A stretch of 63,451 bases of DNA from Fulvivirga sp. M361 (GTDB taxonomy: Bacteria > Bacteroidota > Bacteroidia > Cytophagales > Cyclobacteriaceae): positions 1-63,451 of the forward strand of contig NZ_VKDC01000038.1 of the NCBI RefSeq assembly GCF_007097395.1, written 5' to 3'. The translations under genes were made by a program, and so were the position numbers. Each line of letters starts with the position of its first letter. Positions within the stretch are counted from its first letter, which is position 1. The notes under the pieces were generated by a model. That model ran no database searches. It saw only the letters and a list, made by a program, of their open reading frames with translations, and was not told where the DNA came from. Positions 1 through 63,451 of the stretch are shown here, piece by piece.

Positions 1-2
1 CT

Positions 3-68
3 GCAGTAGCCGAGAAACCCCTACCAGACCTTCTGCCTAAAAATCAGATAATCAAGTACTTAAGATAA
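3..68 (+). CDS. Possible C-terminal end of a truncated CDS
   Basis: Frame 3 is open from the window edge for 21 codons (ending KNQIIKYLR) and stops at TAA 66-68. It is followed 70 bases later by a strong terminator, as expected for the end of a plus-strand gene. The fragment is too short to assign a family. It could be chance, but the position before a terminator favours a real gene end. Confidence 0.35.
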   Translation, partial: AVAEKPLPDLLPKNQIIKYLR

Positions 69-140
69 TTTGTATATCGAAAGCCATTTTATAAATGACT
101 CAATATCAATCTATTATCTCAAAAACGTGTCAAACTCAGG

Positions 141-180
141 AAAAAGGCAGCTATTTTAACAGAAGTAGCTGCCTTTTTTA
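141..180. terminator. Bidirectional intrinsic terminator
   Basis: A 13-bp perfect stem (aaaaaggcagcta at 141-153 with tagctgccttttt at 166-178) encloses a 12-base loop. It has a T run on the plus side and an A run on the other side. It can terminate both the gene entering from the left on plus and the minus-strand phoH-like gene, which ends at 235. Confidence 0.85.
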
Positions 181-234
181 ATGCAATATTCTGTGTACTG
201 CGTAAATACTCTGTCGCAGTTTTATATCTGCTTT

Positions 235-1611
235 TTAAAGTAATTCATTAGCAAGGTTGGCCAGTTCTGATCTTTCGCCTTTTTCCAACGTAATATGTGA
301 GTAAATATCCTGATCTTTCACTCTATCTATCAGGTAGGACAGTCCATTTGATTGCGAATCCAGGTAAGGAGTGTCTATTTGGTAGACGTCCCCTGTAAAG
401 ATGATCTTTGTGTTTTCACCGGCACGTGTGATAATCGTTTTTACTTCATGGGGGGTCAGGTTTTGGGCCTCGTCGACGATAAAACATATATTAGATAAAC
501 TCCGTCCCCGGATATAGGCTAATGGGGTGATCACCAGCTTTTCCTGGTTTACCATTTCTGTCAGTTTCGAGTATTCTTTATCTGTCTCGTGGTATTGATT
601 CTGGATAAATTTCAAGTTATCCCAAAGTGGCTCCATATAAGGGTTAAGCTTGGATTTAATATCACCAGGCAGGTATCCAATATCTTTGTTACTTAAAGGG
701 ACAATCGGTCTTGCCAGGTAAATTTGTTTAAAATCACGTTTCTGTTCTAAGGCAGCGGCCAGCGCTATAAGCGTCTTGCCTGTTCCTGCTACGCCCTGCA
801 TCGTTACTAACTTAATGTCCGGGTTTAAAATGGCATGTATAGCAAAAGTCTGCTCAGCGTTTCTGGGTTTGATGCCATAGACAGGTTTCTTTTCTACGTG
901 CTCAATATGCTGATTAAATGGATTATAATATGCCAGAATGGACTTCTTTCCATTCTTAAAAATATAATAGCTATTCTTTACAGCGGTTTTATCTCCTAAT
1001 ATGTCACTTGCCTCACAGCTACCTTTCTCATAAAGCAAATTGATTTGTTCCGGTGAGGTTTTGTCCTGTACGGCTTTTCCTTTGTACAGGGAATTCACGT
1101 TTTTGACCTGACCGGTATAATAGTCTTCTGCCGGCAGTCCCAGAGATTTAGCTTTTAGACGGAGGTTGATGTCCTTAGACACCAGCACTACCTTTTTATC
1201 TGCAGACTCTTGCTGAAGCTGTAAGGCTGCATTCAAAATTCGATGATCCGCCTTATCTTCATCAAAGACTTCATTGGCATCTACTTTACTTCTGGAATAC
1301 ATCAGGACCTTGAAGTTTCCCTTGGTCCTACCGTTCAAAGGGTTCCAGTTTTGTAGCATCTGCCCTTGCGCCAGCTTGTCTAGCAAACGTGTGAATTCAC
1401 GAGCTTCAAAATTCTTTGTATCGTTCCCTTTTTTGAATTGATCCAGTTCTTCAAGAACGGTAATAGGAATGCCCACATCATGTTCCTCAAAGTTCATGAT
1501 GGAGTTGTGTTCGTAGATAATTACAGAAGTATCCAGTACAAAAATCTTCTTCTCTTTACGCTGCGCCTTGGCCATACTCTGGAAAAAATTAGTTAATGAG
1601 GAATTTGTCAA
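235..1611 (-). CDS. PhoH-like ATPase with N-terminal PIN domain
   Basis: This is a 458-residue PhoH2/YlaK-type protein. The N-terminal PIN nuclease-like domain (about residues 22-170) starts at FVLDTSVIIYE and carries the acidic residues of the PIN fold. The C-terminal PhoH ATPase (about 250-455) has Walker A GVAGTGKT near 272-279 and Walker B FIVDEAQNL near 378. PIN-PhoH proteins are described as RNA-unwinding and RNA-cleaving enzymes; that activity is inferred here from family. It ends just upstream of a shared terminator and is the last gene of a minus-strand run with the AlbA, ChlI-like and VWA genes. A second start (MAKAQRK, at 1575) is equally plausible. Confidence 0.93.
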   Translation of the reverse strand: MTNSSLTNFFQSMAKAQRKEKKIFVLDTSVIIYEHNSIMNFEEHDVGIPITVLEELDQFKKGNDTKNFEAREFTRLLDKLAQGQMLQNWNPLNGRTKGNFKVLMYSRSKVDANEVFDEDKADHRILNAALQLQQESADKKVVLVSKDINLRLKAKSLGLPAEDYYTGQVKNVNSLYKGKAVQDKTSPEQINLLYEKGSCEASDILGDKTAVKNSYYIFKNGKKSILAYYNPFNQHIEHVEKKPVYGIKPRNAEQTFAIHAILNPDIKLVTMQGVAGTGKTLIALAAALEQKRDFKQIYLARPIVPLSNKDIGYLPGDIKSKLNPYMEPLWDNLKFIQNQYHETDKEYSKLTEMVNQEKLVITPLAYIRGRSLSNICFIVDEAQNLTPHEVKTIITRAGENTKIIFTGDVYQIDTPYLDSQSNGLSYLIDRVKDQDIYSHITLEKGERSELANLANELL

Positions 1612-1655
1612 AAATAGTTAACTGGCTACTAAGCAGAAAGAAGATAATCAGATTT

Positions 1656-2306
1656 TCAATAATTATTTTTCAGACGATATATATCTCTTTTTCCGCTGGG
1701 TGTAACGGTCAATATGTTTGCTAAAACAAGGATAATTAGTGTTTTTGAAGCTTTATAGTAATTGAGTTGTGCCAGTTTGCGAAACTCTTTCAATGTTATG
1801 TTATCATGTTCCTGTAGGTATTCCATCAAAAACTTCTCTTTATCCCCAAAGTTGAATTGGATATTTCTGTTAGTCCACCTTCGCCTAAATATTTCCTTCA
1901 CCTCTTTACTAGCTTTTACACTTTCATCGTCCACACGTACAAAGGCCATACCATGTTTCATATGCTGGTTTTGTCGGAGGTAATGAAGTTTGTTTTGACC
2001 CGATGGAATGTGATAAACTACCAATGATTTTTTGCTGGATATCGGAACAATTTCTTGTTTATATTTGGGAATAGGATGGCAGTATTTTTTTATGGCCTCA
2101 TCCATGGCAAAAACCTCATCTTCGGGAAATTTCAAGCCAGGTATAGAGCCGTCATCGTCTACTCCGATAAAAAGGTAACCTCCGGCCGTATTCGCAAATG
2201 CCACCAATTCTTTCACTATTTTGTCAGGGTGAGCAACTTTTCTCTTAAACTCTATCGTTTTTGACTCACCCTGTGCTACTAATTGTTTCGCACGTTGTAG
2301 GTCCAT
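1656..2306 (-). CDS. AlbA_2 (Schlafen-type) putative nucleic-acid-binding protein
   Basis: The 216-residue protein begins with an AlbA_2 domain (residues 10-130). The hallmarks are ESKTIEFKR, a conserved AFANTAGGYLFIGVDDDG segment and a later FVRVDDESVKAS strand. The C-terminal 80 residues look like a winged-helix module (EYLQEHDNITLKEFRKLAQL). Family members occur as putative transcriptional regulators or ATP-binding proteins, and the true substrate is unknown. It starts 11 bases after the end of the ChlI-like ATPase gene and is followed 44 bases later by the PhoH gene, so it is probably co-transcribed with both. Confidence 0.85.
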   Translation of the reverse strand: MDLQRAKQLVAQGESKTIEFKRKVAHPDKIVKELVAFANTAGGYLFIGVDDDGSIPGLKFPEDEVFAMDEAIKKYCHPIPKYKQEIVPISSKKSLVVYHIPSGQNKLHYLRQNQHMKHGMAFVRVDDESVKASKEVKEIFRRRWTNRNIQFNFGDKEKFLMEYLQEHDNITLKEFRKLAQLNYYKASKTLIILVLANILTVTPSGKRDIYRLKNNY

Positions 2307-2317
2307 AAGAAAAAAGG

Positions 2318-3817
2318 CTAGTATTCATCTTCATTTGAGTCGTCATGATCATCCGGGCCGGGCATAGTAAACATGCTGCTCAGAAGGTCTTTAAACTGTA
2401 ACCCTTTAGACAGTCGGTGCTTACTTAACATACTATATTCAGCCAGCCCGTGAAGGGCAAATTCCATGAAAAATAGCTGCAGTCCAGGGTCAATTTTTGG
2501 ATGATATTTTTCTACTACTTCCTGAAGACCAGGAACAGTGGTCAGTGCATTTTCATATTCTTTATTGCTGAAGTCATTCAGAATATCTATCTTTTTTTCA
2601 TTACCAAACCAGTCCGTAATTCTTCTGTATGGATTAGGGTCCTTTTGTTTTCTTACTTTTTCCGGATCGGGAAAATACTGTATAAACTGAGTTCGTATGG
2701 CTTTTCCTACCAGGTTATGAGCTACTATGCCAGGCCCTTCTTGTTCACCTTCATAAACAAGTTCTACCTTACCGGTGATAGCAGGTACCACTCCATATAG
2801 ATCTGAAATACGCACAGCTACATTTTCACCATGTATGAGTGCCCTACGTTCAGCAGCACTCATAAGATTTTCATAGGCTGATATTGTTAAACGTGCGGAA
2901 ACGCCACTTTTGCCGTCTACATATTCACTATCGCGTGCTTCAAAGGCAATTTGTTCTATGAGGTCTTTGGATACCTCACTTACCTGAATGTGTTTTTTCT
3001 GGTCCTCTTTGACAATGGCTTCCTGTTCGGTAATCTTACGCGCAGTGGGTATATCAGGTGGGTAATGTGTGATAATCTGGCTACCAATTCTATCTTTTAA
3101 AGGAGTTACTATGCTTCCTCTGTTAGTGTAATCTTCCGGGTTTGCTGTAAATACGAATTGTATCTCCAAAGGCATCCTGATCTTGAAGCCACGGATTTGA
3201 ATGTCACCCTCTTGCAGTATATTGAAAAGAGCCACCTGTATTCTGGCTTGCAGATCAGGAAGTTCATTGATAACAAAAATTCCTCTGTGTGATCTGGGTA
3301 TTAGCCCAAAATGGATCACACGCTCATCAGAATACGGCAATTTTAACGTAGCTGCTTTGATAGGATCCACGTCACCTATCAGGTCGGCTATGCTAACATC
3401 CGGTGTAGCCAGTTTTTCTGTGTAGCGATTGTTCCGATGAAGCCATTCGATGGGAGTATTATCTCCTTTTTCAGTGATAAGATCATGCCCATACCTCGAT
3501 ATAGGATGAAAAGGGTCATCATTAATCTCGGATCCGGCTATCATAGGAATATACTCATCCAGTAGGTGCACCATCATACGTGCAATACGTGTTTTCGCCT
3601 GACCACGAAGACCTAGGAGGTTAATATCGTGCATAGACAGGATGGCACGTTCTATATCAGGAATTACGGTTTCTTCATATCCCCAAATGCCTTCAAACAC
3701 GTTTACCTTCGCTTTTAGGTTTTTGATCAGGTTACCGCGTAGCTCTTGCTTAACCGATCTTCTTTCATAACCCGCGGCACGTAGGTCGCCGAGTGTTTTT
3801 ATCGCACTGATATCCAT
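2318..3817 (-). CDS. Magnesium-chelatase (ChlI)-like AAA+ ATPase
   Basis: This 499-residue AAA+ protein belongs to the ChlI/MoxR-related group paired with VWA proteins. The P-loop region reads GLRGQAKT (near residues 68-75), so the last Gly of the usual GxxxxGK[ST] is Ala. The Walker B-like strand is FVINELPDL with Asn in place of the first acidic residue. Downstream are FVFTANPEDYTNRG (sensor 1 region) and RIGSQI. Its start lies 8 bases after the stop of the VWA gene, the arrangement of a chelatase or chaperone-like I/D pair that remodels partners or inserts metals. The substrate is unknown. The C-terminus is acidic (DDHDDSNEDEY). Confidence 0.88.
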   Translation of the reverse strand: MDISAIKTLGDLRAAGYERRSVKQELRGNLIKNLKAKVNVFEGIWGYEETVIPDIERAILSMHDINLLGLRGQAKTRIARMMVHLLDEYIPMIAGSEINDDPFHPISRYGHDLITEKGDNTPIEWLHRNNRYTEKLATPDVSIADLIGDVDPIKAATLKLPYSDERVIHFGLIPRSHRGIFVINELPDLQARIQVALFNILQEGDIQIRGFKIRMPLEIQFVFTANPEDYTNRGSIVTPLKDRIGSQIITHYPPDIPTARKITEQEAIVKEDQKKHIQVSEVSKDLIEQIAFEARDSEYVDGKSGVSARLTISAYENLMSAAERRALIHGENVAVRISDLYGVVPAITGKVELVYEGEQEGPGIVAHNLVGKAIRTQFIQYFPDPEKVRKQKDPNPYRRITDWFGNEKKIDILNDFSNKEYENALTTVPGLQEVVEKYHPKIDPGLQLFFMEFALHGLAEYSMLSKHRLSKGLQFKDLLSSMFTMPGPDDHDDSNEDEY

Positions 3818-3825
3818 TCAATTAA

Positions 3826-4926
3826 TCAATTAAATTTCTTCCTTCTATTTCTTCTGTAATCTTCAAAAATTAAATGGCCAAGACCTTTTAAGCTGCTGTA
3901 GTAAGCATTCCCATTGTTAACTTTGGTGAATTCACGTACAAATTCTTTGAGATAGGGATCTGAGGCGATCATAAACGTAGTAACAGGAATGTTGATCTTT
4001 CTACATTGCTTGGCAAGATTCAATGTACGATTGAGAATTTTACTATCCAGTCCAAAGCTATTTTTATAATATTTTATTCCTTGTTTAAGACAGGTGGGTT
4101 TACCATCTGTGATCATAAAGATTTGCTTATTAGGGTTTTTCCTTCGGCGCAGTAAATCTAATGCTAACTCCAGTCCTGCGACCGTATTGGTGTGGTAGGG
4201 ACCCACTTCCAGGTAAGGCAAATCTTTGATTTCTATTTGCCAGGCATCGTTACCAAAGACAATTATATCTAACGTGTCTTTAACGTACTTTTTGGTGATC
4301 AATTCAGCTAATGCCATAGCCACCTTTTTAGCAGGTGTGATTCTGTCCTCACCGTATAAGATCATACTGTGAGAGATATCTATCATTAATACCGTGGAAG
4401 TTTGTGTTTTATACTCATTTTCCATCACTTCCAGGTCACCTTCTGTCATCATGAATCCTTCCAGTCCATGATTTATTTGGGCATTTCTCAAAGAGTCTGT
4501 TACAGATATTTGTTCCAGTGTATCACCAAATTGATAATCTCTTTTATCAGTGCTTGGCTCGTCACCCAAGCCTCCAAAATGTGTTTTATGATCCCCTGCT
4601 TTAGACTTTTTTAATTTTCCGAAGATTTCTTCCAGTGCACTGGTCCGTATCTTTTGCTCACTTTTGGGAGTGATTTTGAATGAGCCCTTCCGGTTTTCTT
4701 CTGTTATGTAACCATTATCCTTTAAGTCGTCAATAAAGTTACCCATACCATAGTCGTCACTTGTTAAGTTATATTGACGATCTACATTGTTTAACCAATT
4801 CAAAGCTTCTGATACGTCACCAGCCGTTATTACAAGTAATTGCAGGAATACATCCAACAATTTATCGAAGTCAGATGAAGCCTCTGATGGGTTAGGAATG
4901 TAGTCGGTGAAACGGTGACCTAGCAT
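3826..4926 (-). CDS. VWA-domain protein, partner of the ChlI-like ATPase
   Basis: This is a 366-residue protein. The C-terminal half is a von Willebrand A domain with an intact MIDAS motif (VLMIDISHSMI, DxSxS) and the later MITDGKPT strand. The N-terminal 150 residues are helical and charged, resembling the non-VWA part of ChlD-like partners. It is the first gene of the minus-strand run VWA, ChlI-like ATPase, AlbA and PhoH. By analogy with MoxR-VWA and ChlI-ChlD pairs it probably presents a client or metal to the ATPase. That role is inference; no signal peptide is seen, so it should act in the cytoplasm. Confidence 0.87.
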   Translation of the reverse strand: MLGHRFTDYIPNPSEASSDFDKLLDVFLQLLVITAGDVSEALNWLNNVDRQYNLTSDDYGMGNFIDDLKDNGYITEENRKGSFKITPKSEQKIRTSALEEIFGKLKKSKAGDHKTHFGGLGDEPSTDKRDYQFGDTLEQISVTDSLRNAQINHGLEGFMMTEGDLEVMENEYKTQTSTVLMIDISHSMILYGEDRITPAKKVAMALAELITKKYVKDTLDIIVFGNDAWQIEIKDLPYLEVGPYHTNTVAGLELALDLLRRRKNPNKQIFMITDGKPTCLKQGIKYYKNSFGLDSKILNRTLNLAKQCRKINIPVTTFMIASDPYLKEFVREFTKVNNGNAYYSSLKGLGHLIFEDYRRNRRKKFN

Positions 4927-5116
4927 GAACTATTGTTGAATATTTACTTATGATTAGAACCTTTAAATTATCAATTGTGTTTAATTAAATTAAAATTAAA
5001 TAATTGTCTGAGCATTAACTTATATATAACTGTAAATACATGTTTTTTAGTTGCATTTAGTGAGACTTCTCTAATTATTTTATTTTATTTGTATTATAAA
5101 CGTAAATCGTTAGGTT

Positions 5117-5248
5117 ATGAAAAAGTCTATTCTGGTTTTATTTTTCGGTGCAATGCTATTGTCGTCATGTGCTCAATACACGTGTCCTACTTACTCGAAA
5201 GCACCTGTAGAAGATATTGACGAAGAGTTCTCTGAAGAAAGAATATAA
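5117..5248 (+). CDS. Small lipoprotein (43 residues)
   Basis: This short gene reads MKKSILVLFFGAMLLSSCAQYT followed by an acidic tail that ends EEFSEERI. The first 17 residues form a classical lipoprotein signal peptide with lipobox LSSC, leaving a mature lipopeptide of only 26 residues with a second Cys. A strong intrinsic terminator begins 24 bases after the stop. That, the long A/T-rich leader and the clean signal peptide support a real, independently transcribed gene. Function is unknown; small acidic lipoproteins of this kind recur in Bacteroidota. Confidence 0.75.
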   Translation: MKKSILVLFFGAMLLSSCAQYTCPTYSKAPVEDIDEEFSEERI

Positions 5249-5271
5249 AAAACTAAAATATATTAAATAGT

Positions 5272-5305
5272 AAAGGCTATACCCCCAATAGGTATAGCCT
5301 TTTTC
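5272..5305. terminator. Intrinsic terminator after the small lipoprotein gene
   Basis: A 12-bp perfect stem (aaaggctatacc with ggtatagccttt) has a 7-base loop and is followed by TTTTT on plus. On the minus side it is followed by TTTACTATTT, so it may also end transcription of the convergent hydroxylase gene. Confidence 0.85.
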
Positions 5306-5320
5306 GTAGGTCTTGTTTTT

Positions 5321-5938
5321 TTAAGGCATTGTGCGAAATATATAATCCCAGAGTGGAGATGATACGCCAAATGCTTTTTCATCATTTTTATAATGATGTA
5401 TGCCATGATGGACCCAAAGTGTTTTGAAAATATTTTTCGGTGGTTGATACGCATGTACAATGTAGTGTACAAATAGATACGCGGCATAGCCCATCAGAAA
5501 CCCAGGAAGAAAGGCAAAAACAAAATCCCCCATTACGAACCTTAATAAGATAAGCAAAACTGTGGCAACAGTGATACTCATAGGAGGAGGCATGGCTAAG
5601 CGGTCTTTATCTCTTGGGTAATCATGGTGTACACCATGGAATGCATACTGTAATTTTTTACGGAGTTTAGTGTAGGTTTCCATATGGAAAAGGTACCTGT
5701 GCATCAAATATTCTACAAAGGTAAATACGAATAAACCCGTTAAAAATAAAGTAACCGTAATCATTGGGCTAAGACTGGTATTAACGATACTCCAGTAAAT
5801 CAGTCCACCGGCATATAATACGAATATAGTAATAGGTATAGAAATGTGTGTCCTAGATAGTCTTTCTATCAGGGGGCTTTTGAACATCTTTTTTGACCCC
5901 TTGTTCCTCGGCATGTTTTTAACTGCTACTTCGGCCAT
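5321..5938 (-). CDS. Fatty acid hydroxylase / sterol desaturase superfamily protein
   Basis: This 205-residue integral membrane protein has about four hydrophobic segments. It carries the histidine clusters of the di-iron hydroxylase superfamily: HRYLFH (near 65), HGVHHDYP (near 94), HYIVHAY (near 155) and HHGIHHY (near 178). The order and spacing fit the FA2H-like group, which hydroxylates fatty acyl chains; in Bacteroidota this could serve 2-hydroxy sphingolipids or carotenoid-type lipids. The substrate is not shown by the sequence. It is convergent with the small lipoprotein gene and lies 78 bases downstream of bshA on the same strand. Confidence 0.88.
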   Translation of the reverse strand: MAEVAVKNMPRNKGSKKMFKSPLIERLSRTHISIPITIFVLYAGGLIYWSIVNTSLSPMITVTLFLTGLFVFTFVEYLMHRYLFHMETYTKLRKKLQYAFHGVHHDYPRDKDRLAMPPPMSITVATVLLILLRFVMGDFVFAFLPGFLMGYAAYLFVHYIVHAYQPPKNIFKTLWVHHGIHHYKNDEKAFGVSSPLWDYIFRTMP

Positions 5939-6016
5939 GTTATGTTAATTGGTTTTGACAAAATACTTTATGAAATTCTAGATAAACAATACTTATATTA
6001 AAAAAAGTTCACAGGG

Positions 6017-7156
6017 TTAAGCCCTGATCTTTTTTATGGAATCGAGAACGTTGAGATATACATTTTCGTAAAGAGGCATGATCTTACTAACCTCAAACTC
6101 TTTTGCTCTCGCTAAGGCAGCGGCTTTGAATTTTGGCAGATTATCCTTATCCAAAATATGTAATGCTTTTCTGGTCATATCTTCAACGTCACCTACTTGA
6201 CATAAATACCCGGTTTTTCCATTGATATTTAATTCTGGAAGCCCACCTGCGTTAGTTGATATTATAGGCACTTCACATGCCATAGCTTCTAGTGCGGCCA
6301 GACCAAAACTCTCTTTTTCTGAAGGCATAATAAAAAGGTCTGCTACGGATAACACTTCTTCTACTGCTTCCAACTTACCCAGGAATCGGATGTCTTCACA
6401 TCGACCTAACTCTCTGCATAAGGCTTCAATATTATTCCTTTCCGGGCCATCCCCGACAAGCAGCAACTTTGCAGGTATTTCCTTTCGTAACTTATAAAAG
6501 GTTTTTACTACATCATCCACCCTTTTCACTTTTCTGAAGTTGGAAGTGTGAACGAGAAGCTTTTCATCATCGGGACAGATGGCCTTTTTGAAATGTTCTT
6601 TTTTCTGCTTCTTAAATCTTTCCAGGTCAATGAAATTTGGAATTACTGCTATGTCCTTAATGATCTTAAAGTGTTCGTAGGTGTCCTTTTTAAGGTCTTC
6701 AGAGACTGCCGTAATGCCATCAGATGCATTGATACTAAATGTAACTACAGGTTCGTACGACGCATCTTTTCCTACTAGCGTAATATCAGTGCCATGCAAA
6801 GTAGTTACCACCGGTATATGGATATTTTCGGTCAACAAAATTTGTTTGGCCATATAGGCTGCTGACGCGTGTGGAATAGCATAATGTACATGCAAAATAT
6901 CTAGTTTTTCATATTTTGCAACGTCTACCATTTTACTGGCTAATGCCAGTTCGTAAGGTGGATATTCAAATAATGGATAGGTCCGTATATCTACTTCATG
7001 ATAAAATAAATTTTCATTAAAAAAGTCAAGACGCGTAGGTTGAGAATAGGTAATAAAATGAATTTGGTGCCCCGCTTTAGCAAGTGCTTTGCCAAGTTCC
7101 GTTGCTACAACTCCGCTACCTCCGAAAGTAGGATAGCATACAATTCCGATTTTCAT
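6017..7156 (-). CDS. bshA: N-acetyl-alpha-D-glucosaminyl L-malate synthase BshA
   Basis: This GT4-family glycosyltransferase of about 379 residues starts MKIGIVCYPTFGGSGVVATE, the typical BshA opening. I chose this Met at 7156 over the longer frame because the extra 15 residues overlap the preceding gene and match no family start. The C-terminal Rossmann domain has VGDGPE and the E-x7-E signature in ESFGLAALEAMA. BshA joins UDP-GlcNAc and L-malate, the first step of bacillithiol synthesis. The start lies 11 bases after the stop of the GH3/serine hydrolase gene, so the two are probably co-transcribed. Confidence 0.95.
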   Translation of the reverse strand: MKIGIVCYPTFGGSGVVATELGKALAKAGHQIHFITYSQPTRLDFFNENLFYHEVDIRTYPLFEYPPYELALASKMVDVAKYEKLDILHVHYAIPHASAAYMAKQILLTENIHIPVVTTLHGTDITLVGKDASYEPVVTFSINASDGITAVSEDLKKDTYEHFKIIKDIAVIPNFIDLERFKKQKKEHFKKAICPDDEKLLVHTSNFRKVKRVDDVVKTFYKLRKEIPAKLLLVGDGPERNNIEALCRELGRCEDIRFLGKLEAVEEVLSVADLFIMPSEKESFGLAALEAMACEVPIISTNAGGLPELNINGKTGYLCQVGDVEDMTRKALHILDKDNLPKFKAAALARAKEFEVSKIMPLYENVYLNVLDSIKKIRA

Positions 7157-7167
7157 AAACTTCTTAT

Positions 7168-10020
7168 TTAATCCGTGCAACCGTATTGAGTATAACTCCA
7201 AATGGCTTCATAGATCACTTCTTGGATGCGTGTACGAATATTGTTCTTTATAAGTTTTCTGTTTTCAGCATCAGGATGAATTCGATTCGATAGAAAAACG
7301 TATACGAGGTTAAACTCAGGGTCAGCCCATACAGCGGTACCTGTAAATCCGGTATGCCCGAAGGTTTTACCTGATGCATAGCGTGAGGTGGGTCCTTGCC
7401 ATTGTGCTATTGCTGGTTTGTCCCATCCCATACCTCTTCGATTACTTTCATATTGCTGTGCTGTAAAAGTGCCTAATGTTCCCGACAGTAAAAACCTTTG
7501 TCCTCCATATTTACCACCTTGAAGATGCATTTGCATGAGCTTCGCAAGGTCTGTAGCATTACTGAACAGACCGGCATGACCTGCCACACCTCCGAAGAGC
7601 GCAGCACCCTGATCATGTACTAAGCCATAGACCAGGGTATTTCTAAAATATTCATCATTTTCAGTAGGAGCTATTCTGGAAAGAGGAAATCTGCACAAAG
7701 GAAGATAACTTAGCGAAGTCAAGCCCATGGGATCGTATAGGTTTTGTTGTAAAAACTCTTCCATAGGTTGATTAATATATTTTTGTATGAGACGTTGCAT
7801 AAGATAATATCCAATATCGCTGTAGCGATAAGGGTAAGGCTCACGCGGCTTTTTCACGACCAACCTTGATGCTGCTACCCAGTTCCACACACTGTCTTTT
7901 ATCGTTTGAGAACTGTACAAACCTGGTGACACCTGGTAGTTAAAACCGAGCTCGCCGTTCATACTGTAGTAAAGAGGAAGATATTCATCGTCCTCCAGTG
8001 TCTGTTTCCAAAAAGGGACATAAGGCCAGAGACCTGCCTGATGAGTTAAAATGTCTCTTATAATCATATTCTCTTTGTTCGTACCCTTTAGTTCGGGCAG
8101 ATAAACTGATATTTTCTTGTCCAGGTCTATGACCTCTCTTTCATAAAGAAGCATTATTACCTGTAAGGTTGCTGCCACTTTTGTAATTGAGGCTATATCA
8201 TATATTGTTTCCCGACTTACTGGCTTCAAACTATCGTAGGTATAATGCCCGTATGACCTTTCAAATACTATTTTACCATCTTTTGCCACTACTACCTGGG
8301 CCCCTGGAGTAGCCTGATCCTCAATTGCTTCTTCCACGATATTATCGATTCTGGACAGTACCTGCCGATCCATTTTTACATATTCTGGCGGAGCATACCC
8401 TAACCTGTCGGCCTGTTTTAAATCCTTCCCGGAACCCAGACGTAGTTTGTCCGAAACATGGACAGGTAAACGTCCGGTAAGGTCAAAACTCCCAAAACAA
8501 GCCTCAGCCAACAGATTCGCAGTCAGTTCAGTGGCTTCATTTATGTAAAGGAGATGTTTGAACGATTTAAAAGCGTTTAGACCTGATATTGGTCCGGCAT
8601 AACTGATAACTAATGGAACGATAGCTGCCAGATCTTTTAAAAAAAACAGATCATCTTGGGTAGGTTGGTCAAATACTCCTATAACCACTGCATCATAATT
8701 TCGAAGTACACTTAAGAGTCTTTTTTCATTATTTTCTGATTTCTTGTAATGATGAAAAAAGGCGTAACTATCCAGGGTGCGCTGAAATTCTTTGCTCTTT
8801 CCTAAAGTGAGAGATGCGAAATACTGCTTGTCATAGGTATTAAGTGGCAGCAAATCTCCGTCATTACGTACTGCGACTATTGCATGTTGATAAAGTGTAT
8901 ACTCCAATGCCTCATCTGATGCCGTATTTAGGTCAGATAGTAAATTGTCAATCAGTTTTGGCTGCCAACTGTTTGCCCCTAAAGTGTACTTTGCGAGTAG
9001 AATGCGTTTTACATTTTTTTCTAACAGCGCCGCAGCCGAAGCATTTTTTTTAATCTCTTTTTTGATCAGTTTCGTAGCTTGAGGTATCTGAGCGGAAAAA
9101 AGTAATATATTATTACCAGCCAGAAAAGCAGCTTTTTCGAGTTTTTTTGGTTCTTGATCCAAGACATCATGTTGGTTGAGCCGGTCGGAGAAAATCAGTC
9201 CTTCATACCCTAACTTATCCTGTAGTATATCGGTGATTATTGCAGAAGATAAGGTTGCCGGGTTAAGTCGATCTTGCTGCGATGTACTCACCTGATAAGT
9301 ACCACTGGTTTTCACCCCCATGAGACTTTCATTTATCAGGGACTGAAAAAATGTAATTTGGTCATTATCCGGGATAGACGTTTGCCAGGTGTCTAAAGCG
9401 GCATTTCCCTGGTAACCTGGAAAATTTTCTGCTACCATCATAACACCATTATTTTGCAAACCTCTCATATAAGCTGACGTTTTTTTTTGAACATTTTGCT
9501 CTATCTCTCCAAAAAACACCTCGCTTTCTTTGCCTATGGAAACCAGGCCAAAATGAATGCCTAATCGTTTCATTTTAAAGGCAGTAGTTTGGCCCAATTG
9601 ATAGAGTAACTTATTATCCCGGACAGCCCCTAAAGTCAATGGCATGGGGGTAGGGGAAATGTCATTTAAAGGTAGTTTCAAATGGGGTGTCAGCGTTATC
9701 CCTGCTAACAGCGGTATTCGAGCCTGGTATTGAAATCGATTATTGAGATTTACCAGATTTTCTGCATTTCCTTTCATAAATATCAGCCCGCCAACGTGCT
9801 GTTTTACAATAAGTTGCTGGATGATCTGGTGATGTTGTTCGTTGCCATCCGGGTATACCTGTACGACGAAAAGCTGGCCTATTCTTTCTTCCAGATTCAG
9901 TGAATTATAAACGCTGTCAACCCAATGAATGGCCTGGTCGTCAGTAGAGAATGGTTGAGCTGAAACTGAATAAAACGCCAAAAAAAAAGCAAGACTGGCG
10001 CAAAAAACTATTTTTATCAT
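7168..10020 (-). CDS. GH3 (NagZ-like) plus class C beta-lactamase-like serine hydrolase fusion
   Basis: This is a 950-residue secreted protein with a signal peptide ending VSAQ. An N-terminal GH3 barrel (about 40-345) and a GH3 C-domain remnant (about 375-530) are followed by a serine-hydrolase domain (about 560-935). That domain has SITK (SxxK, near 609), a YSD motif and HTGFTG (near 890), so it appears intact. The GH3 half keeps the nucleophile-region Asp (IFSDRLNQ, near 277). The NagZ acid/base loop KHFPGHGD is replaced by ENFPGYQG near 197, with both histidines gone. Family members act in peptidoglycan turnover. Here the hydrolase half is the likelier active part; that is inference. Confidence 0.88.
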   Translation of the reverse strand: MIKIVFCASLAFFLAFYSVSAQPFSTDDQAIHWVDSVYNSLNLEERIGQLFVVQVYPDGNEQHHQIIQQLIVKQHVGGLIFMKGNAENLVNLNNRFQYQARIPLLAGITLTPHLKLPLNDISPTPMPLTLGAVRDNKLLYQLGQTTAFKMKRLGIHFGLVSIGKESEVFFGEIEQNVQKKTSAYMRGLQNNGVMMVAENFPGYQGNAALDTWQTSIPDNDQITFFQSLINESLMGVKTSGTYQVSTSQQDRLNPATLSSAIITDILQDKLGYEGLIFSDRLNQHDVLDQEPKKLEKAAFLAGNNILLFSAQIPQATKLIKKEIKKNASAAALLEKNVKRILLAKYTLGANSWQPKLIDNLLSDLNTASDEALEYTLYQHAIVAVRNDGDLLPLNTYDKQYFASLTLGKSKEFQRTLDSYAFFHHYKKSENNEKRLLSVLRNYDAVVIGVFDQPTQDDLFFLKDLAAIVPLVISYAGPISGLNAFKSFKHLLYINEATELTANLLAEACFGSFDLTGRLPVHVSDKLRLGSGKDLKQADRLGYAPPEYVKMDRQVLSRIDNIVEEAIEDQATPGAQVVVAKDGKIVFERSYGHYTYDSLKPVSRETIYDIASITKVAATLQVIMLLYEREVIDLDKKISVYLPELKGTNKENMIIRDILTHQAGLWPYVPFWKQTLEDDEYLPLYYSMNGELGFNYQVSPGLYSSQTIKDSVWNWVAASRLVVKKPREPYPYRYSDIGYYLMQRLIQKYINQPMEEFLQQNLYDPMGLTSLSYLPLCRFPLSRIAPTENDEYFRNTLVYGLVHDQGAALFGGVAGHAGLFSNATDLAKLMQMHLQGGKYGGQRFLLSGTLGTFTAQQYESNRRGMGWDKPAIAQWQGPTSRYASGKTFGHTGFTGTAVWADPEFNLVYVFLSNRIHPDAENRKLIKNNIRTRIQEVIYEAIWSYTQYGCTD

Positions 10021-10062
10021 GCAGCCGTTGTTACGATTACATATGAACTAATGGATAATGCC

Positions 10063-10070
10063 TATGTTTG
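10063..10070 (+). promoter_or_regulatory. Possible Bacteroidota -7 box for the mutL transcript
   Basis: TATGTTTG matches the Bacteroidota TAnnTTTG -7 element and lies 84 bases upstream of the first plus-strand gene in the divergent intergenic region. No clear TTTG -33 element is seen at the expected distance, so this is weak. Confidence 0.3.
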
Positions 10071-10153
10071 TACTTGTCTAAGTTAGCAAAAATTGGCCGA
10101 CTAAATGTGTCATTTAAGCATATTTGGCTTATAGTGTTAAATGACTTTCAATT

Positions 10154-10504
10154 ATGAAATTACCTACGTTATTCCGTACACCTAAATATCAAAAATTTCA
10201 TATCGAGCCACGTTATTACGACCCGATAAAAGAAGAAATGGATAAGCGAACTGAAGCCATACGTAGTGAATTAAACTCCGGAGCTCAGGAAATTAACAGG
10301 CCTGGGTATTCTTCCAGAATATCGGGCTCATTCCGCACTAAAAAATCAGCCTCTACAGGGTCAGCCACTATCATGCAGTTGGTAATTATGGCGTTACTAA
10401 TTGCTGTGATTTTTGGCTATTTATACCTTGGCAACACGGCATTATATATATTTGCCCTTGTTTCATCGGTATTGGTCTACCTTAAAATGAAACGGATCTT
10501 ATAA
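10154..10504 (+). CDS. Conserved small membrane protein upstream of mutL
   Basis: This 116-residue protein has a basic N-terminus (FRTPKYQKFHIEPRYYDP) and a soluble stretch, then two closely spaced membrane helices at about 75-112. The RYYDP region resembles small Bacteroidota proteins found before mutL, sometimes labelled riboflavin synthase beta subunit. Nothing here resembles that enzyme, so I do not adopt the label. It ends 17 bases before mutL and likely heads the plus-strand operon with mutL and two rhomboid genes. Function is unknown. Confidence 0.75.
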   Translation: MKLPTLFRTPKYQKFHIEPRYYDPIKEEMDKRTEAIRSELNSGAQEINRPGYSSRISGSFRTKKSASTGSATIMQLVIMALLIAVIFGYLYLGNTALYIFALVSSVLVYLKMKRIL

Positions 10505-10521
10505 ACACTCTTTAGCACTGC

Positions 10522-12342
10522 ATGCCTGATATCATTCGTCTACTCCCCGATTCCATTGCCAATCAGATAGCCGCCGGTGAAGTAGTGCAGCGCCCGGCAT
10601 CTGCTGTAAAAGAGTTGTTGGAAAATGCAGTGGATGCCGGAGCTAAAAAGATCACAGTAATTATAAAAGATGCCGGTAAGGAGCTGATACGTGTGATAGA
10701 CGATGGAAAAGGAATGTCTGAAACAGATGCTCGCATGAGTCTGGAGCGACATGCTACTTCAAAGATTACACGATCCGAAGACCTGTTTTCTATTAAAACG
10801 ATGGGGTTCAGAGGGGAGGCTTTGGCCTCTATTGCAGCAATAGCACAAGTTGAAATAAGGACAAGGCCAATCGGGCAGGAGTTAGGTACACAGATTATTG
10901 TTGAAGCTTCTGAAGTAAAAAAACAAGAACTGATAGCCTGTGAAGAAGGTACCAGTATAGCCGTTAAAAACCTTTTCTACAATGTGCCTGCCCGTAGGAA
11001 TTTTTTAAAGTCCAATGGAGTGGAGATGAAACACATCATAGACGAGTTTCAGCGAGTAGCCCTGTCAAATCCTGACATAGCCTTCAGCTTGTACCAAAAC
11101 GACCTGGAGAGCTACAATACTTCGGGAGGTAAACTAAGTCAACGCATTATTCATCTTTTTGGGAAGAATTATAAAGAGCAACTGGCCAGTTGTGCGGAAG
11201 AGATCGGGGATATCAAAATTCATGGTTATATCGGCAAACCTGAGTTTGCGAAAAAGACAAGAGGGGAACAATTTTTCTTTGTCAATCATCGCTTCATAAA
11301 AAATAACTATCTAAACCATGCCATACTTAATGCCTACGAAGGGCTTATGCAGGAGGGGTGTTTCCCATTTTATGTGTTGTTCATTGATATAGACCCCAGG
11401 CGCGTCGATGTGAACGTACACCCCACCAAAACGGAGGTAAAGTTTGACGATGAACGTTCTGTGTATTCTGTGGTTAGAGCAGCTGTCAGGCAATCTCTGT
11501 CTTCACATAATTTTACTCCTGCACTGGATTTCTCTGCAGATATTAACCTAAGCCAAAAACTAACAGCGGGTAGGGAAACAATTAAGGACAAGAATTACAG
11601 CCAATTCAGGAATACGCCGCAAACTCCGCAACAACAGTCTAACCTTGAAAACTGGGAAAAACTTTTTGATGAGAATAAAGGGAAGGTATCATTCGATGAT
11701 TTTAAAGAGGAGGAAGAAAATCTGGTACTCACATTTGGCAGCGACCTAAACAAACAGGAGGATGTTCTTGAGGCCGAATTGAGTCATGCTATTTTTCAGT
11801 TACATAAGAAATTTATCGTGACCCAGGTAAAGTCAGGCATGATGTTAATAGGCCAGGAGGCTGCTCATGAACGTATTCTTTTCGAGAAATATCTGTCTTA
11901 CCTCGATCAAAAAATTGGAGCTTCCCAACAATCTTTGTTTCCGCAGGCCATTACACTAAACCCGGGAGACTATTCCCTCGTTATGGACATGGAAGAGGAA
12001 ATAAAGGCGCTGGGATTTATGATAGAACCCTTTGGGAAGAGCGATATCCTAGTAAAAGGTATGCCGGCAGATATTGCACATTTGGGAGAGCGGGGAGTTT
12101 TTGAAGGGTTAATGGAACAGTTTAAGAAGAATAAATCAGAACTATCCATACCAAAACGCGAGAATTTGGCGCGTTCATTGGCCAGAAGAACATCGATCAA
12201 ATCAGGAGAAAGACTCTCGGAAGAAGAGATGCGCTCACTGATAGATCAACTTTTTGCCTGTGCCAATCCTAATTACGCCCCTCATGGAAAAACAACTTTT
12301 TTTATTTTAGAATTGACTAAAATTGAGGATTATTTTAATTAA
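10522..12342 (+). CDS. mutL: DNA mismatch repair protein MutL
   Basis: This 606-residue MutL has an N-terminal GHKL ATPase: IAAGEVVQRP, ELLENAVDAG, DDGKGM, ATSKI and MGFRGEALASI. A transducer domain follows, then a linker at about 345-410 and a dimerization domain. The C-terminal DQHAxxExxxxE nuclease motif reads GQEAAHERILFE (444-455), so the metal-binding Asp and His are replaced. The later Cys-containing motifs read LARRTSIKSG (553-562) and APHGKT (586-591). Endonuclease activity is therefore doubtful. MutL couples MutS mismatch recognition to strand processing. It ends 2 bases before the first rhomboid gene. Confidence 0.96.
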   Translation: MPDIIRLLPDSIANQIAAGEVVQRPASAVKELLENAVDAGAKKITVIIKDAGKELIRVIDDGKGMSETDARMSLERHATSKITRSEDLFSIKTMGFRGEALASIAAIAQVEIRTRPIGQELGTQIIVEASEVKKQELIACEEGTSIAVKNLFYNVPARRNFLKSNGVEMKHIIDEFQRVALSNPDIAFSLYQNDLESYNTSGGKLSQRIIHLFGKNYKEQLASCAEEIGDIKIHGYIGKPEFAKKTRGEQFFFVNHRFIKNNYLNHAILNAYEGLMQEGCFPFYVLFIDIDPRRVDVNVHPTKTEVKFDDERSVYSVVRAAVRQSLSSHNFTPALDFSADINLSQKLTAGRETIKDKNYSQFRNTPQTPQQQSNLENWEKLFDENKGKVSFDDFKEEEENLVLTFGSDLNKQEDVLEAELSHAIFQLHKKFIVTQVKSGMMLIGQEAAHERILFEKYLSYLDQKIGASQQSLFPQAITLNPGDYSLVMDMEEEIKALGFMIEPFGKSDILVKGMPADIAHLGERGVFEGLMEQFKKNKSELSIPKRENLARSLARRTSIKSGERLSEEEMRSLIDQLFACANPNYAPHGKTTFFILELTKIEDYFN

Positions 12343-12344
12343 GT

Positions 12345-13139
12345 ATGGTTAGACTCAGTCCTGTGGTCAGAAACATTCTGATCGCCAATGTTATTGTTTT
12401 TATACTCCAGCAAGTAATGTCAGGTGTTAATTTCACGATGATGATGTCATTGTGGAAATTTGGCTCTGATAATTTCGCTCCCTATCAGTTTTTTACTTAC
12501 ATGTTTGCTCATGGAGGATTCGGCCATATATTATTTAATATGCTCGGACTGATCTTTCTGGGACCATTGCTGGAGCAGTTCTGGGGACCAAAAAAATTCC
12601 TTATTTTTTATCTCGTCACAGGTATTGGTGCCGGTATTTTATACAATGGTATTGAGTATGTTCAGGTAAGTAAGGTAAAAAGCGAAGTGGAAGCTTACAT
12701 AGCGGCCCCGGACCCTGAAGCTTTTAATCGATTGATTGCCAATAACGATAACGGGCTAAATCCTGAAATTTACGAATTCATTGATCGTTATGCGGAAAAC
12801 CCTGATAATGAACAGGTGCGCTTACGAAGTGTACAGTTTGCCCGACAGCTGCTGGATATCAAGTTAAACTATGGTTCTATGCTTGGCGCTTCAGGAGCCA
12901 TCTATGGAATACTAATGGCCTTTGGATTGTTATTTCCTAACACGGAATTGATGTTGTTAATACCGCCAATACCAATTAAAGCCAAATATCTGGTGCTTAT
13001 TCTGGGAGGTATTGCGCTTTATTCAGGGTTTAACCGCAGTCCGGATGATATGACGGCCCACTTTGCCCACCTGGGGGGGATGATATTTGCCTTCATAATG
13101 ATTAAAATTTGGCAAAAAGGAAGAGATAGTTTTTATTAA
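12345..13139 (+). CDS. Rhomboid-family intramembrane serine protease (first copy)
   Basis: This is a 264-residue polytopic protein. The rhomboid catalytic dyad is visible: Ser in MLGASGAIYG and His in MTAHFAHLGG, with the upstream HGGFGHILFNM loop. A hydrophilic insertion of about 75 residues (KVKSEVEAYIAAPD to RQLLDIKLNYG) sits between the early helices and the GASG helix. Rhomboids cleave membrane proteins within or beside their transmembrane segments; the substrate is unknown. It follows mutL by 2 bases and precedes a second rhomboid gene by 8, so translation is probably coupled. Confidence 0.92.
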   Translation: MVRLSPVVRNILIANVIVFILQQVMSGVNFTMMMSLWKFGSDNFAPYQFFTYMFAHGGFGHILFNMLGLIFLGPLLEQFWGPKKFLIFYLVTGIGAGILYNGIEYVQVSKVKSEVEAYIAAPDPEAFNRLIANNDNGLNPEIYEFIDRYAENPDNEQVRLRSVQFARQLLDIKLNYGSMLGASGAIYGILMAFGLLFPNTELMLLIPPIPIKAKYLVLILGGIALYSGFNRSPDDMTAHFAHLGGMIFAFIMIKIWQKGRDSFY

Positions 13140-13147
13140 TTTGCAGT

Positions 13148-14083
13148 ATGTACGGAGGAGGAATTAAGGAAGATTTTAAGAACGCTTTTAAGAGACCTAA
13201 TAGCGCGCACACTCAATTGATCATTATCAATGTGGTAGTGTTCTTATTTTTGGCGATTACCTGGGTGTTTTCTTCGTGGTTTGGTTTTCCTGAAGCTTTT
13301 AGTTTTATCTACGACCAGTTTACCATTCCACCATCATTTGCTGAATTCGTTACACGACCCTGGACACTTTTTACCTATGCTTTTGCGCATAGCCTGGAAG
13401 GCATATTTCACATTCTGTTCAATATGCTGATCTTTTACTGGTTTGCTAAGCTGGTGATTGAGTACCTGGGGAGTGATAAAGTCATTTCATTGTATGTGCT
13501 TGGAGCACTTGCAGGCGGTATAGCCTATTTGTTAGTATATAACCTGGTGCCGTTTTATGTAGAAAGATCAGACTTCTCCGGTATGGTGGGGGCTTCTGCA
13601 GCAGTTTATGCCGTAGTAGTAGCTGCAGCTACATTGATGCCCAACTACACCTTCTTTTTACTCTTTTTAGGCCCCGTCAAAATAAAATATATTGCAGCAT
13701 TTTATATCGTTCTTTCCTTCTTGGGATCAGTGGGCGCCAACGCCGGTGGTAATGTCGCTCACCTGGGTGGGGCCCTCATGGGGTTCATTTATATAAAACA
13801 GCTTCAAGGTGGTACGGACTGGGGTAGGTGGGTGATCTCTGTAATGGACTTTGTGAAAAGTTTCTTTGTAAAGCGTTCCAATATAAAAGTAAGCTACAAA
13901 AGACAGTCTGCCCACACCGGCAAAACGCAAAAAAAGACTGCATCCAAATCAGCCGGGGGTAATTCAGCTTCAGATGCTTCTCAGGATGAGATTGATGCTA
14001 TTTTAGATAAGATCTCCGAACGAGGTTATGAGAGCCTTACGAAAGAGGAGAAACAAAAGCTTTTTAATGCGAGTAAGAAATAA
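13148..14083 (+). CDS. Rhomboid-family intramembrane serine protease (second copy)
   Basis: This 311-residue rhomboid has the catalytic Ser in MVGASAAVYAV (GASA instead of the usual GxSG) and the His in VAHLGGALMG. The Bacteroidota-type HSLEGIFHILFNM loop is also present. The C-terminal 70 residues are soluble, basic then acidic, and end in a short helix-rich motif (DEIDAILDKISERGYESLTKEEK). That tail matches a helical element common at the C-terminus of Bacteroidota rhomboids and may bind partners in the cytoplasm. It is the last gene of the mutL operon and is convergent with rlmN, 21 bases away. Confidence 0.91.
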   Translation: MYGGGIKEDFKNAFKRPNSAHTQLIIINVVVFLFLAITWVFSSWFGFPEAFSFIYDQFTIPPSFAEFVTRPWTLFTYAFAHSLEGIFHILFNMLIFYWFAKLVIEYLGSDKVISLYVLGALAGGIAYLLVYNLVPFYVERSDFSGMVGASAAVYAVVVAAATLMPNYTFFLLFLGPVKIKYIAAFYIVLSFLGSVGANAGGNVAHLGGALMGFIYIKQLQGGTDWGRWVISVMDFVKSFFVKRSNIKVSYKRQSAHTGKTQKKTASKSAGGNSASDASQDEIDAILDKISERGYESLTKEEKQKLFNASKK

Positions 14084-14104
14084 GCAGGGGCTCACCACTG
14101 TCCC

Positions 14105-15151
14105 TCACTCTTTATTCGCCAATTGTCCGCAGGCCGCATCAATATCCTTTCCGCGACTTCTTCTTACGTTCACTACAATATCATTCTTCTCCAGCAAATT
14201 AATATACATACTGAGCGCATTTTCTGAAGCTTGTTGAAATTGTTCGTCGTCAATAGAGTTGTATTCGATCAGGTTGACTTTTGATGGAATAATGCGACAG
14301 AACTTTACCAGGGCTCTGGCATCTTCTTCTTTGTCATTGATACCTTTCCATATAACGTACTCATAGGTCACCATTTTCTTTGTTTTTTGATACCAGTATT
14401 TTAACGCATCAGCCAGATCTTTTAACGGGTTTTTTAAGTTGATCGGCATTACTTCAGACCGGGTACTGTCGATGGCGCTATGGAGTGAAATGGCCAGGTT
14501 GAATTTTACATCATCATCAGCCATTTTTTGTATCATCTTCGGAATGCCTACGGTAGAAAGTGTTATTCTTTTGGGAGACATACCCAAACCTTTTGGACTG
14601 GTGATCTTGTCGATGGCATCAAGAACATTGCTGTAATTCAGCAAAGGTTCGCCCATGCCCATGAAAACAATATTGGTCAGTGGGCGATCGAAAAACGTTT
14701 CACTTTGTTCTTTGATCGCTACTACCTGGTCGTAGATCTCATCAGGGTTAAGGTTTCGCATACGTTTGAGGCGTGCCGTGGCACAGAAGTAGCAATCCAG
14801 GCTACAACCTACCTGAGAAGAAATACAAGCAGTTATACGTGTATCTGTAGGGATCAATACAGATTCCACAATCATGCTGTCATGTAGCTTTACAGCATTT
14901 TTGATCGTACCGTCATTGCTACGTTGCATCTTATCCACGGCGATATGATTAATGACAAAGACCTCCTTCAGTTTTTCCCTTGTAGCAAGTGAAATATTAG
15001 TCATCTGGTCGAAATCTTTGGCAGATTTTCTCCATAACCACTCATATACCTGCTTTGCCCTAAAGGCCTTATCTCCTATAGAAACGAAGTATTCCTGTAT
15101 TTTTTCCAGACTTAGTTGCCTGATATCTTGCTTTACCACAGTATCTGCCAT
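14105..15151 (-). CDS. rlmN: 23S rRNA (adenine-2503-C2)-methyltransferase RlmN
   Basis: This radical-SAM methyltransferase of about 348 residues has the CxxxCxxC cluster motif CSLDCYFC (near 111-118), GMGEPLLNY and LAISLHSA. The C-terminal VNVRRSRGKDIDAACGQL contains the conserved methyl-carrying Cys. It methylates A2503 of 23S rRNA and A37 of some tRNAs. I prefer the Met at 15151 (MADTVVK) over the frame start at 15178 because the first nine residues are not family-like. The gene stands alone on minus, convergent with the rhomboid operon. Confidence 0.95.
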   Translation of the reverse strand: MADTVVKQDIRQLSLEKIQEYFVSIGDKAFRAKQVYEWLWRKSAKDFDQMTNISLATREKLKEVFVINHIAVDKMQRSNDGTIKNAVKLHDSMIVESVLIPTDTRITACISSQVGCSLDCYFCATARLKRMRNLNPDEIYDQVVAIKEQSETFFDRPLTNIVFMGMGEPLLNYSNVLDAIDKITSPKGLGMSPKRITLSTVGIPKMIQKMADDDVKFNLAISLHSAIDSTRSEVMPINLKNPLKDLADALKYWYQKTKKMVTYEYVIWKGINDKEEDARALVKFCRIIPSKVNLIEYNSIDDEQFQQASENALSMYINLLEKNDIVVNVRRSRGKDIDAACGQLANKE

Positions 15152-15273
15152 AGTGCAAAGATAGTAGAATGACTGCAAAGGACATTCGTAGTATTAATGG
15201 TTTCAAATCACAGGTAAATTAACAATTAAAAATTATCATTGTAGAACTGGAGTGAATGGATTAACCGGATACT

Positions 15274-15693
15274 ATGGAATACCCTATACTGTTAGAGACT
15301 GACAATGAAAAGATTGAATGTGGAGAGGCTTGTGATAAGATTGAATCATTTCTCTCTGAGCAGGGACCTAAGCTGACCGCCAAGGCATTTGTTAAGTTTA
15401 TGGATAGCATGACGTATAGCTCAAAGGAGATAGAGTATACTACCCTGCAGGAGGTGTACAAAGAGCTGGCCCGGATTGGATTATGCCTCAATATAAATAT
15501 GGAAGGTGAAGCGAGATATGCCATCTCCAAGCAGATGATGAGCTCTATGTGGATCATAATGCATGTCAAACTCATGACCGAATATATCCGATCAAAAGGA
15601 CAAAGTGATTTACTGGATCATGTAGCCTCCTGGCTGAAGATAGTGAGTGAGGGGCAAACGATTAACTTCAGTGATGTAGAGAAGTATATTTAA
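15274..15693 (+). CDS. Conserved-looking hypothetical protein
   Basis: This is a 139-residue soluble, mostly helical protein without a signal peptide or recognisable motif. The composition is ordinary (EGEARYAISKQMMSSMWIIM; a charged N-terminus with three acidic patches) and the reading frame is clean. It stands alone on plus between rlmN, which is divergent, and a 300-base non-coding stretch before clpB. I do not recognise a family. Confidence 0.6.
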   Translation: MEYPILLETDNEKIECGEACDKIESFLSEQGPKLTAKAFVKFMDSMTYSSKEIEYTTLQEVYKELARIGLCLNINMEGEARYAISKQMMSSMWIIMHVKLMTEYIRSKGQSDLLDHVASWLKIVSEGQTINFSDVEKYI

Positions 15694-15995
15694 TAAGCTT
15701 CTGCAAAATCATCATTTGATTCATACGCTCTTTTTGTTTGTAAATTGTACCGGTGGGTTTTGTGGTTACCGTTTGGTGTGTTAGTGATGACGTCTTTACC
15801 CTTTTCAAATCACCACATCTCAATACACGAAATTGTCGTCTGAAGACTTGTCCGGTACAGTGTAGTACATTTAACATGACAAAATGGCGGTATTTTTAAT
15901 ATTTCAGCAAAAAATAACTGACATTATTTCCGTTATTAATCTTGTTTTTTGAATGGATTACTATTTGATAATCTCTGGATTGGAGGAATTAAGCT
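15694..15995. other. Non-coding region upstream of clpB
   Basis: No convincing gene, tRNA or terminator was seen in these 302 bases. A 69-codon minus-strand frame here shows no family features. The clpB promoter should lie within it. A TActaTTTG sequence near 15959-15967 is a near miss to the TAnnTTTG element, with one extra base, and no CIRCE-like repeat is present. Confidence 0.5.
15983..15995 (+). promoter_or_regulatory. clpB: Strong ribosome binding site of clpB
   Basis: TGGAGGAATTAAGCT directly precedes the clpB ATG, with GGAGG about 8 bases upstream. Most other starts in this window have no such purine block, so it stands out and fixes the start. Confidence 0.6.
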
Positions 15996-18605
15996 ATGAA
16001 TTTTGATAAATATACTATAAAGTCACAGGAGGCGCTTCAAAAAGCAGCGGAGGTAGCTTCCGGGAATGGGCAACAAGCTATAGAAACAGGACACTTACTG
16101 GTTGCCGTATTGAAAACGGATGAAAATGTAATTTCTTTTCTGGTCAAAAAACTTGACATAAACAGTGGATTACTTGATACTAAACTGGAAGAAATTATTC
16201 AAGGCTATCCTAAAGTGAGTGGCCAACAACCGTATCTGTCCAATGCTGCTGCAGGCGCTTTACAGAAGGCAGAAAAGCAACTAAAAGAATTTGGAGATGA
16301 ATACATTGCCATAGAACACATTCTATTAGGATTGTTGGAGGGAGGAGACAAAGTGGCCGGCATTATGAAAGATGTCGGTTTCAATAAGAAAAGCCTGATT
16401 GCAGGGATAAAAGAACTGAGAGGAGGTGATACGGTGAAAGATCAAAATGCGGAATCTAAATACCGGTCACTGGAACGCTATTCTATCAACCTTAATGAGC
16501 AGGCTAAATCAGGTAAAATAGATCCGGTCATAGGTCGTGATGACGAAATCAGGCGTGTGCTTCAGATACTTTCGCGCAGGACAAAAAATAATCCGATACT
16601 ACTTGGTGAACCGGGCGTAGGTAAGACGGCTATTGTAGAAGGAATGGCGCAGCGTATAGTAGATGGAGATGTGCCTGAAAACCTGAAGGATAAGATACTC
16701 ATTTCGTTAGATATGGGTCTTTTAGTAGCTGGTGCCAAGTACAAAGGCGAGTTTGAAGAACGCCTAAAGTCAGTGATCAAAGAGGTGACCGATTCTGAAG
16801 GGCAGATCATATTGTTCATTGATGAAATCCATACGTTGATCGGTGCAGGTGGCGGAGAGGGAGCGATGGATGCTGCTAACCTGTTAAAACCGGCGCTGGC
16901 AAGGGGAGAGCTTCATGCTATCGGCGCCACTACGCTGAAAGAATACCAGAAGTACGTTGAAAAAGACAAGGCACTTGAGAGGAGGTTTCAGTCAGTAACA
17001 GTTGACGAACCTTCCGGACCTGATGCTATCTCTATTTTACGTGGTATTAAAGACAAGTATGAACTTCATCATGGTGTGCGCATCAAAGATGATGCTGTGA
17101 TTGCTGCTGTAGAATTATCCAGTCGTTATATTTCAGATCGTTACCTTCCGGATAAGGCCATTGACCTGATGGACGAGGCAGCAGCTAAGCTGAGGCTTGA
17201 AATGGATTCACTACCTGAAGAGCTGGACGAGCTGAACAGGAAGATCATGCAATTGGAAATAGAGCGAGAGGCGATCCGTAGAGAAAAGAATAAAGATAAA
17301 GAGAGAATACTCACCAAGGATATCGCTGAGCTTGCCAGCGAACGAAATGATCTGAAGGCACGCTGGGAAAATGAAAAAACGATCGTACAGGGTATTCGTG
17401 ATGAGAAAGAAAACATTGATAAGCTCAAATTTGAAGCTGAACAGGCTGAAAAAGCCGGTGATTTTGGCAGTGTAGCAGAAATTCGTTACGGTAAGCTTGT
17501 AGAAGCAGAGAAGAAACTGGAGGAACTTCAAAATCATGTGAAAGAAACACAGGGTGAAGACTCCTTATTAAAGGAAGAGGTGGACAATGAAGATATTGCG
17601 GAAGTAGTGGCTAAATGGACAGGTATACCGGTGTCCAAAATGCTGCAAAGTGATCGGGAAAAACTGTTACATCTGGAAGTGGAATTAGGCAAGCGAATAG
17701 CCGGACAAGAAGAAGCTATAATGGCTTTGTCAGATGCTGTGCGAAGGAGTAGAGCAGGTTTACAAGATCCCAGACGGCCGATTGGCTCATTTATCTTTCT
17801 GGGTACTACAGGTGTCGGAAAAACAGAACTTTCTAAAGCACTGGCTGAATATCTCTTTAATGATGAGAATGCCATGGTGCGGATCGATATGTCGGAATAC
17901 CAGGAGCGTCATGCAGTTAGTCGATTGGTGGGAGCGCCTCCGGGTTATGTAGGTTATGATGAGGGGGGACAGCTGACTGAGGCGGTACGTAGAAAACCAT
18001 ATTCTGTGATACTATTGGATGAAATAGAAAAGGCACACCCGGATGTATTCAACGTTCTTTTGCAGGTGCTTGATGACGGAAGGTTGACCGATAATAAAGG
18101 ACGGGTAGCGAATTTTAAGAACACGATCATTATTATGACCACTAACATTGGGTCACATGTGATACAGGAGAAATTTGAGAGGCTTACGGAAGATAATGTA
18201 GAAGAAATACTTTCAGCCACCAAGCAAGATGTTTATGAATTGCTGAAGAGATCGGTAAGACCGGAATTTTTAAACCGCGTGGATGAAACCATTATGTTCA
18301 GGCCATTAAGCCGTACTGATATACGAAAAGTTGTTGACATCCAGTTCAGATTGATTAAGCAACGATTGATGGAAGCTGGAGTCAAAATAGAGATATCAGA
18401 TAAGGCTTTGGACCATCTGGCTGAAATAGGCTTTGACCCACAATTCGGCGCAAGACCACTCAAAAGAGTCATACAGCGAGAGATATTAAATGAATTTTCC
18501 AAGGAAATACTTGCAGGTAGAGTGAATAAAGAGTCACTGGTAGGAGTTGACGTGAGGGATAACGGTGAAATTGAATTTATTAACCTTGATGAGGTTGAAA
18601 TTTAA
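15996..18605 (+). CDS. clpB: ATP-dependent disaggregase chaperone ClpB
   Basis: This 869-residue protein has the full ClpB layout. An N-domain with two Clp_N repeats (1-150) precedes AAA1 with Walker A GEPGVGKT (near 203), then a long coiled-coil M-domain (about 400-530) and AAA2 with Walker A GTTGVGKT (near 603). A C-terminal D2-small domain ([10 protein letters not shown]) closes it. ClpB works with DnaK to pull apart protein aggregates after heat or oxidative stress. ATG at 15996 is preceded by GGAGGAATTA, a strong Shine-Dalgarno that is unusual in this window. A terminator follows the stop. Confidence 0.97.
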
Positions 18606-18654
18606 TGTGTTGATAGATGATATAAACAATATCTAAAAGAGACAATTAATGTTG

Positions 18655-18690
18655 AAAGGTGCCCCAATTACAACTGGGAGCACCTTTTTT
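18655..18690 (+). terminator. Intrinsic terminator after clpB
   Basis: The stem aaaggtgc-ccc pairs with ggg-a-gcacctttt (one bulged A) around an A-rich loop and is followed by TTTTTTATTTT. It lies 50 bases after the clpB stop. Confidence 0.8.
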
Positions 18691-18727
18691 ATTTTGCTAT
18701 CATGACATCAGAGAACTCATTTATTTT

Positions 18728-18871
18728 ATGGCAAATACAGACCCGTTTAAAGTCAGGATTATACGAATTGAGAATTCAAGGGCTAAATTCGAAAAGCAAT
18801 TCTGGTCAAAGCGGATTTTCACCTCATCCGTGAATGAACTGTTTGGCCTTTCGCCGATATCCCGTTCTTAA
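18728..18871 (+). CDS. Possible 47-residue small protein
   Basis: An open frame MANTDPFKVRIIRIENSR runs to a double stop after FGLSPISRS. It is basic and has no signal peptide or membrane helix. It sits between the clpB terminator and the TIGR02757 gene with no clear promoter or Shine-Dalgarno. It may be chance; listed because the interval is otherwise empty. Confidence 0.2.
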   Translation: MANTDPFKVRIIRIENSRAKFEKQFWSKRIFTSSVNELFGLSPISRS

Positions 18872-18944
18872 TAATTAAGCTGGTTTTCTGCAACGTGATG
18901 ATTAAAACTTTTCTCATTTTCTGACCGGCCTCTTTTGCTTATTT

Positions 18945-19745
18945 TTGGCTAAAATAAATCCCATTCAATTGCATTTTTTAGAAATTAAACCCTTCCTGGA
19001 GGCTAAAGTAAGAGAGTACAACAAACCAGGCTTTATCAAAAACGATCCGATCTCTATCCCTCATGAATACAGTGCTAAACAGGATATCGAGATCACAGCT
19101 TTTTGGGCAGCCATGCTGGCCTGGGGTCAGCGTAAAACTATCATTAATAAGTGTCATGAGTTATTCAAACTCATGGATAACGCTCCATATGATTTTATCT
19201 TAAACCATTCAGAACAGGAATTACGTCCATTTGAAGACTTCAAACATCGAACGTTCAATGGTACGGATACATTATACTTCATTCATTTCTTTAGATGGTT
19301 TTATAAGCATCATGAATCGTTGGAAGAGGCTTTTGTTGAAGGGCTGAAAAAAGGTGCAGATACCATTGAGAGTAGTTTGGTCCATTTTCATCATTTGTTT
19401 TTTTCGCTACCTGATTTTCCCGGAAGAACAAAAAAACATATTGCTACACCAGAGCGCAAGGCTGCCTGCAAACGGATCAACATGTTTTTGAGATGGATGG
19501 TGAGACAGGACAATAATGGAGTCGACTTTGGCTGCTGGAAAAAAATAAGTAGCGCTCAACTCGTTTGCCCTTGTGATTTGCATGTGGACCGCGTGGCAAG
19601 GTCACTCGGCCTCATTACCCGAAAGCAAACCGATTGGCTTACAGCGCTTGAGCTTACTAAAAATCTTCGAAGTCTTGACCCCAATGATCCGGTCAAATAT
19701 GATTTTGCACTTTTCGGCCTGGGGATAGAGGAAAAATGGAAATAG
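18945..19745 (+). CDS. TIGR02757 family protein
   Basis: This is a 266-residue soluble protein of a Bacteroidota-enriched conserved family (TIGR02757/DUF2400). The core includes ITAFWAAMLAWGQRK, FKHRTFNGTD, HIATPERKAACKRINMFLRWMVR and the C-terminal CPCDLHVDRVARSLGL. The fold has been compared with helical DNA glycosylases; no activity is established that I know of. No in-frame ATG exists upstream before a stop at 18903, so translation must begin at a TTG, most likely the one at 18945. It is convergent with pyrE. Confidence 0.85.
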   Translation: MAKINPIQLHFLEIKPFLEAKVREYNKPGFIKNDPISIPHEYSAKQDIEITAFWAAMLAWGQRKTIINKCHELFKLMDNAPYDFILNHSEQELRPFEDFKHRTFNGTDTLYFIHFFRWFYKHHESLEEAFVEGLKKGADTIESSLVHFHHLFFSLPDFPGRTKKHIATPERKAACKRINMFLRWMVRQDNNGVDFGCWKKISSAQLVCPCDLHVDRVARSLGLITRKQTDWLTALELTKNLRSLDPNDPVKYDFALFGLGIEEKWK

Positions 19746-19771
19746 TACAAAATATGCAAAGCATCAAAACC

Positions 19772-20422
19772 TTACTTTCCCCAGCTACCAGGATCTTCTC
19801 TCCAGGATTTTAATGTTTCTAACTGACCATGTTCAATGTATTTTCTTTTCAGCGCTTCTTCCAACAGGTATTGATAGTTACTTAAACATACTAAAGGAAT
19901 TCCTGCCTCGCGAAAGTTCTCGTCAGCCAGATGGAAACCGTAGGTGAAAATAGCTGCCATACCTAATACTTCGAAATTAACTGATTTCAGTGCATCAGCC
20001 GCTTTCAAAGAACTTCCTCCGGTTGATACCAGGTCTTCAATGATCACTACCTTTTGACCAGGAGTTACCTTGCCTTCTATCATATTTCCCATTCCATGCC
20101 CTTTGGGCTTAGAACGAACATAGATAAAAGGTAGTCCCAGTAAGTCCGCTACTAATGCACCTTGTGGAATACCTGCTGTAGCTACACCGGCGATAGCCTC
20201 GGCACTAGGATAATGTTCTTTTATTGCTTCTGCTAAAGCATTTTTGATGCTACTTCTTGCTTCGGGATAAGACAATGACAATCGGTTATCGCAGTAAATA
20301 GGAGACAGCCACCCCGAACTCCAGGTAAAAGGGTTCCTGATATTAAGTTTGATCGCTTCTATGTCCAGTAGTAAAGATGCAATTCGCAGACCTAACGTTT
20401 GTGGATCATTTGATTTCGTCAT
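19772..20422 (-). CDS. pyrE: Orotate phosphoribosyltransferase PyrE
   Basis: This type I phosphoribosyltransferase of about 216 residues has the PRPP-binding motif VVIIEDLVSTGGS, a flexible-loop segment SKPKGHGMGN and the orotate-type AGVATAGIPQGALVADLLG. It converts orotate and PRPP to OMP, the fifth step of UMP synthesis. I place the start at MTKSNDP (20422); the frame extends 10 residues further, but that stretch is hydrophobic and not family-like. It is divergent from the Nudix gene 95 bases away. No attenuator-type hairpin is evident in that interval. Confidence 0.95.
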   Translation of the reverse strand: MTKSNDPQTLGLRIASLLLDIEAIKLNIRNPFTWSSGWLSPIYCDNRLSLSYPEARSSIKNALAEAIKEHYPSAEAIAGVATAGIPQGALVADLLGLPFIYVRSKPKGHGMGNMIEGKVTPGQKVVIIEDLVSTGGSSLKAADALKSVNFEVLGMAAIFTYGFHLADENFREAGIPLVCLSNYQYLLEEALKRKYIEHGQLETLKSWREDPGSWGK

Positions 20423-20517
20423 AATGGCGAAGTTATCTATTAAAAAAATCAATTTCTATTTGCGTGCTCATAATATTTTTATTCATTTGTAAACAGTTTC
20501 TTACCCTAAACAAGTAG

Positions 20518-21201
20518 ATGAATCTATTCATCAATGACATTCAAGTCATCATTCTGAAATCTGGCCAAAAGCTTGATAAGCATTCATTTAACACAATAAT
20601 AAATGCTGAACATGAACCTATTACGTTGGCTAAACTACTTCATCGGACATGGATCAAGCATGCTCGCGAGGAAGACGTAGATAAGTTATTGGATGTCTTA
20701 GATACGGCTACGCCTCACGGAGTCATTTCCCTTACTCTGACGGTAGATGATTATCAGGGCGTAAAGGCTTTTGTAAAGAAAAAGTTTAAAGTGGTGAAAG
20801 CAGCGGGAGGTTTGGTACAAAAAGGAGGTAAATTCCTGATGATATACCGAATGAAGAAATGGGACCTTCCAAAAGGAAAGTTAGACCCACGGGAAAAAAA
20901 TAAGGACGCGGCTAAGAGAGAGGTGGAAGAAGAATGTAATGTAGAGGTTAAGGTGAAAAAAAAGCTGTGCACTACCTGGCATACTTATACCATGAACAGG
21001 AAGAAAATCCTTAAAAGAACGGTCTGGTATACGATGAGTACGATATACCACGCTGACATGAAGCCACAACTGGAAGAAGATATCGAGGAACTACGTTGGA
21101 TGACACCCAAGGAAGTATTTCATGCGCTACAGCATTCTTATAAGTCTATCGCTTTTGTTGTCGATAGTTACTTCAAAAAGGAAAAGGCAACAGAAGCCTG
21201 A
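20518..21201 (+). CDS. Nudix hydrolase with N-terminal extension
   Basis: This 227-residue protein has a Nudix box near residues 119-141 (GKLDPREKNKDAAKREVEEE). The usual Gly after the EExx segment is Cys, but the metal-binding REVEEE core is intact. The N-terminal 90 residues form a separate small domain of unknown role. Nudix enzymes hydrolyse nucleoside diphosphates linked to another moiety, and the substrate is not predictable here. The pyrE / Nudix / coaD / DUF3822 neighbourhood recurs in Bacteroidota. The stop abuts the coaD stop on the opposite strand. Confidence 0.9.
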   Translation: MNLFINDIQVIILKSGQKLDKHSFNTIINAEHEPITLAKLLHRTWIKHAREEDVDKLLDVLDTATPHGVISLTLTVDDYQGVKAFVKKKFKVVKAAGGLVQKGGKFLMIYRMKKWDLPKGKLDPREKNKDAAKREVEEECNVEVKVKKKLCTTWHTYTMNRKKILKRTVWYTMSTIYHADMKPQLEEDIEELRWMTPKEVFHALQHSYKSIAFVVDSYFKKEKATEA

Positions 21202-21657
21202 TCACAGTTCATAAGGAAGGAATTCTCTTGTGTCCCCCCCATACCGGTGGACTTCACGTATAATAGATGAACTGATGGCAGCAAATCTGGGTGATGTAAT
21301 TAAAAAAACGGACTCTAGATCGTCATTGAGGTAATTATTCACTTGTGCAATACTGTTCTCGTATTCGAAGTCTGTGGTATTCCTCAATCCTCTAAGCAAA
21401 AATTTCGCATCATATTTCTTGGCGAGTTCGGCCGTGAGTTCGTTATATACAGCTACTTTGATATTGTCATAACCGACAAAAGTTTGATTAATATAGGCTA
21501 CCATCACATCGATATCGAAATACCTCTTATGTTTTTGGCTGTTATAACCTATTGCTACTATAACTTCGTCAAAGAGTCCAAGGCCACGGAGTACGATGTC
21601 TTCATGTCCCTTCGTAAAAGGATCGAAAGACCCCGGGAAGATGGCGATCTTTTTCAT
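21202..21657 (-). CDS. coaD: Phosphopantetheine adenylyltransferase CoaD
   Basis: This is a 151-residue nucleotidyltransferase. It opens IAIFPGSFDPFTKGH with the T/HxGH motif, carries LRGLRNTTDFEYE and ends with the ISSSIIRE signature (the usual ISS-S/T-x-[IV]RE). It catalyses the reversible adenylation of 4'-phosphopantetheine, the penultimate step of coenzyme A synthesis. Its ATG overlaps the stop of the upstream DUF3822 gene by one base (TAATG), so translation is coupled. Confidence 0.96.
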   Translation of the reverse strand: MKKIAIFPGSFDPFTKGHEDIVLRGLGLFDEVIVAIGYNSQKHKRYFDIDVMVAYINQTFVGYDNIKVAVYNELTAELAKKYDAKFLLRGLRNTTDFEYENSIAQVNNYLNDDLESVFLITSPRFAAISSSIIREVHRYGGDTREFLPYEL

Positions 21658-22544
21658 TAATCGCAGAGATGAGTGCTGTATAAATCAAAGAAATGATGAT
21701 CCTGAATTTCATCAAACATGTAATTGTATTTTAAATAATCAGGTCGATCCCCGAAGGAAATGTTTTTGATGTATTTGTAAAACTCATTGTAGTGAGGGGA
21801 TTGTTTTCCAATGTACCCCCATAATACGAGGTCTGTTGTTTTTTGATTTCTGTTGAGGCCATTCATCACCAGCATAATATAGCGGATATAGTCACTAAAT
21901 TGTTTGATACTGAATTGATTGTAATACTCCAGTTTGCCATTTTTTAGCGTAATCAAATGCAACTTAAAACGATCTATATACAGGTATAAGCTGTCTTTCC
22001 TATGAATTTGAGCATTATGAATAGTTCCTTCTATAAGGGCACTGGCCTGATGAATGAATTCCACCTCTGCATTTGGGTAAAGGCTTTCAATCCAATCTAT
22101 CAGGACTGTTTTCATGGCAAAAACACAAACTGCGTCTGACTTAATATGTTTGTAGGAAAGTACCTTTTCAGTGCTTTCATTGACCTGACAATTGAGTTTT
22201 AAATAATCCAGGCTTGCATCACTTACAAAAAGAGAAGAGGGTACCAGACAAAATTTACTGTTTTTAATGCTTATACGAACTTTTCTCCAAAAACCTGCCA
22301 TTAACAGATCATGGTCAGCAAATAGGGATACTAGAATATCCTGGAGTTCATTATGCGTTTTCGCACCAGCCAGTGCAAAGTCTTCTAATAACAGGCACTG
22401 ACTTGATCGTGAATCTATTACACATACCTGTAGATCACGTGTTCCAATCTGGACAAGAAGATTATAGTGATGCAGGCTATCTACATCAAATTTATCATTC
22501 TTGATCTTTTTTATCAGTTTATAAGCTGATGTTGTCGTGTTCAA
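21657..22544 (-). CDS. DUF3822 family protein
   Basis: This 295-residue protein lies directly upstream of coaD, where DUF3822 is typically found in Bacteroidota. It has the shape of an actin-like ATPase fold: two alpha/beta halves with SLYLYIDRFKLHLITLKNGKLEYYNQF in the middle. Asp is kept in the first strand region (VCVIDSRSSQCLLLEDF). No signal peptide is seen. The role is unknown; co-conservation with coaD and rsmD is the main clue. It begins 4 bases after the stop of the next gene upstream on the same strand. Confidence 0.82.
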   Translation of the reverse strand: MNTTTSAYKLIKKIKNDKFDVDSLHHYNLLVQIGTRDLQVCVIDSRSSQCLLLEDFALAGAKTHNELQDILVSLFADHDLLMAGFWRKVRISIKNSKFCLVPSSLFVSDASLDYLKLNCQVNESTEKVLSYKHIKSDAVCVFAMKTVLIDWIESLYPNAEVEFIHQASALIEGTIHNAQIHRKDSLYLYIDRFKLHLITLKNGKLEYYNQFSIKQFSDYIRYIMLVMNGLNRNQKTTDLVLWGYIGKQSPHYNEFYKYIKNISFGDRPDYLKYNYMFDEIQDHHFFDLYSTHLCD

Positions 22545-22548
22545 ATTA

Positions 22549-23358
22549 TTATTCCCAGTTTCCTGATGTTGTTACATCTGTTTTCGAGCCAAAACGCAAC
22601 GGTTTCTTGTTTTTTGCTTCGTTTTCTTCTGAACGAGTAGGATCAAATGGTTTCGGATTCTTTACCTCTATCACATCCACGAATGAACCATTTTTATCTA
22701 TTTCTGCCGCATAAATCTCAAACTTGACATTAGCATATCCGGGCACATAAGCCAGTCGGTCAAGGTCAACATTGGGGTCAAATTTGTTGTCTTCCAGTGT
22801 CATTAATAAGTCACCTTTTGACACCTGAGATCCTTCAAATATATCTTGAATATTGGTGATGATGCCGCTTTCACGATATTTGTGAGTTACATCTTTACCA
22901 TTCTGATGTAAAGTATATGCTCCGCTACCTTGTGTTGCATAAGTCCCTAATGACCCTTTGAATCCTTTGAAAATTCCATTATTTGCGGCATTAACATTAT
23001 AAACCTCTTTAAAAATGCGCTCTTTTGCGGGAATAATCTCCAACGTATCTATTCGAATAATGGAACTGTCAGCACCGTAGCTTAGCGTAACAACAATCTC
23101 CTTTTTCTGTATAATTGGGAACTGACCATTCTTTATGAAGTCTATGAGTTTGTCCCAGTCACTGGTGTAATTTCCATTTACTTCCTGGTAAACAGTTTCT
23201 GCTTCCCGGATCAACATTAACTTATCTATAATTGCAGCTTCTCTATCTGTTATGAGTGCTCTTTCGTCAATAGTCGATTTTACAGTATTCACAAGGCGCC
23301 AACCCAAGCCAAGACTACCAAGTAACAGAATGATGGAAACAATTTTGGTCACGTTCAT
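22549..23358 (-). CDS. Membrane-anchored hypothetical protein
   Basis: This 269-residue protein has an N-terminal membrane anchor at residues 5-25 (IVSIILLLGSLGLGWRLV). A coiled region with a pilin-like look follows (REAETVYQEVNGNYTSDWDKLIDFI), the style of pseudopilin domains that begin with a helix and an YTSDWDKL-like element. The C-terminal part is beta-rich and ends in an acidic and basic tail. It likely sits in the periplasm attached to the inner membrane. It is the first gene of the minus-strand group that ends with DUF3822 and coaD. Function is unknown. Confidence 0.72.
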   Translation of the reverse strand: MNVTKIVSIILLLGSLGLGWRLVNTVKSTIDERALITDREAAIIDKLMLIREAETVYQEVNGNYTSDWDKLIDFIKNGQFPIIQKKEIVVTLSYGADSSIIRIDTLEIIPAKERIFKEVYNVNAANNGIFKGFKGSLGTYATQGSGAYTLHQNGKDVTHKYRESGIITNIQDIFEGSQVSKGDLLMTLEDNKFDPNVDLDRLAYVPGYANVKFEIYAAEIDKNGSFVDVIEVKNPKPFDPTRSEENEAKNKKPLRFGSKTDVTTSGNWE

Positions 23359-23378
23359 TTTTTAAAATTTTGTATATG

Positions 23379-23386
23379 CAAAAATA
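23379..23386 (-). promoter_or_regulatory. Possible -7 box upstream of the membrane-anchored protein
   Basis: On minus this reads TATTTTTG, a match to TAnnTTTG, 20 bases before the start. No good -33 partner is visible, so confidence is low. Confidence 0.25.
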
Positions 23387-23435
23387 GTGATTTAAACCAA
23401 TATTACATGGATATTCAGGGTGCTAAGTAATACAA

Positions 23436-23921
23436 TTATTGCCAGAATTTAAAATAGCCCCGCATATTTAACACGTCCGAAATATCGTCAATTTTTCGGA
23501 AAACGTTATGTTTATTTTCTACGGGCATAACCTTTAGTTCGTCGAAAGTCACAAACTTAACGGCTTTTATCAATTGATGATGGGATGGTAATTCGGGATC
23601 ATTCCCTTTTTTCAGGTAGCCCCCGGTCCGGCGAACTGAAAAAAATAGTTCAATCGCATGTAGGTTTTCATTTTTGAATTCGTTGACGAAAAGAAACTCG
23701 ACAGGCTCAATGATCAGGCCTGTTTCTTCCTCGAATTCTCTCATTAAACACTGTTCGGCCGTCTCGCCAAACTCCATTCCTCCTCCGGGCGGTGACCACA
23801 GTATGCCTTTTTCACCTAATCCTATATGTTTCACCATCAGAAGGCTCGCTCCCTCAAAACATAATCCGCAAACCCTTACACGAACTTTGTGGCTGTACAT
23901 TGCTTTTACTATTTCATCCAT
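23436..23921 (-). CDS. Nudix hydrolase
   Basis: This is a 161-residue single-domain Nudix protein with a complete box: GGGMEFGETAEQCLMREFEEETG (G-x5-E-x7-REFEEETG). The preceding SLLMVKHIGLGEKGILWSPPG is typical of MutT-like and ADP-ribose-type members. It cleaves a nucleoside-diphosphate-type substrate that cannot be named from sequence. It is a single gene, divergent from the thioesterase gene 46 bases away; Met8 is an alternative start. Confidence 0.9.
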   Translation of the reverse strand: MDEIVKAMYSHKVRVRVCGLCFEGASLLMVKHIGLGEKGILWSPPGGGMEFGETAEQCLMREFEEETGLIIEPVEFLFVNEFKNENLHAIELFFSVRRTGGYLKKGNDPELPSHHQLIKAVKFVTFDELKVMPVENKHNVFRKIDDISDVLNMRGYFKFWQ

Positions 23922-23941
23922 AGGAATAGTGAGGTTACCTT

Positions 23942-23949
23942 TATATTTG
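23942..23949 (+). promoter_or_regulatory. Possible -7 box for the thioesterase-helicase pair
   Basis: TATATTTG exactly matches TAnnTTTG and lies 18 bases before the thioesterase ATG. The -33 position has no TTTG, so this is a tentative call. Confidence 0.35.
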
Positions 23950-23967
23950 TCTTTTTAAAAATAGACA

Positions 23968-24411
23968 ATGAACGTTTACAATCCTGATTTTAAAACACGA
24001 ATCAAACAACATCTTGATCGACAATATTTTATGAAGCACATTGGCTTCCAGTTAGATGTGATTGAAGTGGGTAGAACGGAAGGCTGGCTCAAACTTGATC
24101 AGATCCATCAACAGCAGAAAGGCTTTGCTCACGGAGGGTTAGTAGCTACTTTGGCTGATATTACAGCTGGTTTTGCGGCTTATACATTAGTACCTGAGGG
24201 GTTTAATGTTGTCACCGGCGAGATCAAAATATCTTATCTTAACCCAGGTGTTGGACAGGAATTGAGGGCGAAAGGCTGGGTGCTGAAGCAAGGCAGGAAA
24301 ATGAGCTTTTGCGAGTCTGAAGTATGGTGTAAGCGTGATGACAGCATGACATTGATTGCCAAGGCTACATCTACCATGGTTAATATTTCCGCGGAGGATA
24401 CCAAAAGATAA
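23968..24411 (+). CDS. PaaI-type hotdog thioesterase
   Basis: This is a 147-residue hotdog-fold protein. The PaaI-like signature is KGFAHGGLVATLADITAGFAA (HGG plus a catalytic-region Asp), followed by VVTGEIKISYLNPGVG. Family members hydrolyse acyl-CoA thioesters such as phenylacetyl-CoA derivatives; the substrate here is unknown. The stop TAA shares a base with the ATG of the helicase gene (TAATG), which suggests coupling, although a functional link between the two is not obvious. Confidence 0.9.
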   Translation: MNVYNPDFKTRIKQHLDRQYFMKHIGFQLDVIEVGRTEGWLKLDQIHQQQKGFAHGGLVATLADITAGFAAYTLVPEGFNVVTGEIKISYLNPGVGQELRAKGWVLKQGRKMSFCESEVWCKRDDSMTLIAKATSTMVNISAEDTKR

Positions 24412-25811
24412 TGTCAGTACCGTCAGAGATATTGGCAAGTAAATTTCCTTTTGATCCCACAGAAGGGCAACGATCATTATTTAAAAGAGTAGACTGGTTA
24501 CTGGAAAAAGACAATGAATGGAGGACATTACTGATCAAAGGTTATGCCGGTACAGGAAAAACAACCATTCTAAGTGCTTTAGTACAGGTTTTACCCCTTT
24601 TTAACTATAAATATGTACTGATTGCACCCACTGGAAGAGCTGCCAAGGTGATGTCTTCTTATACCCGGAAAATGGCCTTTACCATTCATAAAAAGATATA
24701 CAAGAAGGTCCAGTCAGAATCAGGGACATTAACGTTTACCAGGCAAAAGAACTATGCAAAGGATACGGTTTTTATTGTTGATGAGGCTTCGATGATCAAT
24801 GAAGATAGCGGTTTTGGTGCCAGGGGTTTACTGTCAGATCTTGTTGACTTCGTTTTTTCGGATAGTAGCAATAGGCTGGTCCTTATTGGCGATGATGCAC
24901 AGTTACCACCTGTGGGTCAGCTACTGAGCCCGGCTTTGGATAGAGATATGCTGGCCCATTCTTTCAAATTATCGGTGAGCAGCGTTACACTTACAGAAGT
25001 GATGCGTCAAAGTTCCGAATCCGGGGTGCTTTGGAATGCTACAAAGCTTAGAGAAGAGCTTGCCAATAAAAAACCGATCATCAAATTTAAAACTCAGGGG
25101 TTTGACGACCTTTTTAAGATGACCGGAGAGCGTATGGAAGATGGCATTCGTTATACCTATGATAATTTTGGAATAGAGAATACCATTATAATATGCCGGT
25201 CTAACAAAAATGCCAATGCTTATAATCAATACATACGGCAACAGATCCATTTCTATGAGTCCGAACTCGAAGTAGGGGAAATATTGATGATTGTCCGTAA
25301 TAATTATTTGTTTTCCCCTGAAGGTGCAGCCGGTGGATTCCTGGCAAATGGCGACTTTGTCGAGGTAATGAAGATCGTTAATTTTGAAGAGATGTATGGG
25401 TTCAGGTTTGCTACACTGAGCCTGCGAATGATTGATTATCCTCAGGCGGAAGCTTTTGAAGCAAAGGTTATTCTGGATACTTTGTATTCTGAGAGTCCCG
25501 CATTGACCATGGAACAGAACAAGACTTTATACGAGCAAGTCAGAGAAGACTATGCAGACCTGGCTTCCCAAAAAGAGCAAAAAGAGGCGTTAAAAACAGA
25601 CCCGTTTCTCAATGCGTTACAGATAAAGTTTGCCTATGCAGTCACTTGCCATAAGGCACAAGGCGGGCAGTGGCAGGCGGTTTTTGTGGACCAGGGATAT
25701 TACAAGGAAGATGATCTGGACACTGAATATGTAAGATGGCTTTATACCGCTGTTACACGTGCTACTCACCAGCTATTTTTGGTAAACTTTACTTCTACCA
25801 TGTTCGTTTGA
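24411..25811 (+). CDS. RecD-like superfamily 1 DNA helicase
   Basis: This 466-residue SF1 helicase has Walker A GYAGTGKTT (near 43-52), LIAPTGRAAKVM (motif Ia), FIVDEASMI (Walker B / motif II) and GDDAQLPPVG (motif III). The C-terminal UvrD_C_2 element is FAYAVTCHKAQGGQW with the LYTAVTRA motif. The layout matches stand-alone RecD-related or Pif1-like helicases of Bacteroidota rather than RecBCD subunits. A role in DNA repair or recombination is inferred from the family. Confidence 0.9.
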   Translation: MSVPSEILASKFPFDPTEGQRSLFKRVDWLLEKDNEWRTLLIKGYAGTGKTTILSALVQVLPLFNYKYVLIAPTGRAAKVMSSYTRKMAFTIHKKIYKKVQSESGTLTFTRQKNYAKDTVFIVDEASMINEDSGFGARGLLSDLVDFVFSDSSNRLVLIGDDAQLPPVGQLLSPALDRDMLAHSFKLSVSSVTLTEVMRQSSESGVLWNATKLREELANKKPIIKFKTQGFDDLFKMTGERMEDGIRYTYDNFGIENTIIICRSNKNANAYNQYIRQQIHFYESELEVGEILMIVRNNYLFSPEGAAGGFLANGDFVEVMKIVNFEEMYGFRFATLSLRMIDYPQAEAFEAKVILDTLYSESPALTMEQNKTLYEQVREDYADLASQKEQKEALKTDPFLNALQIKFAYAVTCHKAQGGQWQAVFVDQGYYKEDDLDTEYVRWLYTAVTRATHQLFLVNFTSTMFV

Positions 25812-25830
25812 TATTAAAGCTGGTAAGATT

Positions 25831-25860
25831 GTTGATTAACTTAGAATAGAATTATATTTG
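25831..25860 (+). promoter_or_regulatory. Promoter of the DUF1573 gene
   Basis: TTG at 25832-25834 and TATATTTG at 25853-25860 are 18 bases apart, close to the Bacteroidota consensus TTTG-N19-TAnnTTTG. The -7 box lies 21 bases before the ATG. Confidence 0.5.
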
Positions 25861-25881
25861 TAACGTAACAAAAGTAATGAT

Positions 25882-26301
25882 ATGAAAACTTTTATAGTAT
25901 TTGTCTTTGGTGTATTCATGATCTATGGAGCGATAGCTCAGGAATCAGCCACTACCGAGGCGGCTGCAAATGGTGCAGTGATAACTTTCGAAGAAGATAA
26001 ACATGATTTTGGTGATATCTACCAGGGAGACAAGGTAGAACATGTCTTTAAATTTGAAAATACCGGCACTGAGCCGTTGATCATAACAAATGTACAGACT
26101 ACCTGTGGTTGTACAGCGCCAGCATGGCCTCGTGACCCGGTTACCCCCGGACAGGAAAGTGAGATCAAAGTTGTTTTCAATAGTACAGGTAAGATGGGCA
26201 GACAGAATAAAGTGATCACAATAGTAAGTAATGCGGTCAGTCCTATGAATCGGGTCACCATTGTAACCAATGTCTTACCAAAGAAAGACGATTCGAATTG
26301 A
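25882..26301 (+). CDS. DUF1573 periplasmic protein
   Basis: This 139-residue secreted protein has a signal peptide ending GAIAQ and one DUF1573 domain. The domain shows HDFGDIYQGDKVEHVFKFEN, LIITNVQTTCGCTAP and PGQESEIKVVFNSTGKMG. It is an ASH/PapD-like immunoglobulin fold, very common in multiple copies in Bacteroidota. The TTCGC Cys pair is conserved. Its role is unknown, perhaps binding partner proteins or surface components. It has its own promoter and terminator, so it is a single-gene transcript. Confidence 0.92.
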   Translation: MKTFIVFVFGVFMIYGAIAQESATTEAAANGAVITFEEDKHDFGDIYQGDKVEHVFKFENTGTEPLIITNVQTTCGCTAPAWPRDPVTPGQESEIKVVFNSTGKMGRQNKVITIVSNAVSPMNRVTIVTNVLPKKDDSN

Positions 26302-26325
26302 TCAGAACGCTTTAAAATCTATCAT

Positions 26326-26361
26326 AAAGGTCACCTCATATGAGATGGCCTTATTTTTTTG
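26326..26361 (+). terminator. Intrinsic terminator after the DUF1573 gene
   Basis: aaggtcacctca pairs with tgagatggcctt (one G-U pair, one mismatch) with almost no loop beyond TA. It is followed by TATTTTTTT. It lies 24 bases after the stop. Confidence 0.8.
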
Positions 26362-26406
26362 CCTAAACGTAATCCGGAGTTTTCGAAGGGCTTTATGACG
26401 GTCTGC

Positions 26407-26781
26407 TTAAGAAGCCTTTTTCATTGCCCAAAATAAAAGTATCCATCCGGCAATAAAACATACCCCTCCCAAAGGAGTAATGGCCCCTAAAAGAGTGATG
26501 TTTGTTAATGAAAGTATGTAGAGCGAGCCGCTGAAAATCACAATGCCCAATGTAAATAAAAGGGAACAGTAAGATAATAGTTTACTGGGTTTGTAATTTG
26601 CCAGAATACCTACCGCTAACAATGCCAACACATGGTAGAAATGATAATTTACCGCTGTTTGGAAAGTCCCCACACGTCCGTTGGTCACGAGTATTTCCTC
26701 TAGCCCATGTGCGCCGAATGCGCCTATTCCCACTGCCATTGTGCCTAATACGGCTGCGATCTTTATAATATTTTTACTCAT
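26407..26781 (-). CDS. DUF423 family membrane protein
   Basis: This is a 124-residue protein with four hydrophobic helices. It has the DUF423/YgdD features GIGAFGAHGLEE near the N-terminus and AITPLGGVCFIAGW near the C-terminus. It should sit in the inner membrane; its biochemical role is not known. The ATG overlaps the stop of the YggS gene by 4 bases, so the two are translationally coupled. Confidence 0.9.
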   Translation of the reverse strand: MSKNIIKIAAVLGTMAVGIGAFGAHGLEEILVTNGRVGTFQTAVNYHFYHVLALLAVGILANYKPSKLLSYCSLLFTLGIVIFSGSLYILSLTNITLLGAITPLGGVCFIAGWILLFWAMKKAS

Positions 26782-27455
26782 CCGGTATAATTTCTGGCTC
26801 CAAAGATTGCACTACCTACCCGGATGAGCGTACTACCCTCCTCTATGGCAATCGTGTAGTCACCACTCATGCCCATACTAAGTTCTTTCATATCTACATG
26901 TCCGGGCAATTCCATAGCATCTACCTGATCAAACAGACGCTTTAATCCTTTAAACTCTTTTCTCACCTGTATTTCGTCATCCGTATTGGTGGCCATTCCC
27001 ATCAGTCCGGCTATTTTGACATTTTCCATCTCCTTTACTTCATCACTATTAAGTAATAGTATTAATTCTTCTTCGGAAAGGCCGAACTTGGTTTCCTCTT
27101 CGGCGATATGTATTTGTAACAGACAAGGGATCAGCCTGTCAATTTTTGATCCCTGCTTGTTAATTTCTGAAAGTAGTCTGATACTGTCCACTGCGTGTAT
27201 GAGTGATACATAGGGGGCGATGTATTTGACCTTGTTGCGTTGCAGATGGCCTATCATATGCCACTCGATATCTTTAGGTAATAATTCACTTTTCTCCGTC
27301 ATTTCCTGCGCCTTATTTTCCCCGAATATCCTTTGACCGGCTTCATAAGCTTCTTGTATGTCAGCAGGAGGTTTTGTCTTACTCACAGCTACCAATCGGC
27401 AAGAATTTGGAGATAAATAACTGAGGAATTCCTTAATATTGTTTGAGATATCCAT
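26778..27455 (-). CDS. YggS-family PLP-dependent protein
   Basis: This 225-residue PLP-binding barrel protein has the PLP-lysine motif LVAVSKTKP, GENKAQEM, WHMIGHLQRNK and LSMGMSGDYTIAIEEGST near the C-terminus. These are the landmark elements of the YggS/PROSC family, which buffers pyridoxal phosphate and affects amino-acid homeostasis without a classical enzymatic reaction. The DUF423 gene overlaps its 3' end. The divergent GH3 adenylase gene lies 59 bases away. Confidence 0.94.
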   Translation of the reverse strand: MDISNNIKEFLSYLSPNSCRLVAVSKTKPPADIQEAYEAGQRIFGENKAQEMTEKSELLPKDIEWHMIGHLQRNKVKYIAPYVSLIHAVDSIRLLSEINKQGSKIDRLIPCLLQIHIAEEETKFGLSEEELILLLNSDEVKEMENVKIAGLMGMATNTDDEIQVRKEFKGLKRLFDQVDAMELPGHVDMKELSMGMSGDYTIAIEEGSTLIRVGSAIFGARNYTG

Positions 27456-27514
27456 TTGATATTTACGATAGTTATTAGCGCTTACGTAAAATAAAATATT
27501 TTAACCCATAGGAT

Positions 27515-29056
27515 ATGCCTATTCTCGGTACTTTATTAAAGAAAGGGATCCGTATCAGGGAGAGCTTGGAACAAGAATACTCTAATCCCCTGGACCTACA
27601 GAAAAATGAGTTAAAAAAGTTGCTGATAACAGCCAGTCAAACTGCGTTTGGCAAAACATATAGTTTTGATCATATCCTGGCGGGGTACCGATATTTTGAC
27701 AAGGAATTTTTTGAAAGATTCAAAAAAAATGTGCCCATTCATGATTATGATAAGATGTATGGTGAATGGTGGGCGCAGTCTAAACAAGGCAAATCTAATA
27801 TCTGTTGGCCGGGGAAGGTGAAATATTTTGCATTAAGCTCAGGAACATCCGAAGCTTCATCAAAGTATATTCCTATTACCAAAGACATGAAAAAGGCCAT
27901 TCAAAAGACCAGTATCCGTCAGATACTTACTTTGTCAAAATATGATTTGCCTTCAGAGTTTTTTCAGGGGGGAATACTGATGCTGGGAGGTTCTACTCAG
28001 CTTAATAATCGAGGGAGTTACTTTGAAGGAGATCTTAGTGGCATCCAGGCAGCTCAGCTTCCCTTTTGGTTTCAACATTTTTACAAACCTGGAAAGAGGA
28101 TTGCAAAAACCAGGGACTGGGAAGAAAAGCTGAATGAAATAGCACGCAAAGCCAGGTCGTGGAACATCAATATCATTGTGGGAGTACCTGCCTGGATACA
28201 GATCCTAATGGAGAAGATACTGGACTATCACAACGTATCAAATATTCATGAAATATGGCCTAACCTTTCTGTTTATGTCCATGGTGGCGTGTCGTTTGAT
28301 CCGTACCGTAAGGGTTTTGGTAAGTTGCTGGGCAGGGATATCCATTATATTGAGACTTACCTGGCATCAGAGGGTTTTATTGGCTTTCAAAATAGGCCAA
28401 ACCAAAAATCAATGAGACTGGTATTGAACAACGGTATTTTCTATGAATTTGTACCGTTTGAAAGGAGCTATTTTGATGAAGACGGGCAATTACTGCCTGA
28501 CGCACCTACCGTAATGATTGATCAGGTAGAAGAAGGCAGGGAGTATGCCCCGTTAATTTCTACCTGTGCAGGTGCCTGGCGTTATTTGATAGGTGATGTG
28601 GTAAAGATATCTAATAAGGCTGAAGCAGAAATTATTATTACAGGTCGTACAAAGCACTTCCTCAGCCTTTGTGGAGAACATCTGTCTGTGGATAATATGA
28701 ACAAAGCAATTGAAGTGGTGGCGGATGATCTGAATATTAACATTCCTGAATTCACCGTTGCAGGAATACCCCATCAGTCTCTTTTTGCCCACCACTGGTA
28801 TATTGGTACGGATGATACCGTCAATGAAGCGGAACTAGGATTAAAGCTGGATAATGTTATAAAACAGCTAAACGATGATTATGCCGTAGAGCGTGAGGCT
28901 GCACTCAAAGAAGTATTTGTAAGTGTTTTACCCGTAGCCACCTTTTATAAGTATATGGAGTCGAAGGGTAAGGTGGGCGGCCAAAATAAATTTCCCCGGG
29001 TAATAAAGGACACTCAGTTGCAAGATTGGAGATCCTTTCTAAACCCGACTGCTTGA
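27515..29056 (+). CDS. GH3-type acyl-adenylase family protein
   Basis: This 513-residue member of the GH3 (auxin-responsive, JAR1-like) family is a distant relative of ANL adenylating enzymes. Family signs are FALSSGTSEASSKYIPIT (phosphate-loop-like), LYVHGGVSFDPY-type strand VYVHGGVSFDPYR, YLASEGFIGFQ and WRYLIGDVVKI with ITGRTKHFLSLCGEHL. In plants these enzymes conjugate amino acids to carboxylic hormones; the bacterial substrate is unknown. Its stop shares a base with the LysE start (TGATG). Confidence 0.9.
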   Translation: MPILGTLLKKGIRIRESLEQEYSNPLDLQKNELKKLLITASQTAFGKTYSFDHILAGYRYFDKEFFERFKKNVPIHDYDKMYGEWWAQSKQGKSNICWPGKVKYFALSSGTSEASSKYIPITKDMKKAIQKTSIRQILTLSKYDLPSEFFQGGILMLGGSTQLNNRGSYFEGDLSGIQAAQLPFWFQHFYKPGKRIAKTRDWEEKLNEIARKARSWNINIIVGVPAWIQILMEKILDYHNVSNIHEIWPNLSVYVHGGVSFDPYRKGFGKLLGRDIHYIETYLASEGFIGFQNRPNQKSMRLVLNNGIFYEFVPFERSYFDEDGQLLPDAPTVMIDQVEEGREYAPLISTCAGAWRYLIGDVVKISNKAEAEIIITGRTKHFLSLCGEHLSVDNMNKAIEVVADDLNINIPEFTVAGIPHQSLFAHHWYIGTDDTVNEAELGLKLDNVIKQLNDDYAVEREAALKEVFVSVLPVATFYKYMESKGKVGGQNKFPRVIKDTQLQDWRSFLNPTA

Positions 29057-29661
29057 TGTATGTAATACATGGACTATTGCTTGGTCTGGTGCTTATGTTG
29101 CTCATAGGGCCTGTGTTTTTTACACTAATTCAAACCAGTATTGAAAAAGGATTCAAAAAGGCGGTACTGGTAGCTGTAGGTATTAGTTTAAGTGATATAC
29201 TTTACATTACTGTTGGCTATTTAGGGCTGGCCACGTTTGTTCAACAATCAGGTTACGATGAGTATATCGCCTATGTAGGTGGTACAATACTTATTTTGTT
29301 TGGGTGCTATAACTTTATAAAAAAACCTCAAATCAACCCGCAACAAGCCTCTAAATCTGAAATAAAGGGTTTTTTTCGATTTATTTTCCAAGGCTTTTTT
29401 ATCAACGGAATGAGTCCTTTTGTATTGGTGTTCTGGTTGGGCGCGTTGAGCCTGGCTACGGTGGAATACAGCTATTCAGGATATGAGCTGATCGTATTTT
29501 TTCTCGCCACCACTGTAATGGTTTTTATTTCAGATTGTGGCAAGGCTTACCTGGCTAACAAACTCCGAAAACTTGTCACCACGCGATTTATGCGTATTAT
29601 TAATATTTTGGCCGGAATTGCACTAATACTATTTGGATTTCGGATGTTATTTTATTCCTGA
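29056..29661 (+). CDS. LysE-family exporter
   Basis: This 201-residue protein has about six membrane helices and the LysE N-terminal pattern GLLLGLVLMLLIGPVFFTLI and KGFKKAVLVAVGISLSDILY. LysE/RhtB proteins export amino acids or related solutes. I set the start at the ATG that overlaps the upstream stop, since the longer frame runs into the GH3 coding sequence. Coupling with the GH3 adenylase hints that the exporter could move an adenylase product; that is speculation from adjacency. Confidence 0.9.
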   Translation: MYVIHGLLLGLVLMLLIGPVFFTLIQTSIEKGFKKAVLVAVGISLSDILYITVGYLGLATFVQQSGYDEYIAYVGGTILILFGCYNFIKKPQINPQQASKSEIKGFFRFIFQGFFINGMSPFVLVFWLGALSLATVEYSYSGYELIVFFLATTVMVFISDCGKAYLANKLRKLVTTRFMRIINILAGIALILFGFRMLFYS

Positions 29662-29692
29662 TTTTCAATGCACAACTTTTCAAACGAACACC

Positions 29693-31903
29693 CTAACCCG
29701 ACTTGTTGAAAGAAGGATCGGTGTGAGTCAGTTGGATATCATTCCAATAAGAGCTGTAAAAGTTTTCTTCAAGCATAAGTTCCTGGTGACTCCCGGAATT
29801 CTCAATGGTTCCTTCATTTATAACGTATATCCTTTCACTAATGCCTGGAAGTAAGTGTAGCCGGTGTGAGACAAAGATAACAGCCATTTCACCTTTCACC
29901 TTGTGGAGCAGGTCCAGTACAAATTTTTCAGTTATTCTATCCATTGATGCGGTTGCTTCATCCAAAATAAGTAAGGAGGGCCTATGTAAAAGTGCCCTGG
30001 CAAGAGCAATGATTTGTTTTTGCCCCCCGGATAAGTTGATGCCCTCTTCACCTACCAAAGTGCCATAACCTTGAGGGAGAGCGTTTATGAAATGGTCAAA
30101 ACCAAGGGTTTTGCAATAATCCAGTGCATGAGTGATGTCTTGTCGGGAAGCAGAAAAGCATATGTTATTTAAGACAGTACCATTAAAAAGATGGATATCC
30201 TGGGGTACAACTCCTATCACCTTTTTCCACGACTCGTTTTTAATGTTTTTCAGATCTGATTGACCATTAATTATAATTCTCCCTTCTTCCGGAGAATAGA
30301 AGTTTTGAAGTAACTGAATTAAAGTACTCTTACCCGAACCACTTTCTCCAACAATGCTAATTACTTCACCTTTATTAACTTCAAGTGAGATATCCTTTAA
30401 AATTGGTTTTCTTCCGGGAAAACGAAATGATAATGCACTAACATGTAAGTACTCAAAAGTGATGTCTTCTTTGTGTTTATCCGTAAGTTCCTGAGCAGGT
30501 TCATTGATGAATTCAAACATTCTGTCAAAGGCTACCCTTGCTTCATTTATCACTACAGAGACCAATGCCAGGTTAGATACGGCCGGAAGTAAATTGCCCA
30601 GCATTCCAAGTACCGCCATCATTTTTCCTATCAACATTTGGCCCTGAAATACTTCAAATGACATGTAGGTTAGAATACTAATCAAAAATACCACACCAAA
30701 GAGGCCGGAAAATGCTCCTAGTTTAACATTGATTTTGCCCAGGTGGACTGTCTTATTCTGTAACTCTCCATATATGATCTGATTGATTTTTGAAAAAAAC
30801 GCTTCCTTTCCCCGGTTTTTGATCGTGGTAACACCTTGTATGGTATTAATAAAGTTACTTTCGCTTTTTGCATAATTCTGCATTACACCTTGCTGAGCAG
30901 AAACAATTTTATCGTTAAAGCGAAATACCAATAGAAAATAGATCGGGAGACTAATACTGGCCATGGCAGCTGCTGGCCAGGAATAGAAGAAAATGAATGA
31001 TAAAGTTACCAGAATGGTCAGGCTGTCTATCACTATTCCACCCAGTACATTCGTTATCACCCGTTGTATCCTTCCTGTATCATTAAGTCTGGCCACTAAT
31101 TCACCGATCTTTTTATTGTCATAAAATGACTTAGGCAGGTATAGTAACGTATTGTAAAATGCATTGATGATCCTGTTATTAAAGGCCCTGCTCTGATGTA
31201 ATAGTAATAGCTGCCTTGCCGCTGATAGACCGACTCTGAACATCAAAAGTGTTGCGACCAATAGTACCACGGGGATCAGACGAGTCGGGTCGTTTGAAGG
31301 TAATATGTCATCAATAAGTTTTTGAGAGAAAACTGACATTACGATACCGAGGGTAGCAATAAATAATCCAATGATAGCGCTAAACAGTAGTACCAGGTAA
31401 TCTTCTCTGATTATCCGAAGGATCCATTGCGTTTTAGCACGATTGATTGTTTCTTTTTGAACAAAGTGTTTGTTGGGTTTCAAGGCCAGGCAGTTTCGTG
31501 AAACCCAAATAGTATCTAATTCTTTTTTAGGTAACATTCGCACCCCTACAGCAGGATCACCTATTATAAACTTTCCATCTTCATAACCATAACAAATGAC
31601 ATAGTGCTGCAGTCTTTCATCAATCACCACATGTAAGATCATTGGGTCCTGATGCTTGATCAAGTCTGTGATGTCAGCTTCATAACCCTGTGAATCAAAC
31701 CCGGATTGGATGGCAGCCTGGTGCAATCCAAGTAAAGTGGTACCGTCTTTACCTGTTCCTGCGTTTTCTTTTAACTTTTGCAGGCTTGCGTCCCCATTGT
31801 AGTATCGGATCAGAGATAGCAGGCAGGCCGCGCCACAGTCTGCACTGTCGTGCTGTGCTACGAAAGCCTGTTTAATTTTTTTCTTGTTTAACCTAGGAAT
31901 CAA
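29693..31903 (-). CDS. C39 peptidase-containing ABC exporter
   Basis: This is a 736-residue bacteriocin-type exporter. The N-terminal C39 peptidase has the Cys motif QHDSADCGAACL (Cys23), a His in LQHYVICYG and the Asp in IIGDPAVG. The membrane domain (about 160-450) has six helices. The ATPase has Walker A GESGSGKST (near 519), signature LSGGQ (near 623) and Walker B LLILDEATAS. Such proteins cut double-glycine leaders and export the core peptide. The double-glycine peptide gene 680 bases upstream on the same strand is the obvious client. It overlaps the thioredoxin-like gene by 11 bases. Confidence 0.96.
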   Translation of the reverse strand: MIPRLNKKKIKQAFVAQHDSADCGAACLLSLIRYYNGDASLQKLKENAGTGKDGTTLLGLHQAAIQSGFDSQGYEADITDLIKHQDPMILHVVIDERLQHYVICYGYEDGKFIIGDPAVGVRMLPKKELDTIWVSRNCLALKPNKHFVQKETINRAKTQWILRIIREDYLVLLFSAIIGLFIATLGIVMSVFSQKLIDDILPSNDPTRLIPVVLLVATLLMFRVGLSAARQLLLLHQSRAFNNRIINAFYNTLLYLPKSFYDNKKIGELVARLNDTGRIQRVITNVLGGIVIDSLTILVTLSFIFFYSWPAAAMASISLPIYFLLVFRFNDKIVSAQQGVMQNYAKSESNFINTIQGVTTIKNRGKEAFFSKINQIIYGELQNKTVHLGKINVKLGAFSGLFGVVFLISILTYMSFEVFQGQMLIGKMMAVLGMLGNLLPAVSNLALVSVVINEARVAFDRMFEFINEPAQELTDKHKEDITFEYLHVSALSFRFPGRKPILKDISLEVNKGEVISIVGESGSGKSTLIQLLQNFYSPEEGRIIINGQSDLKNIKNESWKKVIGVVPQDIHLFNGTVLNNICFSASRQDITHALDYCKTLGFDHFINALPQGYGTLVGEEGINLSGGQKQIIALARALLHRPSLLILDEATASMDRITEKFVLDLLHKVKGEMAVIFVSHRLHLLPGISERIYVINEGTIENSGSHQELMLEENFYSSYWNDIQLTHTDPSFNKSG

Positions 31904-32411
31904 TGAGATCTGTTATTTGGTGAATATCTGAGATGCCTTCTATTTTTTTTATCAACAACTTTTTTTCATCATAGACAAAAAATGAAGGGAAATTAGAATA
32001 GCCGAATAACTCACGAAATTCCTCAAAAGGATCTAATAAAAAGCTAACGTTCTTAATACTTCGTAAGCCTTTTACTCTGTCACAAAAGGCCTGTACTTCT
32101 GCAGCTTCAAAAGGAAATACTATTACCACCTGAAGGGATTGAATAGCTTCTTTGTGATTTGCCAGGAGTTTTGCCCCTTCTTCGCAATGGACGCATTCCG
32201 GACTTGCATATACAATTAATACTTTCCCATTATTCGTTAGATCGTCATTACTAAAAAATCCGCCTTCCAGTTTATAAAAGCTAAAAGATGGTATTTTCAG
32301 GGCCTCTTCATAATGTTGATTTTTTGTTATCTGCTTGGAAATAGCGATAAAACCAAGATAACAGAATCCTGCTAAGATGATCACCAGTGATATGTAAATC
32401 GGTTTCTTCAT
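31893..32411 (-). CDS. Membrane-anchored thioredoxin-like protein
   Basis: This protein of about 172 residues has an N-terminal anchor (IYISLVIILAGFCYLGFIAI) and a thioredoxin-fold domain. The active-site motif is CVHC in VYASPECVHCEEG, and the cis-Pro loop is NFPSFFVYD. It faces the periplasm and is probably a disulfide reductase or oxidase. Placed between the peptide gene and the exporter, it may set the redox state of the two core cysteines or of the exporter; that is inference. I prefer the Met at 32411 to the upstream one at 32429. Confidence 0.85.
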   Translation of the reverse strand: MKKPIYISLVIILAGFCYLGFIAISKQITKNQHYEEALKIPSFSFYKLEGGFFSNDDLTNNGKVLIVYASPECVHCEEGAKLLANHKEAIQSLQVVIVFPFEAAEVQAFCDRVKGLRSIKNVSFLLDPFEEFRELFGYSNFPSFFVYDEKKLLIKKIEGISDIHQITDLIDS

Positions 32412-32497
32412 ACTTAAATCGATTATCAAAAGTATTGAGACTGTGTGCTAGCAATGGTTGTTGATGTATGCTTAATTAAAATAAGTTGAACTCATTA

Positions 32498-32534
32498 AAA
32501 GAGACCGATCTCTGATTTTAGACCGATCTCTTTA
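32498..32534 (-). terminator. Imperfect hairpin between peptide and export genes
   Basis: The unit AGACCGATCTCT occurs twice (32503-32514 and 32520-32531). Each copy can fold by itself (AGA-CCGA-TCT), and the two can pair in a longer stem aaagaga...tctcttt with two mismatches. On minus it is followed only by TCTCTTTTAAT, a weak U tract. This fits a partial terminator or attenuator that lowers readthrough into the exporter genes. Confidence 0.5.
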
Positions 32535-32579
32535 TTCTGAACTTAATGCTCAAGAATTAAATATAAATTTTAGGAGAGA

Positions 32580-32798
32580 TTATTCTCCTCCTCCTCCTCC
32601 GACATACATCATGCAAATGGACAGTACATAAGTTCCACTCAACTGTGATGCTGCATAACTCGCATTTCCACCATAGTAGTTGTAGACATCCTGACAGGTG
32701 TCACCCATACTGATTGGAATGTTGGATAAGTTAGGTCTCCATACCCACTCACCTCCGCCAACGACGTTTTGCATTTGCTCAATTGCTAAGCTTTTCAT
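32580..32798 (-). CDS. Double-glycine leader peptide precursor (bacteriocin-like)
   Basis: This 72-residue precursor opens MKSLAIEQMQNVVGG, a double-glycine leader with Leu at -12, Met at -7 and Val at -4. Cleavage after Gly15 would leave a 57-residue core starting GEWVWRPN. The core has two cysteines (Cys35, Cys62), is rich in Tyr, Ser, Gly and Asn, and ends in five glycines and Glu. No lantibiotic-type modification enzyme is encoded nearby. With the C39-ABC exporter and the CxxC protein it resembles class II bacteriocin systems. Target and activity are unknown, and it could also be a signalling peptide. Confidence 0.8.
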   Translation of the reverse strand: MKSLAIEQMQNVVGGGEWVWRPNLSNIPISMGDTCQDVYNYYGGNASYAASQLSGTYVLSICMMYVGGGGGE

Positions 32799-32869
32799 TT
32801 TTGATTTAGTTTAGTTTTGCCTACTCTATTTAAAGCTTTTCGGCATGCGCTGTATAAACTTTTTCGTCA

Positions 32870-33562
32870 TTATGAATTGATTATTCCGAGGAACATAAAG
32901 CCGCCTACGTACAGGATAAATAGAACTACATACGATGGTACAACCAGTTTCACCATGGTTGTAAATCTTTTATGAAATAGGAAGGTGAGTATATATGACA
33001 ATACCATCATGTAAGCCAATTGAAAGAAATTAATATTTTTGAGTGGGCTGATTAGCCAGGCATATTGATTCAAAAAAGTGATATCCATTAAACCGGTTAA
33101 TGACAAAGGATAGAAAGACAGATATCGTATCATATTCATTTCTGTCATAACCCATCCTATCCATATTATTCTGACAGCAGCCCCAAGGATAAATACTACT
33201 TCGGCCAGAATAACACCTTTTAAGATTTTTCCAAAGGAAAATGAAGTATCGTGGAGATACGATGTAATGTAAATGGCAGCGGCTATCAAAAAGAACTTAA
33301 CCAGTAGTATAATCGGCATGAAGAGATCGAAAACCCATCCCAACCCTTTATTAAAGTCACGGATACTTTCCATTAAAGGTGTTGGGAAATATTCCCTTTT
33401 CATTAAGTCCAGATAAAACCCCTCTGTGAAAACGTAGGTATCTCCGATTAGAACAACGATGAAATTCAGTAAACAGACCAGGATAAATAATATGCGGGTA
33501 TCTAAGAAAGAACTTTTTTTAACCGATAGAAGCTTGCTTATCATTATTAAAGATTGATTCAT
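32870..33562 (-). CDS. Polytopic membrane protein of the peptide cluster
   Basis: This is a 230-residue protein with five or six predicted membrane helices (ILFILVCLLNFIVVLI, LFMPIILLVKFFLIAAAIYI, GVILAEVVFILGAAVRIIWIG, LAYMMVLSYILTFLF, LVVPSYVVLFILYVGGFMFLG). The layout loosely resembles Yip1-like small membrane proteins. Its position directly upstream of the peptide gene makes an immunity or accessory export role possible, since membrane immunity proteins are common in bacteriocin clusters. The sequence shows no motif that proves this. Met8 (MISKLL) is another possible start. Confidence 0.7.
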   Translation of the reverse strand: MNQSLIMISKLLSVKKSSFLDTRILFILVCLLNFIVVLIGDTYVFTEGFYLDLMKREYFPTPLMESIRDFNKGLGWVFDLFMPIILLVKFFLIAAAIYITSYLHDTSFSFGKILKGVILAEVVFILGAAVRIIWIGWVMTEMNMIRYLSFYPLSLTGLMDITFLNQYAWLISPLKNINFFQLAYMMVLSYILTFLFHKRFTTMVKLVVPSYVVLFILYVGGFMFLGIINS

Positions 33563-33770
33563 TGCTTAATCATCTATGAAAAGTGCATAAACTGGCATTT
33601 TATACTATATAAAAATGCATTATCAAGCATGAAATTGCAATTTTTTGAACGGAAAATGGAGTTTGCTCTTCCTTAATTAATTACTTTTTTAAGTTAATAT
33701 GTTATTAATCAATTAATTATGAGAAAAATATTTTTCATTTCACACAAATAATAGTTATCTCTTTTTAAAT

Positions 33771-33790
33771 CGTGCAAAATCGTGCAAAAT
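33771..33790. repeat. Exact tandem 10-bp repeat upstream of the peptide cluster
   Basis: CGTGCAAAAT occurs twice back to back, preceded by AAAT as part of a third copy. The period equals one helical turn. It lies 210 bases upstream of the first gene of the peptide cluster on minus and just beyond the end of the O-antigen-ligase-like gene, so it could be a regulator site. No other evidence supports that. Confidence 0.5.
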
Positions 33791-33806
33791 GTTTATGTAA
33801 TGGTGA

Positions 33807-36281
33807 TTATTTATAAAGCCTGGTAATATCAGACTGCGTGATAGGGGAGGTATTTGAAAGTTTCTTGAATTTTCTCATACGATTACTGTTACCCATTTTA
33901 CCGAAAAGCTCACTTACTTTCAGACAATAATTAGCAGGATCACTGGATGGTGTTATTGTGTAAAAGAGCTCACGAGGGGGAAGAGGGTGTAAAATCTTTT
34001 GAGTATTGTAACTTCTTCTTAATTTCTCATTGATCAAGCCATATTGGATTTGAAATAATCCGGGTAACGACTTTATGTAATAGAATAATGCTTCTTCATG
34101 TTGGGCCATATCATTATAATAACCGGCCAGTTTCAGTTTGGGTAAATAATCCTGCTGGTCTAAAAACTCTGATTTCGTATAATAAGCTTTGCGTTCATTA
34201 TCATTGATTGTTATATCTCCCAGATTTAACCAGGGGCGATTCATATTAGGAATTATATCGGTTACGCTTTCTAATAGATGTCTGGAAGTATGGATATCAC
34301 CCGTTTGAATTAGTGCCTTTGCCAGTCGTGCTTTCCATATTGGGCTATTGGATTGGTCAACCTCTTTTTTTAAATCTTCAACAGCTTTGGCGTAGATGTT
34401 TTCCCAATCCAGGGCGTTTTTTTTTCTTACCTGTTCCCACAACAGGCTTTCCAGAAGTTGGGGAGCAACTTTAACGGCTCTATAAAAATGAAAGTCTGCT
34501 AAAGAGTCTTCATTACAATGATAATGCAGAAGCGCTTTACTCAAATTATAAATTACTTCGTTAGGGTCAATGAAACAGGCATCTTCAAAATGCTTTTTTG
34601 CCTGCATTAATTCTCCCTTATAAAATGCTATCCAACCCATGTTATGAGAGGCAATGGGGTCATTAGGGTTTAGTTGAAGAACAAGCTTGAATACTTCAGT
34701 GGTTTGGTCCCATTTACGGGTTGTACTAAAAGTCAGGGGAAGTTTGTTTAGTATATCGGTGACAGAAAAAGGAGGTGGATCTGCTGATAGAAGGAAAAGC
34801 CCTTTATTGAGGTGGTATACAGCTTGACCAGGCATTTTATCTATCGCACGATCTATCAAGTCACCTGCTTCGGCCCATCTGTTTTCTGATGCAGCCTCCA
34901 GAGCTTTTTCATTCAGGTTCTTCGCATACTCTCCCGAATGATCCCTGGAAATAATCCACCCCCAATAAAGCAGTATGGGTATAAATAGTAGCAGGAACCA
35001 GTGATATTTCAACGTGTGCTTAAAGGCTATTTTTGATTGTTTTCTGCTTGCTGCTATCCATAATACAATGGTCAGTAGTACGCCATCGCTATTCAATAAT
35101 GAGGTAAATGTTAATTCCTTGATTAAGAAACCTATCCCTCCTGCCAAGAGGAAGGTGGACAACATTTTGTCCTTTTTTGGGTGTGGGTTTCTATACGTCT
35201 TAAAAAGACCATATAGCCAAATAAGCAGTAATAAAACATAGAGTAACAGTCCTGAAAAACCTTTATCAATCAATATTTGTATAGGAGTATTGTTAACTCT
35301 GGAGAGGATTTTTGTATTCTCTTCGGGACGCTCCTTATAATTACCAGGATATCTCATGGCAAAATTACCACTGCCCAAACCTAATAGAGGGTTATGCTTT
35401 ACCATCATCAGGCCTCTTTCCCATATTTCCAGCCTACCCGTAGCACTTCTTACTTGTGAGGGCGTTTCAACTATTCTGACAGTAGTAAGAAAAGGTGGGT
35501 AAATTGGCAATAATGAAAGTAATGCAAGGCAAAGTGTCAAAACCAGTGGTATCAAAACCTTTTTCATACTTGTCTGTCCGGAAGTAATGAGTAATAATGG
35601 AAGGCAGATAAGAAAGAATAAGATCGTGATGTATATACCTCTGGAAAAGGTCAATGTCATTGCGCTGAACATAGCAATACAACTCAGTAATAATGGATAT
35701 CTAAGGTATTTATTTCTCCAAAGTGTAACGGTGTAATAGTAGCCTGGCACAAACAGAAGCCAAATGGTTGTGCTCCAATCATTGATCGGTATGCCAAAGG
35801 GGCTATAAATGTTTTTAAATTGATGTATCTGTCGAAACCCTGCTGCCTTCAGACTGAAATTGAAGTTGATAAATTGAAGGATGGCTACTATGGAAAGTAA
35901 ACCACCATAAAGTGCAAAGGACAGTAAAAGAAGTTTAGCAAATCCAGGACGTTTTTCAAGCAATGCCCAAACCATATATAAGACGATGGCAACACTGATT
36001 TTTAAGAGAAAAGAAAAACTATTAGGCGGATAGCTTGAGAAAAGATAATTGGCAATTTCATATATAAAGATGGCGAAAAGTGCCAGATCGACCAGACGCA
36101 GCTTTATGACCACTTCTTTGTTTTTCGCCTTTATAAAAAATAAAAAAGGAAAGGCCACTACAGGATAGATCACGCTATCCAACCTCCAAAATGCGACGAA
36201 AACAACAACAATATAGGCTACTGAGATCAAGAGCCAATAGATATTCTTCTTCAGGTATTCCTCAGTAAATTGAATTAGCAT
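33807..36281 (-). CDS. O-antigen ligase (Wzy_C) family membrane protein with TPR tail
   Basis: This is an 824-residue protein. The first 460 residues hold about eleven membrane helices with the Wzy_C-type loop LGLGSGNFAMRYPGNYKE. The second half is soluble and made of TPR-like repeats (ENRWAEAGDLIDRAIDKMPGQ, NDPIASHNMGWIAFYKGELMQ). Family members join or polymerise surface glycans, or glycosylate proteins, in the inner membrane. The acceptor is unknown, and no other glycan genes lie in the window. It is separated by 244 bases from the peptide cluster and is divergent from the transglutaminase gene. Confidence 0.85.
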   Translation of the reverse strand: MLIQFTEEYLKKNIYWLLISVAYIVVVFVAFWRLDSVIYPVVAFPFLFFIKAKNKEVVIKLRLVDLALFAIFIYEIANYLFSSYPPNSFSFLLKISVAIVLYMVWALLEKRPGFAKLLLLSFALYGGLLSIVAILQFINFNFSLKAAGFRQIHQFKNIYSPFGIPINDWSTTIWLLFVPGYYYTVTLWRNKYLRYPLLLSCIAMFSAMTLTFSRGIYITILFFLICLPLLLITSGQTSMKKVLIPLVLTLCLALLSLLPIYPPFLTTVRIVETPSQVRSATGRLEIWERGLMMVKHNPLLGLGSGNFAMRYPGNYKERPEENTKILSRVNNTPIQILIDKGFSGLLLYVLLLLIWLYGLFKTYRNPHPKKDKMLSTFLLAGGIGFLIKELTFTSLLNSDGVLLTIVLWIAASRKQSKIAFKHTLKYHWFLLLFIPILLYWGWIISRDHSGEYAKNLNEKALEAASENRWAEAGDLIDRAIDKMPGQAVYHLNKGLFLLSADPPPFSVTDILNKLPLTFSTTRKWDQTTEVFKLVLQLNPNDPIASHNMGWIAFYKGELMQAKKHFEDACFIDPNEVIYNLSKALLHYHCNEDSLADFHFYRAVKVAPQLLESLLWEQVRKKNALDWENIYAKAVEDLKKEVDQSNSPIWKARLAKALIQTGDIHTSRHLLESVTDIIPNMNRPWLNLGDITINDNERKAYYTKSEFLDQQDYLPKLKLAGYYNDMAQHEEALFYYIKSLPGLFQIQYGLINEKLRRSYNTQKILHPLPPRELFYTITPSSDPANYCLKVSELFGKMGNSNRMRKFKKLSNTSPITQSDITRLYK

Positions 36282-36471
36282 TTCTCGTTTGTAAGCGGAT
36301 ATTAAATATCGAATTTTATTGCTATTATTCTTCTTTAAAAATCATTGAAACCTCGAGGATTTACATGATTATACCAATCGAATGGTCTTTCTTGTTATTC
36401 TTTTCCTTTTTCTTCAACTTTAATTGAATTTCTTACGGAAACCAATATTCTGAAGAGTAATCCCAAGAAAT

Positions 36472-38034
36472 ATGCCCTCAAAACGACTAGTTCAACTTTT
36501 ACTTTTTGTAATGCTTCTTGCCATGACTGCCTTCGTGGCCATTAAACTTTATCATTCAGATGATGAAATGAAATTTGAAGGTTCAGTCGAATTTAACAAG
36601 GCAGGTGAGCAGGTACTTGCCTATTTTAATGAGGAAAAGGACAGTTTAAAGCATGTAGCTGCAAAATTCATTCTTGAGAACGCAGCATATCACTTTCATC
36701 CGCTAACTACTTTTGTTGACAGCACAAACGGCTTCGTAGATTTTAATGTCTATGCATATAAAACATCTGAAGAAATCGATAAAGCCATTGATTCGCTTAT
36801 CAATCTGAAGAAATATCGATTATATAGGGTTTCAGCCTGGGATGTTGATTCCTTGTCTGCCAGAGAGATTATAGACAACATTGAAATGGCATTTTCTGTT
36901 TGGGAATCAAAACCCTGGGCTAAAAACGCTACATTCAGTCAGTTCTGTGAATACATATTGCCTTATAGAGCCTATGACGAGCCACTGGAAAACTGGAGAA
37001 ACGGCTTGTTTGATCATTACGACTGGATAGGTGACTCCATAAGTAATGCCGGTGATCCTGTAGAAGCTTGTAAATTGATCAATACTTCATTGAGCAAATG
37101 GCTGAAATTTGATTGGGAGCGAGGTTCCAGAGAACTAAATAGCCAAAGTATCAGTGAAGTGACCCAAAACAAATATGGAAAGTGCAGAGATCTGGTCATG
37201 ATGGCTACCTGTGCCATGCGCGCGCAGGGGATACCCGTTGCAATTGATTATGTCCCTTACTGGGGGCATAGAAATGCCGGCCATTTCTGGAATGTAGTAC
37301 TGTCAAATAATGGATCGATGGTAAGCTTTAATTCGGCAGAAAAGAACCCTGGAGAATATCAGGCCATTGAACCTCATTTCAAACCTGGTAAAATATTCAG
37401 GCATAGCTATTCGAAACAACCTGAAGCGCTGGCATCCATTAAGGAGCCGGAGGATGTCGTGCCGGATTTCCTTAATAAGTTTAATATAAAGGATGTAACT
37501 AAGGAGTACATCAGTGTTGGAGAAGTTGTACTGTCTGAGTTAAAAACCCCTTCTGATACCAGGTTTGTTTACTTATGTGTGTACAACGGAGGAAACTGGA
37601 AGCCCGTTTATTGGTCTGCTATAGAAAACGGTAAAGCCACTTTTGAAGATATGGACAATAACAATGTGCTGTATTTACCGATGTACTTTTTGAAAAATCA
37701 ATTATTACCGGCCGGGCCGCCTTTCGTTTTTTCTAAAGATGATTCTATTAAGGTATTGGAAGGCTCTGAAAAAAAGGCAGGGCTTACGGTAAAACATTTA
37801 TACAGTGATGAAAATGGGGTATTGAAAGGGGTTTTTGAAGAGAATGTAAACTATGTGCTTTCTATTTGGGATGGATATTGGAAACGTATTGACCAACATA
37901 CCGCAGATTCAAGTCGTACGGTGAGATTTGTTGATGTGCCTGATAATGCGTTACTGAGGCTCGAATCGACCGTCTTAGATAACCTCTATCAAAGACCTAT
38001 GATAATAGAAAATGGAGAAACCGTTTTTTTATGA
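36472..38034 (+). CDS. Transglutaminase-like superfamily protein
   Basis: This is a 520-residue protein with an N-terminal signal anchor (LVQLLLFVMLLAMTAFVAI). The transglutaminase-like core has the Cys in NKYGKCRDLVMM (near 238) and the His in GHRNAGHFWNVV (near 270), which fit the Cys-His part of the triad. A beta-rich C-terminal region of about 200 residues follows. It probably acts in the periplasm, as a protease or crosslinking fold of unknown substrate. It is convergent with batA, 34 bases away, and is a single-gene transcript. Confidence 0.82.
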   Translation: MPSKRLVQLLLFVMLLAMTAFVAIKLYHSDDEMKFEGSVEFNKAGEQVLAYFNEEKDSLKHVAAKFILENAAYHFHPLTTFVDSTNGFVDFNVYAYKTSEEIDKAIDSLINLKKYRLYRVSAWDVDSLSAREIIDNIEMAFSVWESKPWAKNATFSQFCEYILPYRAYDEPLENWRNGLFDHYDWIGDSISNAGDPVEACKLINTSLSKWLKFDWERGSRELNSQSISEVTQNKYGKCRDLVMMATCAMRAQGIPVAIDYVPYWGHRNAGHFWNVVLSNNGSMVSFNSAEKNPGEYQAIEPHFKPGKIFRHSYSKQPEALASIKEPEDVVPDFLNKFNIKDVTKEYISVGEVVLSELKTPSDTRFVYLCVYNGGNWKPVYWSAIENGKATFEDMDNNNVLYLPMYFLKNQLLPAGPPFVFSKDDSIKVLEGSEKKAGLTVKHLYSDENGVLKGVFEENVNYVLSIWDGYWKRIDQHTADSSRTVRFVDVPDNALLRLESTVLDNLYQRPMIIENGETVFL

Positions 38035-38068
38035 TAACCGTCGGTACCTATCTGTATCAGAAAGGATT

Positions 38069-39124
38069 TTAATCTTGCAATACATTGGTAAGAAAAGTGG
38101 ATTTGAGTAGCATCCAAAGCATGAAAAACACCAAAGCCCAGTACAGGTAGTTTCTGTAGAAATCTTCTGTGTCTTTATAGCGTGTTTCTTTTATTTCTGC
38201 CTTTTCATATTGGTCAATCAACTTGAATACATTTTCCAGGGCCTCGTTGTCGCCCACTCTGAAAAACTCACCTTCACCAATTTTGGCGATTTCTCTTAAG
38301 GTAGTCTCATCCATGGTATTCTCTACCATACGCGGTCTCCCAAAAAAATCTTTACCAAAAGGTACTTTACCTTCTTTTCCTATGGCTATAGAATACATTT
38401 TTATGTCGTATGCAGTAGCCAGCTTAGCAGCTGTAATGGGATCAATATTACCTGCTGTATTGTCACCGTCGCTTAAAAGGATCAATACCTTGGTTTTAGA
38501 ATCAGATTCCCGCATTCGGTTAGTAGCCACTGCCAGTGCACTGCCAATGGCGGTACCCCTGTTTTCTATCATGTCAAATTCTATGTCTTCAATGTAGGAT
38601 TTGAGCAGATCATAGTCTGTAGTTAAGGGAGAAAGTGAATAGGCATCACCTGAGAAGATTACCATACCAATCCGGTCCTGGAAACGACCCTCAATGAATT
38701 CTTCAGCCACTTTTTTTGCTGCTTCCAGGCGGTTAGGCTTAAAGTCTTCAATTTGCATGGATTGTGAGATATCCACTACTAACATAATGTCAATACCTTC
38801 CGTCCATTGCTCCACTTTTTCGTTGGTTTTTTGTGGTCGTGCCAGTGCCACTACCATTAGCGCAAATACGGCTGCCAACAACGCATCAGGAATAAGTCTG
38901 ATCAGATTAGTAGGATTGTTACGTATTTGACGTTCGGTAAGGGCAATGGGCAATTTTTGATTCATGTAAAACCTTAAAACCCACCTTACAATCATGAATA
39001 TGGGAATAAGTATCAAACCAAATAAAGCTATTTTAAACTCCCAGGTGAAGTTTTTAAATGTAGAGAGATAAAACCAGTCCGGTGAATACCAGGGTAGTCC
39101 GGAGTTCAATACTTCATCAGCCAT
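38069..39124 (-). CDS. batA: BatA-like VWA membrane protein
   Basis: This 351-residue protein has two N-terminal membrane helices, a VWA domain (MIDAS motif MLVVDISQSMQ, DxSxS) and a C-terminal helix. This is the Bat aerotolerance A arrangement. It overlaps the upstream BatD-like gene by 8 bases, as that gene overlaps DUF58, giving an ordered minus-strand operon. In Bacteroides the bat genes affect oxygen tolerance. In aerobic relatives the role is less clear and probably concerns cell-envelope integrity. A MoxR partner is not next to it here. Confidence 0.92.
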   Translation of the reverse strand: MADEVLNSGLPWYSPDWFYLSTFKNFTWEFKIALFGLILIPIFMIVRWVLRFYMNQKLPIALTERQIRNNPTNLIRLIPDALLAAVFALMVVALARPQKTNEKVEQWTEGIDIMLVVDISQSMQIEDFKPNRLEAAKKVAEEFIEGRFQDRIGMVIFSGDAYSLSPLTTDYDLLKSYIEDIEFDMIENRGTAIGSALAVATNRMRESDSKTKVLILLSDGDNTAGNIDPITAAKLATAYDIKMYSIAIGKEGKVPFGKDFFGRPRMVENTMDETTLREIAKIGEGEFFRVGDNEALENVFKLIDQYEKAEIKETRYKDTEDFYRNYLYWALVFFMLWMLLKSTFLTNVLQD

Positions 39125-40022
39125 TTTTAACCTCCATTAATTTATCGTGAAACCGCTTTTCAGAAAACCTTTTCAAATCTTCAAAGCTTTTGGCCAGTTC
39201 ACTGTTGGTATGAGCTGCATATATGGCTCTATCCAGCCCTTGTAATGCCATTTTTATGTCTTCAGATTTATATTTTTGAATAATCTCTTTAGAAGTTGAT
39301 TTAGTGTAAGGGCGATTTTCGAGCTTTTCCAGGTACTTTTTCCATGTGCCAAGTACATGCTCTGCTTTTTCCGCATCCGGGGAGCTTTGAGAGGTTGCCG
39401 CATCATATCGTTCCAGAAACTTCTGATGGGCTTTGCTCAGTCTGCGTAAAATGATCTTTTTTCTAATGGGTTTTCCAAATAGAATGATTACGAGAATGAT
39501 GATAGCTAATACTATTCCTCCGCCAATGAAAAGATAAGGATAGTTGAATTCCAGTGCCACACGTTTATAGGTGGTATTTTCTTTGAGTGGCAGGGTCTCA
39601 GCAGCCAGAGAATCCGGTATTTCAGCTACCACGTGCTGGAGGAAAATAGAATCGCGTTCAGTCTTCAGTATTATACTGTCTGTTCCGGCTAATAAGAACA
39701 CTGGCATTTGATAATACTGGATACTGTCAATTTCAAATGAAGAGAGGTAATAAACAGCGCTATCATAGCTTAGACTATCATTGGAAAGCGTGGCAGTATA
39801 CCACTTCTCTTCAAGTTCATAAGGACTGAAATCATACAGAGAGTCCGGAAAGACAATGTCCTGGTTCCTGGGATATCTGGCGGTCAAAATAAACGGAGTA
39901 CTTATACCAATTTTGATACTGTCTTCCAGGAAATATCCGTTGGCCTCGATCTTCTGGGCTTTCAAAAAGCCAGGAACTACCAACATTAAAATCATCGCAC
40001 TGACAACTACCTGCTTATACAC
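39117..40022 (-). CDS. BatD-like membrane protein of the bat cluster
   Basis: This is a 301-residue protein with a signal peptide ending FLKAQ and a beta-rich periplasmic domain with many Tyr, Asp and Ser. One membrane helix (PYLFIGGGIVLAIIILVIILFG, near 170-190) is followed by a charged cytoplasmic tail. It occupies the place of BatD/BatC-type genes between DUF58 and batA, but family identity is inferred mainly from context. It overlaps both neighbours by 8 bases, so it is certainly part of the same transcript. Confidence 0.7.
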   Translation of the reverse strand: MYKQVVVSAMILMLVVPGFLKAQKIEANGYFLEDSIKIGISTPFILTARYPRNQDIVFPDSLYDFSPYELEEKWYTATLSNDSLSYDSAVYYLSSFEIDSIQYYQMPVFLLAGTDSIILKTERDSIFLQHVVAEIPDSLAAETLPLKENTTYKRVALEFNYPYLFIGGGIVLAIIILVIILFGKPIRKKIILRRLSKAHQKFLERYDAATSQSSPDAEKAEHVLGTWKKYLEKLENRPYTKSTSKEIIQKYKSEDIKMALQGLDRAIYAAHTNSELAKSFEDLKRFSEKRFHDKLMEVKNG

Positions 40023-40893
40023 TTTTCAATGTCTTGTTTCTGATCTTAAATAATTTCAAAAGTTTGGGAACGTAGTCTTCTTCAGTATCTACAGAAATAA
40101 AATTGATCTGATGCTTTTTTGCAAACTGTGATATCTGCTGCTCATTTTCTTCGTAGTTCTTTTTGATCTTGGATCTGAAGTTACCAAACGAAGTATTAAC
40201 CCATAGGGTTTTACGACTTTCTTTGTCAAACACGGGCACTATCCCGAGTTTAGGTAGCCTTGTTTCACGTTTATCAGTCACTCTGATCATGACCAGGTCA
40301 TGTTTTTTTGCCATCCCTTTCAAATTGTGAAAATAATCTTCATCAATAAAATCGGAGATGAATATGATCACACTTCTTTTTCGGATGGTATTCAAAGTGA
40401 ACAATATGGCTTTGGCCAGATCTGTTTTATGAGATACAGGTTTCAAATTTGCCAGGCTATGAACAATCTCATAAGCTTGCTTGGCACCTTTGGAAGGTTT
40501 CACATATTTCTCCCGTTGATCTGAGAAACTCAACAAGCCTACCTGGCTATTTTCTTTTACTGCAGATAATGCCAGTACACCGCATATCTCTTTACTGATA
40601 TCTAATTTTTGGGACCCCGGGCTTCCTATTTCCTGCGAGCCGCTTACGTCCAGTACGAACAGGATCGTTTGTTCCTTCTCTTCTTTGAATGTTTTTACGA
40701 ACGTACCATGACCTTTTGCGCTAACGTTCCAGTCGATCGTCCGAATGTCATCACCATATTGATAGGCCCTTACATCATCAAATTCTAACCCCGACCCCTT
40801 GAAAATGGAATGAAAGTCTCCCTGCATCTGGCTATTGATGGCCTTTCTAATCTGTATTTCGTACTTTCGTAACTTATTTATGAGGTCCTTCAT
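40015..40893 (-). CDS. DUF58 domain protein of the bat cluster
   Basis: This protein of about 292 residues has the DUF58 signature GSGLEFDDVRAYQYGDDIRTIDWNVSAK near residues 30-57 and a VWA-like fold with LFVLDVSGSQ. DUF58 proteins are companions of MoxR ATPases in the bat operon. I place the start at MKDLINKLRKYE (40893); the frame opens 22 residues earlier but that extension is not family-like. It is the first gene of the DUF58, BatD-like, batA run. Confidence 0.92.
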   Translation of the reverse strand: MKDLINKLRKYEIQIRKAINSQMQGDFHSIFKGSGLEFDDVRAYQYGDDIRTIDWNVSAKGHGTFVKTFKEEKEQTILFVLDVSGSQEIGSPGSQKLDISKEICGVLALSAVKENSQVGLLSFSDQREKYVKPSKGAKQAYEIVHSLANLKPVSHKTDLAKAILFTLNTIRKRSVIIFISDFIDEDYFHNLKGMAKKHDLVMIRVTDKRETRLPKLGIVPVFDKESRKTLWVNTSFGNFRSKIKKNYEENEQQISQFAKKHQINFISVDTEEDYVPKLLKLFKIRNKTLKSV

Positions 40894-40994
40894 TGGCTCA
40901 ATTTTCGCTGTAAAACTATCACAAAATTGAAGAATATTCCTGTTTTGAAAAAACAGCATTGTTGTAGAAGGTGTAATTTGAAGGATAACCGATT

Positions 40995-41486
40995 ATGAAA
41001 AAGATTTTTTATGTTTTTAAGGGCGTTATACGCCGACGAGCGGTAGTAAAGGTATTGACAGGATTGATACTTCTGCCCTTTTTTTCATGTAACTCGAAGA
41101 AAATACCCGAAGGTATGTTAACGCAGGAGCAGATGGTGCCCATTTTACTGGATGTATACATAGGAGAAAGCAGGGTGAATGAATTCAAGGTTAAGCGAGA
41201 TTCGGCCATGATATTATTCCACGCCTATGAACAAAAAATATTTGAAAAATATGAGATTTCAGACTCAGTCTATCGCATGAGTGTAGCCTATTACTATGAT
41301 CACCCGGATGAGCTGGAAAGTATATATGAGACTTTATTGGATAGTCTTAACCTAATGGAAAAGAGACTGGAAGAAAAAAATAAGGAAAAAGAAGAAGAGG
41401 AAATTAAAGAAAAGGAGGGGGAAGATAATGAAGAGAAAAGGCAAGCTAAAGAAATTGAATTGCTTAAGAAAAAGCTGGATGCATAA
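40995..41486 (+). CDS. DUF4296 lipoprotein
   Basis: This 163-residue protein has a hydrophobic signal ending in the lipobox FFSC (near 31), then the DUF4296 domain (MLTQEQMVPILLDVYIGESR). The C-terminal 35 residues are almost purely Glu and Lys and should form a long charged helix. The family is Bacteroidota-specific and of unknown function. A start further downstream is possible because the Met chosen leaves a basic N-terminus (MKKIFYVFKGVIRRRA). It precedes mutS2 by 60 bases. Confidence 0.82.
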   Translation: MKKIFYVFKGVIRRRAVVKVLTGLILLPFFSCNSKKIPEGMLTQEQMVPILLDVYIGESRVNEFKVKRDSAMILFHAYEQKIFEKYEISDSVYRMSVAYYYDHPDELESIYETLLDSLNLMEKRLEEKNKEKEEEEIKEKEGEDNEEKRQAKEIELLKKKLDA

Positions 41487-41546
41487 TATTCCAACAGATC
41501 AATCATTGAAACCTTTTAGTACTAATAACACAGGAATTACAGGTTG

Positions 41547-43931
41547 ATGCTTTTTCCAAACGACATAGAATCCAAGTTAGGTTTCGACAAAATACGCGAA
41601 CGTCTTGCGGTAAAATGCAAAAGTGCTATGGGGACTGAACTAGCCGAAAAAGTGCGTTTTACAGCCGATATTGACCTAATACGGAAATTCCTTCAGCAAA
41701 CGGATGATTTCAAAAAGATTCTCGAAAGTGATGGAGCGTTTCCGTCTAACTATTACCTGGATGCCAGGCCGGCATTAGCTAAGGCCCGTGTTGAGGGCGC
41801 TTTTTTAGATGAGCGCCAGTTCAGAGATATCAGTCTTTCGCTTACCACCATTGACAGTTGCGTTCGCTTTTTAAAATCGCATAAAGAAGAGTATCCTAGT
41901 CTTTATGAGCTAACGAACGGATTGGAAGTCTCCGCGGCTTTGGTGAAATCAATAGATGCTAAAATCGATGATGATCCAAAAGTCAGGGATAATGCCTCGG
42001 CGGTGTTGCAGAATGTAAGAAGAAATATTTCTCAGAAATATCAGCAGGTAAGGAAGACATTAGAATCTGCTTTTAAATCAGCGGCAAAAGAAGGTTTTAT
42101 TCCTGATGGAGCTTCCATTACAGTACGTGATGGTCGTATGGTAATACCGGTAAGTGCAGAATATAAGCGTCGTATTAAGGGGTTTGTACATGATGAATCT
42201 TCTACCGGACAGACAGTGTTTATTGAACCGGCTACTGTTTTGGAGGGTAATAATGAACTACGTGAATTAGAGTATGCCGAAAAACGTGAAGTCATAAAGA
42301 TTTTGACAGAACTTACTGATGAATTACGTGCCAATACTGATTCTCTCAAAAGAGCCTATCGATTTTTGGGAGTAGTTGATTTTATTCAGGCAAAAGCACG
42401 TTTGGCGCTTGAATTAGATGCAGTGTTACCAGCCGTAAAGGAAGAACAGACCATAACATGGAAAGAGGCGCGACATCCACTCCTGTTTTTGGCCCATCGA
42501 AATACGGACAAAAAAGTAGTTCCGCTTAACATTGAGTTGAACCATGATCAGCGACTGCTGATCATATCAGGACCTAATGCCGGAGGTAAATCAGTTTGTC
42601 TTAAAACGGTAGGGCTGCTACAGCTAATGTTACAATCGGGACTTCTTGTTCCCGTGGGAGAGGAATCTGAATTTGGAGTATTCGAGGATATATTCATTGA
42701 TATTGGAGATGAGCAGTCAATAGAAAATGACTTGAGTACTTATAGTTCTCACCTGTCTAATATGAAATTCTTTATTCGGAATGCCAAACTCAAATCCCTA
42801 TGCTTGATTGATGAATTTGGGACAGGTACTGATCCACAATTCGGAGGGGCTATAGCCGAAGCGGTATTGGACGATCTGAAACGTAAAGAAGCAAATGGCG
42901 TGATCACTACGCATTATAGCAATATAAAAAACTATGCAGAAGAGAAGCCCGGACTGATCAATGGTGCTATGAAATACGATATGGCCAACCTGGAACCACT
43001 CTATGAGCTGGAGATGGGTAAACCAGGCAGTTCGTTTTCACTGGAAATAGCCAGAAAAATTGGTCTTTCGCATAAAGTAATTGAATATGCTAAAGAGGCA
43101 ATAGGCAGCAAGAACATAGATGTAGATAATCTATTGCTTCGACTGGAAAGGCAAAAGCAAAAAGTGATTGAGAGAGACCGGGCACTGAAAAGTAAAGAAA
43201 AGGAAGTAAGTCAGCTCCAATCGAAATATCAACGCCTGCTTGAGGAGATGGAGACCAATAAAAAGTCCATTATCAGCAAAGCAAAGCAGGAGGCAGCTTC
43301 TATCCTGAAGGAAACAAACCGGGAGATAGAAAAAACTATCCGCCACATTAAGGAAAATAAGGCTGAGAAGAAAGAGACAAAACGAGTTCGCGAACGACTG
43401 ACCCAACTCAAAGGCAAAGTAGAAGAAGAAAAAAAGGTGATCCCTGCTGTCGTGCAGAAAGAAGACGGCCCTATTGGGATAGGGGATGCCGTGCGAATCG
43501 TTGGGCAGGAAGTGGCTGGGGAAGTATTATCGCTTAAAGGAAACGGTGCGGAAGTACAATTTGGTGACCTGAAATCAACCGTTAAGCTTAACCGACTGGA
43601 AAAAATCTCAAAAGGACAGTCCAAACAGATCAACAAGCAGCGGTCACAACCTAACAATGGACTTAACTTAAACCAGAAGTTTGCCCAGTTCAGTAGTACA
43701 CTTGATGTGCGCGGAAGAAGAGCGGAAGAGGTATTTTCTATTGTTGATCGATTTATAGATGATGCATTACTGTTCGATATAAGTGAGATACGCATTTTAC
43801 ACGGTAAAGGAGATGGGGTATTACGTTCTGTTATCAGGGACTATCTGAGAAAGTCAAATTTGACCGAAACGATAACAGACGAGCATGTAGAGCGAGGCGG
43901 GGCCGGTATCACGGTAGTTCAGCTAAAATAG
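41547..43931 (+). CDS. mutS2: Endonuclease MutS2
   Basis: This 795-residue protein has the MutS2 domain order. Core and lever helices precede an ATPase with Walker A GPNAGGKS (near 342) and CLIDEFGTGTDP (Walker B and signature), then a KOW-like stretch (GIGDAVRIVGQEVAGEVLSL) and a C-terminal Smr domain (LDVRGRRAEE, ILHGKGDG). The Smr domain keeps LDxRG and HGxG, so the endonuclease is probably functional. Family roles include suppression of recombination and rescue of collided ribosomes. I choose the ATG at 41547, since the reading frame begins with a TTG just before it. Confidence 0.96.
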   Translation: MLFPNDIESKLGFDKIRERLAVKCKSAMGTELAEKVRFTADIDLIRKFLQQTDDFKKILESDGAFPSNYYLDARPALAKARVEGAFLDERQFRDISLSLTTIDSCVRFLKSHKEEYPSLYELTNGLEVSAALVKSIDAKIDDDPKVRDNASAVLQNVRRNISQKYQQVRKTLESAFKSAAKEGFIPDGASITVRDGRMVIPVSAEYKRRIKGFVHDESSTGQTVFIEPATVLEGNNELRELEYAEKREVIKILTELTDELRANTDSLKRAYRFLGVVDFIQAKARLALELDAVLPAVKEEQTITWKEARHPLLFLAHRNTDKKVVPLNIELNHDQRLLIISGPNAGGKSVCLKTVGLLQLMLQSGLLVPVGEESEFGVFEDIFIDIGDEQSIENDLSTYSSHLSNMKFFIRNAKLKSLCLIDEFGTGTDPQFGGAIAEAVLDDLKRKEANGVITTHYSNIKNYAEEKPGLINGAMKYDMANLEPLYELEMGKPGSSFSLEIARKIGLSHKVIEYAKEAIGSKNIDVDNLLLRLERQKQKVIERDRALKSKEKEVSQLQSKYQRLLEEMETNKKSIISKAKQEAASILKETNREIEKTIRHIKENKAEKKETKRVRERLTQLKGKVEEEKKVIPAVVQKEDGPIGIGDAVRIVGQEVAGEVLSLKGNGAEVQFGDLKSTVKLNRLEKISKGQSKQINKQRSQPNNGLNLNQKFAQFSSTLDVRGRRAEEVFSIVDRFIDDALLFDISEIRILHGKGDGVLRSVIRDYLRKSNLTETITDEHVERGGAGITVVQLK

Positions 43932-44080
43932 GGTTTGAACAGATCTCCCCGAATAATAAAGTGTTCTTCTGTGTTATTTTGACATAAAAATAACCGCTTA
44001 CTTATGAGACCATATAAAGATGTCTTGAAGTCATACACGCCTAAAAAACAGCTAGTTATCTCCGTTACTTGTTAGCTGAT

Positions 44081-44094
44081 TTGACTTAAGTCAT
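44081..44094. promoter_or_regulatory. FNR/CRP-family-like palindrome TTGAC-N4-GTCAT
   Basis: TTGACTTAAGTCAT contains a perfect 12-bp palindrome (TGACTTAAGTCA) and matches the TTGAY-N4-RTCAA sites bound by FNR/CRP-superfamily regulators at nine of ten half-site positions. It lies about 110 bases upstream of the HEPN-like gene at the head of the redox operon. Confidence 0.45.
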
Positions 44095-44101
44095 TTGTAT
44101 T

Positions 44102-44120
44102 ATTGACAATTCTCATGTCA
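44102..44120. promoter_or_regulatory. Second inverted repeat TTGACA-N7-TGTCAA
   Basis: Perfect six-base arms repeat the TTGAC half site with a longer spacer, 21 bases downstream of the first palindrome (start to start). It may be a second, weaker binding site or an adjacent-factor site. Confidence 0.4.
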
Positions 44121-44201
44121 ATCATGAATTGCACATGATAGATTAGATAATGACAAGGCACAAACGTGTCAGGATTTATCTAAGAACCAAAATTTCTATC
44201 T

Positions 44202-44567
44202 ATGTACGATCAAAAAGTTAACACCACCTTCGATCAGGCTGATGAGCTCTTCCGGATTGCCCAGGAGGAATTGTGTAAACCTGAAGAAGATGTTGTGCCT
44301 TACATGGTATGTCGTAATGCCTTTAAATCAGTCAACAAGTATTTGACTGCATTTCTATTAAAACATGGTATGGATATCCATGCTTCTATGTCATTAGAAG
44401 TTCTTTTAGACGCTTGCCGGCAGATCGATCCTGCTTTTAACGAGCTTAACCTGAACCTGCTCTACAGCACAGGTGAAAAGGAGGATGTATGGATGGACAT
44501 GGGTACGGTTAACGAGTACATAGCCTTGGCCAAACAAACCCGGCAAATGGTAGGCCAGGAAGAATAG
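44202..44567 (+). CDS. HEPN-domain-like protein
   Basis: This is a 121-residue all-helical protein with the shape of a HEPN domain: an N-terminal helix with YDQKVNTTFDQADELFRIAQ, then RNAFKSVNKYLTAFLLKHGMDIHAS and a C-terminal YIALAKQTRQ. HEPN proteins often bind or cut RNA, or pair with nucleotidyltransferases, but the RxxxxH nuclease motif is not evident and no MNT partner is adjacent. It lies 100 bases upstream of the PFOR gene on the same strand and may share its promoter. Function is unknown. Confidence 0.6.
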   Translation: MYDQKVNTTFDQADELFRIAQEELCKPEEDVVPYMVCRNAFKSVNKYLTAFLLKHGMDIHASMSLEVLLDACRQIDPAFNELNLNLLYSTGEKEDVWMDMGTVNEYIALAKQTRQMVGQEE

Positions 44568-44667
44568 ATCAAACCTTCCTGATGGCAATACCGGTAAATA
44601 GCCATTCATCTGCATAGATCAAAAAAACCAACAATAAACCCATTATCCCGGAACTAAAGAAACTGTT

Positions 44668-47600
44668 ATGGATCGTAAAAAGAATAATTTTAAATACCCA
44701 GGAACACGTGTTGCAATGGATGGAAATACCGCGGCCATTATGTGCGAGCGAGAATCATCTGATGCCGCCGGTGCGTACCCCATAACCCCTTCTACACAAA
44801 TGGGAGAGTATTGGGCAGAAGAAGCGGCTAAAGGACATCTGAATATTTCTGATAAACCCCTTATTTTTATAGAACCAGAAGGAGAACATGCCGCGGCTGC
44901 AGTAACAGCCGGCCTCTCTATGACAGGCCAGCGCGCGGCCAACTTCTCATCCGGGCAGGGAATTGCCTATATGCATGAATCCCTTTATGCTGCGGTAGGA
45001 AAAAGGCTTACCTACGTATTGAACATAGGTGCCAGGGCAATGACCAAATCTACTCTGAACGTACACGCCGGGCATGATGACTATCACTCTATCGATGACA
45101 CCGGTTTTTTTCAACTGTTTGCTAAGAATGCTCAATCGGTAGCTGATTTAAATGTTATTTCGCACAGAATTGCTGAACTGGCATTAACTCCCGGTGTAAT
45201 CGCCCAGGACGGGTTTTTGACCACGCACCTGATCGAATCCTTACTTATTCCTGAGCGTGAATTGATCAAAGAGTACCTGGGTAGGCCGGATGACATCATT
45301 GAAACACCTACTGCTGCTCAAAAAATTATTTATGGTGATACGCGTCGTCGTATTCCGGAGCTCTGGGATGTAGACAACCCACTAATGGCGGGAATTGTCC
45401 AGAACCAGGACTCGTATATGCAAAGTGTGGCGGCACAACGGCCTTTCTTTTTCGACCATATCAAAGAATTGACTGACCTTGCCTTTGATGAGTACTATAA
45501 ACTGACCGGGCGCCTATATGAGCGTGTGATGTCCTACCGTGCTCAGGATGCAGACTACCTGATCCTCGGACAAGGAAGTGTAGTACCCAGTGCAGAAGCA
45601 GTGGTAGACTACCTGAGAGAAAAAAGAAACGTTAAAGTTGGTGTTGTCAATCTGGTTATGTTCAGGCCTTTCCCCGCAGATCTTATCGCCAGGTTGTTAA
45701 AAGGTAAAAAGGGAGTAGTGATCCTGGAAAGGTTAGACCAGCCTTTGGCAGCTGATCCACCCATTGCCAGAGAAATCCGCGCAGTTTTAACGAAGTGTAT
45801 TGAAAATGGGGCTAACAAAAAGGAGAAGCCTTATCCCGACCTAATAAATTATGGCCCCTCAGACATGCCTGCATTCTATTCCGGCTCTTTTGGAATGGGA
45901 AGCCGTGACTTGCAGGCAGAAGGTATTATTGGCGCGGTTGAAAATATGTTGCCCGGTGGAAAGCATAAGAAACAGTTCTACTTATCCATTGACTTTATCC
46001 GGGAGCAGGCCTTTACTCCAAAACAAAAGGCCTACCAGGAAACAATTCAGGATGCCTACCCACATGTAAAAGACCTTGCTATACGTGGGTCAGAAAACCC
46101 CAATCTGATGCCCAAAGAGGCCATAACGGTTCGCTTTCACTCCATTGGCGGCTGGGGTGCCATCACCACAGGTAAAAACCTGGCGATGACACTTTTTGAC
46201 CTGTTGGGATACGATATCAAAGCAAACCCTAAGTATGGTTCAGAGAAAAAAGGGCAGCCGACCACCTACTATCTTGCGGCTGCCCCTGAACCTATTCGTG
46301 TTAACTGTGAGTATTTCTTTGTAGATGTAGTGCTATCACCAGACCCTAATGTGTTTAAGCATACCAATGCGTTGGCCGGATTGAAAGAAGGCGGATGCTT
46401 CATCATCCAAAGCGACAAAACAAAACCGGAGGATGTATGGGCTGAGATCCCGAAACACTACCAAAAACTGATTATTGATAAGGACATTCATATTTTTTAT
46501 ATCGATGGTTTTAAAATAGCACGGGAAGAAGCTACTGACCCCGAGTTACAATTGAGGATGCAGGGAATAGCATTTCAGGGAGCATTTTTTGCTGCTTCTC
46601 CGCTTATGAAAAGTGCAGGCCTTTCAGAGGTGGCATTACTTAAAGCCATTGAAGATCAATTGCAGAGCAAATTCGGAGCAAAAGGCCAGCGTGTAGTCGA
46701 TGACAATATGAGGGTGGTAAAACGTGGCTTTGATGAGGTACATGAAATTACCAACAAAGTGGTGACGACTGAGAAATCAGAAAAGACCAATGGACAACCA
46801 CCGCTGCCCATCCCCACGATGATAAAAAGCATTCCCAAAAGTGAATCTAACCTTAGTGATATTCATCGGTTTTGGGAGCAGACAGGTAATTTCTATCTGA
46901 GAGGTATGGGTAACGATAACCTGACCGACCCGTTTATCGGACTGAGTGTCATGCCTGCTGCTACTTCACTTTTCAGAGACATGACAGGTATTCGTTTTGA
47001 ACATCCGGAGTGGATACCCAATAACTGTACAGCATGTGGTAACTGTTATACAGTTTGTCCCGATACTGCCATCCCGGGATTAGTAAGTGAGTTGTCAGAT
47101 GTGTTGGATACCGTGGTGAAACGGGTGAAGAAAAATCATGGTAAGGTAGAACATCTCCCGAAGGCGGTAAGACACATGGAAGGCAAGGTCAGGGCTTTGT
47201 TCCAGGAGCCTAAAAATGGGGCCACAGTAAATAATTTCATTCAGGACGCTATTGACCAGACCATTGAAGAAAGTAAAGAAGGTGAGGAGTTTTCGAAAGA
47301 ACTCGAATGGTTTCGAGAAGAATTGGGAGATTTTCAGTTTGCCCTGACACGTCCTTACTATGATCTGCATGAAAAAGAACAACCTAATAGTGGGGGATTG
47401 TTTAGCATTACCATTAATCCTAACACCTGTAAAGGATGTATGGAATGTATAGAGGTCTGTGATGATGATGCCCTTAGACCCATTATCCAAACAGAAGGCT
47501 CCATCGCTCAACTTAGAAAAGAGTGGGATTTCTGGACCGATCTACCCAGTACACCCCAAAAATATAATCGTATTGATGACCTGGAAGAAAAGATCGGACC

Positions 47601-49581
47601 CCTGGAAACGATTTTATTGAACAAAGATGCCTACCTCAATTTTGCTAGTGGTGATGGCGCTTGCTTAGGGTGTTCGGAAAAGTCAGTGGTCCATCTGTTT
47701 GTAGCCACGGTGGAAGCACTGATACAACCACGGATAAAAAAACATATAGCCTACCTGGATGAGCTTACTGAAAAACTTGAAAAACATATTCAGCTCAGAC
47801 TTATGAATACTGTCAACGTAGGTGATGCAGATATGATGTCAAAGATCATTGCAGAGACAAAAGACAGTGATCTAACCATGTCGGGTATTGCCGGTAGACT
47901 AGAAACAGAAAAAGGCAGTGAGCCCATAGACCAGGAATGGTTGCAGGAGGTAACACAGTTACTCGCCAAACTGAAGCAGTTGAAATGGAAATATACCGAT
48001 GGCGCTACAGGAAAAGGTCGTTCGTCCATGGGGATGACCAATGCTACCGGGTGTACTTCCGTATGGGGTAGTACCTGGCCGTTCAATCCATATCCTTTCC
48101 CCTGGGCTAACCACTTGTTTCAGGATTCTACTTCTATGGCCATGGGCATTTTCGAAGGACATATGGCGAAAATGGCCGAAGGGTTTAAAACCATAAGGAA
48201 AACAGAACTCGAATTAAGCGGATCTTACAATCCGGCTGAGCATGATGATTTCTTTACATATTTCAACTGGGAGCAGTTCAGTGATGAAGAATGGTTACTC
48301 TGCCCTCCGGTAGTTGCTTTGGGAGGTGATGGGGCCATGTACGATATAGGATTCCAAAATCTGTCGCGTATGATGGCTTCCGGTAAACCCATCAAGGCAA
48401 TAGTGGTGGATACCCAGGTTTATTCCAATACCGGTGGACAGGCCTGTACCTCCGGGTTCGTGGGGCAGGTCTCAGATATGGCTCAGTATGGCAAGGTGTG
48501 GAAGGGTAAATCCGAGCCACGTAAAGAGATCGGTTTAATAGCTATGGCGCATCGGAATACCTATGTACTGCAAGGTACTTTGGCTAATACCAGTCAGATG
48601 ATCGAAGGGTTTATAGACGGGTTGATGGCCAAACGTCCGGCACTGTTTAACCTTTACACCACCTGTCAACCGGAACATGGAGTAGCGGATGATCTTGGCG
48701 TCCATCAGGCAAAACTGGCGGTGGAGTCACGTGCTTATCCTGTTTTTAAATACGATCCGGACCAGGGTATAAAGGCGGAAGAGGCTTTCAATCTGGACGG
48801 TAATCCTGCTATGGATAAAACATGGCCTACTTATAAGTTAAAATATATTGAGAATGGTCGGGAAAAATCAATGGAAGTAGCCATGACTTTTGCTGACTTT
48901 GCTATTACAGAGGCACGATTCAGAAAGCATTTTCGTCAGGCCCCGCGGGACACCTGGAATGACAACATGGTGGTTTTGGAAGAATTTCTTGAAATGGACG
49001 CAGATGACCGTGAAGGGAAATTTCCATATATCTGGGCGGTAGATAAAAAACAACGTTTGAGCCGTGTATTGGTAGCTAAACCTATTGTGGAATCCTGCGA
49101 AGAACGACGTGATTTCTGGATCATGCTCCGTGCTTTGGCAGGGGTGGAAACAGAGCACGCCGAAGCAGTAGATATCGAGAGTAAGGTACGTGCGGAAGTG
49201 GTCGGAAAGATCACTCAGGGCTTGATGAAGCTGGCAGGTGATGAGGGTGGTCTGATGGACCTGGCTATGCCTGAATCCAATGGGCAAGGTACGCCTGAAG
49301 CTGCGGAAGCAGTGAAGAGCTCTAATGGTGATTATATGGCCCCATGGCTGGAAACAGAGGAATGTACGGCATGCGATGAATGTATCAAGATCAATCCGAA
49401 CGTATTTGAGTATAATGAGGACAAAAAAGCCTTCATTAAAAATGCTGACGCAGGAACCTACCAGGAACTGGTAAAGGCGGCAGAAAAGTGTACGGCAAGA
49501 GTGATACATCCCGGCTTACCGGCAGATCGAACAATGAAAGATGCTGATAAATGGATAAAAAGGGGTGAAAAATACAACTAA
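44668..49581 (+). CDS. nifJ: Pyruvate:ferredoxin oxidoreductase, oversized, with C-terminal ferredoxin-like module
   Basis: This 1637-residue single-chain PFOR is far longer than the usual 1170-1230. Domain order: alpha-like (VAMDGNTAAIMCERESSDAAGAYP), gamma-like (FHSIGGWGAITTGKN near 484), two clusters (CTACGNCYTVCP near 788, CKGCMECIEVC near 919), TPP domain (CLGCSE near 998, GGDGAMYDIG near 1219, NTGGQACTSG near 1254). A 300-residue tail ends in CTACDEC plus a late Cys (near 1570 and 1610), a 4Fe-4S ferredoxin-like pattern. It oxidises pyruvate plus CoA to acetyl-CoA and CO2. It is followed directly by rnfC, four bases on. Confidence 0.95.
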   Translation: MDRKKNNFKYPGTRVAMDGNTAAIMCERESSDAAGAYPITPSTQMGEYWAEEAAKGHLNISDKPLIFIEPEGEHAAAAVTAGLSMTGQRAANFSSGQGIAYMHESLYAAVGKRLTYVLNIGARAMTKSTLNVHAGHDDYHSIDDTGFFQLFAKNAQSVADLNVISHRIAELALTPGVIAQDGFLTTHLIESLLIPERELIKEYLGRPDDIIETPTAAQKIIYGDTRRRIPELWDVDNPLMAGIVQNQDSYMQSVAAQRPFFFDHIKELTDLAFDEYYKLTGRLYERVMSYRAQDADYLILGQGSVVPSAEAVVDYLREKRNVKVGVVNLVMFRPFPADLIARLLKGKKGVVILERLDQPLAADPPIAREIRAVLTKCIENGANKKEKPYPDLINYGPSDMPAFYSGSFGMGSRDLQAEGIIGAVENMLPGGKHKKQFYLSIDFIREQAFTPKQKAYQETIQDAYPHVKDLAIRGSENPNLMPKEAITVRFHSIGGWGAITTGKNLAMTLFDLLGYDIKANPKYGSEKKGQPTTYYLAAAPEPIRVNCEYFFVDVVLSPDPNVFKHTNALAGLKEGGCFIIQSDKTKPEDVWAEIPKHYQKLIIDKDIHIFYIDGFKIAREEATDPELQLRMQGIAFQGAFFAASPLMKSAGLSEVALLKAIEDQLQSKFGAKGQRVVDDNMRVVKRGFDEVHEITNKVVTTEKSEKTNGQPPLPIPTMIKSIPKSESNLSDIHRFWEQTGNFYLRGMGNDNLTDPFIGLSVMPAATSLFRDMTGIRFEHPEWIPNNCTACGNCYTVCPDTAIPGLVSELSDVLDTVVKRVKKNHGKVEHLPKAVRHMEGKVRALFQEPKNGATVNNFIQDAIDQTIEESKEGEEFSKELEWFREELGDFQFALTRPYYDLHEKEQPNSGGLFSITINPNTCKGCMECIEVCDDDALRPIIQTEGSIAQLRKEWDFWTDLPSTPQKYNRIDDLEEKIGPLETILLNKDAYLNFASGDGACLGCSEKSVVHLFVATVEALIQPRIKKHIAYLDELTEKLEKHIQLRLMNTVNVGDADMMSKIIAETKDSDLTMSGIAGRLETEKGSEPIDQEWLQEVTQLLAKLKQLKWKYTDGATGKGRSSMGMTNATGCTSVWGSTWPFNPYPFPWANHLFQDSTSMAMGIFEGHMAKMAEGFKTIRKTELELSGSYNPAEHDDFFTYFNWEQFSDEEWLLCPPVVALGGDGAMYDIGFQNLSRMMASGKPIKAIVVDTQVYSNTGGQACTSGFVGQVSDMAQYGKVWKGKSEPRKEIGLIAMAHRNTYVLQGTLANTSQMIEGFIDGLMAKRPALFNLYTTCQPEHGVADDLGVHQAKLAVESRAYPVFKYDPDQGIKAEEAFNLDGNPAMDKTWPTYKLKYIENGREKSMEVAMTFADFAITEARFRKHFRQAPRDTWNDNMVVLEEFLEMDADDREGKFPYIWAVDKKQRLSRVLVAKPIVESCEERRDFWIMLRALAGVETEHAEAVDIESKVRAEVVGKITQGLMKLAGDEGGLMDLAMPESNGQGTPEAAEAVKSSNGDYMAPWLETEECTACDECIKINPNVFEYNEDKKAFIKNADAGTYQELVKAAEKCTARVIHPGLPADRTMKDADKWIKRGEKYN

Positions 49582-49584
49582 TAC

Positions 49585-50940
49585 ATGTTGAGTTTTCACA
49601 AAAATACATTCAGACATGGTGTGCACCCCCCGGAGTACAAAGATGAAACCAGGGGTTTGCCTATCCGTCAATTTCCCTTTGCTCCTGTTATAATTCTCCC
49701 TACCGTTCAGCATATCGGTGCTCCTTCGGAAATTGTTGTTCGTGAAGGGCAGGAGGTGCTTCGCGGACAACTGCTGGCCAAATCCGGCGGATATGTATCT
49801 GTGCCGGTGCATGCACCTGTTTCCGGGACTATTCGAAAAATTACCAATGTACCCACCATTACAGGTAAAATGGTGCCTGGTATTTACCTGGAAGCATTTC
49901 CCGCCTCTGGCCAGGAAGTGATGGAAGGTACTCCTATTGAAATAGAAACAGCTACCGGAGAGGAGATATTGCAAGGTATTCAGGCCGCAGGAATTGTAGG
50001 GCTGGGTGGCGCTGCATTTCCTACACACGTAAAATTAAAGATCCCAGAGGACAAATGCTGTGAGGTTCTCATCATTAACGGTATTGAATGTGAACCTTTT
50101 TTAACCACTGACCATAGGGTGATGCTGGAGCAGGCAGATGATATTTTTATGGGCATTCGTTATTTGCTTAAAGCTACCGGTGCAAAACGGGTGATCATTG
50201 GTATAGAAGCAAACAAACAAGATGCGGCCAAACACTTGAAAGGGCAGGCTCCTAATGATCTCCCGGTTACGATAAAGGTAGTTCCTGTGAAATATCCCCA
50301 GGGTTCAGAGAAAATGCTGATTACGTCGTTACTGGGGTATGAGGTCCCATCCGGGGGACTACCCATAGAAGTAGACTCAGTAGTGGTGAATGTAGCTACT
50401 ACTGCCGAAATCGGTCGGTTATTACCACATGGGCGTGGTATTCAGGAACGTGTGGTGACCATTACGGGACCTGGAGTGAAAAAGAAAGGTAATTATTTAA
50501 TACCTGTTGGTACACCACTTCGCTATGTATTGGAACAAGTGGGAGTAGATAAGCACATTAGTGAGGTCTATATGGGTGGGCCTATGATGGGTGTGGCTGT
50601 TTCAAACCTGGATATATCTATAGTGAAAGGTACCTCCGGTATTTTGGTCTTTGGAGAAAAAGACGTCAAAAAAACATCTAAAGTATATCCATGCATTAAA
50701 TGTGGCGCCTGTGTAGATGCTTGTCCCATCTCACTTAACCCCTCCCGATTGGGTATTCTGGCAAAATTTGAAGCCTACGATCAAATGGTCGAAGATTATC
50801 ATTTGCTGGATTGCTTCGAATGTGGATCATGCTCTTATGTCTGTCCTTCCCATATCCCACTGGTGCAATATTTCAGGTTGTCAAAATCGATTGTAAGAAA
50901 ACGTCAAGCTATAAAACAGGCCGCTGCAAATGTTAACTAG
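49585..50940 (+). CDS. rnfC: Rnf electron transport complex subunit C
   Basis: This is a 451-residue peripheral subunit with an RnfC N-terminal barrel, an NADH/FMN-binding domain (GIVGLGGAAFPTHVKL, GIECEPFLTTDHR, SLBB-like MGGPMMG) and two 4Fe-4S clusters (CIKCGACVDACP near 370, CFECGSCSYVCP near 410). In Rnf it exchanges electrons with NAD(H). Unlike proteobacterial RnfC, there is no long repetitive C-terminal tail. It overlaps rnfD by 11 bases. Confidence 0.96.
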   Translation: MLSFHKNTFRHGVHPPEYKDETRGLPIRQFPFAPVIILPTVQHIGAPSEIVVREGQEVLRGQLLAKSGGYVSVPVHAPVSGTIRKITNVPTITGKMVPGIYLEAFPASGQEVMEGTPIEIETATGEEILQGIQAAGIVGLGGAAFPTHVKLKIPEDKCCEVLIINGIECEPFLTTDHRVMLEQADDIFMGIRYLLKATGAKRVIIGIEANKQDAAKHLKGQAPNDLPVTIKVVPVKYPQGSEKMLITSLLGYEVPSGGLPIEVDSVVVNVATTAEIGRLLPHGRGIQERVVTITGPGVKKKGNYLIPVGTPLRYVLEQVGVDKHISEVYMGGPMMGVAVSNLDISIVKGTSGILVFGEKDVKKTSKVYPCIKCGACVDACPISLNPSRLGILAKFEAYDQMVEDYHLLDCFECGSCSYVCPSHIPLVQYFRLSKSIVRKRQAIKQAAANVN

Positions 50941-51943
50941 AACCTTAAATATCAGCACATCGCCACATATCGCTAAGGGTATTAGCACCGATGTGATCAT
51001 GCAAAATGTGGTTTGGGCATTGGTTCCTGCAACACTCTTTGCCGCCTATTCTTTTGGCATAAGCGCGGTATTGGTAATATCGGTTTCTGTTATTTCTTGT
51101 GTGCTCACTGAACATTTTTTATGTAAATTTTCCAAAAAAGGAAGCACCATATCCGATTGGTCTGCGGTGATCACAGGTCTGTTGCTGGGGCTTACATTAC
51201 CACCTATTTTTCCATTATGGATGACCTTTTGCGGAGGTGTGATAGCCATTGCATTGGGTAAATTCGTTTTTGGAGGACTGGGATATAATGTATTTAACCC
51301 TGCTTTAGTAGGCCGGGCTGTACTGCAAGCCGCATTTCCGGTAGCTATTACCACATGGTATCCGGCTTTTTTAGAAAACCGTTTTACCAGTGTGGCCACT
51401 TCCCTGACCGCCTTGCCCTTTATGCAACCAACCTTTGACGGTACCTCCGGAGCAACTCCATTGTCTGCCTTTAAGTTTGATCATATCACTGCCAATACCT
51501 CAGACCTGGCGCTTGGGCTCGTCAGCGGCTCCACAGGGGAGACTTGTGCAGCGCTTATTTTCCTGGGCGGACTTTATTTGATAGCCCGTAATATGATGAA
51601 CTGGCGTATACCGGTGGCTATTTTAGGAAGTGTTTTTGTGTTCAGTGGTGTATTGTATCTTTTTGATAGTCAGGTTTACCCATCTCCGGTATTTATGATT
51701 TTTTCTGGAGGGCTAATGCTTGGCGCTATGTTTATGGCCACCGATATGGTAGGCTCACCTATAACCTCTTTGGGAGTAGTGATCTATGGTGTTTTTATAG
51801 GTGTACTGGTAGTGGTCATACGAATATGGGGAGGATTACCCGAAGGAGTGATGTACGCTATTTTATTGGGAAATGCTCTCTCACCACAAATTGATAAAAT
51901 GATCAAGCCCAGGGTGTATGGAACCGCTAACCATAAGAAATGA
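50930..51943 (+). CDS. rnfD: Rnf electron transport complex subunit D
   Basis: This 337-residue membrane subunit has about ten helices. The FMN attachment sequence DGTSGATPL near residue 171-179 contains the threonine that is covalently flavinylated in RnfD/NqrB proteins. It belongs to the ion-pumping core. The start codon lies inside the end of rnfC. The flavin transferase ApbE needed to attach FMN is not encoded in this window. Confidence 0.96.
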   Translation: MLTRTLNISTSPHIAKGISTDVIMQNVVWALVPATLFAAYSFGISAVLVISVSVISCVLTEHFLCKFSKKGSTISDWSAVITGLLLGLTLPPIFPLWMTFCGGVIAIALGKFVFGGLGYNVFNPALVGRAVLQAAFPVAITTWYPAFLENRFTSVATSLTALPFMQPTFDGTSGATPLSAFKFDHITANTSDLALGLVSGSTGETCAALIFLGGLYLIARNMMNWRIPVAILGSVFVFSGVLYLFDSQVYPSPVFMIFSGGLMLGAMFMATDMVGSPITSLGVVIYGVFIGVLVVVIRIWGGLPEGVMYAILLGNALSPQIDKMIKPRVYGTANHKK

Positions 51944-51944
51944 T

Positions 51945-52631
51945 ATGAACGAAACTAAAACAGCGCCTGAGAATACGCCTACCAGTAGCATGAAAATGCT
52001 TCGTGCCATGATGGGGATTGGAATACTTTGCGCCCTGTTGATCGTATTGACTTTTGAAGGCACCCTTCCAAGGATAAAAAGACTGAAGGCTGCTGCATTG
52101 GAAGAAGCTATCTTCAAAGTACTTCCGGGAACGGCAAAAACCGTCGCTTTCAAACTTGATCAAAACAACACATTTGTCAGGGCAAGTAGTGAAGATAAAG
52201 ACGGGCAGATAGTCTATGCCGGCTATAGTGAAAGTGGAGAGCTGGTAGGAGTTGCTATAGAGGCCAGCGGTCAGGGGTATGCAGATGTAATACGTATTCT
52301 TTACGGGTATGACCCTAAATCGCAGAAAGTCGTTGGGTTTTACGTGTTGGAGAGCAAGGAAACTCCCGGGTTAGGCGATAAAATCGAAAAAGACCCTGAC
52401 TTCCTGGCCAACTTTGATGCCCTGGATATCTCTTTGGAAGATGACGGCAGCGCTGTTAAAAACACGGTGGTTCCTGTGAAACAAGGAGCAAAGGAAAATC
52501 CATGGGAAGTAGATGGTATTACAGGCGCTACCATTTCCTCTCGTGCAATTGGTAATATCCTGGGTATTAGTACAGCATTTTGGGCGCCTTTGATCCATAA
52601 AAACCAGGAAGCATTTATAGCGCAAAATTGA
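51945..52631 (+). CDS. rnfG: Rnf electron transport complex subunit G
   Basis: This is a 228-residue single-anchor protein with one N-terminal membrane helix (MMGIGILCALLIVLTF) and an FMN-binding domain. The flavinylation motif DGITGATISS lies near 190-199, with the Thr that carries FMN via a phosphoester bond. I prefer the Met at 51945 (MNETKTAP), one base after the rnfD stop; the frame reaches nine codons further upstream, overlapping rnfD. It probably receives electrons from RnfD. Confidence 0.95.
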   Translation: MNETKTAPENTPTSSMKMLRAMMGIGILCALLIVLTFEGTLPRIKRLKAAALEEAIFKVLPGTAKTVAFKLDQNNTFVRASSEDKDGQIVYAGYSESGELVGVAIEASGQGYADVIRILYGYDPKSQKVVGFYVLESKETPGLGDKIEKDPDFLANFDALDISLEDDGSAVKNTVVPVKQGAKENPWEVDGITGATISSRAIGNILGISTAFWAPLIHKNQEAFIAQN

Positions 52632-52650
52632 AGAATGAAAAAGTATCTAA

Positions 52651-53307
52651 ATGAGTAACCCGGTACAGCATAAGACCAACACAGGCTTTTTTTCATCCTT
52701 AAAAGCCAGTCCTTCCACAGACGAATTCATTAAAGGCTTGTGGCGTGATAACCCTGTATTTGTCCAGGTGTTAGGTATGTGCCCTGTATTAGCAGTGTCT
52801 AACACAGCTGAAAATGCCCTGGCTATGGGGCTGGCAACTGCCTTTGTGTTGTTAATGTCTAATGTATTGGTGTCCTCCTTACGGAATTTCATTCCCAAGC
52901 AGGTGCGCATAGCTTCATATATCCTGATCATTGCCACATTTGTCACCATAACGGATTATGCTATTCAGGCCATCAGTGTAGAACTGCATAAAAGTCTTGG
53001 CGCCTTTATCTCACTCATTGTAGTGAATTGTCTGATCCTGAGCAGAGCAGAGGCATTTGCTTCTAAAAATACTATTGGAAAGTCGGTACTCGATGCCCTG
53101 GGCATGGGAGCAGGGTTTGTTTTTGCCCTGTTTTGTCTGGGTGCGGTAAGAGAACTTTTGGGGAATGGAACGCTTTTCGGGTTTCCATTTTTACCAGGCG
53201 GTTTTCAGGCATGGATTGTCATGATATTGCCGGCAGGTGGCTTTTTTACATTAGCTCTCTGGTTACTGATTTTTAACATTGCTAAAGAAAGGAGGTCAAA
53301 AACATGA
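52651..53307 (+). CDS. rnfE: Rnf electron transport complex subunit E
   Basis: This 218-residue membrane protein of the RnfE/NqrD family has six helices. Typical segments are PVFVQVLGMCPVLAVSNTAENALAMG and VVNCLILSRAEAFASKN, each with one of the conserved cysteines that bind the buried 2Fe-2S cluster in the membrane core. It overlaps rnfA by 4 bases (ATGA). Confidence 0.96.
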   Translation: MSNPVQHKTNTGFFSSLKASPSTDEFIKGLWRDNPVFVQVLGMCPVLAVSNTAENALAMGLATAFVLLMSNVLVSSLRNFIPKQVRIASYILIIATFVTITDYAIQAISVELHKSLGAFISLIVVNCLILSRAEAFASKNTIGKSVLDALGMGAGFVFALFCLGAVRELLGNGTLFGFPFLPGGFQAWIVMILPAGGFFTLALWLLIFNIAKERRSKT

Positions 53308-53885
53308 ATACGGAATCACTTTGGCAGATCTTCATCAGTGCCAGCCTGGTCAATAATTTTGTTTTGGCTTACTTTCTGGGTATATGCCCTTTCCTGGGAG
53401 TGTCCGGAAAAATGGAAACGGCCACCAAAATGGGAGGTGCAGTTACATTTGTAATGCTTATCAGTTCGATGTGTGCCTATGGCATTCACGCATTGTTGGT
53501 GGCTATCAATGCTCCTTTTCTACAGCTGATCAGCTACATTGTTGTGATCGCTTCTACAGTGCAACTGGTAGAAATGTTCATTAAGAAAATGAGCCCCGCT
53601 TTATTCAGAGCGTTGGGTATATTTCTACCCTTGATCACCACGAACTGTGCCATCTTAGGTTTAGCGCTTTTTCAGACCAGTAAATCGTATGGTTTTGTCC
53701 AGAGTTTCGTATATGCTTTAGGAGCAGGTGCGGGATTTACACTTGCCCTGGTACTGATCGCGGGTTTACGTGAACAGCTGGAATTTGCCGAGGTTCCTAA
53801 TGTAGTAAAAGGTACTGCACTTACCTTATTGATTGCAGGGATTTTGTCTCTGACATTTATGGGGTTTTCAGGATTAGGGAGTTGA
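53304..53885 (+). CDS. rnfA: Rnf electron transport complex subunit A
   Basis: This is a 193-residue membrane protein of the RnfA/NqrE family, homologous to RnfE in inverted topology. It shows NNFVLAYFLGICPFLGVSGKMETATKMG and PLITTNCAILGLALF, with the two conserved Cys regions of the intramembrane cluster. With RnfE it forms the pseudosymmetric core through which electrons cross the membrane. The start overlaps the rnfE stop. Confidence 0.96.
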   Translation: MNTESLWQIFISASLVNNFVLAYFLGICPFLGVSGKMETATKMGGAVTFVMLISSMCAYGIHALLVAINAPFLQLISYIVVIASTVQLVEMFIKKMSPALFRALGIFLPLITTNCAILGLALFQTSKSYGFVQSFVYALGAGAGFTLALVLIAGLREQLEFAEVPNVVKGTALTLLIAGILSLTFMGFSGLGS

Positions 53886-53910
53886 TAAGAAAAAATAGAT
53901 TGAAAAAATT

Positions 53911-54123
53911 ATGATCGGGACTTACATGATGGGTATTGGAGGGATGGTCACCTTAATAGTTCTTTGGGTGCTGGTCCAGTCCTATTGGCGAAAAATATTT
54001 TCAGCCCACATTACCGATGAAGATGTATTGGCAGGCAGAAGTAGTTGTGGCAACTGTGGTTGCCTCACTTCTTGCAAAAACAAACAGGAACAAGATTCTA
54101 TAGAAAACACACTTAAAGAATAA
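53911..54123 (+). CDS. NqrM-like Cys-rich small membrane protein
   Basis: This is a 70-residue protein with one N-terminal membrane helix (MGIGGMVTLIVLWVLVQSY) and a cytoplasmic tail. At residues 46-55 it carries CGNCGCLTSC. The last three cysteines have the spacing CxCxxxC, the same as the CDCDNPC end of NqrM (DUF539), the factor needed to mature the Na+-NQR iron-sulfur core. FeoB-associated Cys-rich proteins are an alternative resemblance. Its place right after rnfA supports a role in placing iron or a cluster in RnfA/RnfE. That is inference. Confidence 0.6.
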   Translation: MIGTYMMGIGGMVTLIVLWVLVQSYWRKIFSAHITDEDVLAGRSSCGNCGCLTSCKNKQEQDSIENTLKE

Positions 54124-54127
54124 TCAT

Positions 54128-54985
54128 ATGGCACGTTTAGCAGACTATGATATAGCACATCAGTACCAGGCTACTGTTAAAAAAACAGAGCGATTGACCC
54201 CCGCCAATACGGAAGAAGTACGGGAAATACTATTGGAAGTGAAACAGCCGGAGTTTCAATGCCAGGTAGACCAGAGCTTTGGAGTGCTGGTGAATACTTC
54301 CGGTGAATTTGGTAAGACGACACACCACCGGCTTTATAGTGTTGCCGACCTGCCGGGTAAAGCGAGTGGAAAAACACAGATCACCATGCTGGTGAAAAGA
54401 TGTTCTTATGTAGATAGTTTTAGCGGAGAACTATATCCGGGTATAGGGTCCAATTATCTGTGTGACCGGAAAATAGGAGATGAAATCACCATCACCGGAC
54501 CTTTCGATCTGCCGTTTGCCGTGCCGGAAGATAAAAATGCCAACCTTATATTGATAGGTATGGGAACAGGTATAGCTCCCTTTCGTGCTTTCGTAAAGCA
54601 CATTTACACCCATGAAAAAGACTGGAAAGGTAAGATCAGATTGTTTTATGGTGCGCGAAGCGGCTTAGAACTTCTTTATCTGAATGAAAAAGACGGTGAC
54701 TTGATCAATTATTATGATGAAACCACCTTCGAAGCATTTCACGCCTTGAGTCCGCGCCCTCACTGGGCTGATCCTATTGCTTTAGATGAGGTGATCGAAG
54801 AGCGAGCCGCAGAGATTATTGATATGTTATCAAAATCGAATGTATATGTATATGTGGCAGGATATGAAAAAATCAGGGACATGTTGGATAAAGCCTTTTC
54901 TAATATCCTGGACTCCAAAGAAAAGTGGTTAACGCGTAAGGCGGAATTAGTAGCGGGTAAGAAATGGGCTGAAGTTATCTATTGA
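54128..54985 (+). CDS. Plant-type ferredoxin-NADP+ reductase
   Basis: This is a 285-residue two-domain flavoprotein. The FAD domain has HHRLYSVAD (RxYS, near 66-70), the NADP domain has IGMGTGIAPFRAF (near 141-152) and RLFYGARSGLELLYLNE. The protein ends WAEVIY, with the terminal Tyr typical of plant-type FNR that stacks on the flavin. It moves electrons between ferredoxin and NADP(H). It lies within the rnf gene run, immediately before rnfB, which is not the usual rnf content. Its stop shares a base with the rnfB start. Confidence 0.92.
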   Translation: MARLADYDIAHQYQATVKKTERLTPANTEEVREILLEVKQPEFQCQVDQSFGVLVNTSGEFGKTTHHRLYSVADLPGKASGKTQITMLVKRCSYVDSFSGELYPGIGSNYLCDRKIGDEITITGPFDLPFAVPEDKNANLILIGMGTGIAPFRAFVKHIYTHEKDWKGKIRLFYGARSGLELLYLNEKDGDLINYYDETTFEAFHALSPRPHWADPIALDEVIEERAAEIIDMLSKSNVYVYVAGYEKIRDMLDKAFSNILDSKEKWLTRKAELVAGKKWAEVIY

Positions 54986-55851
54986 TGTCAATCGTTATAG
55001 CACTTGCAGCACTGGGTGGTCTCACGCTCTTATTGGCCATAATGCTTATTGTGGCGAATAAAAAGCTTTATGTCTATGAAGACCCTCGAATTGATGTAGT
55101 AGAAGACTTGCTGCCTCATGCGAATTGTGGCGCCTGTGGTTTTCCGGGGTGTCGCCCTTTTGCTGAAGCGCTGGTATCTGGAAGTGTGTTGCCAGGCAAG
55201 TGTACGGTCAGCTCTGAAGAGGGGCAGGTAGCTATAGCAAACTTTTTAGGAGTGGCGCTGGGAGCAGAAGAAAAGCAGGTGGCCCGTTTGGCCTGTGCCG
55301 GTGGTACTAATGTAGCGCTGAATCGTGCCCAATACCATGGTATACCCACATGTCAGGCTGCCTCGCTGATTTCCGGAGGAGGCAAAGGGTGTTTTTGGGG
55401 TTGTCTGGGACACGGTGATTGTGAAGTATCCTGTGATTTTGATGCGATCACTATGGATGCCTATGCTCTACCACATGTTGATGCAGACAAATGTACTGCT
55501 TGTGGGGATTGCGTGGAAGCATGTCCCAAAGACCTGTTCTCACTACAACCCATAAGCCATCAGCTTTGGGTAGCTTGCAAAAGCCTCGAGGCAGGTGACG
55601 AAATATTGGAAGATTGTCAGGTAGGTTGTACGGCATGTGGTAAATGCGCGATGGACGCCCCGGGTGATCTTATAACGATGAAAAATAATTTGCCCGAGGT
55701 TAACTACGCACTGAACCATCAGACACAAATTCCTATTCAACGATGTCCTACAGGTGCCATTGTTTGGCTGGATAAGCAGCTAGGAGTAATAAAAGGAAAA
55801 GAAAGTAAGAAAATCATTCGAAAAGGCAAGCGCGAGCTAGGGTATTCATAA
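54985..55851 (+). CDS. rnfB: Rnf electron transport complex subunit B
   Basis: This 288-residue protein has an N-terminal membrane helix (VIALAALGGLTLLLAIMLIV) and the RnfB 4Fe-4S domain with NCGACGFPGC (near 47-56). Further ferredoxin-type clusters follow: GCFWGCLGHGDC, CTACGDCVEACP and CTACGKC with RCP. It accepts electrons from ferredoxin and feeds the pump. I use the ATG at 54985, which overlaps the FNR stop as TGATG; a TTG one codon earlier is not needed. It lies last in the operon, a non-standard order. Confidence 0.95.
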   Translation: MSIVIALAALGGLTLLLAIMLIVANKKLYVYEDPRIDVVEDLLPHANCGACGFPGCRPFAEALVSGSVLPGKCTVSSEEGQVAIANFLGVALGAEEKQVARLACAGGTNVALNRAQYHGIPTCQAASLISGGGKGCFWGCLGHGDCEVSCDFDAITMDAYALPHVDADKCTACGDCVEACPKDLFSLQPISHQLWVACKSLEAGDEILEDCQVGCTACGKCAMDAPGDLITMKNNLPEVNYALNHQTQIPIQRCPTGAIVWLDKQLGVIKGKESKKIIRKGKRELGYS

Positions 55852-56033
55852 CGACACATTGAACGGATTACCTTCCTGTTTATAGATCAGTCTGCGTGTT
55901 GATCATAACAGCAACCAATAGACGCTCATCCAATTTGGTTAACTGCTAAAAGTCATGATTTTGCTGTGAGATAAGATGAGTTCAGAAATTGAGTAATTAA
56001 AAAAACACTTTATTTTTGTGAAAAAAACGCACA

Positions 56034-56498
56034 TTGAAACTTCAGAATATAAATAAGGCTTTAATCCTGATAGCAAGTTCAGTCGTTATCGCCTACACAC
56101 AAAGTTGCAATAATCCAAAAAGCACCCCTGAATCCGTTGTTCAGTCTAACGTGTCCACGGTAGATGTTGGCGAATCTGCCTATAAACGGGCTTGTATGAC
56201 ATGCCATCAGTCGGAAGGACAAGGGCTTCCGGGTACCTATCCGCCACTAGCTGCTACGGATTGGGTGACAGGAGGTAAAGAACGGCTGATAGGGGTCGTC
56301 ATTAACGGCATTCAGGGTGAAATAGAAGTGAATGGCACCTTATATAATGGCGTTATGCCGCCTATGTCCTATCTGAGCGATAAACAAGTGGCTGACATTC
56401 TTACCTATGTTCGAAATAGCTTTGGTAACGAAGCATCAGCCATTACTAAGGAAGAAGTAGCTACCGTAAGGTCAGGAAAGACGTTGGCCAGCGATTGA
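56034..56498 (+). CDS. c-type cytochrome lipoprotein-like protein
   Basis: This 154-residue secreted protein has an N-terminal hydrophobic segment and a possible lipobox ending QSC, then one c-heme motif CMTCHQSEGQG (near 54) and an axial Met in MPPMSYLSDKQVAD. It is a monoheme, class I-like cytochrome c similar to electron shuttles or to domains fused to oxidases. No in-frame ATG exists: an in-frame stop at 56019 is followed by TTG at 56034, the only reasonable start. It is a single gene, 182 bases after rnfB, with no oxidase partner nearby. Confidence 0.85.
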   Translation: MKLQNINKALILIASSVVIAYTQSCNNPKSTPESVVQSNVSTVDVGESAYKRACMTCHQSEGQGLPGTYPPLAATDWVTGGKERLIGVVINGIQGEIEVNGTLYNGVMPPMSYLSDKQVADILTYVRNSFGNEASAITKEEVATVRSGKTLASD

Positions 56499-56514
56499 TC
56501 TTTACATTCAATGA

Positions 56515-56551
56515 GTCATAATCACCGGGCTGTGATTGATCAGATTATGAC
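56515..56551. repeat. Nested inverted repeats between convergent genes
   Basis: GTCATAATC (56515-56523) pairs with GATTATGAC (56543-56551). Inside, AATCAC (56520-56525) pairs with GTGATT (56532-56537). The two stems share bases, so only one can form at a time. It lies between the convergent cytochrome gene and the T9SS remnant and has no U run, so terminator function is uncertain. Confidence 0.45.
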
Positions 56552-56567
56552 GAACTTCCTTTGGTTT

Positions 56568-57390
56568 TTAGTCGTCACTGATCAATAGCTTCCCCGCTTC
56601 GAGCATCCTGGCGTTGACAAATACTTTGTACCAATACATGCCCTGAGGCAGGTCATTACGATATAGAATAGTTTCTTGTGTTCCTTCCAGATGTCTTACT
56701 TCATTGCCCAGGGCATCAAAAAGTAATACCTGTAGTCTTTCATTAGCTTCGATGGAACTATTCAAACGGAACGTGGTAAAAGAAGAGAAAGGATTAGGGT
56801 GAACCGTCATCTGCGCCATAAAGTTTTGATAGGATACTGCAATAGTCTTGGAATATTCAAAAGCACCATCAAAATCTGTTTGTTTAAGGCGATAGTAAGA
56901 TACTCCATGAACAGGGAACTGATCTGTGTACGTATAGTTTAAAAGCTGTACCCGCACCATTGACAACTCCCAATGCCTGGAAGTCGCCGGCATCCATACT
57001 TTTTTCAATGGTAAAAAAGTCATTGAAAAGTTCGGTGGCCGTTACCCATTTCAATTCAACACTGTTTTTATCCGATGCCACTTTGGCCTCAAAACTTACC
57101 AGTTCCACGGGCAGGGGAGCAACGCTGACAGTAGCTGTTTGTAATTGCTCAACTGAGCATGTAATAGGGTCGGTGTCGGTGCCCGGCACATTAAAAGTTG
57201 TAGTAGAAGTTAAACTCCCTGTGGGCAGTAATATGGTGCCACCCGTACCAACCACTGCTGAGCCAATAGTTGAATCATCAGCATCATTTCTTAGCTGGTA
57301 GCTCACGTCTACTTCAGAATTAGCGACTTCTATCGTAGTAGGCCCTCCTGAACCCAAATTATCGTTGGTACTGGTTATACCACGGTCATT
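56568..57390 (-). pseudogene. 3' remnant of a T9SS-sorted adhesin-like gene, frameshifted
   Basis: The minus strand encodes a stop-bounded fragment in two frames. The 5' part runs from a TAA at 57391-57393 through VSYQLRNDADDSTIGSAV and PLPVELVSFEAKV to GVVNGAGT. It then shifts frame near 56945-56955 and continues LLNYTYTDQFPVHGVSYYRL. The end is a type A T9SS sorting domain (HPNPFSSFTTFRL, LPQGMYWYKVFVNAR). There is no start or signal peptide. The YQLR and STTTFNV segments align with a repeat in the large surface protein at the right end of the window, so this is probably a decayed paralogue end. Confidence 0.8.
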
Positions 57391-57539
57391 TTATTATTAA
57401 AGAATGAAAAACTCCAATCCGACTTCATAATACTCTTCTAAAGGCACTTTGTCCCATTTTGTATAGCGTTGCTGCTTGTGGCAATAGCCGCCATGCTACA
57501 AAAACGATGAATGGACACAGACAAGTGCATGGCACTATA

Positions 57540-58169
57540 TTAACCGCTATGTGAAGGCTTTCTCCTGTTTCCGTTGCAGCCAAAGTCCAGGGTAAGGGTA
57601 AGCCGAAATAATTTCAGGCTCAGGCCTATACAGTCCGCATGTAGTTTGCCTCCCATTTGCCGGACATGATTTAGCGCCATGCAGATGGGCAGTTCGTTAG
57701 AATTATCAATACCGTTCAGGAAGGGTACATCCGTATCCAGCGATACAGCCAGCCTGCTTTGGGTCGAGTGCAGGTCTACCAGTACGAACGTGCCATTTTT
57801 AACCTTTACATGTGCGCACAGGTGTATCAGGGTAGTATAAAGCCTGTTTTTTGTTTCTTCATAACAGGCAGGCTCCGCAGAAAGTAATTCCTCTAAAGGG
57901 ATGGTATAGCCTTTACACGAGAAGCTGACGAACATCTGCGTCTGCCTGTTTTGCAGGTTGTGGCAAAACTGGCGTACAATATACCCAAGCCTGTGAGGCT
58001 TTAAGGCACATTGTACCATCCCATACAGATAGACATCGTCAAAAATCAATGAGAGGATACGGTAACGTACTTCCCCGGGTTCTATTTTTTCCAGGCATTT
58101 GAAAACGCTGTCCGTATCACCGGCGCGTACGGCTTTACAAAGCTGATCATAGGGTTCGGGTGTGTCCAT
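57540..58169 (-). CDS. Diverged GHKL-ATPase-like hypothetical protein
   Basis: This is a 209-residue protein without a signal peptide. The C-terminal 110 residues follow the order of a histidine-kinase-type HATPase fold: TTLIHLCAHVKVKNGTFVLVDL (N-box position), SLDTDVPFLNG (G1 position), MALNHVRQMGGKLHAD (G2-helix position) and LFRLTLTLDF (last strand). The N-box Asn and the glycines for ATP are missing, so nucleotide binding is doubtful. No phosphoacceptor His domain is apparent. It is divergent from the XRE regulator across a shared operator-like region, so it may be under its control. Confidence 0.55.
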   Translation of the reverse strand: MDTPEPYDQLCKAVRAGDTDSVFKCLEKIEPGEVRYRILSLIFDDVYLYGMVQCALKPHRLGYIVRQFCHNLQNRQTQMFVSFSCKGYTIPLEELLSAEPACYEETKNRLYTTLIHLCAHVKVKNGTFVLVDLHSTQSRLAVSLDTDVPFLNGIDNSNELPICMALNHVRQMGGKLHADCIGLSLKLFRLTLTLDFGCNGNRRKPSHSG

Positions 58170-58246
58170 GGCGTTCTTTTTTTAAGTGGTAGGGTTATTA
58201 CTAGCTTTCGGTGAACGCTAAGTACACTAACACCCCCTTTGTATTG

Positions 58247-58305
58247 TACCATTTTCATTGGTAATTGGATGGTAATTTTACCAGCCATTATGGGTATTTT
58301 TACCA
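58247..58305. promoter_or_regulatory. Phased array of TGGTA/TACCA inverted repeats
   Basis: Three inverted repeats lie in the divergent intergenic region: TACCA-N7-TGGTA (58247-58263), TGGTAA-TT-TTACCA (58270-58283) and GGTA-N4-TACC flanked as TGGGTA...TACCA (58291-58305). Their centres fall at 58255, 58276.5 and 58298, exactly 21.5 bases apart. They lie on one face of the helix and are likely binding sites for the adjacent XRE regulator. They end 50 bases before its start. Confidence 0.6.
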
Positions 58306-58355
58306 AGAAAGGCGAGCGCCTTTGTAACTAGCCCCCGAGTTAATATATTTGATTT

Positions 58356-58769
58356 ATGGAACACACAACAACACCCCGCCCCAAGCACATGGGAAGAAAA
58401 GTAAGACACATGCGAGAGTTACTGAACTTAACGCAAGATGACTTAGCCGAAAAAATAGATATGAGCCAGCAGACAGTATCTAACATCGAATCCAGCGAGA
58501 AGGTGGACGATGAACAACTGGAAAAAGTGGCCAAGGCGATGGGAGTGACGGCTGATGCCATCAAAAATTTAGATGACAGTGCAACGGTATATAACATTGT
58601 CACAACGAATAATGGAGCTGTAGGTTTGCAGAATTACAACTGCACTTTCAATCCTTTGGATAAGTTGATGGAGACCATCGAGAAAAATGAAAAGCTATAT
58701 CGCGAACTGCTCAAAGAGAAAGACGAAAAAGTAGCGATGCTGGAGAAACTGATGGATAAATTGAAGTAA
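58356..58769 (+). CDS. XRE-family HTH regulator with coiled-coil tail
   Basis: This 137-residue protein has an XRE helix-turn-helix at about 12-68 (KVRHMRELLNLTQDDLAEKIDMSQQTVSNIES). The last 45 residues (NPLDKLMETIEKNEKLYREL to KLMDKLK) are a heptad-rich coiled coil, expected to multimerise. The middle (ATVYNIVTTNNGAVGLQNYN) is a short beta-like linker common in Bacteroidota regulators of this type. It probably binds the inverted repeats just upstream and autoregulates; the divergent gene is the other candidate target. Confidence 0.85.
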   Translation: MEHTTTPRPKHMGRKVRHMRELLNLTQDDLAEKIDMSQQTVSNIESSEKVDDEQLEKVAKAMGVTADAIKNLDDSATVYNIVTTNNGAVGLQNYNCTFNPLDKLMETIEKNEKLYRELLKEKDEKVAMLEKLMDKLK

Positions 58770-58929
58770 CATACCGTCTACCTATTGGGAAAAGCCCTTC
58801 CGAGATTAACCTCCTCTATTCTTTAAGCTTTACTGCCAGGGGAAAGTAACAGGGCGCGAATCGCTAAAAACAGTACTTAACTGAGATATAAGTTGCATTT
58901 TAGTAAGATTAACGAGCTAAAACTCTGTA

Positions 58930-59160
58930 CAAAATCACTAAAGGTCGGTACAGAATCATTTTGCCGCATTGAAAAATCATTCTGCCTCATCAAAATATCA
59001 CAAAGACGTATACTAAAATCATTCTGCCGCACCTGGAAATAACACTGTGGCACCTGAAAGTCATAAAGCCGCATCAAAAAATTATTCCGCGGCACCCGGG
59101 AATGACACTGCAGCATCCAAAAATCGCAACGCCGCATACCAAAAGTATAAAACGGCAGGC
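58930..59160. repeat. Degenerate 21-bp-period tandem repeat, about 11 units
   Basis: Cutting the sequence every 21 bases from 58930 lines up eleven units around the consensus aaaatcattctgccgcatca. The best are at 58951-58971, 58972-58992 and 59014-59034; units decay towards both ends, with weaker copies at 58909 and up to about 59202. The period is seven codons and also two helical turns. On minus it reads RQNDFxM-type heptads without a stop. On plus it reads NHSAA[SP]K-type heptads with one stop. Confidence 0.8.
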
Positions 59161-59470
59161 ACCCACCACAATAGTGCAGCGCTGAAGCACTCTGTGACTC
59201 TCTGACACGAAATTCACGCAGGGCAATTCATGGATAAGAACAGTGCTTAATACTGAATTTACTGCCTCTCTGATAATCTATGGTAGTACGGCCTAAGACC
59301 AGTGCAGTCGTTGATTCTGTCTTGGCTAAAGTGATTGATTTTTGAAAAATGAATGCCCTTCACTTTGAAGATCACCGTTTATTTTCTTATCTCATTATTG
59401 TACATAGTAGTCCCATTTTTTTGATCTATCAAAGGCTACACCTCATCCGGTCTTTTCATTCATTCATCGA

Positions 59471-59486
59471 ATAACTTATAAGTTAT
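59471..59486. promoter_or_regulatory. Perfect 16-bp palindrome ATAACTTATAAGTTAT
   Basis: The palindrome sits 53 bases upstream of the ATG of the large surface protein gene. It is A/T-rich and could be a regulator site, or chance. Confidence 0.35.
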
Positions 59487-59538
59487 GCAACTATAAATAG
59501 TCCTTTAATTCGCATCGCAGCATAATACTTGACACTTT

Positions 59539-62500
59539 ATGAAGAGATATTTATTGTTGATTGTACTGGCTTCTCCATTTTACAATCAGAGTATAGTGGC
59601 CCAGACCAGGGGCTTTATTTATGAGCCTGCATCGGTTTCAGGGGCGGCTGTACTTGATCCTAATGGTGATGGGTATATTTCCAATACCGGACAGGGGTTT
59701 ATGAGTGTAACAGATGATGTTTCTGAGTTTGAAATTTCCATGTTCCCATTGCCTTCTATCGGCTCTGGCGAAACACTATCAGATATACGTTCCGGCCCGG
59801 ACTGCGGATTCACAGATCTTTCCGTAGACTCAAACGGAGATGCTATTTACAGTACATTGGATGCTGGTAATAACCTCATATTTCGTTTTCGTTTATCCGA
59901 TTACCGGCCCAATGCCAAAGGATACACGGTATTCATAGACACCGATCAACTCTATGGTAGTGATGACCCCAACAGTACTACAGAAAATCCAGGGTTTGAA
60001 ATAGCCGTTGTATTACGATCAAAGTCTGACGTATTCATAGCGGATATTGACGGTGCTACCAACTGTAGCAGCATAGTACAAACCTATACCCTATCCGATA
60101 ATCATCAAAAAGCCATAGCCGGTATAGAAAGTTGCGGCGATGCGGACTACTTCTATGACTACTTTGTTCCTTTTGCCGACCTTACGGCGAATTTCGGCAT
60201 TACCACTTCCACACCATTGAGAATGGTAGCCACTACCAATACTTCCAACAGTTGCGCGCTGGAAGGTTCTGTATCAGATGTAGGTGGGCTGGATGACAGT
60301 CAGTATGGCGAATGTGTTACCTGCGCCTGGGAGGACATGGTGGATGCTTCAGTACCAACACCTCCCAGCAACCTTATGAATGGAGGCTCGGGATATCCGG
60401 CCATACGAACAGATTGTCCTGTAATAGATCAACCTATCGCACAAGGGGCTGTTACAGTTTCCGGGACATCCGAGAATAATGCCAGTATTGATATTTTAGT
60501 CAATGGAGTGATGGTGGACAATGTAATGGCTGATGGTTCAGGAAACTGGACGTCCAATACATTGACAGCGCTGTCACCGGGTGACATTGTCAGGGCAGAA
60601 GGCACAGCACCCGGAAAGTCAGTATCAAAATCAGATTGTAACTCAGCCACGGTTGGCGCTACCTGTACCAGTGTTGTTACGGATGGTGGATTGTTAACAG
60701 CATCTAATAAAGGTATTTGTGGTAATGCCGGAAGCGGCATAGCCGGAGCTACGATTAATATATACCTTAACGGTGTTTTACTCAACCCATCAGGGGGCTC
60801 TGACGGAGCGGGCGGCACAGGTTTTTCCGGAAACGTAGTTGTAAACCCGGACGGTTCCTGGTACTGGAAGTGTAACGGTAATAACACCAGTTGCACCAGT
60901 GGTGGTAATTGTAGTTTTGCCAATGGAGTATATCAAATCACTCAAACCGTATCCGGCCAGTGCGAATCCGAATCCATCATTTTCTGCTATAATGTAGCCG
61001 GCACTTCTTCAACTCCCGTTGTTACCGGGCCCATCATAACCACCGATACGGACGTATCCGGAACTTCTGCTGCCAATGCAAATATTATACTCTATGCGGA
61101 CGGAGTTCAGATCGGCACAACTATGGCCAATGGGTCAGGCAACTGGACGGTATCTTCTTTGTCCCTTTCATTGTGTCAGGTTATCACAGCCAGGGCGATA
61201 GAATCGGGAAGTTGTATTTCGAATGTCTCCACAGCAGTTTCGGTAAGTGAAGTCTCTACGGCTCCGACAATTACAGGCACCTATTGTTCCGGCGGCACCA
61301 CCTCTGTCAATATTTCAGGGACATCAACCGAGGTTGAAAATACAGTGATCGAAGTGTTTTTAAATGCCGTATCCCAGGGAACAACCACAGTAAACGAATT
61401 CGGGAACTGGTCTTTAAGCAGTGTAAGCGTAAGTCCGGGTCAGGTGATTACGGCCACTGCAGAGGCTTCCCCGGCATGTAAAACCACGAGTGTTGCTTCA
61501 GGCGGAGTAACCGTTGGCAATCAGTCGGGTAATGCAGGATTATCCATAACCTCACCCGTTACTGAAGGAGCTGTTTCAATTTCAGGAGTAGGGATCAATG
61601 GAGATCTGATCAATCTGTATATTGATACGGACCTGTTGGGCTCAACTACCGTATCCGGGGGTTCATGGATGATTGCCGGATTCACCGATGAGATTTACGC
61701 CGGGGGAGCTTTAACGGTTACGGCAACTACAGGTGCCAATTGCGAAAGTTCTGAAACTACAGCTACTATTGTTCAATGTACAGCGCCTTTAAATAATCAG
61801 ACGCTGGCCCTTATAGGTGGTGACGATGAGGTATGTGAAGTGCTGGAATTTGCCACGTTTACCTTGGTCAATTCTGAGGCAGGCATAGTATATCAACCGG
61901 TAGATGGCGTGGGTAATGATCTCGGGTTTTCAGTCCTCGGTACTGGCGGGGATATTACCCTAACCACTTTTGCACTTAGTTCAAATCCTACCACAGTCAA
62001 TGTAAAAGCTTTTAGAATTACGCCGGGTGTCAGTTGCGAATCAAACCTTACTAATGACATAACTTTTACAGTAAATCCGCTACCGAATGCTTCCCTGGCA
62101 GTAAGCCCCAATGCCTCCTCAGTTTGTAGCGGAGAAGGTCTTGACGTTCAGATAGATAATATTCAGACCGGCGTAGAATACCAATTGAGGGAAGAAAACG
62201 GACAAACATTGATAGGTACTGCTCAAACCGGAACGGCAGGTTCATCCCTTACACTCAACACTGGTACAATCACTACTACCACTGATTTTACTGTCGTAGC
62301 AACCAATACAACCACGTTATGCTCCGTGGATCTGACCAATACTGTGTCCGCTACTGTATCCGGTATTGCTCCGTCAATAATTTTAGGCAGTGTTATAAAT
62401 CCCATGTCTTGTGGTGGCAATGATGGCTCAATACAGATTACCAACCTAACTGCAAATACTACTTATGCCATAGATTATCAAGATGATGGAGTGAATATCA

Positions 62501-63451
62501 GTGCCAACCTTATTTCTAACGCCAGTGGAAACATATTGATTGAAAACCTTGACGCAGGAGATTATACGAACCTGAATGTCACGTTAAGCGGGTGTACATC
62601 AAACACCATAACCGGACCGGTTACCCTGTCTGATCCTGCAAACCCTACGATCACGCTGGGAACAAACCCTTCAGTCGCTGAAGGAGCTACGTCAACTGGG
62701 TTGCCTTATACAGCTACTTCGAACAGTCCAAACCAATATACTATTGATTATGATGCAGCAGCGAATACTGCCGGTTTCACGGATGTTATATCTCCGGTGA
62801 CACTGACCACTACACCACTGACACTGGTAGTACCCGCAGCAGGACCGGCCGCTATATATAATGGCACCATTACTGTCTTGAATAGCACCACAGGATGTAG
62901 CTCAGGTCCGGTGGCTTTTACTGTAACAATAAATGATGTCACCTCACCCACTGTGGACATTCAGGGAGAGCCCGCGGCAGTGAACAGCACAGCAAGTTAT
63001 AATGTGACCATTGAGTTCAGCGAAGATGTAACAGGTTTTTCGTTGGCCGATATCAGTGTTGGAAATGGCAGTGCCTCGAATTTTGTGGCGGTCGATGGCA
63101 ATACCTACACGGCAGACATTACCCCGGACGGTACGGGTGACATCACGATTGACGTAGCCACAGCGGCAGCGCAGGATGGCGCTGGCAATGACAACACGGC
63201 CGCTACCCAGGCGGTAACGCTGTTTGATAACACCGCTCCGACAGTGGATATCCAGGGAGAGCCTGCATTAGTCAACAGCACAGCGAGCTATAATGTGACC
63301 ATTGAATTCAGTGAAGATGTAACAGGCTTTTCGTTGGCCGATATCAGTGTTGGAAATGGCAGTGCCTCGAATTTTGTGGCGGTCGATGGCAATACCTACA
63401 CGGCAGACATTACCCCGGACGGTACGGGTGACATCACGATTGACGTAGCCA
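59539..63451 (+). CDS. Giant secreted Ig-like repeat surface protein, 5' part (truncated by window)
   Basis: An open frame of 1304 codons runs from ATG 59539 (MKRYLLLIVLASPFYNQSIVAQ, a signal peptide ending VAQ) to the edge without a stop. A unique N-terminal region (about 20-290) holds DPNGDGYISNTGQGF and Cys pairs. Many bacterial Ig-like modules follow: VSGTSENNASIDILVNG-type repeats, YQLREENGQTLIG-type modules and then Big_12-like units (VTIEFSEDVTGFSLADISVG). It is probably a T9SS-exported adhesin, by analogy with the sorting domain in the nearby remnant. The C-terminus and any sorting signal lie outside the window. Confidence 0.88.
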   Translation, partial: MKRYLLLIVLASPFYNQSIVAQTRGFIYEPASVSGAAVLDPNGDGYISNTGQGFMSVTDDVSEFEISMFPLPSIGSGETLSDIRSGPDCGFTDLSVDSNGDAIYSTLDAGNNLIFRFRLSDYRPNAKGYTVFIDTDQLYGSDDPNSTTENPGFEIAVVLRSKSDVFIADIDGATNCSSIVQTYTLSDNHQKAIAGIESCGDADYFYDYFVPFADLTANFGITTSTPLRMVATTNTSNSCALEGSVSDVGGLDDSQYGECVTCAWEDMVDASVPTPPSNLMNGGSGYPAIRTDCPVIDQPIAQGAVTVSGTSENNASIDILVNGVMVDNVMADGSGNWTSNTLTALSPGDIVRAEGTAPGKSVSKSDCNSATVGATCTSVVTDGGLLTASNKGICGNAGSGIAGATINIYLNGVLLNPSGGSDGAGGTGFSGNVVVNPDGSWYWKCNGNNTSCTSGGNCSFANGVYQITQTVSGQCESESIIFCYNVAGTSSTPVVTGPIITTDTDVSGTSAANANIILYADGVQIGTTMANGSGNWTVSSLSLSLCQVITARAIESGSCISNVSTAVSVSEVSTAPTITGTYCSGGTTSVNISGTSTEVENTVIEVFLNAVSQGTTTVNEFGNWSLSSVSVSPGQVITATAEASPACKTTSVASGGVTVGNQSGNAGLSITSPVTEGAVSISGVGINGDLINLYIDTDLLGSTTVSGGSWMIAGFTDEIYAGGALTVTATTGANCESSETTATIVQCTAPLNNQTLALIGGDDEVCEVLEFATFTLVNSEAGIVYQPVDGVGNDLGFSVLGTGGDITLTTFALSSNPTTVNVKAFRITPGVSCESNLTNDITFTVNPLPNASLAVSPNASSVCSGEGLDVQIDNIQTGVEYQLREENGQTLIGTAQTGTAGSSLTLNTGTITTTTDFTVVATNTTTLCSVDLTNTVSATVSGIAPSIILGSVINPMSCGGNDGSIQITNLTANTTYAIDYQDDGVNISANLISNASGNILIENLDAGDYTNLNVTLSGCTSNTITGPVTLSDPANPTITLGTNPSVAEGATSTGLPYTATSNSPNQYTIDYDAAANTAGFTDVISPVTLTTTPLTLVVPAAGPAAIYNGTITVLNSTTGCSSGPVAFTVTINDVTSPTVDIQGEPAAVNSTASYNVTIEFSEDVTGFSLADISVGNGSASNFVAVDGNTYTADITPDGTGDITIDVATAAAQDGAGNDNTAATQAVTLFDNTAPTVDIQGEPALVNSTASYNVTIEFSEDVTGFSLADISVGNGSASNFVAVDGNTYTADITPDGTGDITIDVA
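62953..63451 (+). repeat. Near-identical 291-bp (97-codon) tandem repeats in the surface protein gene
   Basis: A unit beginning GTGGACATTCAGGGAGAGCC at 62953 recurs at 63244 (period 291 bases). The second copy runs off the window. From about 63010 onward the copies are almost base-for-base identical, including third codon positions, which implies recent duplication or ongoing conversion. The array may contain many more units beyond the edge. Confidence 0.9.

Follow-up and report, generated by a model that had tools for sequence, protein, structure and literature searches.

The window, by which we mean the whole stretch of 63,451 nucleotides analyzed here (Fulvivirga sp. M361; host assembly of 8.13 Mb in 148 contigs), carries ten genes on the forward strand, in which por-rnfC-D-G-E-A-cys-fnr-rnfB is preceded by hepn (Table 1). 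An ORF check of the window verified their order and coordinates, and the gapless redox operon with overlapping genes proposed in the first-pass annotation was thereby confirmed. The overlaps are of 11 bases between rnfC and rnfD, 26 between rnfD and rnfG, 4 between rnfE and rnfA, and 1 or 4 between fnr and rnfB, depending on whether the latter starts at ATG or TTG. Intergenic gaps from por to rnfB do not exceed 25 bases, and 100 bases separate hepn from por. The terminator scan of the forward strand gave no site between the operon genes, all six forward-strand sites being intragenic (17 sites overall, 10.9 expected), and the promoter scan revealed no excess (21 sites, 24.3 expected from shuffles). 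No separate ferredoxin gene was found among the ten genes by the Pfam scan.

Table 1. Genes and domains of the cluster, with positions in the window
Feature	Positions	Strand	Basis
hepn, small protein of 121 aa with a putative HEPN fold, heading the cluster	44202..44567	+	ORF; predicted fold
por, long pyruvate:ferredoxin oxidoreductase (POR), 1637 aa	44668..49581	+	Pfam POR_N, PFOR_II, POR, Fer4, TPP_enzyme_C; PDB PFORs 6cin, 1b0p
POR C-terminal single-cluster ferredoxin domain, residues 1561-1614, CxxCxxC...C	49348..49509	+	PF13370; ferredoxin I 1dax; conservation
rnfC, FMN/NAD-binding motif and two CxxCxxCxxxCP clusters	49585..50940	+	TIGR01945 487 bits (cut-off 246); 7zc6_C, 9eri_C
rnfD, SGAT motif	50930..51943	+	TIGR01946 327 bits (cut-off 207)
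rnfG, TGAT motif	51918..52631	+	FMN_bind; TIGR01947 95.9 bits (cut-off 102)
rnfE	52651..53307	+	TIGR01948 241 bits (cut-off 213)
rnfA	53304..53885	+	TIGR01943 240 bits (cut-off 229)
cys, Cys-rich membrane protein, 70 aa	53911..54123	+	Hydrophobic N-terminus; conserved pattern; no Pfam family
fnr, plant-type ferredoxin-NAD(P) reductase-like flavoprotein (FNR), 285 aa	54128..54985	+	NAD_binding_1; PetH/BoxA models 114-118 bits, below cut-off; PDB FNRs up to 103 bits
rnfB, start ATG 54985 or TTG 54982	54982..55851	+	TIGR01944 92.7 bits (cut-off 68.7); 9eri_B, 7zc6_B
RnfB second ferredoxin domain, residues 216-255, one of two [4Fe-4S] sites gone	55627..55746	+	Alignment to 7zc6_B and 9eri_B

The POR of the window shares its domain order and catalytic motifs with known pyruvate:ferredoxin oxidoreductases (PFORs; PDB 6cin and 1b0p, which we take to be those of Moorella and Desulfovibrio africanus), but it is about 400 residues longer and has an added C-terminal ferredoxin domain. 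It scored 406 bits against TIGR02176, under half of the cut-off of 911. All seven catalytic motifs are present (YPITPS, EGEH, the Arg in GARAM, CLGC, TGC, GDG, and YSNTGGQ), a set that would fit pyruvate as the substrate. A search for POR in GTDB species genomes returned at least 589 relatives, the best 80 of which were retained (L029 to L108). In 53 loci from these best 80 of at least 589, each of the seven catalytic patterns was matched in 48 to 53, and the ferredoxin pattern was present in 44 and failed in 9.

All six Rnf subunits (A, B, C, D, E, and G) are encoded, five of them scoring over the curated cut-offs and RnfG 6 bits under. The proteins of the window have the [ST]GAT motif in RnfD and RnfG (presumably the FMN attachment sites, SGAT in the former and TGAT in the latter), the FMN/NAD motif of RnfC, and both RnfC clusters. 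Over the 53 loci (from the best 80 of at least 589 relatives), these motifs were found in 53 for RnfG, 44 for RnfD, 53 for the RnfC site, and 53 for the RnfC clusters. The function predicted from these sequences is ion-coupled electron transfer between ferredoxin and NAD.

The FNR carries the FAD motif RxYS, an NAD-binding domain, and a C-terminal Tyr (55 Tyr, 5 Phe, and one gap in 61 rows). Residues S208, P209, R210, and P211 are conserved in 60, 56, 59, and 60 of the 61 rows. Near the C-terminus, Ala-Gly (Ala in 60/61) replaces the Cys-Gly of plant FNRs. In the pocket that holds the NADP phosphate in the spinach enzyme, the Ser is retained (60/61), the Arg is shifted by one position (59/61), and two positions are replaced. 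The latter, K244 and Y246 in spinach, presumably bind the NADP phosphate, and their replacement in the alignment to PDB FNRs makes the use of NADP uncertain.

The Cys-rich protein follows the pattern W..VQ..W...F.......D.L..R..C..C.C...C, with 7 invariant positions in 54 rows. At eight of ten loci without a tblastn match to it, inspection by eye showed a Cys-rich frame in the gap, always with a hydrophobic segment and in four cases with a different Cys pattern; the same check found no such frame at L074 and L099. The protein had been called NqrM-like, an identity that we dropped because the NqrM profile (PF04400) gave no match at E ≤ 10 in the window protein and 24 family members; its three matches in the window's genome were all below the cut-off, and neither the window protein nor the family members scanned belong to a Pfam family. 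Na+-NQR has the maturation factors NqrM and ApbE. The cassette resembles Na+-NQR in co-encoding a small Cys-rich membrane protein and an FNR-type flavoprotein, but differs from it in the missing PF04400 match, in keeping RnfB, and in having RnfC rather than NqrA (487 bits to rnfC, 33 to nqrA), which rules out by sequence an intermediate between Rnf and NQR. The recruitment of an FNR-type reductase has been proposed in the origin of Na+-NQR (accessible text of PMC4014512), and the cassette can be seen as an Rnf that gained an FNR-type flavoprotein yet kept RnfB.

Distribution of the cassette

Among the best 80 of at least 589 relatives, the cassette occurs under the labels of seven phyla, where the labels of metagenome-assembled genomes (MAGs) may be wrong in places. 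Completeness could be scored where the sequence continued for 6.5 kb or more past the end of POR, as it does in 55 of the best 80 loci; in 53 of these, POR is accompanied by fnr and all six rnf genes. One incomplete locus (L087, a Verrucomicrobia MAG) has no FNR beside rnfA, nor genome-wide at E ≤ 1e−20. In the second (L094), the run is missing, with a masked stretch inside it; an FNR of this genome is located elsewhere, with no rnf in the surrounding 18 kb. The order is thus strongly conserved in relatives (53/55, from the best 80 of at least 589), which had been named in the first-pass annotation as the check on the operon. Two other loci had seemed to depart from the set. In L057, POR lies amid transposase genes with no rnf, and its status as a lone POR was overturned when rnfC-D-G-E-A-cys-fnr-rnfB was found on a different contig of the same genome. 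The case of L097 as POR plus FNR without Rnf was dropped, since the contig stops inside fnr and shows nothing either way.

The position of rnfB varies: in the best 80 of at least 589 relatives, it follows fnr as the final gene in 38, immediately precedes por in 21, and is unseen in 21, mostly on contigs ending early. Loci with rnfB first (among the best 80 of at least 589) are labeled Calditrichota, Pseudomonadota, Myxococcota, Verrucomicrobiota, Acidobacteriota, Planctomycetota, and one Binatia, and those with rnfB last mostly Bacteroidota. A terminal rnfB had been regarded as unusual, yet rnfCDGEAB is a known order (Firmicutes and Melioribacter), rnfBCDGEA being the usual one in Bacteroidetes and Chlorobi (accessible text of PMC3534657 and PMC4014512). 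The idea of a unique gene order was dropped for this reason and because the cassette is widespread. Nor is the gene content, for which the first-pass annotation named no standard operon, a local oddity: the same set recurs across phyla, which makes the arrangement more than chance.

Within the order, POR was matched at E ≤ 1e−30 in 11 of 98 genomes. The long POR is present in nine of them, one being the window's genome (77 to 81% identity in the eight others), and the remaining two matches reach only 28 to 29%. FNR was found at E ≤ 1e−20 in exactly the nine genomes with the long POR. The window's genome also has genes for E1 components of the PDH/OGDH type (6 matches to PF00676), so POR is not the sole route. 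Over the 53 loci and the window, the POR distances correlated with those of the seven other proteins (r of 0.86 to 0.94; 0/499 shuffles as high), a result that shared ancestry alone would be expected to give as well.

What supports the first-pass label of HEPN-like for the first gene is the predicted fold (model pLDDT of 86). The top five PDB chains in Foldseek were four HEPN proteins and one of unknown function, with probabilities of 0.96 to 0.99, yet the best E value was only 0.098, and the protein had no Pfam match. The R-x4-6-H motif of HEPN RNases is absent in the window copy, and matches with differing sequence occur in 17 of 40 relatives. The gene was found in none of the 21 rnfB-first loci (among the best 80 of at least 589 relatives). 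It precedes por in 36 of the 77 loci with more than 500 bases upstream (of the best 80 of at least 589), all of Bacteroidota type.

RnfB, RnfC, and the sister operons

The RnfB of the window was aligned to 7zc6_B and 9eri_B, structures that we take to be from C. tetanomorphum and A. woodii. In its second ferredoxin domain, motif A keeps its first three Cys and has lost the fourth, and motif B has lost the first three and keeps the fourth. In dicluster ferredoxins, each cluster is bound by Cys one to three of one motif together with Cys four of its partner motif, so that exactly one [4Fe-4S] site is lost here. The loss was found in 63/63 cassette rows (from the best 80 of at least 589 relatives), with four Cys retained and no other Cys between. 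Both sites are intact in 11/11 canonical Bacteroidota rows (loss in 0/11), which are the full rows (9 distinct) from 23 canonical loci, the remaining 12 being without a full RnfB. The window RnfB therefore lacks the two full dicluster ferredoxin domains of 7zc6_B and of canonical Bacteroidota, and with its added subunits the system appears to be a variant Rnf. It resembles the Rnf complexes 7zc6 and 9eri in its six subunits, FMN/NAD motifs, RnfC clusters, RnfB N-terminal cluster, and first ferredoxin domain, and differs in the cluster missing from RnfB, the co-encoded POR and FNR, and an RnfC in a clade of its own.

In the RnfC tree (89 rows), the 64 cassette rows formed one clade with support of 100/100; the tree is midpoint rooted and has long branches, above all that of the second copy in L072, and its canonical rows come from one phylum only. 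Two rows of the sister system described below joined this clade (100/99), together with L171, which was entered as a canonical RnfC and is actually part of the sister operon L183. The other 22 canonical rows, two of which are one gene, stand apart.

The sister system was found as a second Rnf operon upstream of the cassette in L072. Four operons of its type were found overall, in L072/L142 (Lewinellaceae), L074/L143 (Calditrichales), L145 (Thermoanaerobaculia), and L183 (the window's phylum), all in the order korA-korB-kor3-rnfB-ppor-rnfC-D-G-E-A. The korA and korB genes encode 2-oxoacid oxidoreductase subunits (KOR); korA passes TIGR03710, and the best matches with named substrates include 2-oxoglutarate. 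The kor3 product corresponds by homology to the C-terminal portion of POR; its TPP motifs are gone, and the ferredoxin domain is kept in 4 of 6 aligned copies and missing in L147 and L148. The slot of POR is taken by a PFOR homolog, ppor, which keeps both Fer4 motifs and is devoid of YPITP, the catalytic Glu and Arg, CLGC, TGC, GDG, and YSNTGGQ in 4/4 operons; we predict from this that it is catalytically inactive. When 296 genomes of the phylum were scanned with a ppor profile, with two candidates scored per genome, ppor came up in one, G247; the hits in G000 and G050 were to POR itself. The sister system thus looks rare. Plasmid 1 of Gemmatirosa kalamazoonensis has the related order korA-korB-(ORF)-rnfB-POR-rnfC-D-G-(small Cys-rich protein)-ApbE-E-A, where a motif-complete POR with the ferredoxin domain sits in the same slot as ppor. 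The loss of the RnfB site is common to 4/4 sister operons and Gemmatirosa.

The sister operons showed no FNR, and neither did the 28 kb around the operon of Gemmatirosa. This bears on the possibility that the cassette is mainly an energy-linked transhydrogenase, in which Rnf and FNR would interconvert NADH and NADPH by way of the ferredoxin level, driven by the ion gradient, with POR as a side entry. FNR does accompany POR and Rnf in 9/9 genomes of the order sample, and its S-P-R-P residues are conserved, but the related operons fill the POR slot while having no FNR, and the two replaced positions leave NADP use in doubt. We consider this explanation very unlikely.

The same data can be set against a view of POR, FNR, and a normal Rnf as separate enzymes, sharing a soluble ferredoxin pool and kept in step in amount by the operon. 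Each part of the cassette has a stand-alone counterpart, and the POR of L057 lies on a different contig. Nevertheless, separate enzymes do not predict an RnfB cluster loss confined to systems linked to POR, nor the ferredoxin domain of POR, nor a PFOR without motifs in 4/4 sister slots, and we regard this view as improbable.

POR as a candidate subunit of Rnf

Taken together, the ferredoxin domain of POR, the cluster loss in RnfB, the RnfC clade, and the PFOR without motifs in the sister slot suggest a POR that functions as a component of Rnf. Since the POR of the window keeps its catalytic motifs, we expect the complex to work as an ion-pumping pyruvate dehydrogenase whose NAD(P)H outlet is FNR, and we give this reading a probability of about 0.5. 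It agrees with the first-pass proposal of a converter of pyruvate electrons into NADH plus an ion gradient, or into NADPH, with NADP as a putative cofactor of FNR. A broader version, which we hold tentatively and rate at just short of an even chance, is that of an Rnf clade with a 2-oxoacid oxidoreductase as an integral subunit. Its pyruvate and 2-oxoglutarate forms would be ion-pumping counterparts of PDH and OGDH, and the PFOR of the 2-oxoglutarate form would be a catalytically dead electron-relay scaffold at the same place in the complex.

In favor of a built-in POR we counted the complete cassettes, the occurrence of POR and FNR in the same 9/98 genomes, the kept motifs, and the distance correlations, as well as the motif-complete POR in the Gemmatirosa slot and the ApbE and small Cys-rich protein between rnfG and rnfE there. 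Against it we counted the split contigs of L057, L087 without FNR, the missing and masked run of L094, the 9/53 loci where the POR ferredoxin pattern fails, the ferredoxin domain missing in 2/6 kor3 copies, the limits of the RnfC tree, and the PDH/OGDH-type E1 genes in the genome.

If POR is part of Rnf, it would convert pyruvate and CoA to acetyl-CoA and CO2 and pass the electrons through its Fe-S clusters to the C-terminal ferredoxin domain. This domain would dock on RnfB where canonical RnfB has the now-missing cluster, which amounts to a structural prediction. The electrons would then cross the membrane subunits to RnfC and NADH, driving ions outward, and FNR may divert part of them to NAD(P)H. 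For the Cys-rich membrane protein, a role in maturing the Rnf metal site or flavins is probable. As to origin, the most parsimonious scenario has a PFOR permanently joined to Rnf in an ancestor shared by these systems, with its ferredoxin domain replacing one RnfB cluster; in the systems fed by KOR, it would have stayed in place and lost catalysis, and ppor would then offer an example of a PFOR turned scaffold.

The pyruvate/acetyl-CoA couple lies near −500 mV and that of NAD near −320 mV, and the hosts of the cassette include genera known as aerobes. With POR as part of Rnf, bacteria of many phyla could save the energy that PDH loses by passing electrons straight to NAD+. Energy would then be conserved at two further points, the entry to the TCA cycle and 2-oxoglutarate. 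A parallel is the pyruvate:NADP+ oxidoreductase of Euglena, a single fused protein in which PFOR is joined to an FNR-type flavoprotein, with no Rnf; the cassette would likewise join the two functionally, but has a separate plant-type FNR and an Rnf. Searches of 5.39 million open papers turned up no description of a POR-Rnf complex, of the cassette, or of a PFOR homolog without motifs in an rnf operon.

The direction of electron flow could also be the reverse, NADH and the ion gradient pushing electrons through Rnf to POR, which would make pyruvate from acetyl-CoA and CO2 as an ion-driven carboxylase, with the KOR version doing likewise for 2-oxoglutarate. The reductive TCA cycle has two ferredoxin-dependent carboxylases, POR and KOR; kor genes adjoin the cassette in some hosts, and POR need not be the oxidizing enzyme in a genome with PDH-type E1 genes. 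For some bacteria, a reverse operation of Rnf has moreover been reported (accessible text of PMC7414866). On the other side, the cassette showed no gene for carbon fixation, only 8/80 loci (best 80 of at least 589) have kor genes nearby, three of them with the complete trio behind rnfB, and the window's genome has no kor3 other than POR. In addition, a por gene of Methylotuvimicrobium buryatense 5GB1, which may be another than that of the cassette, shows an increase under the best aerobic gas ratio, where it was read as feeding acetyl-CoA to the TCA cycle (accessible text of PMC7154130). We think a reverse flow unlikely and favor the oxidation of pyruvate by a POR built into Rnf.

The M. buryatense cassette also bears on how the gene set spreads. 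All eight of its proteins are nearest to those of Bacteroidota, mostly Cyclobacteriaceae, besides one gammaproteobacterial MAG, suggesting that the set moved as a whole.

Rnf operons and cassette variants in relatives

A second type of Rnf operon, found at four loci, carries subunits of a 2-oxoacid oxidoreductase (KOR) and a PFOR homolog that lacks the catalytic motifs and is placed between rnfB and rnfC. The combined operon of Gemmatirosa kalamazoonensis, whose record is without annotation, also includes an ApbE gene. In the gammaproteobacterial MAG, a short piece of the start of rnfC is duplicated, and the POR sits on a separate contig (L057). Genes resembling those of NiFe-hydrogenases seemingly lie downstream of the rnfC-rnfB portion (judged by eye).

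Features of the window, its genome, and relatives' loci (L numbers; coordinates within each locus)
Feature	Location	Remark
MutS2 gene	window 41544-43931	upstream of cluster; MutS_V and Smr domains
HEPN-fold protein gene	window 44202-44567	precedes por in cluster
Small cytochrome c gene	window 56034-56498	182 bases past rnfB
Two overlapping minus-strand frames	window 56568-57357	
True NqrA	G000:C46 96333-96617	window's own genome (G000), contig C46
KOR-type Rnf operon	L072 1-9701	
KOR-type Rnf operon	L143 4687-15998	
KOR-type Rnf operon	L145 2084-16189	
KOR-type Rnf operon	L183 408-15009	
KOR, motif-complete POR, and Rnf in one combined operon	L193 7185-22507	NZ_CP007129.1, Gemmatirosa kalamazoonensis plasmid 1
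Motif-complete POR, 37% identity	L144 8909-12787	Verrucomicrobia MAG; at contig end
Split cassette	L203 1244-8941	gammaproteobacterial MAG; rnfC to rnfB portion

Genes around the cassette and Na+-NQR

The HEPN-fold gene is linked with por in Bacteroidota-type loci, and the window copy of its protein lacks the RNase motif. In tblastn searches over the relatives' loci, the MutS2 gene gave no match, and the cytochrome c gene was a neighbor of the cassette in just one relative (L044), on the opposite strand. The two minus-strand frames look like a single gene split by a frameshift and carrying a type IX secretion tail, for which PF18962 scored slightly below the cut-off. Since the host genome also encodes a true NqrA, Na+-NQR is probably present alongside the cassette Rnf.
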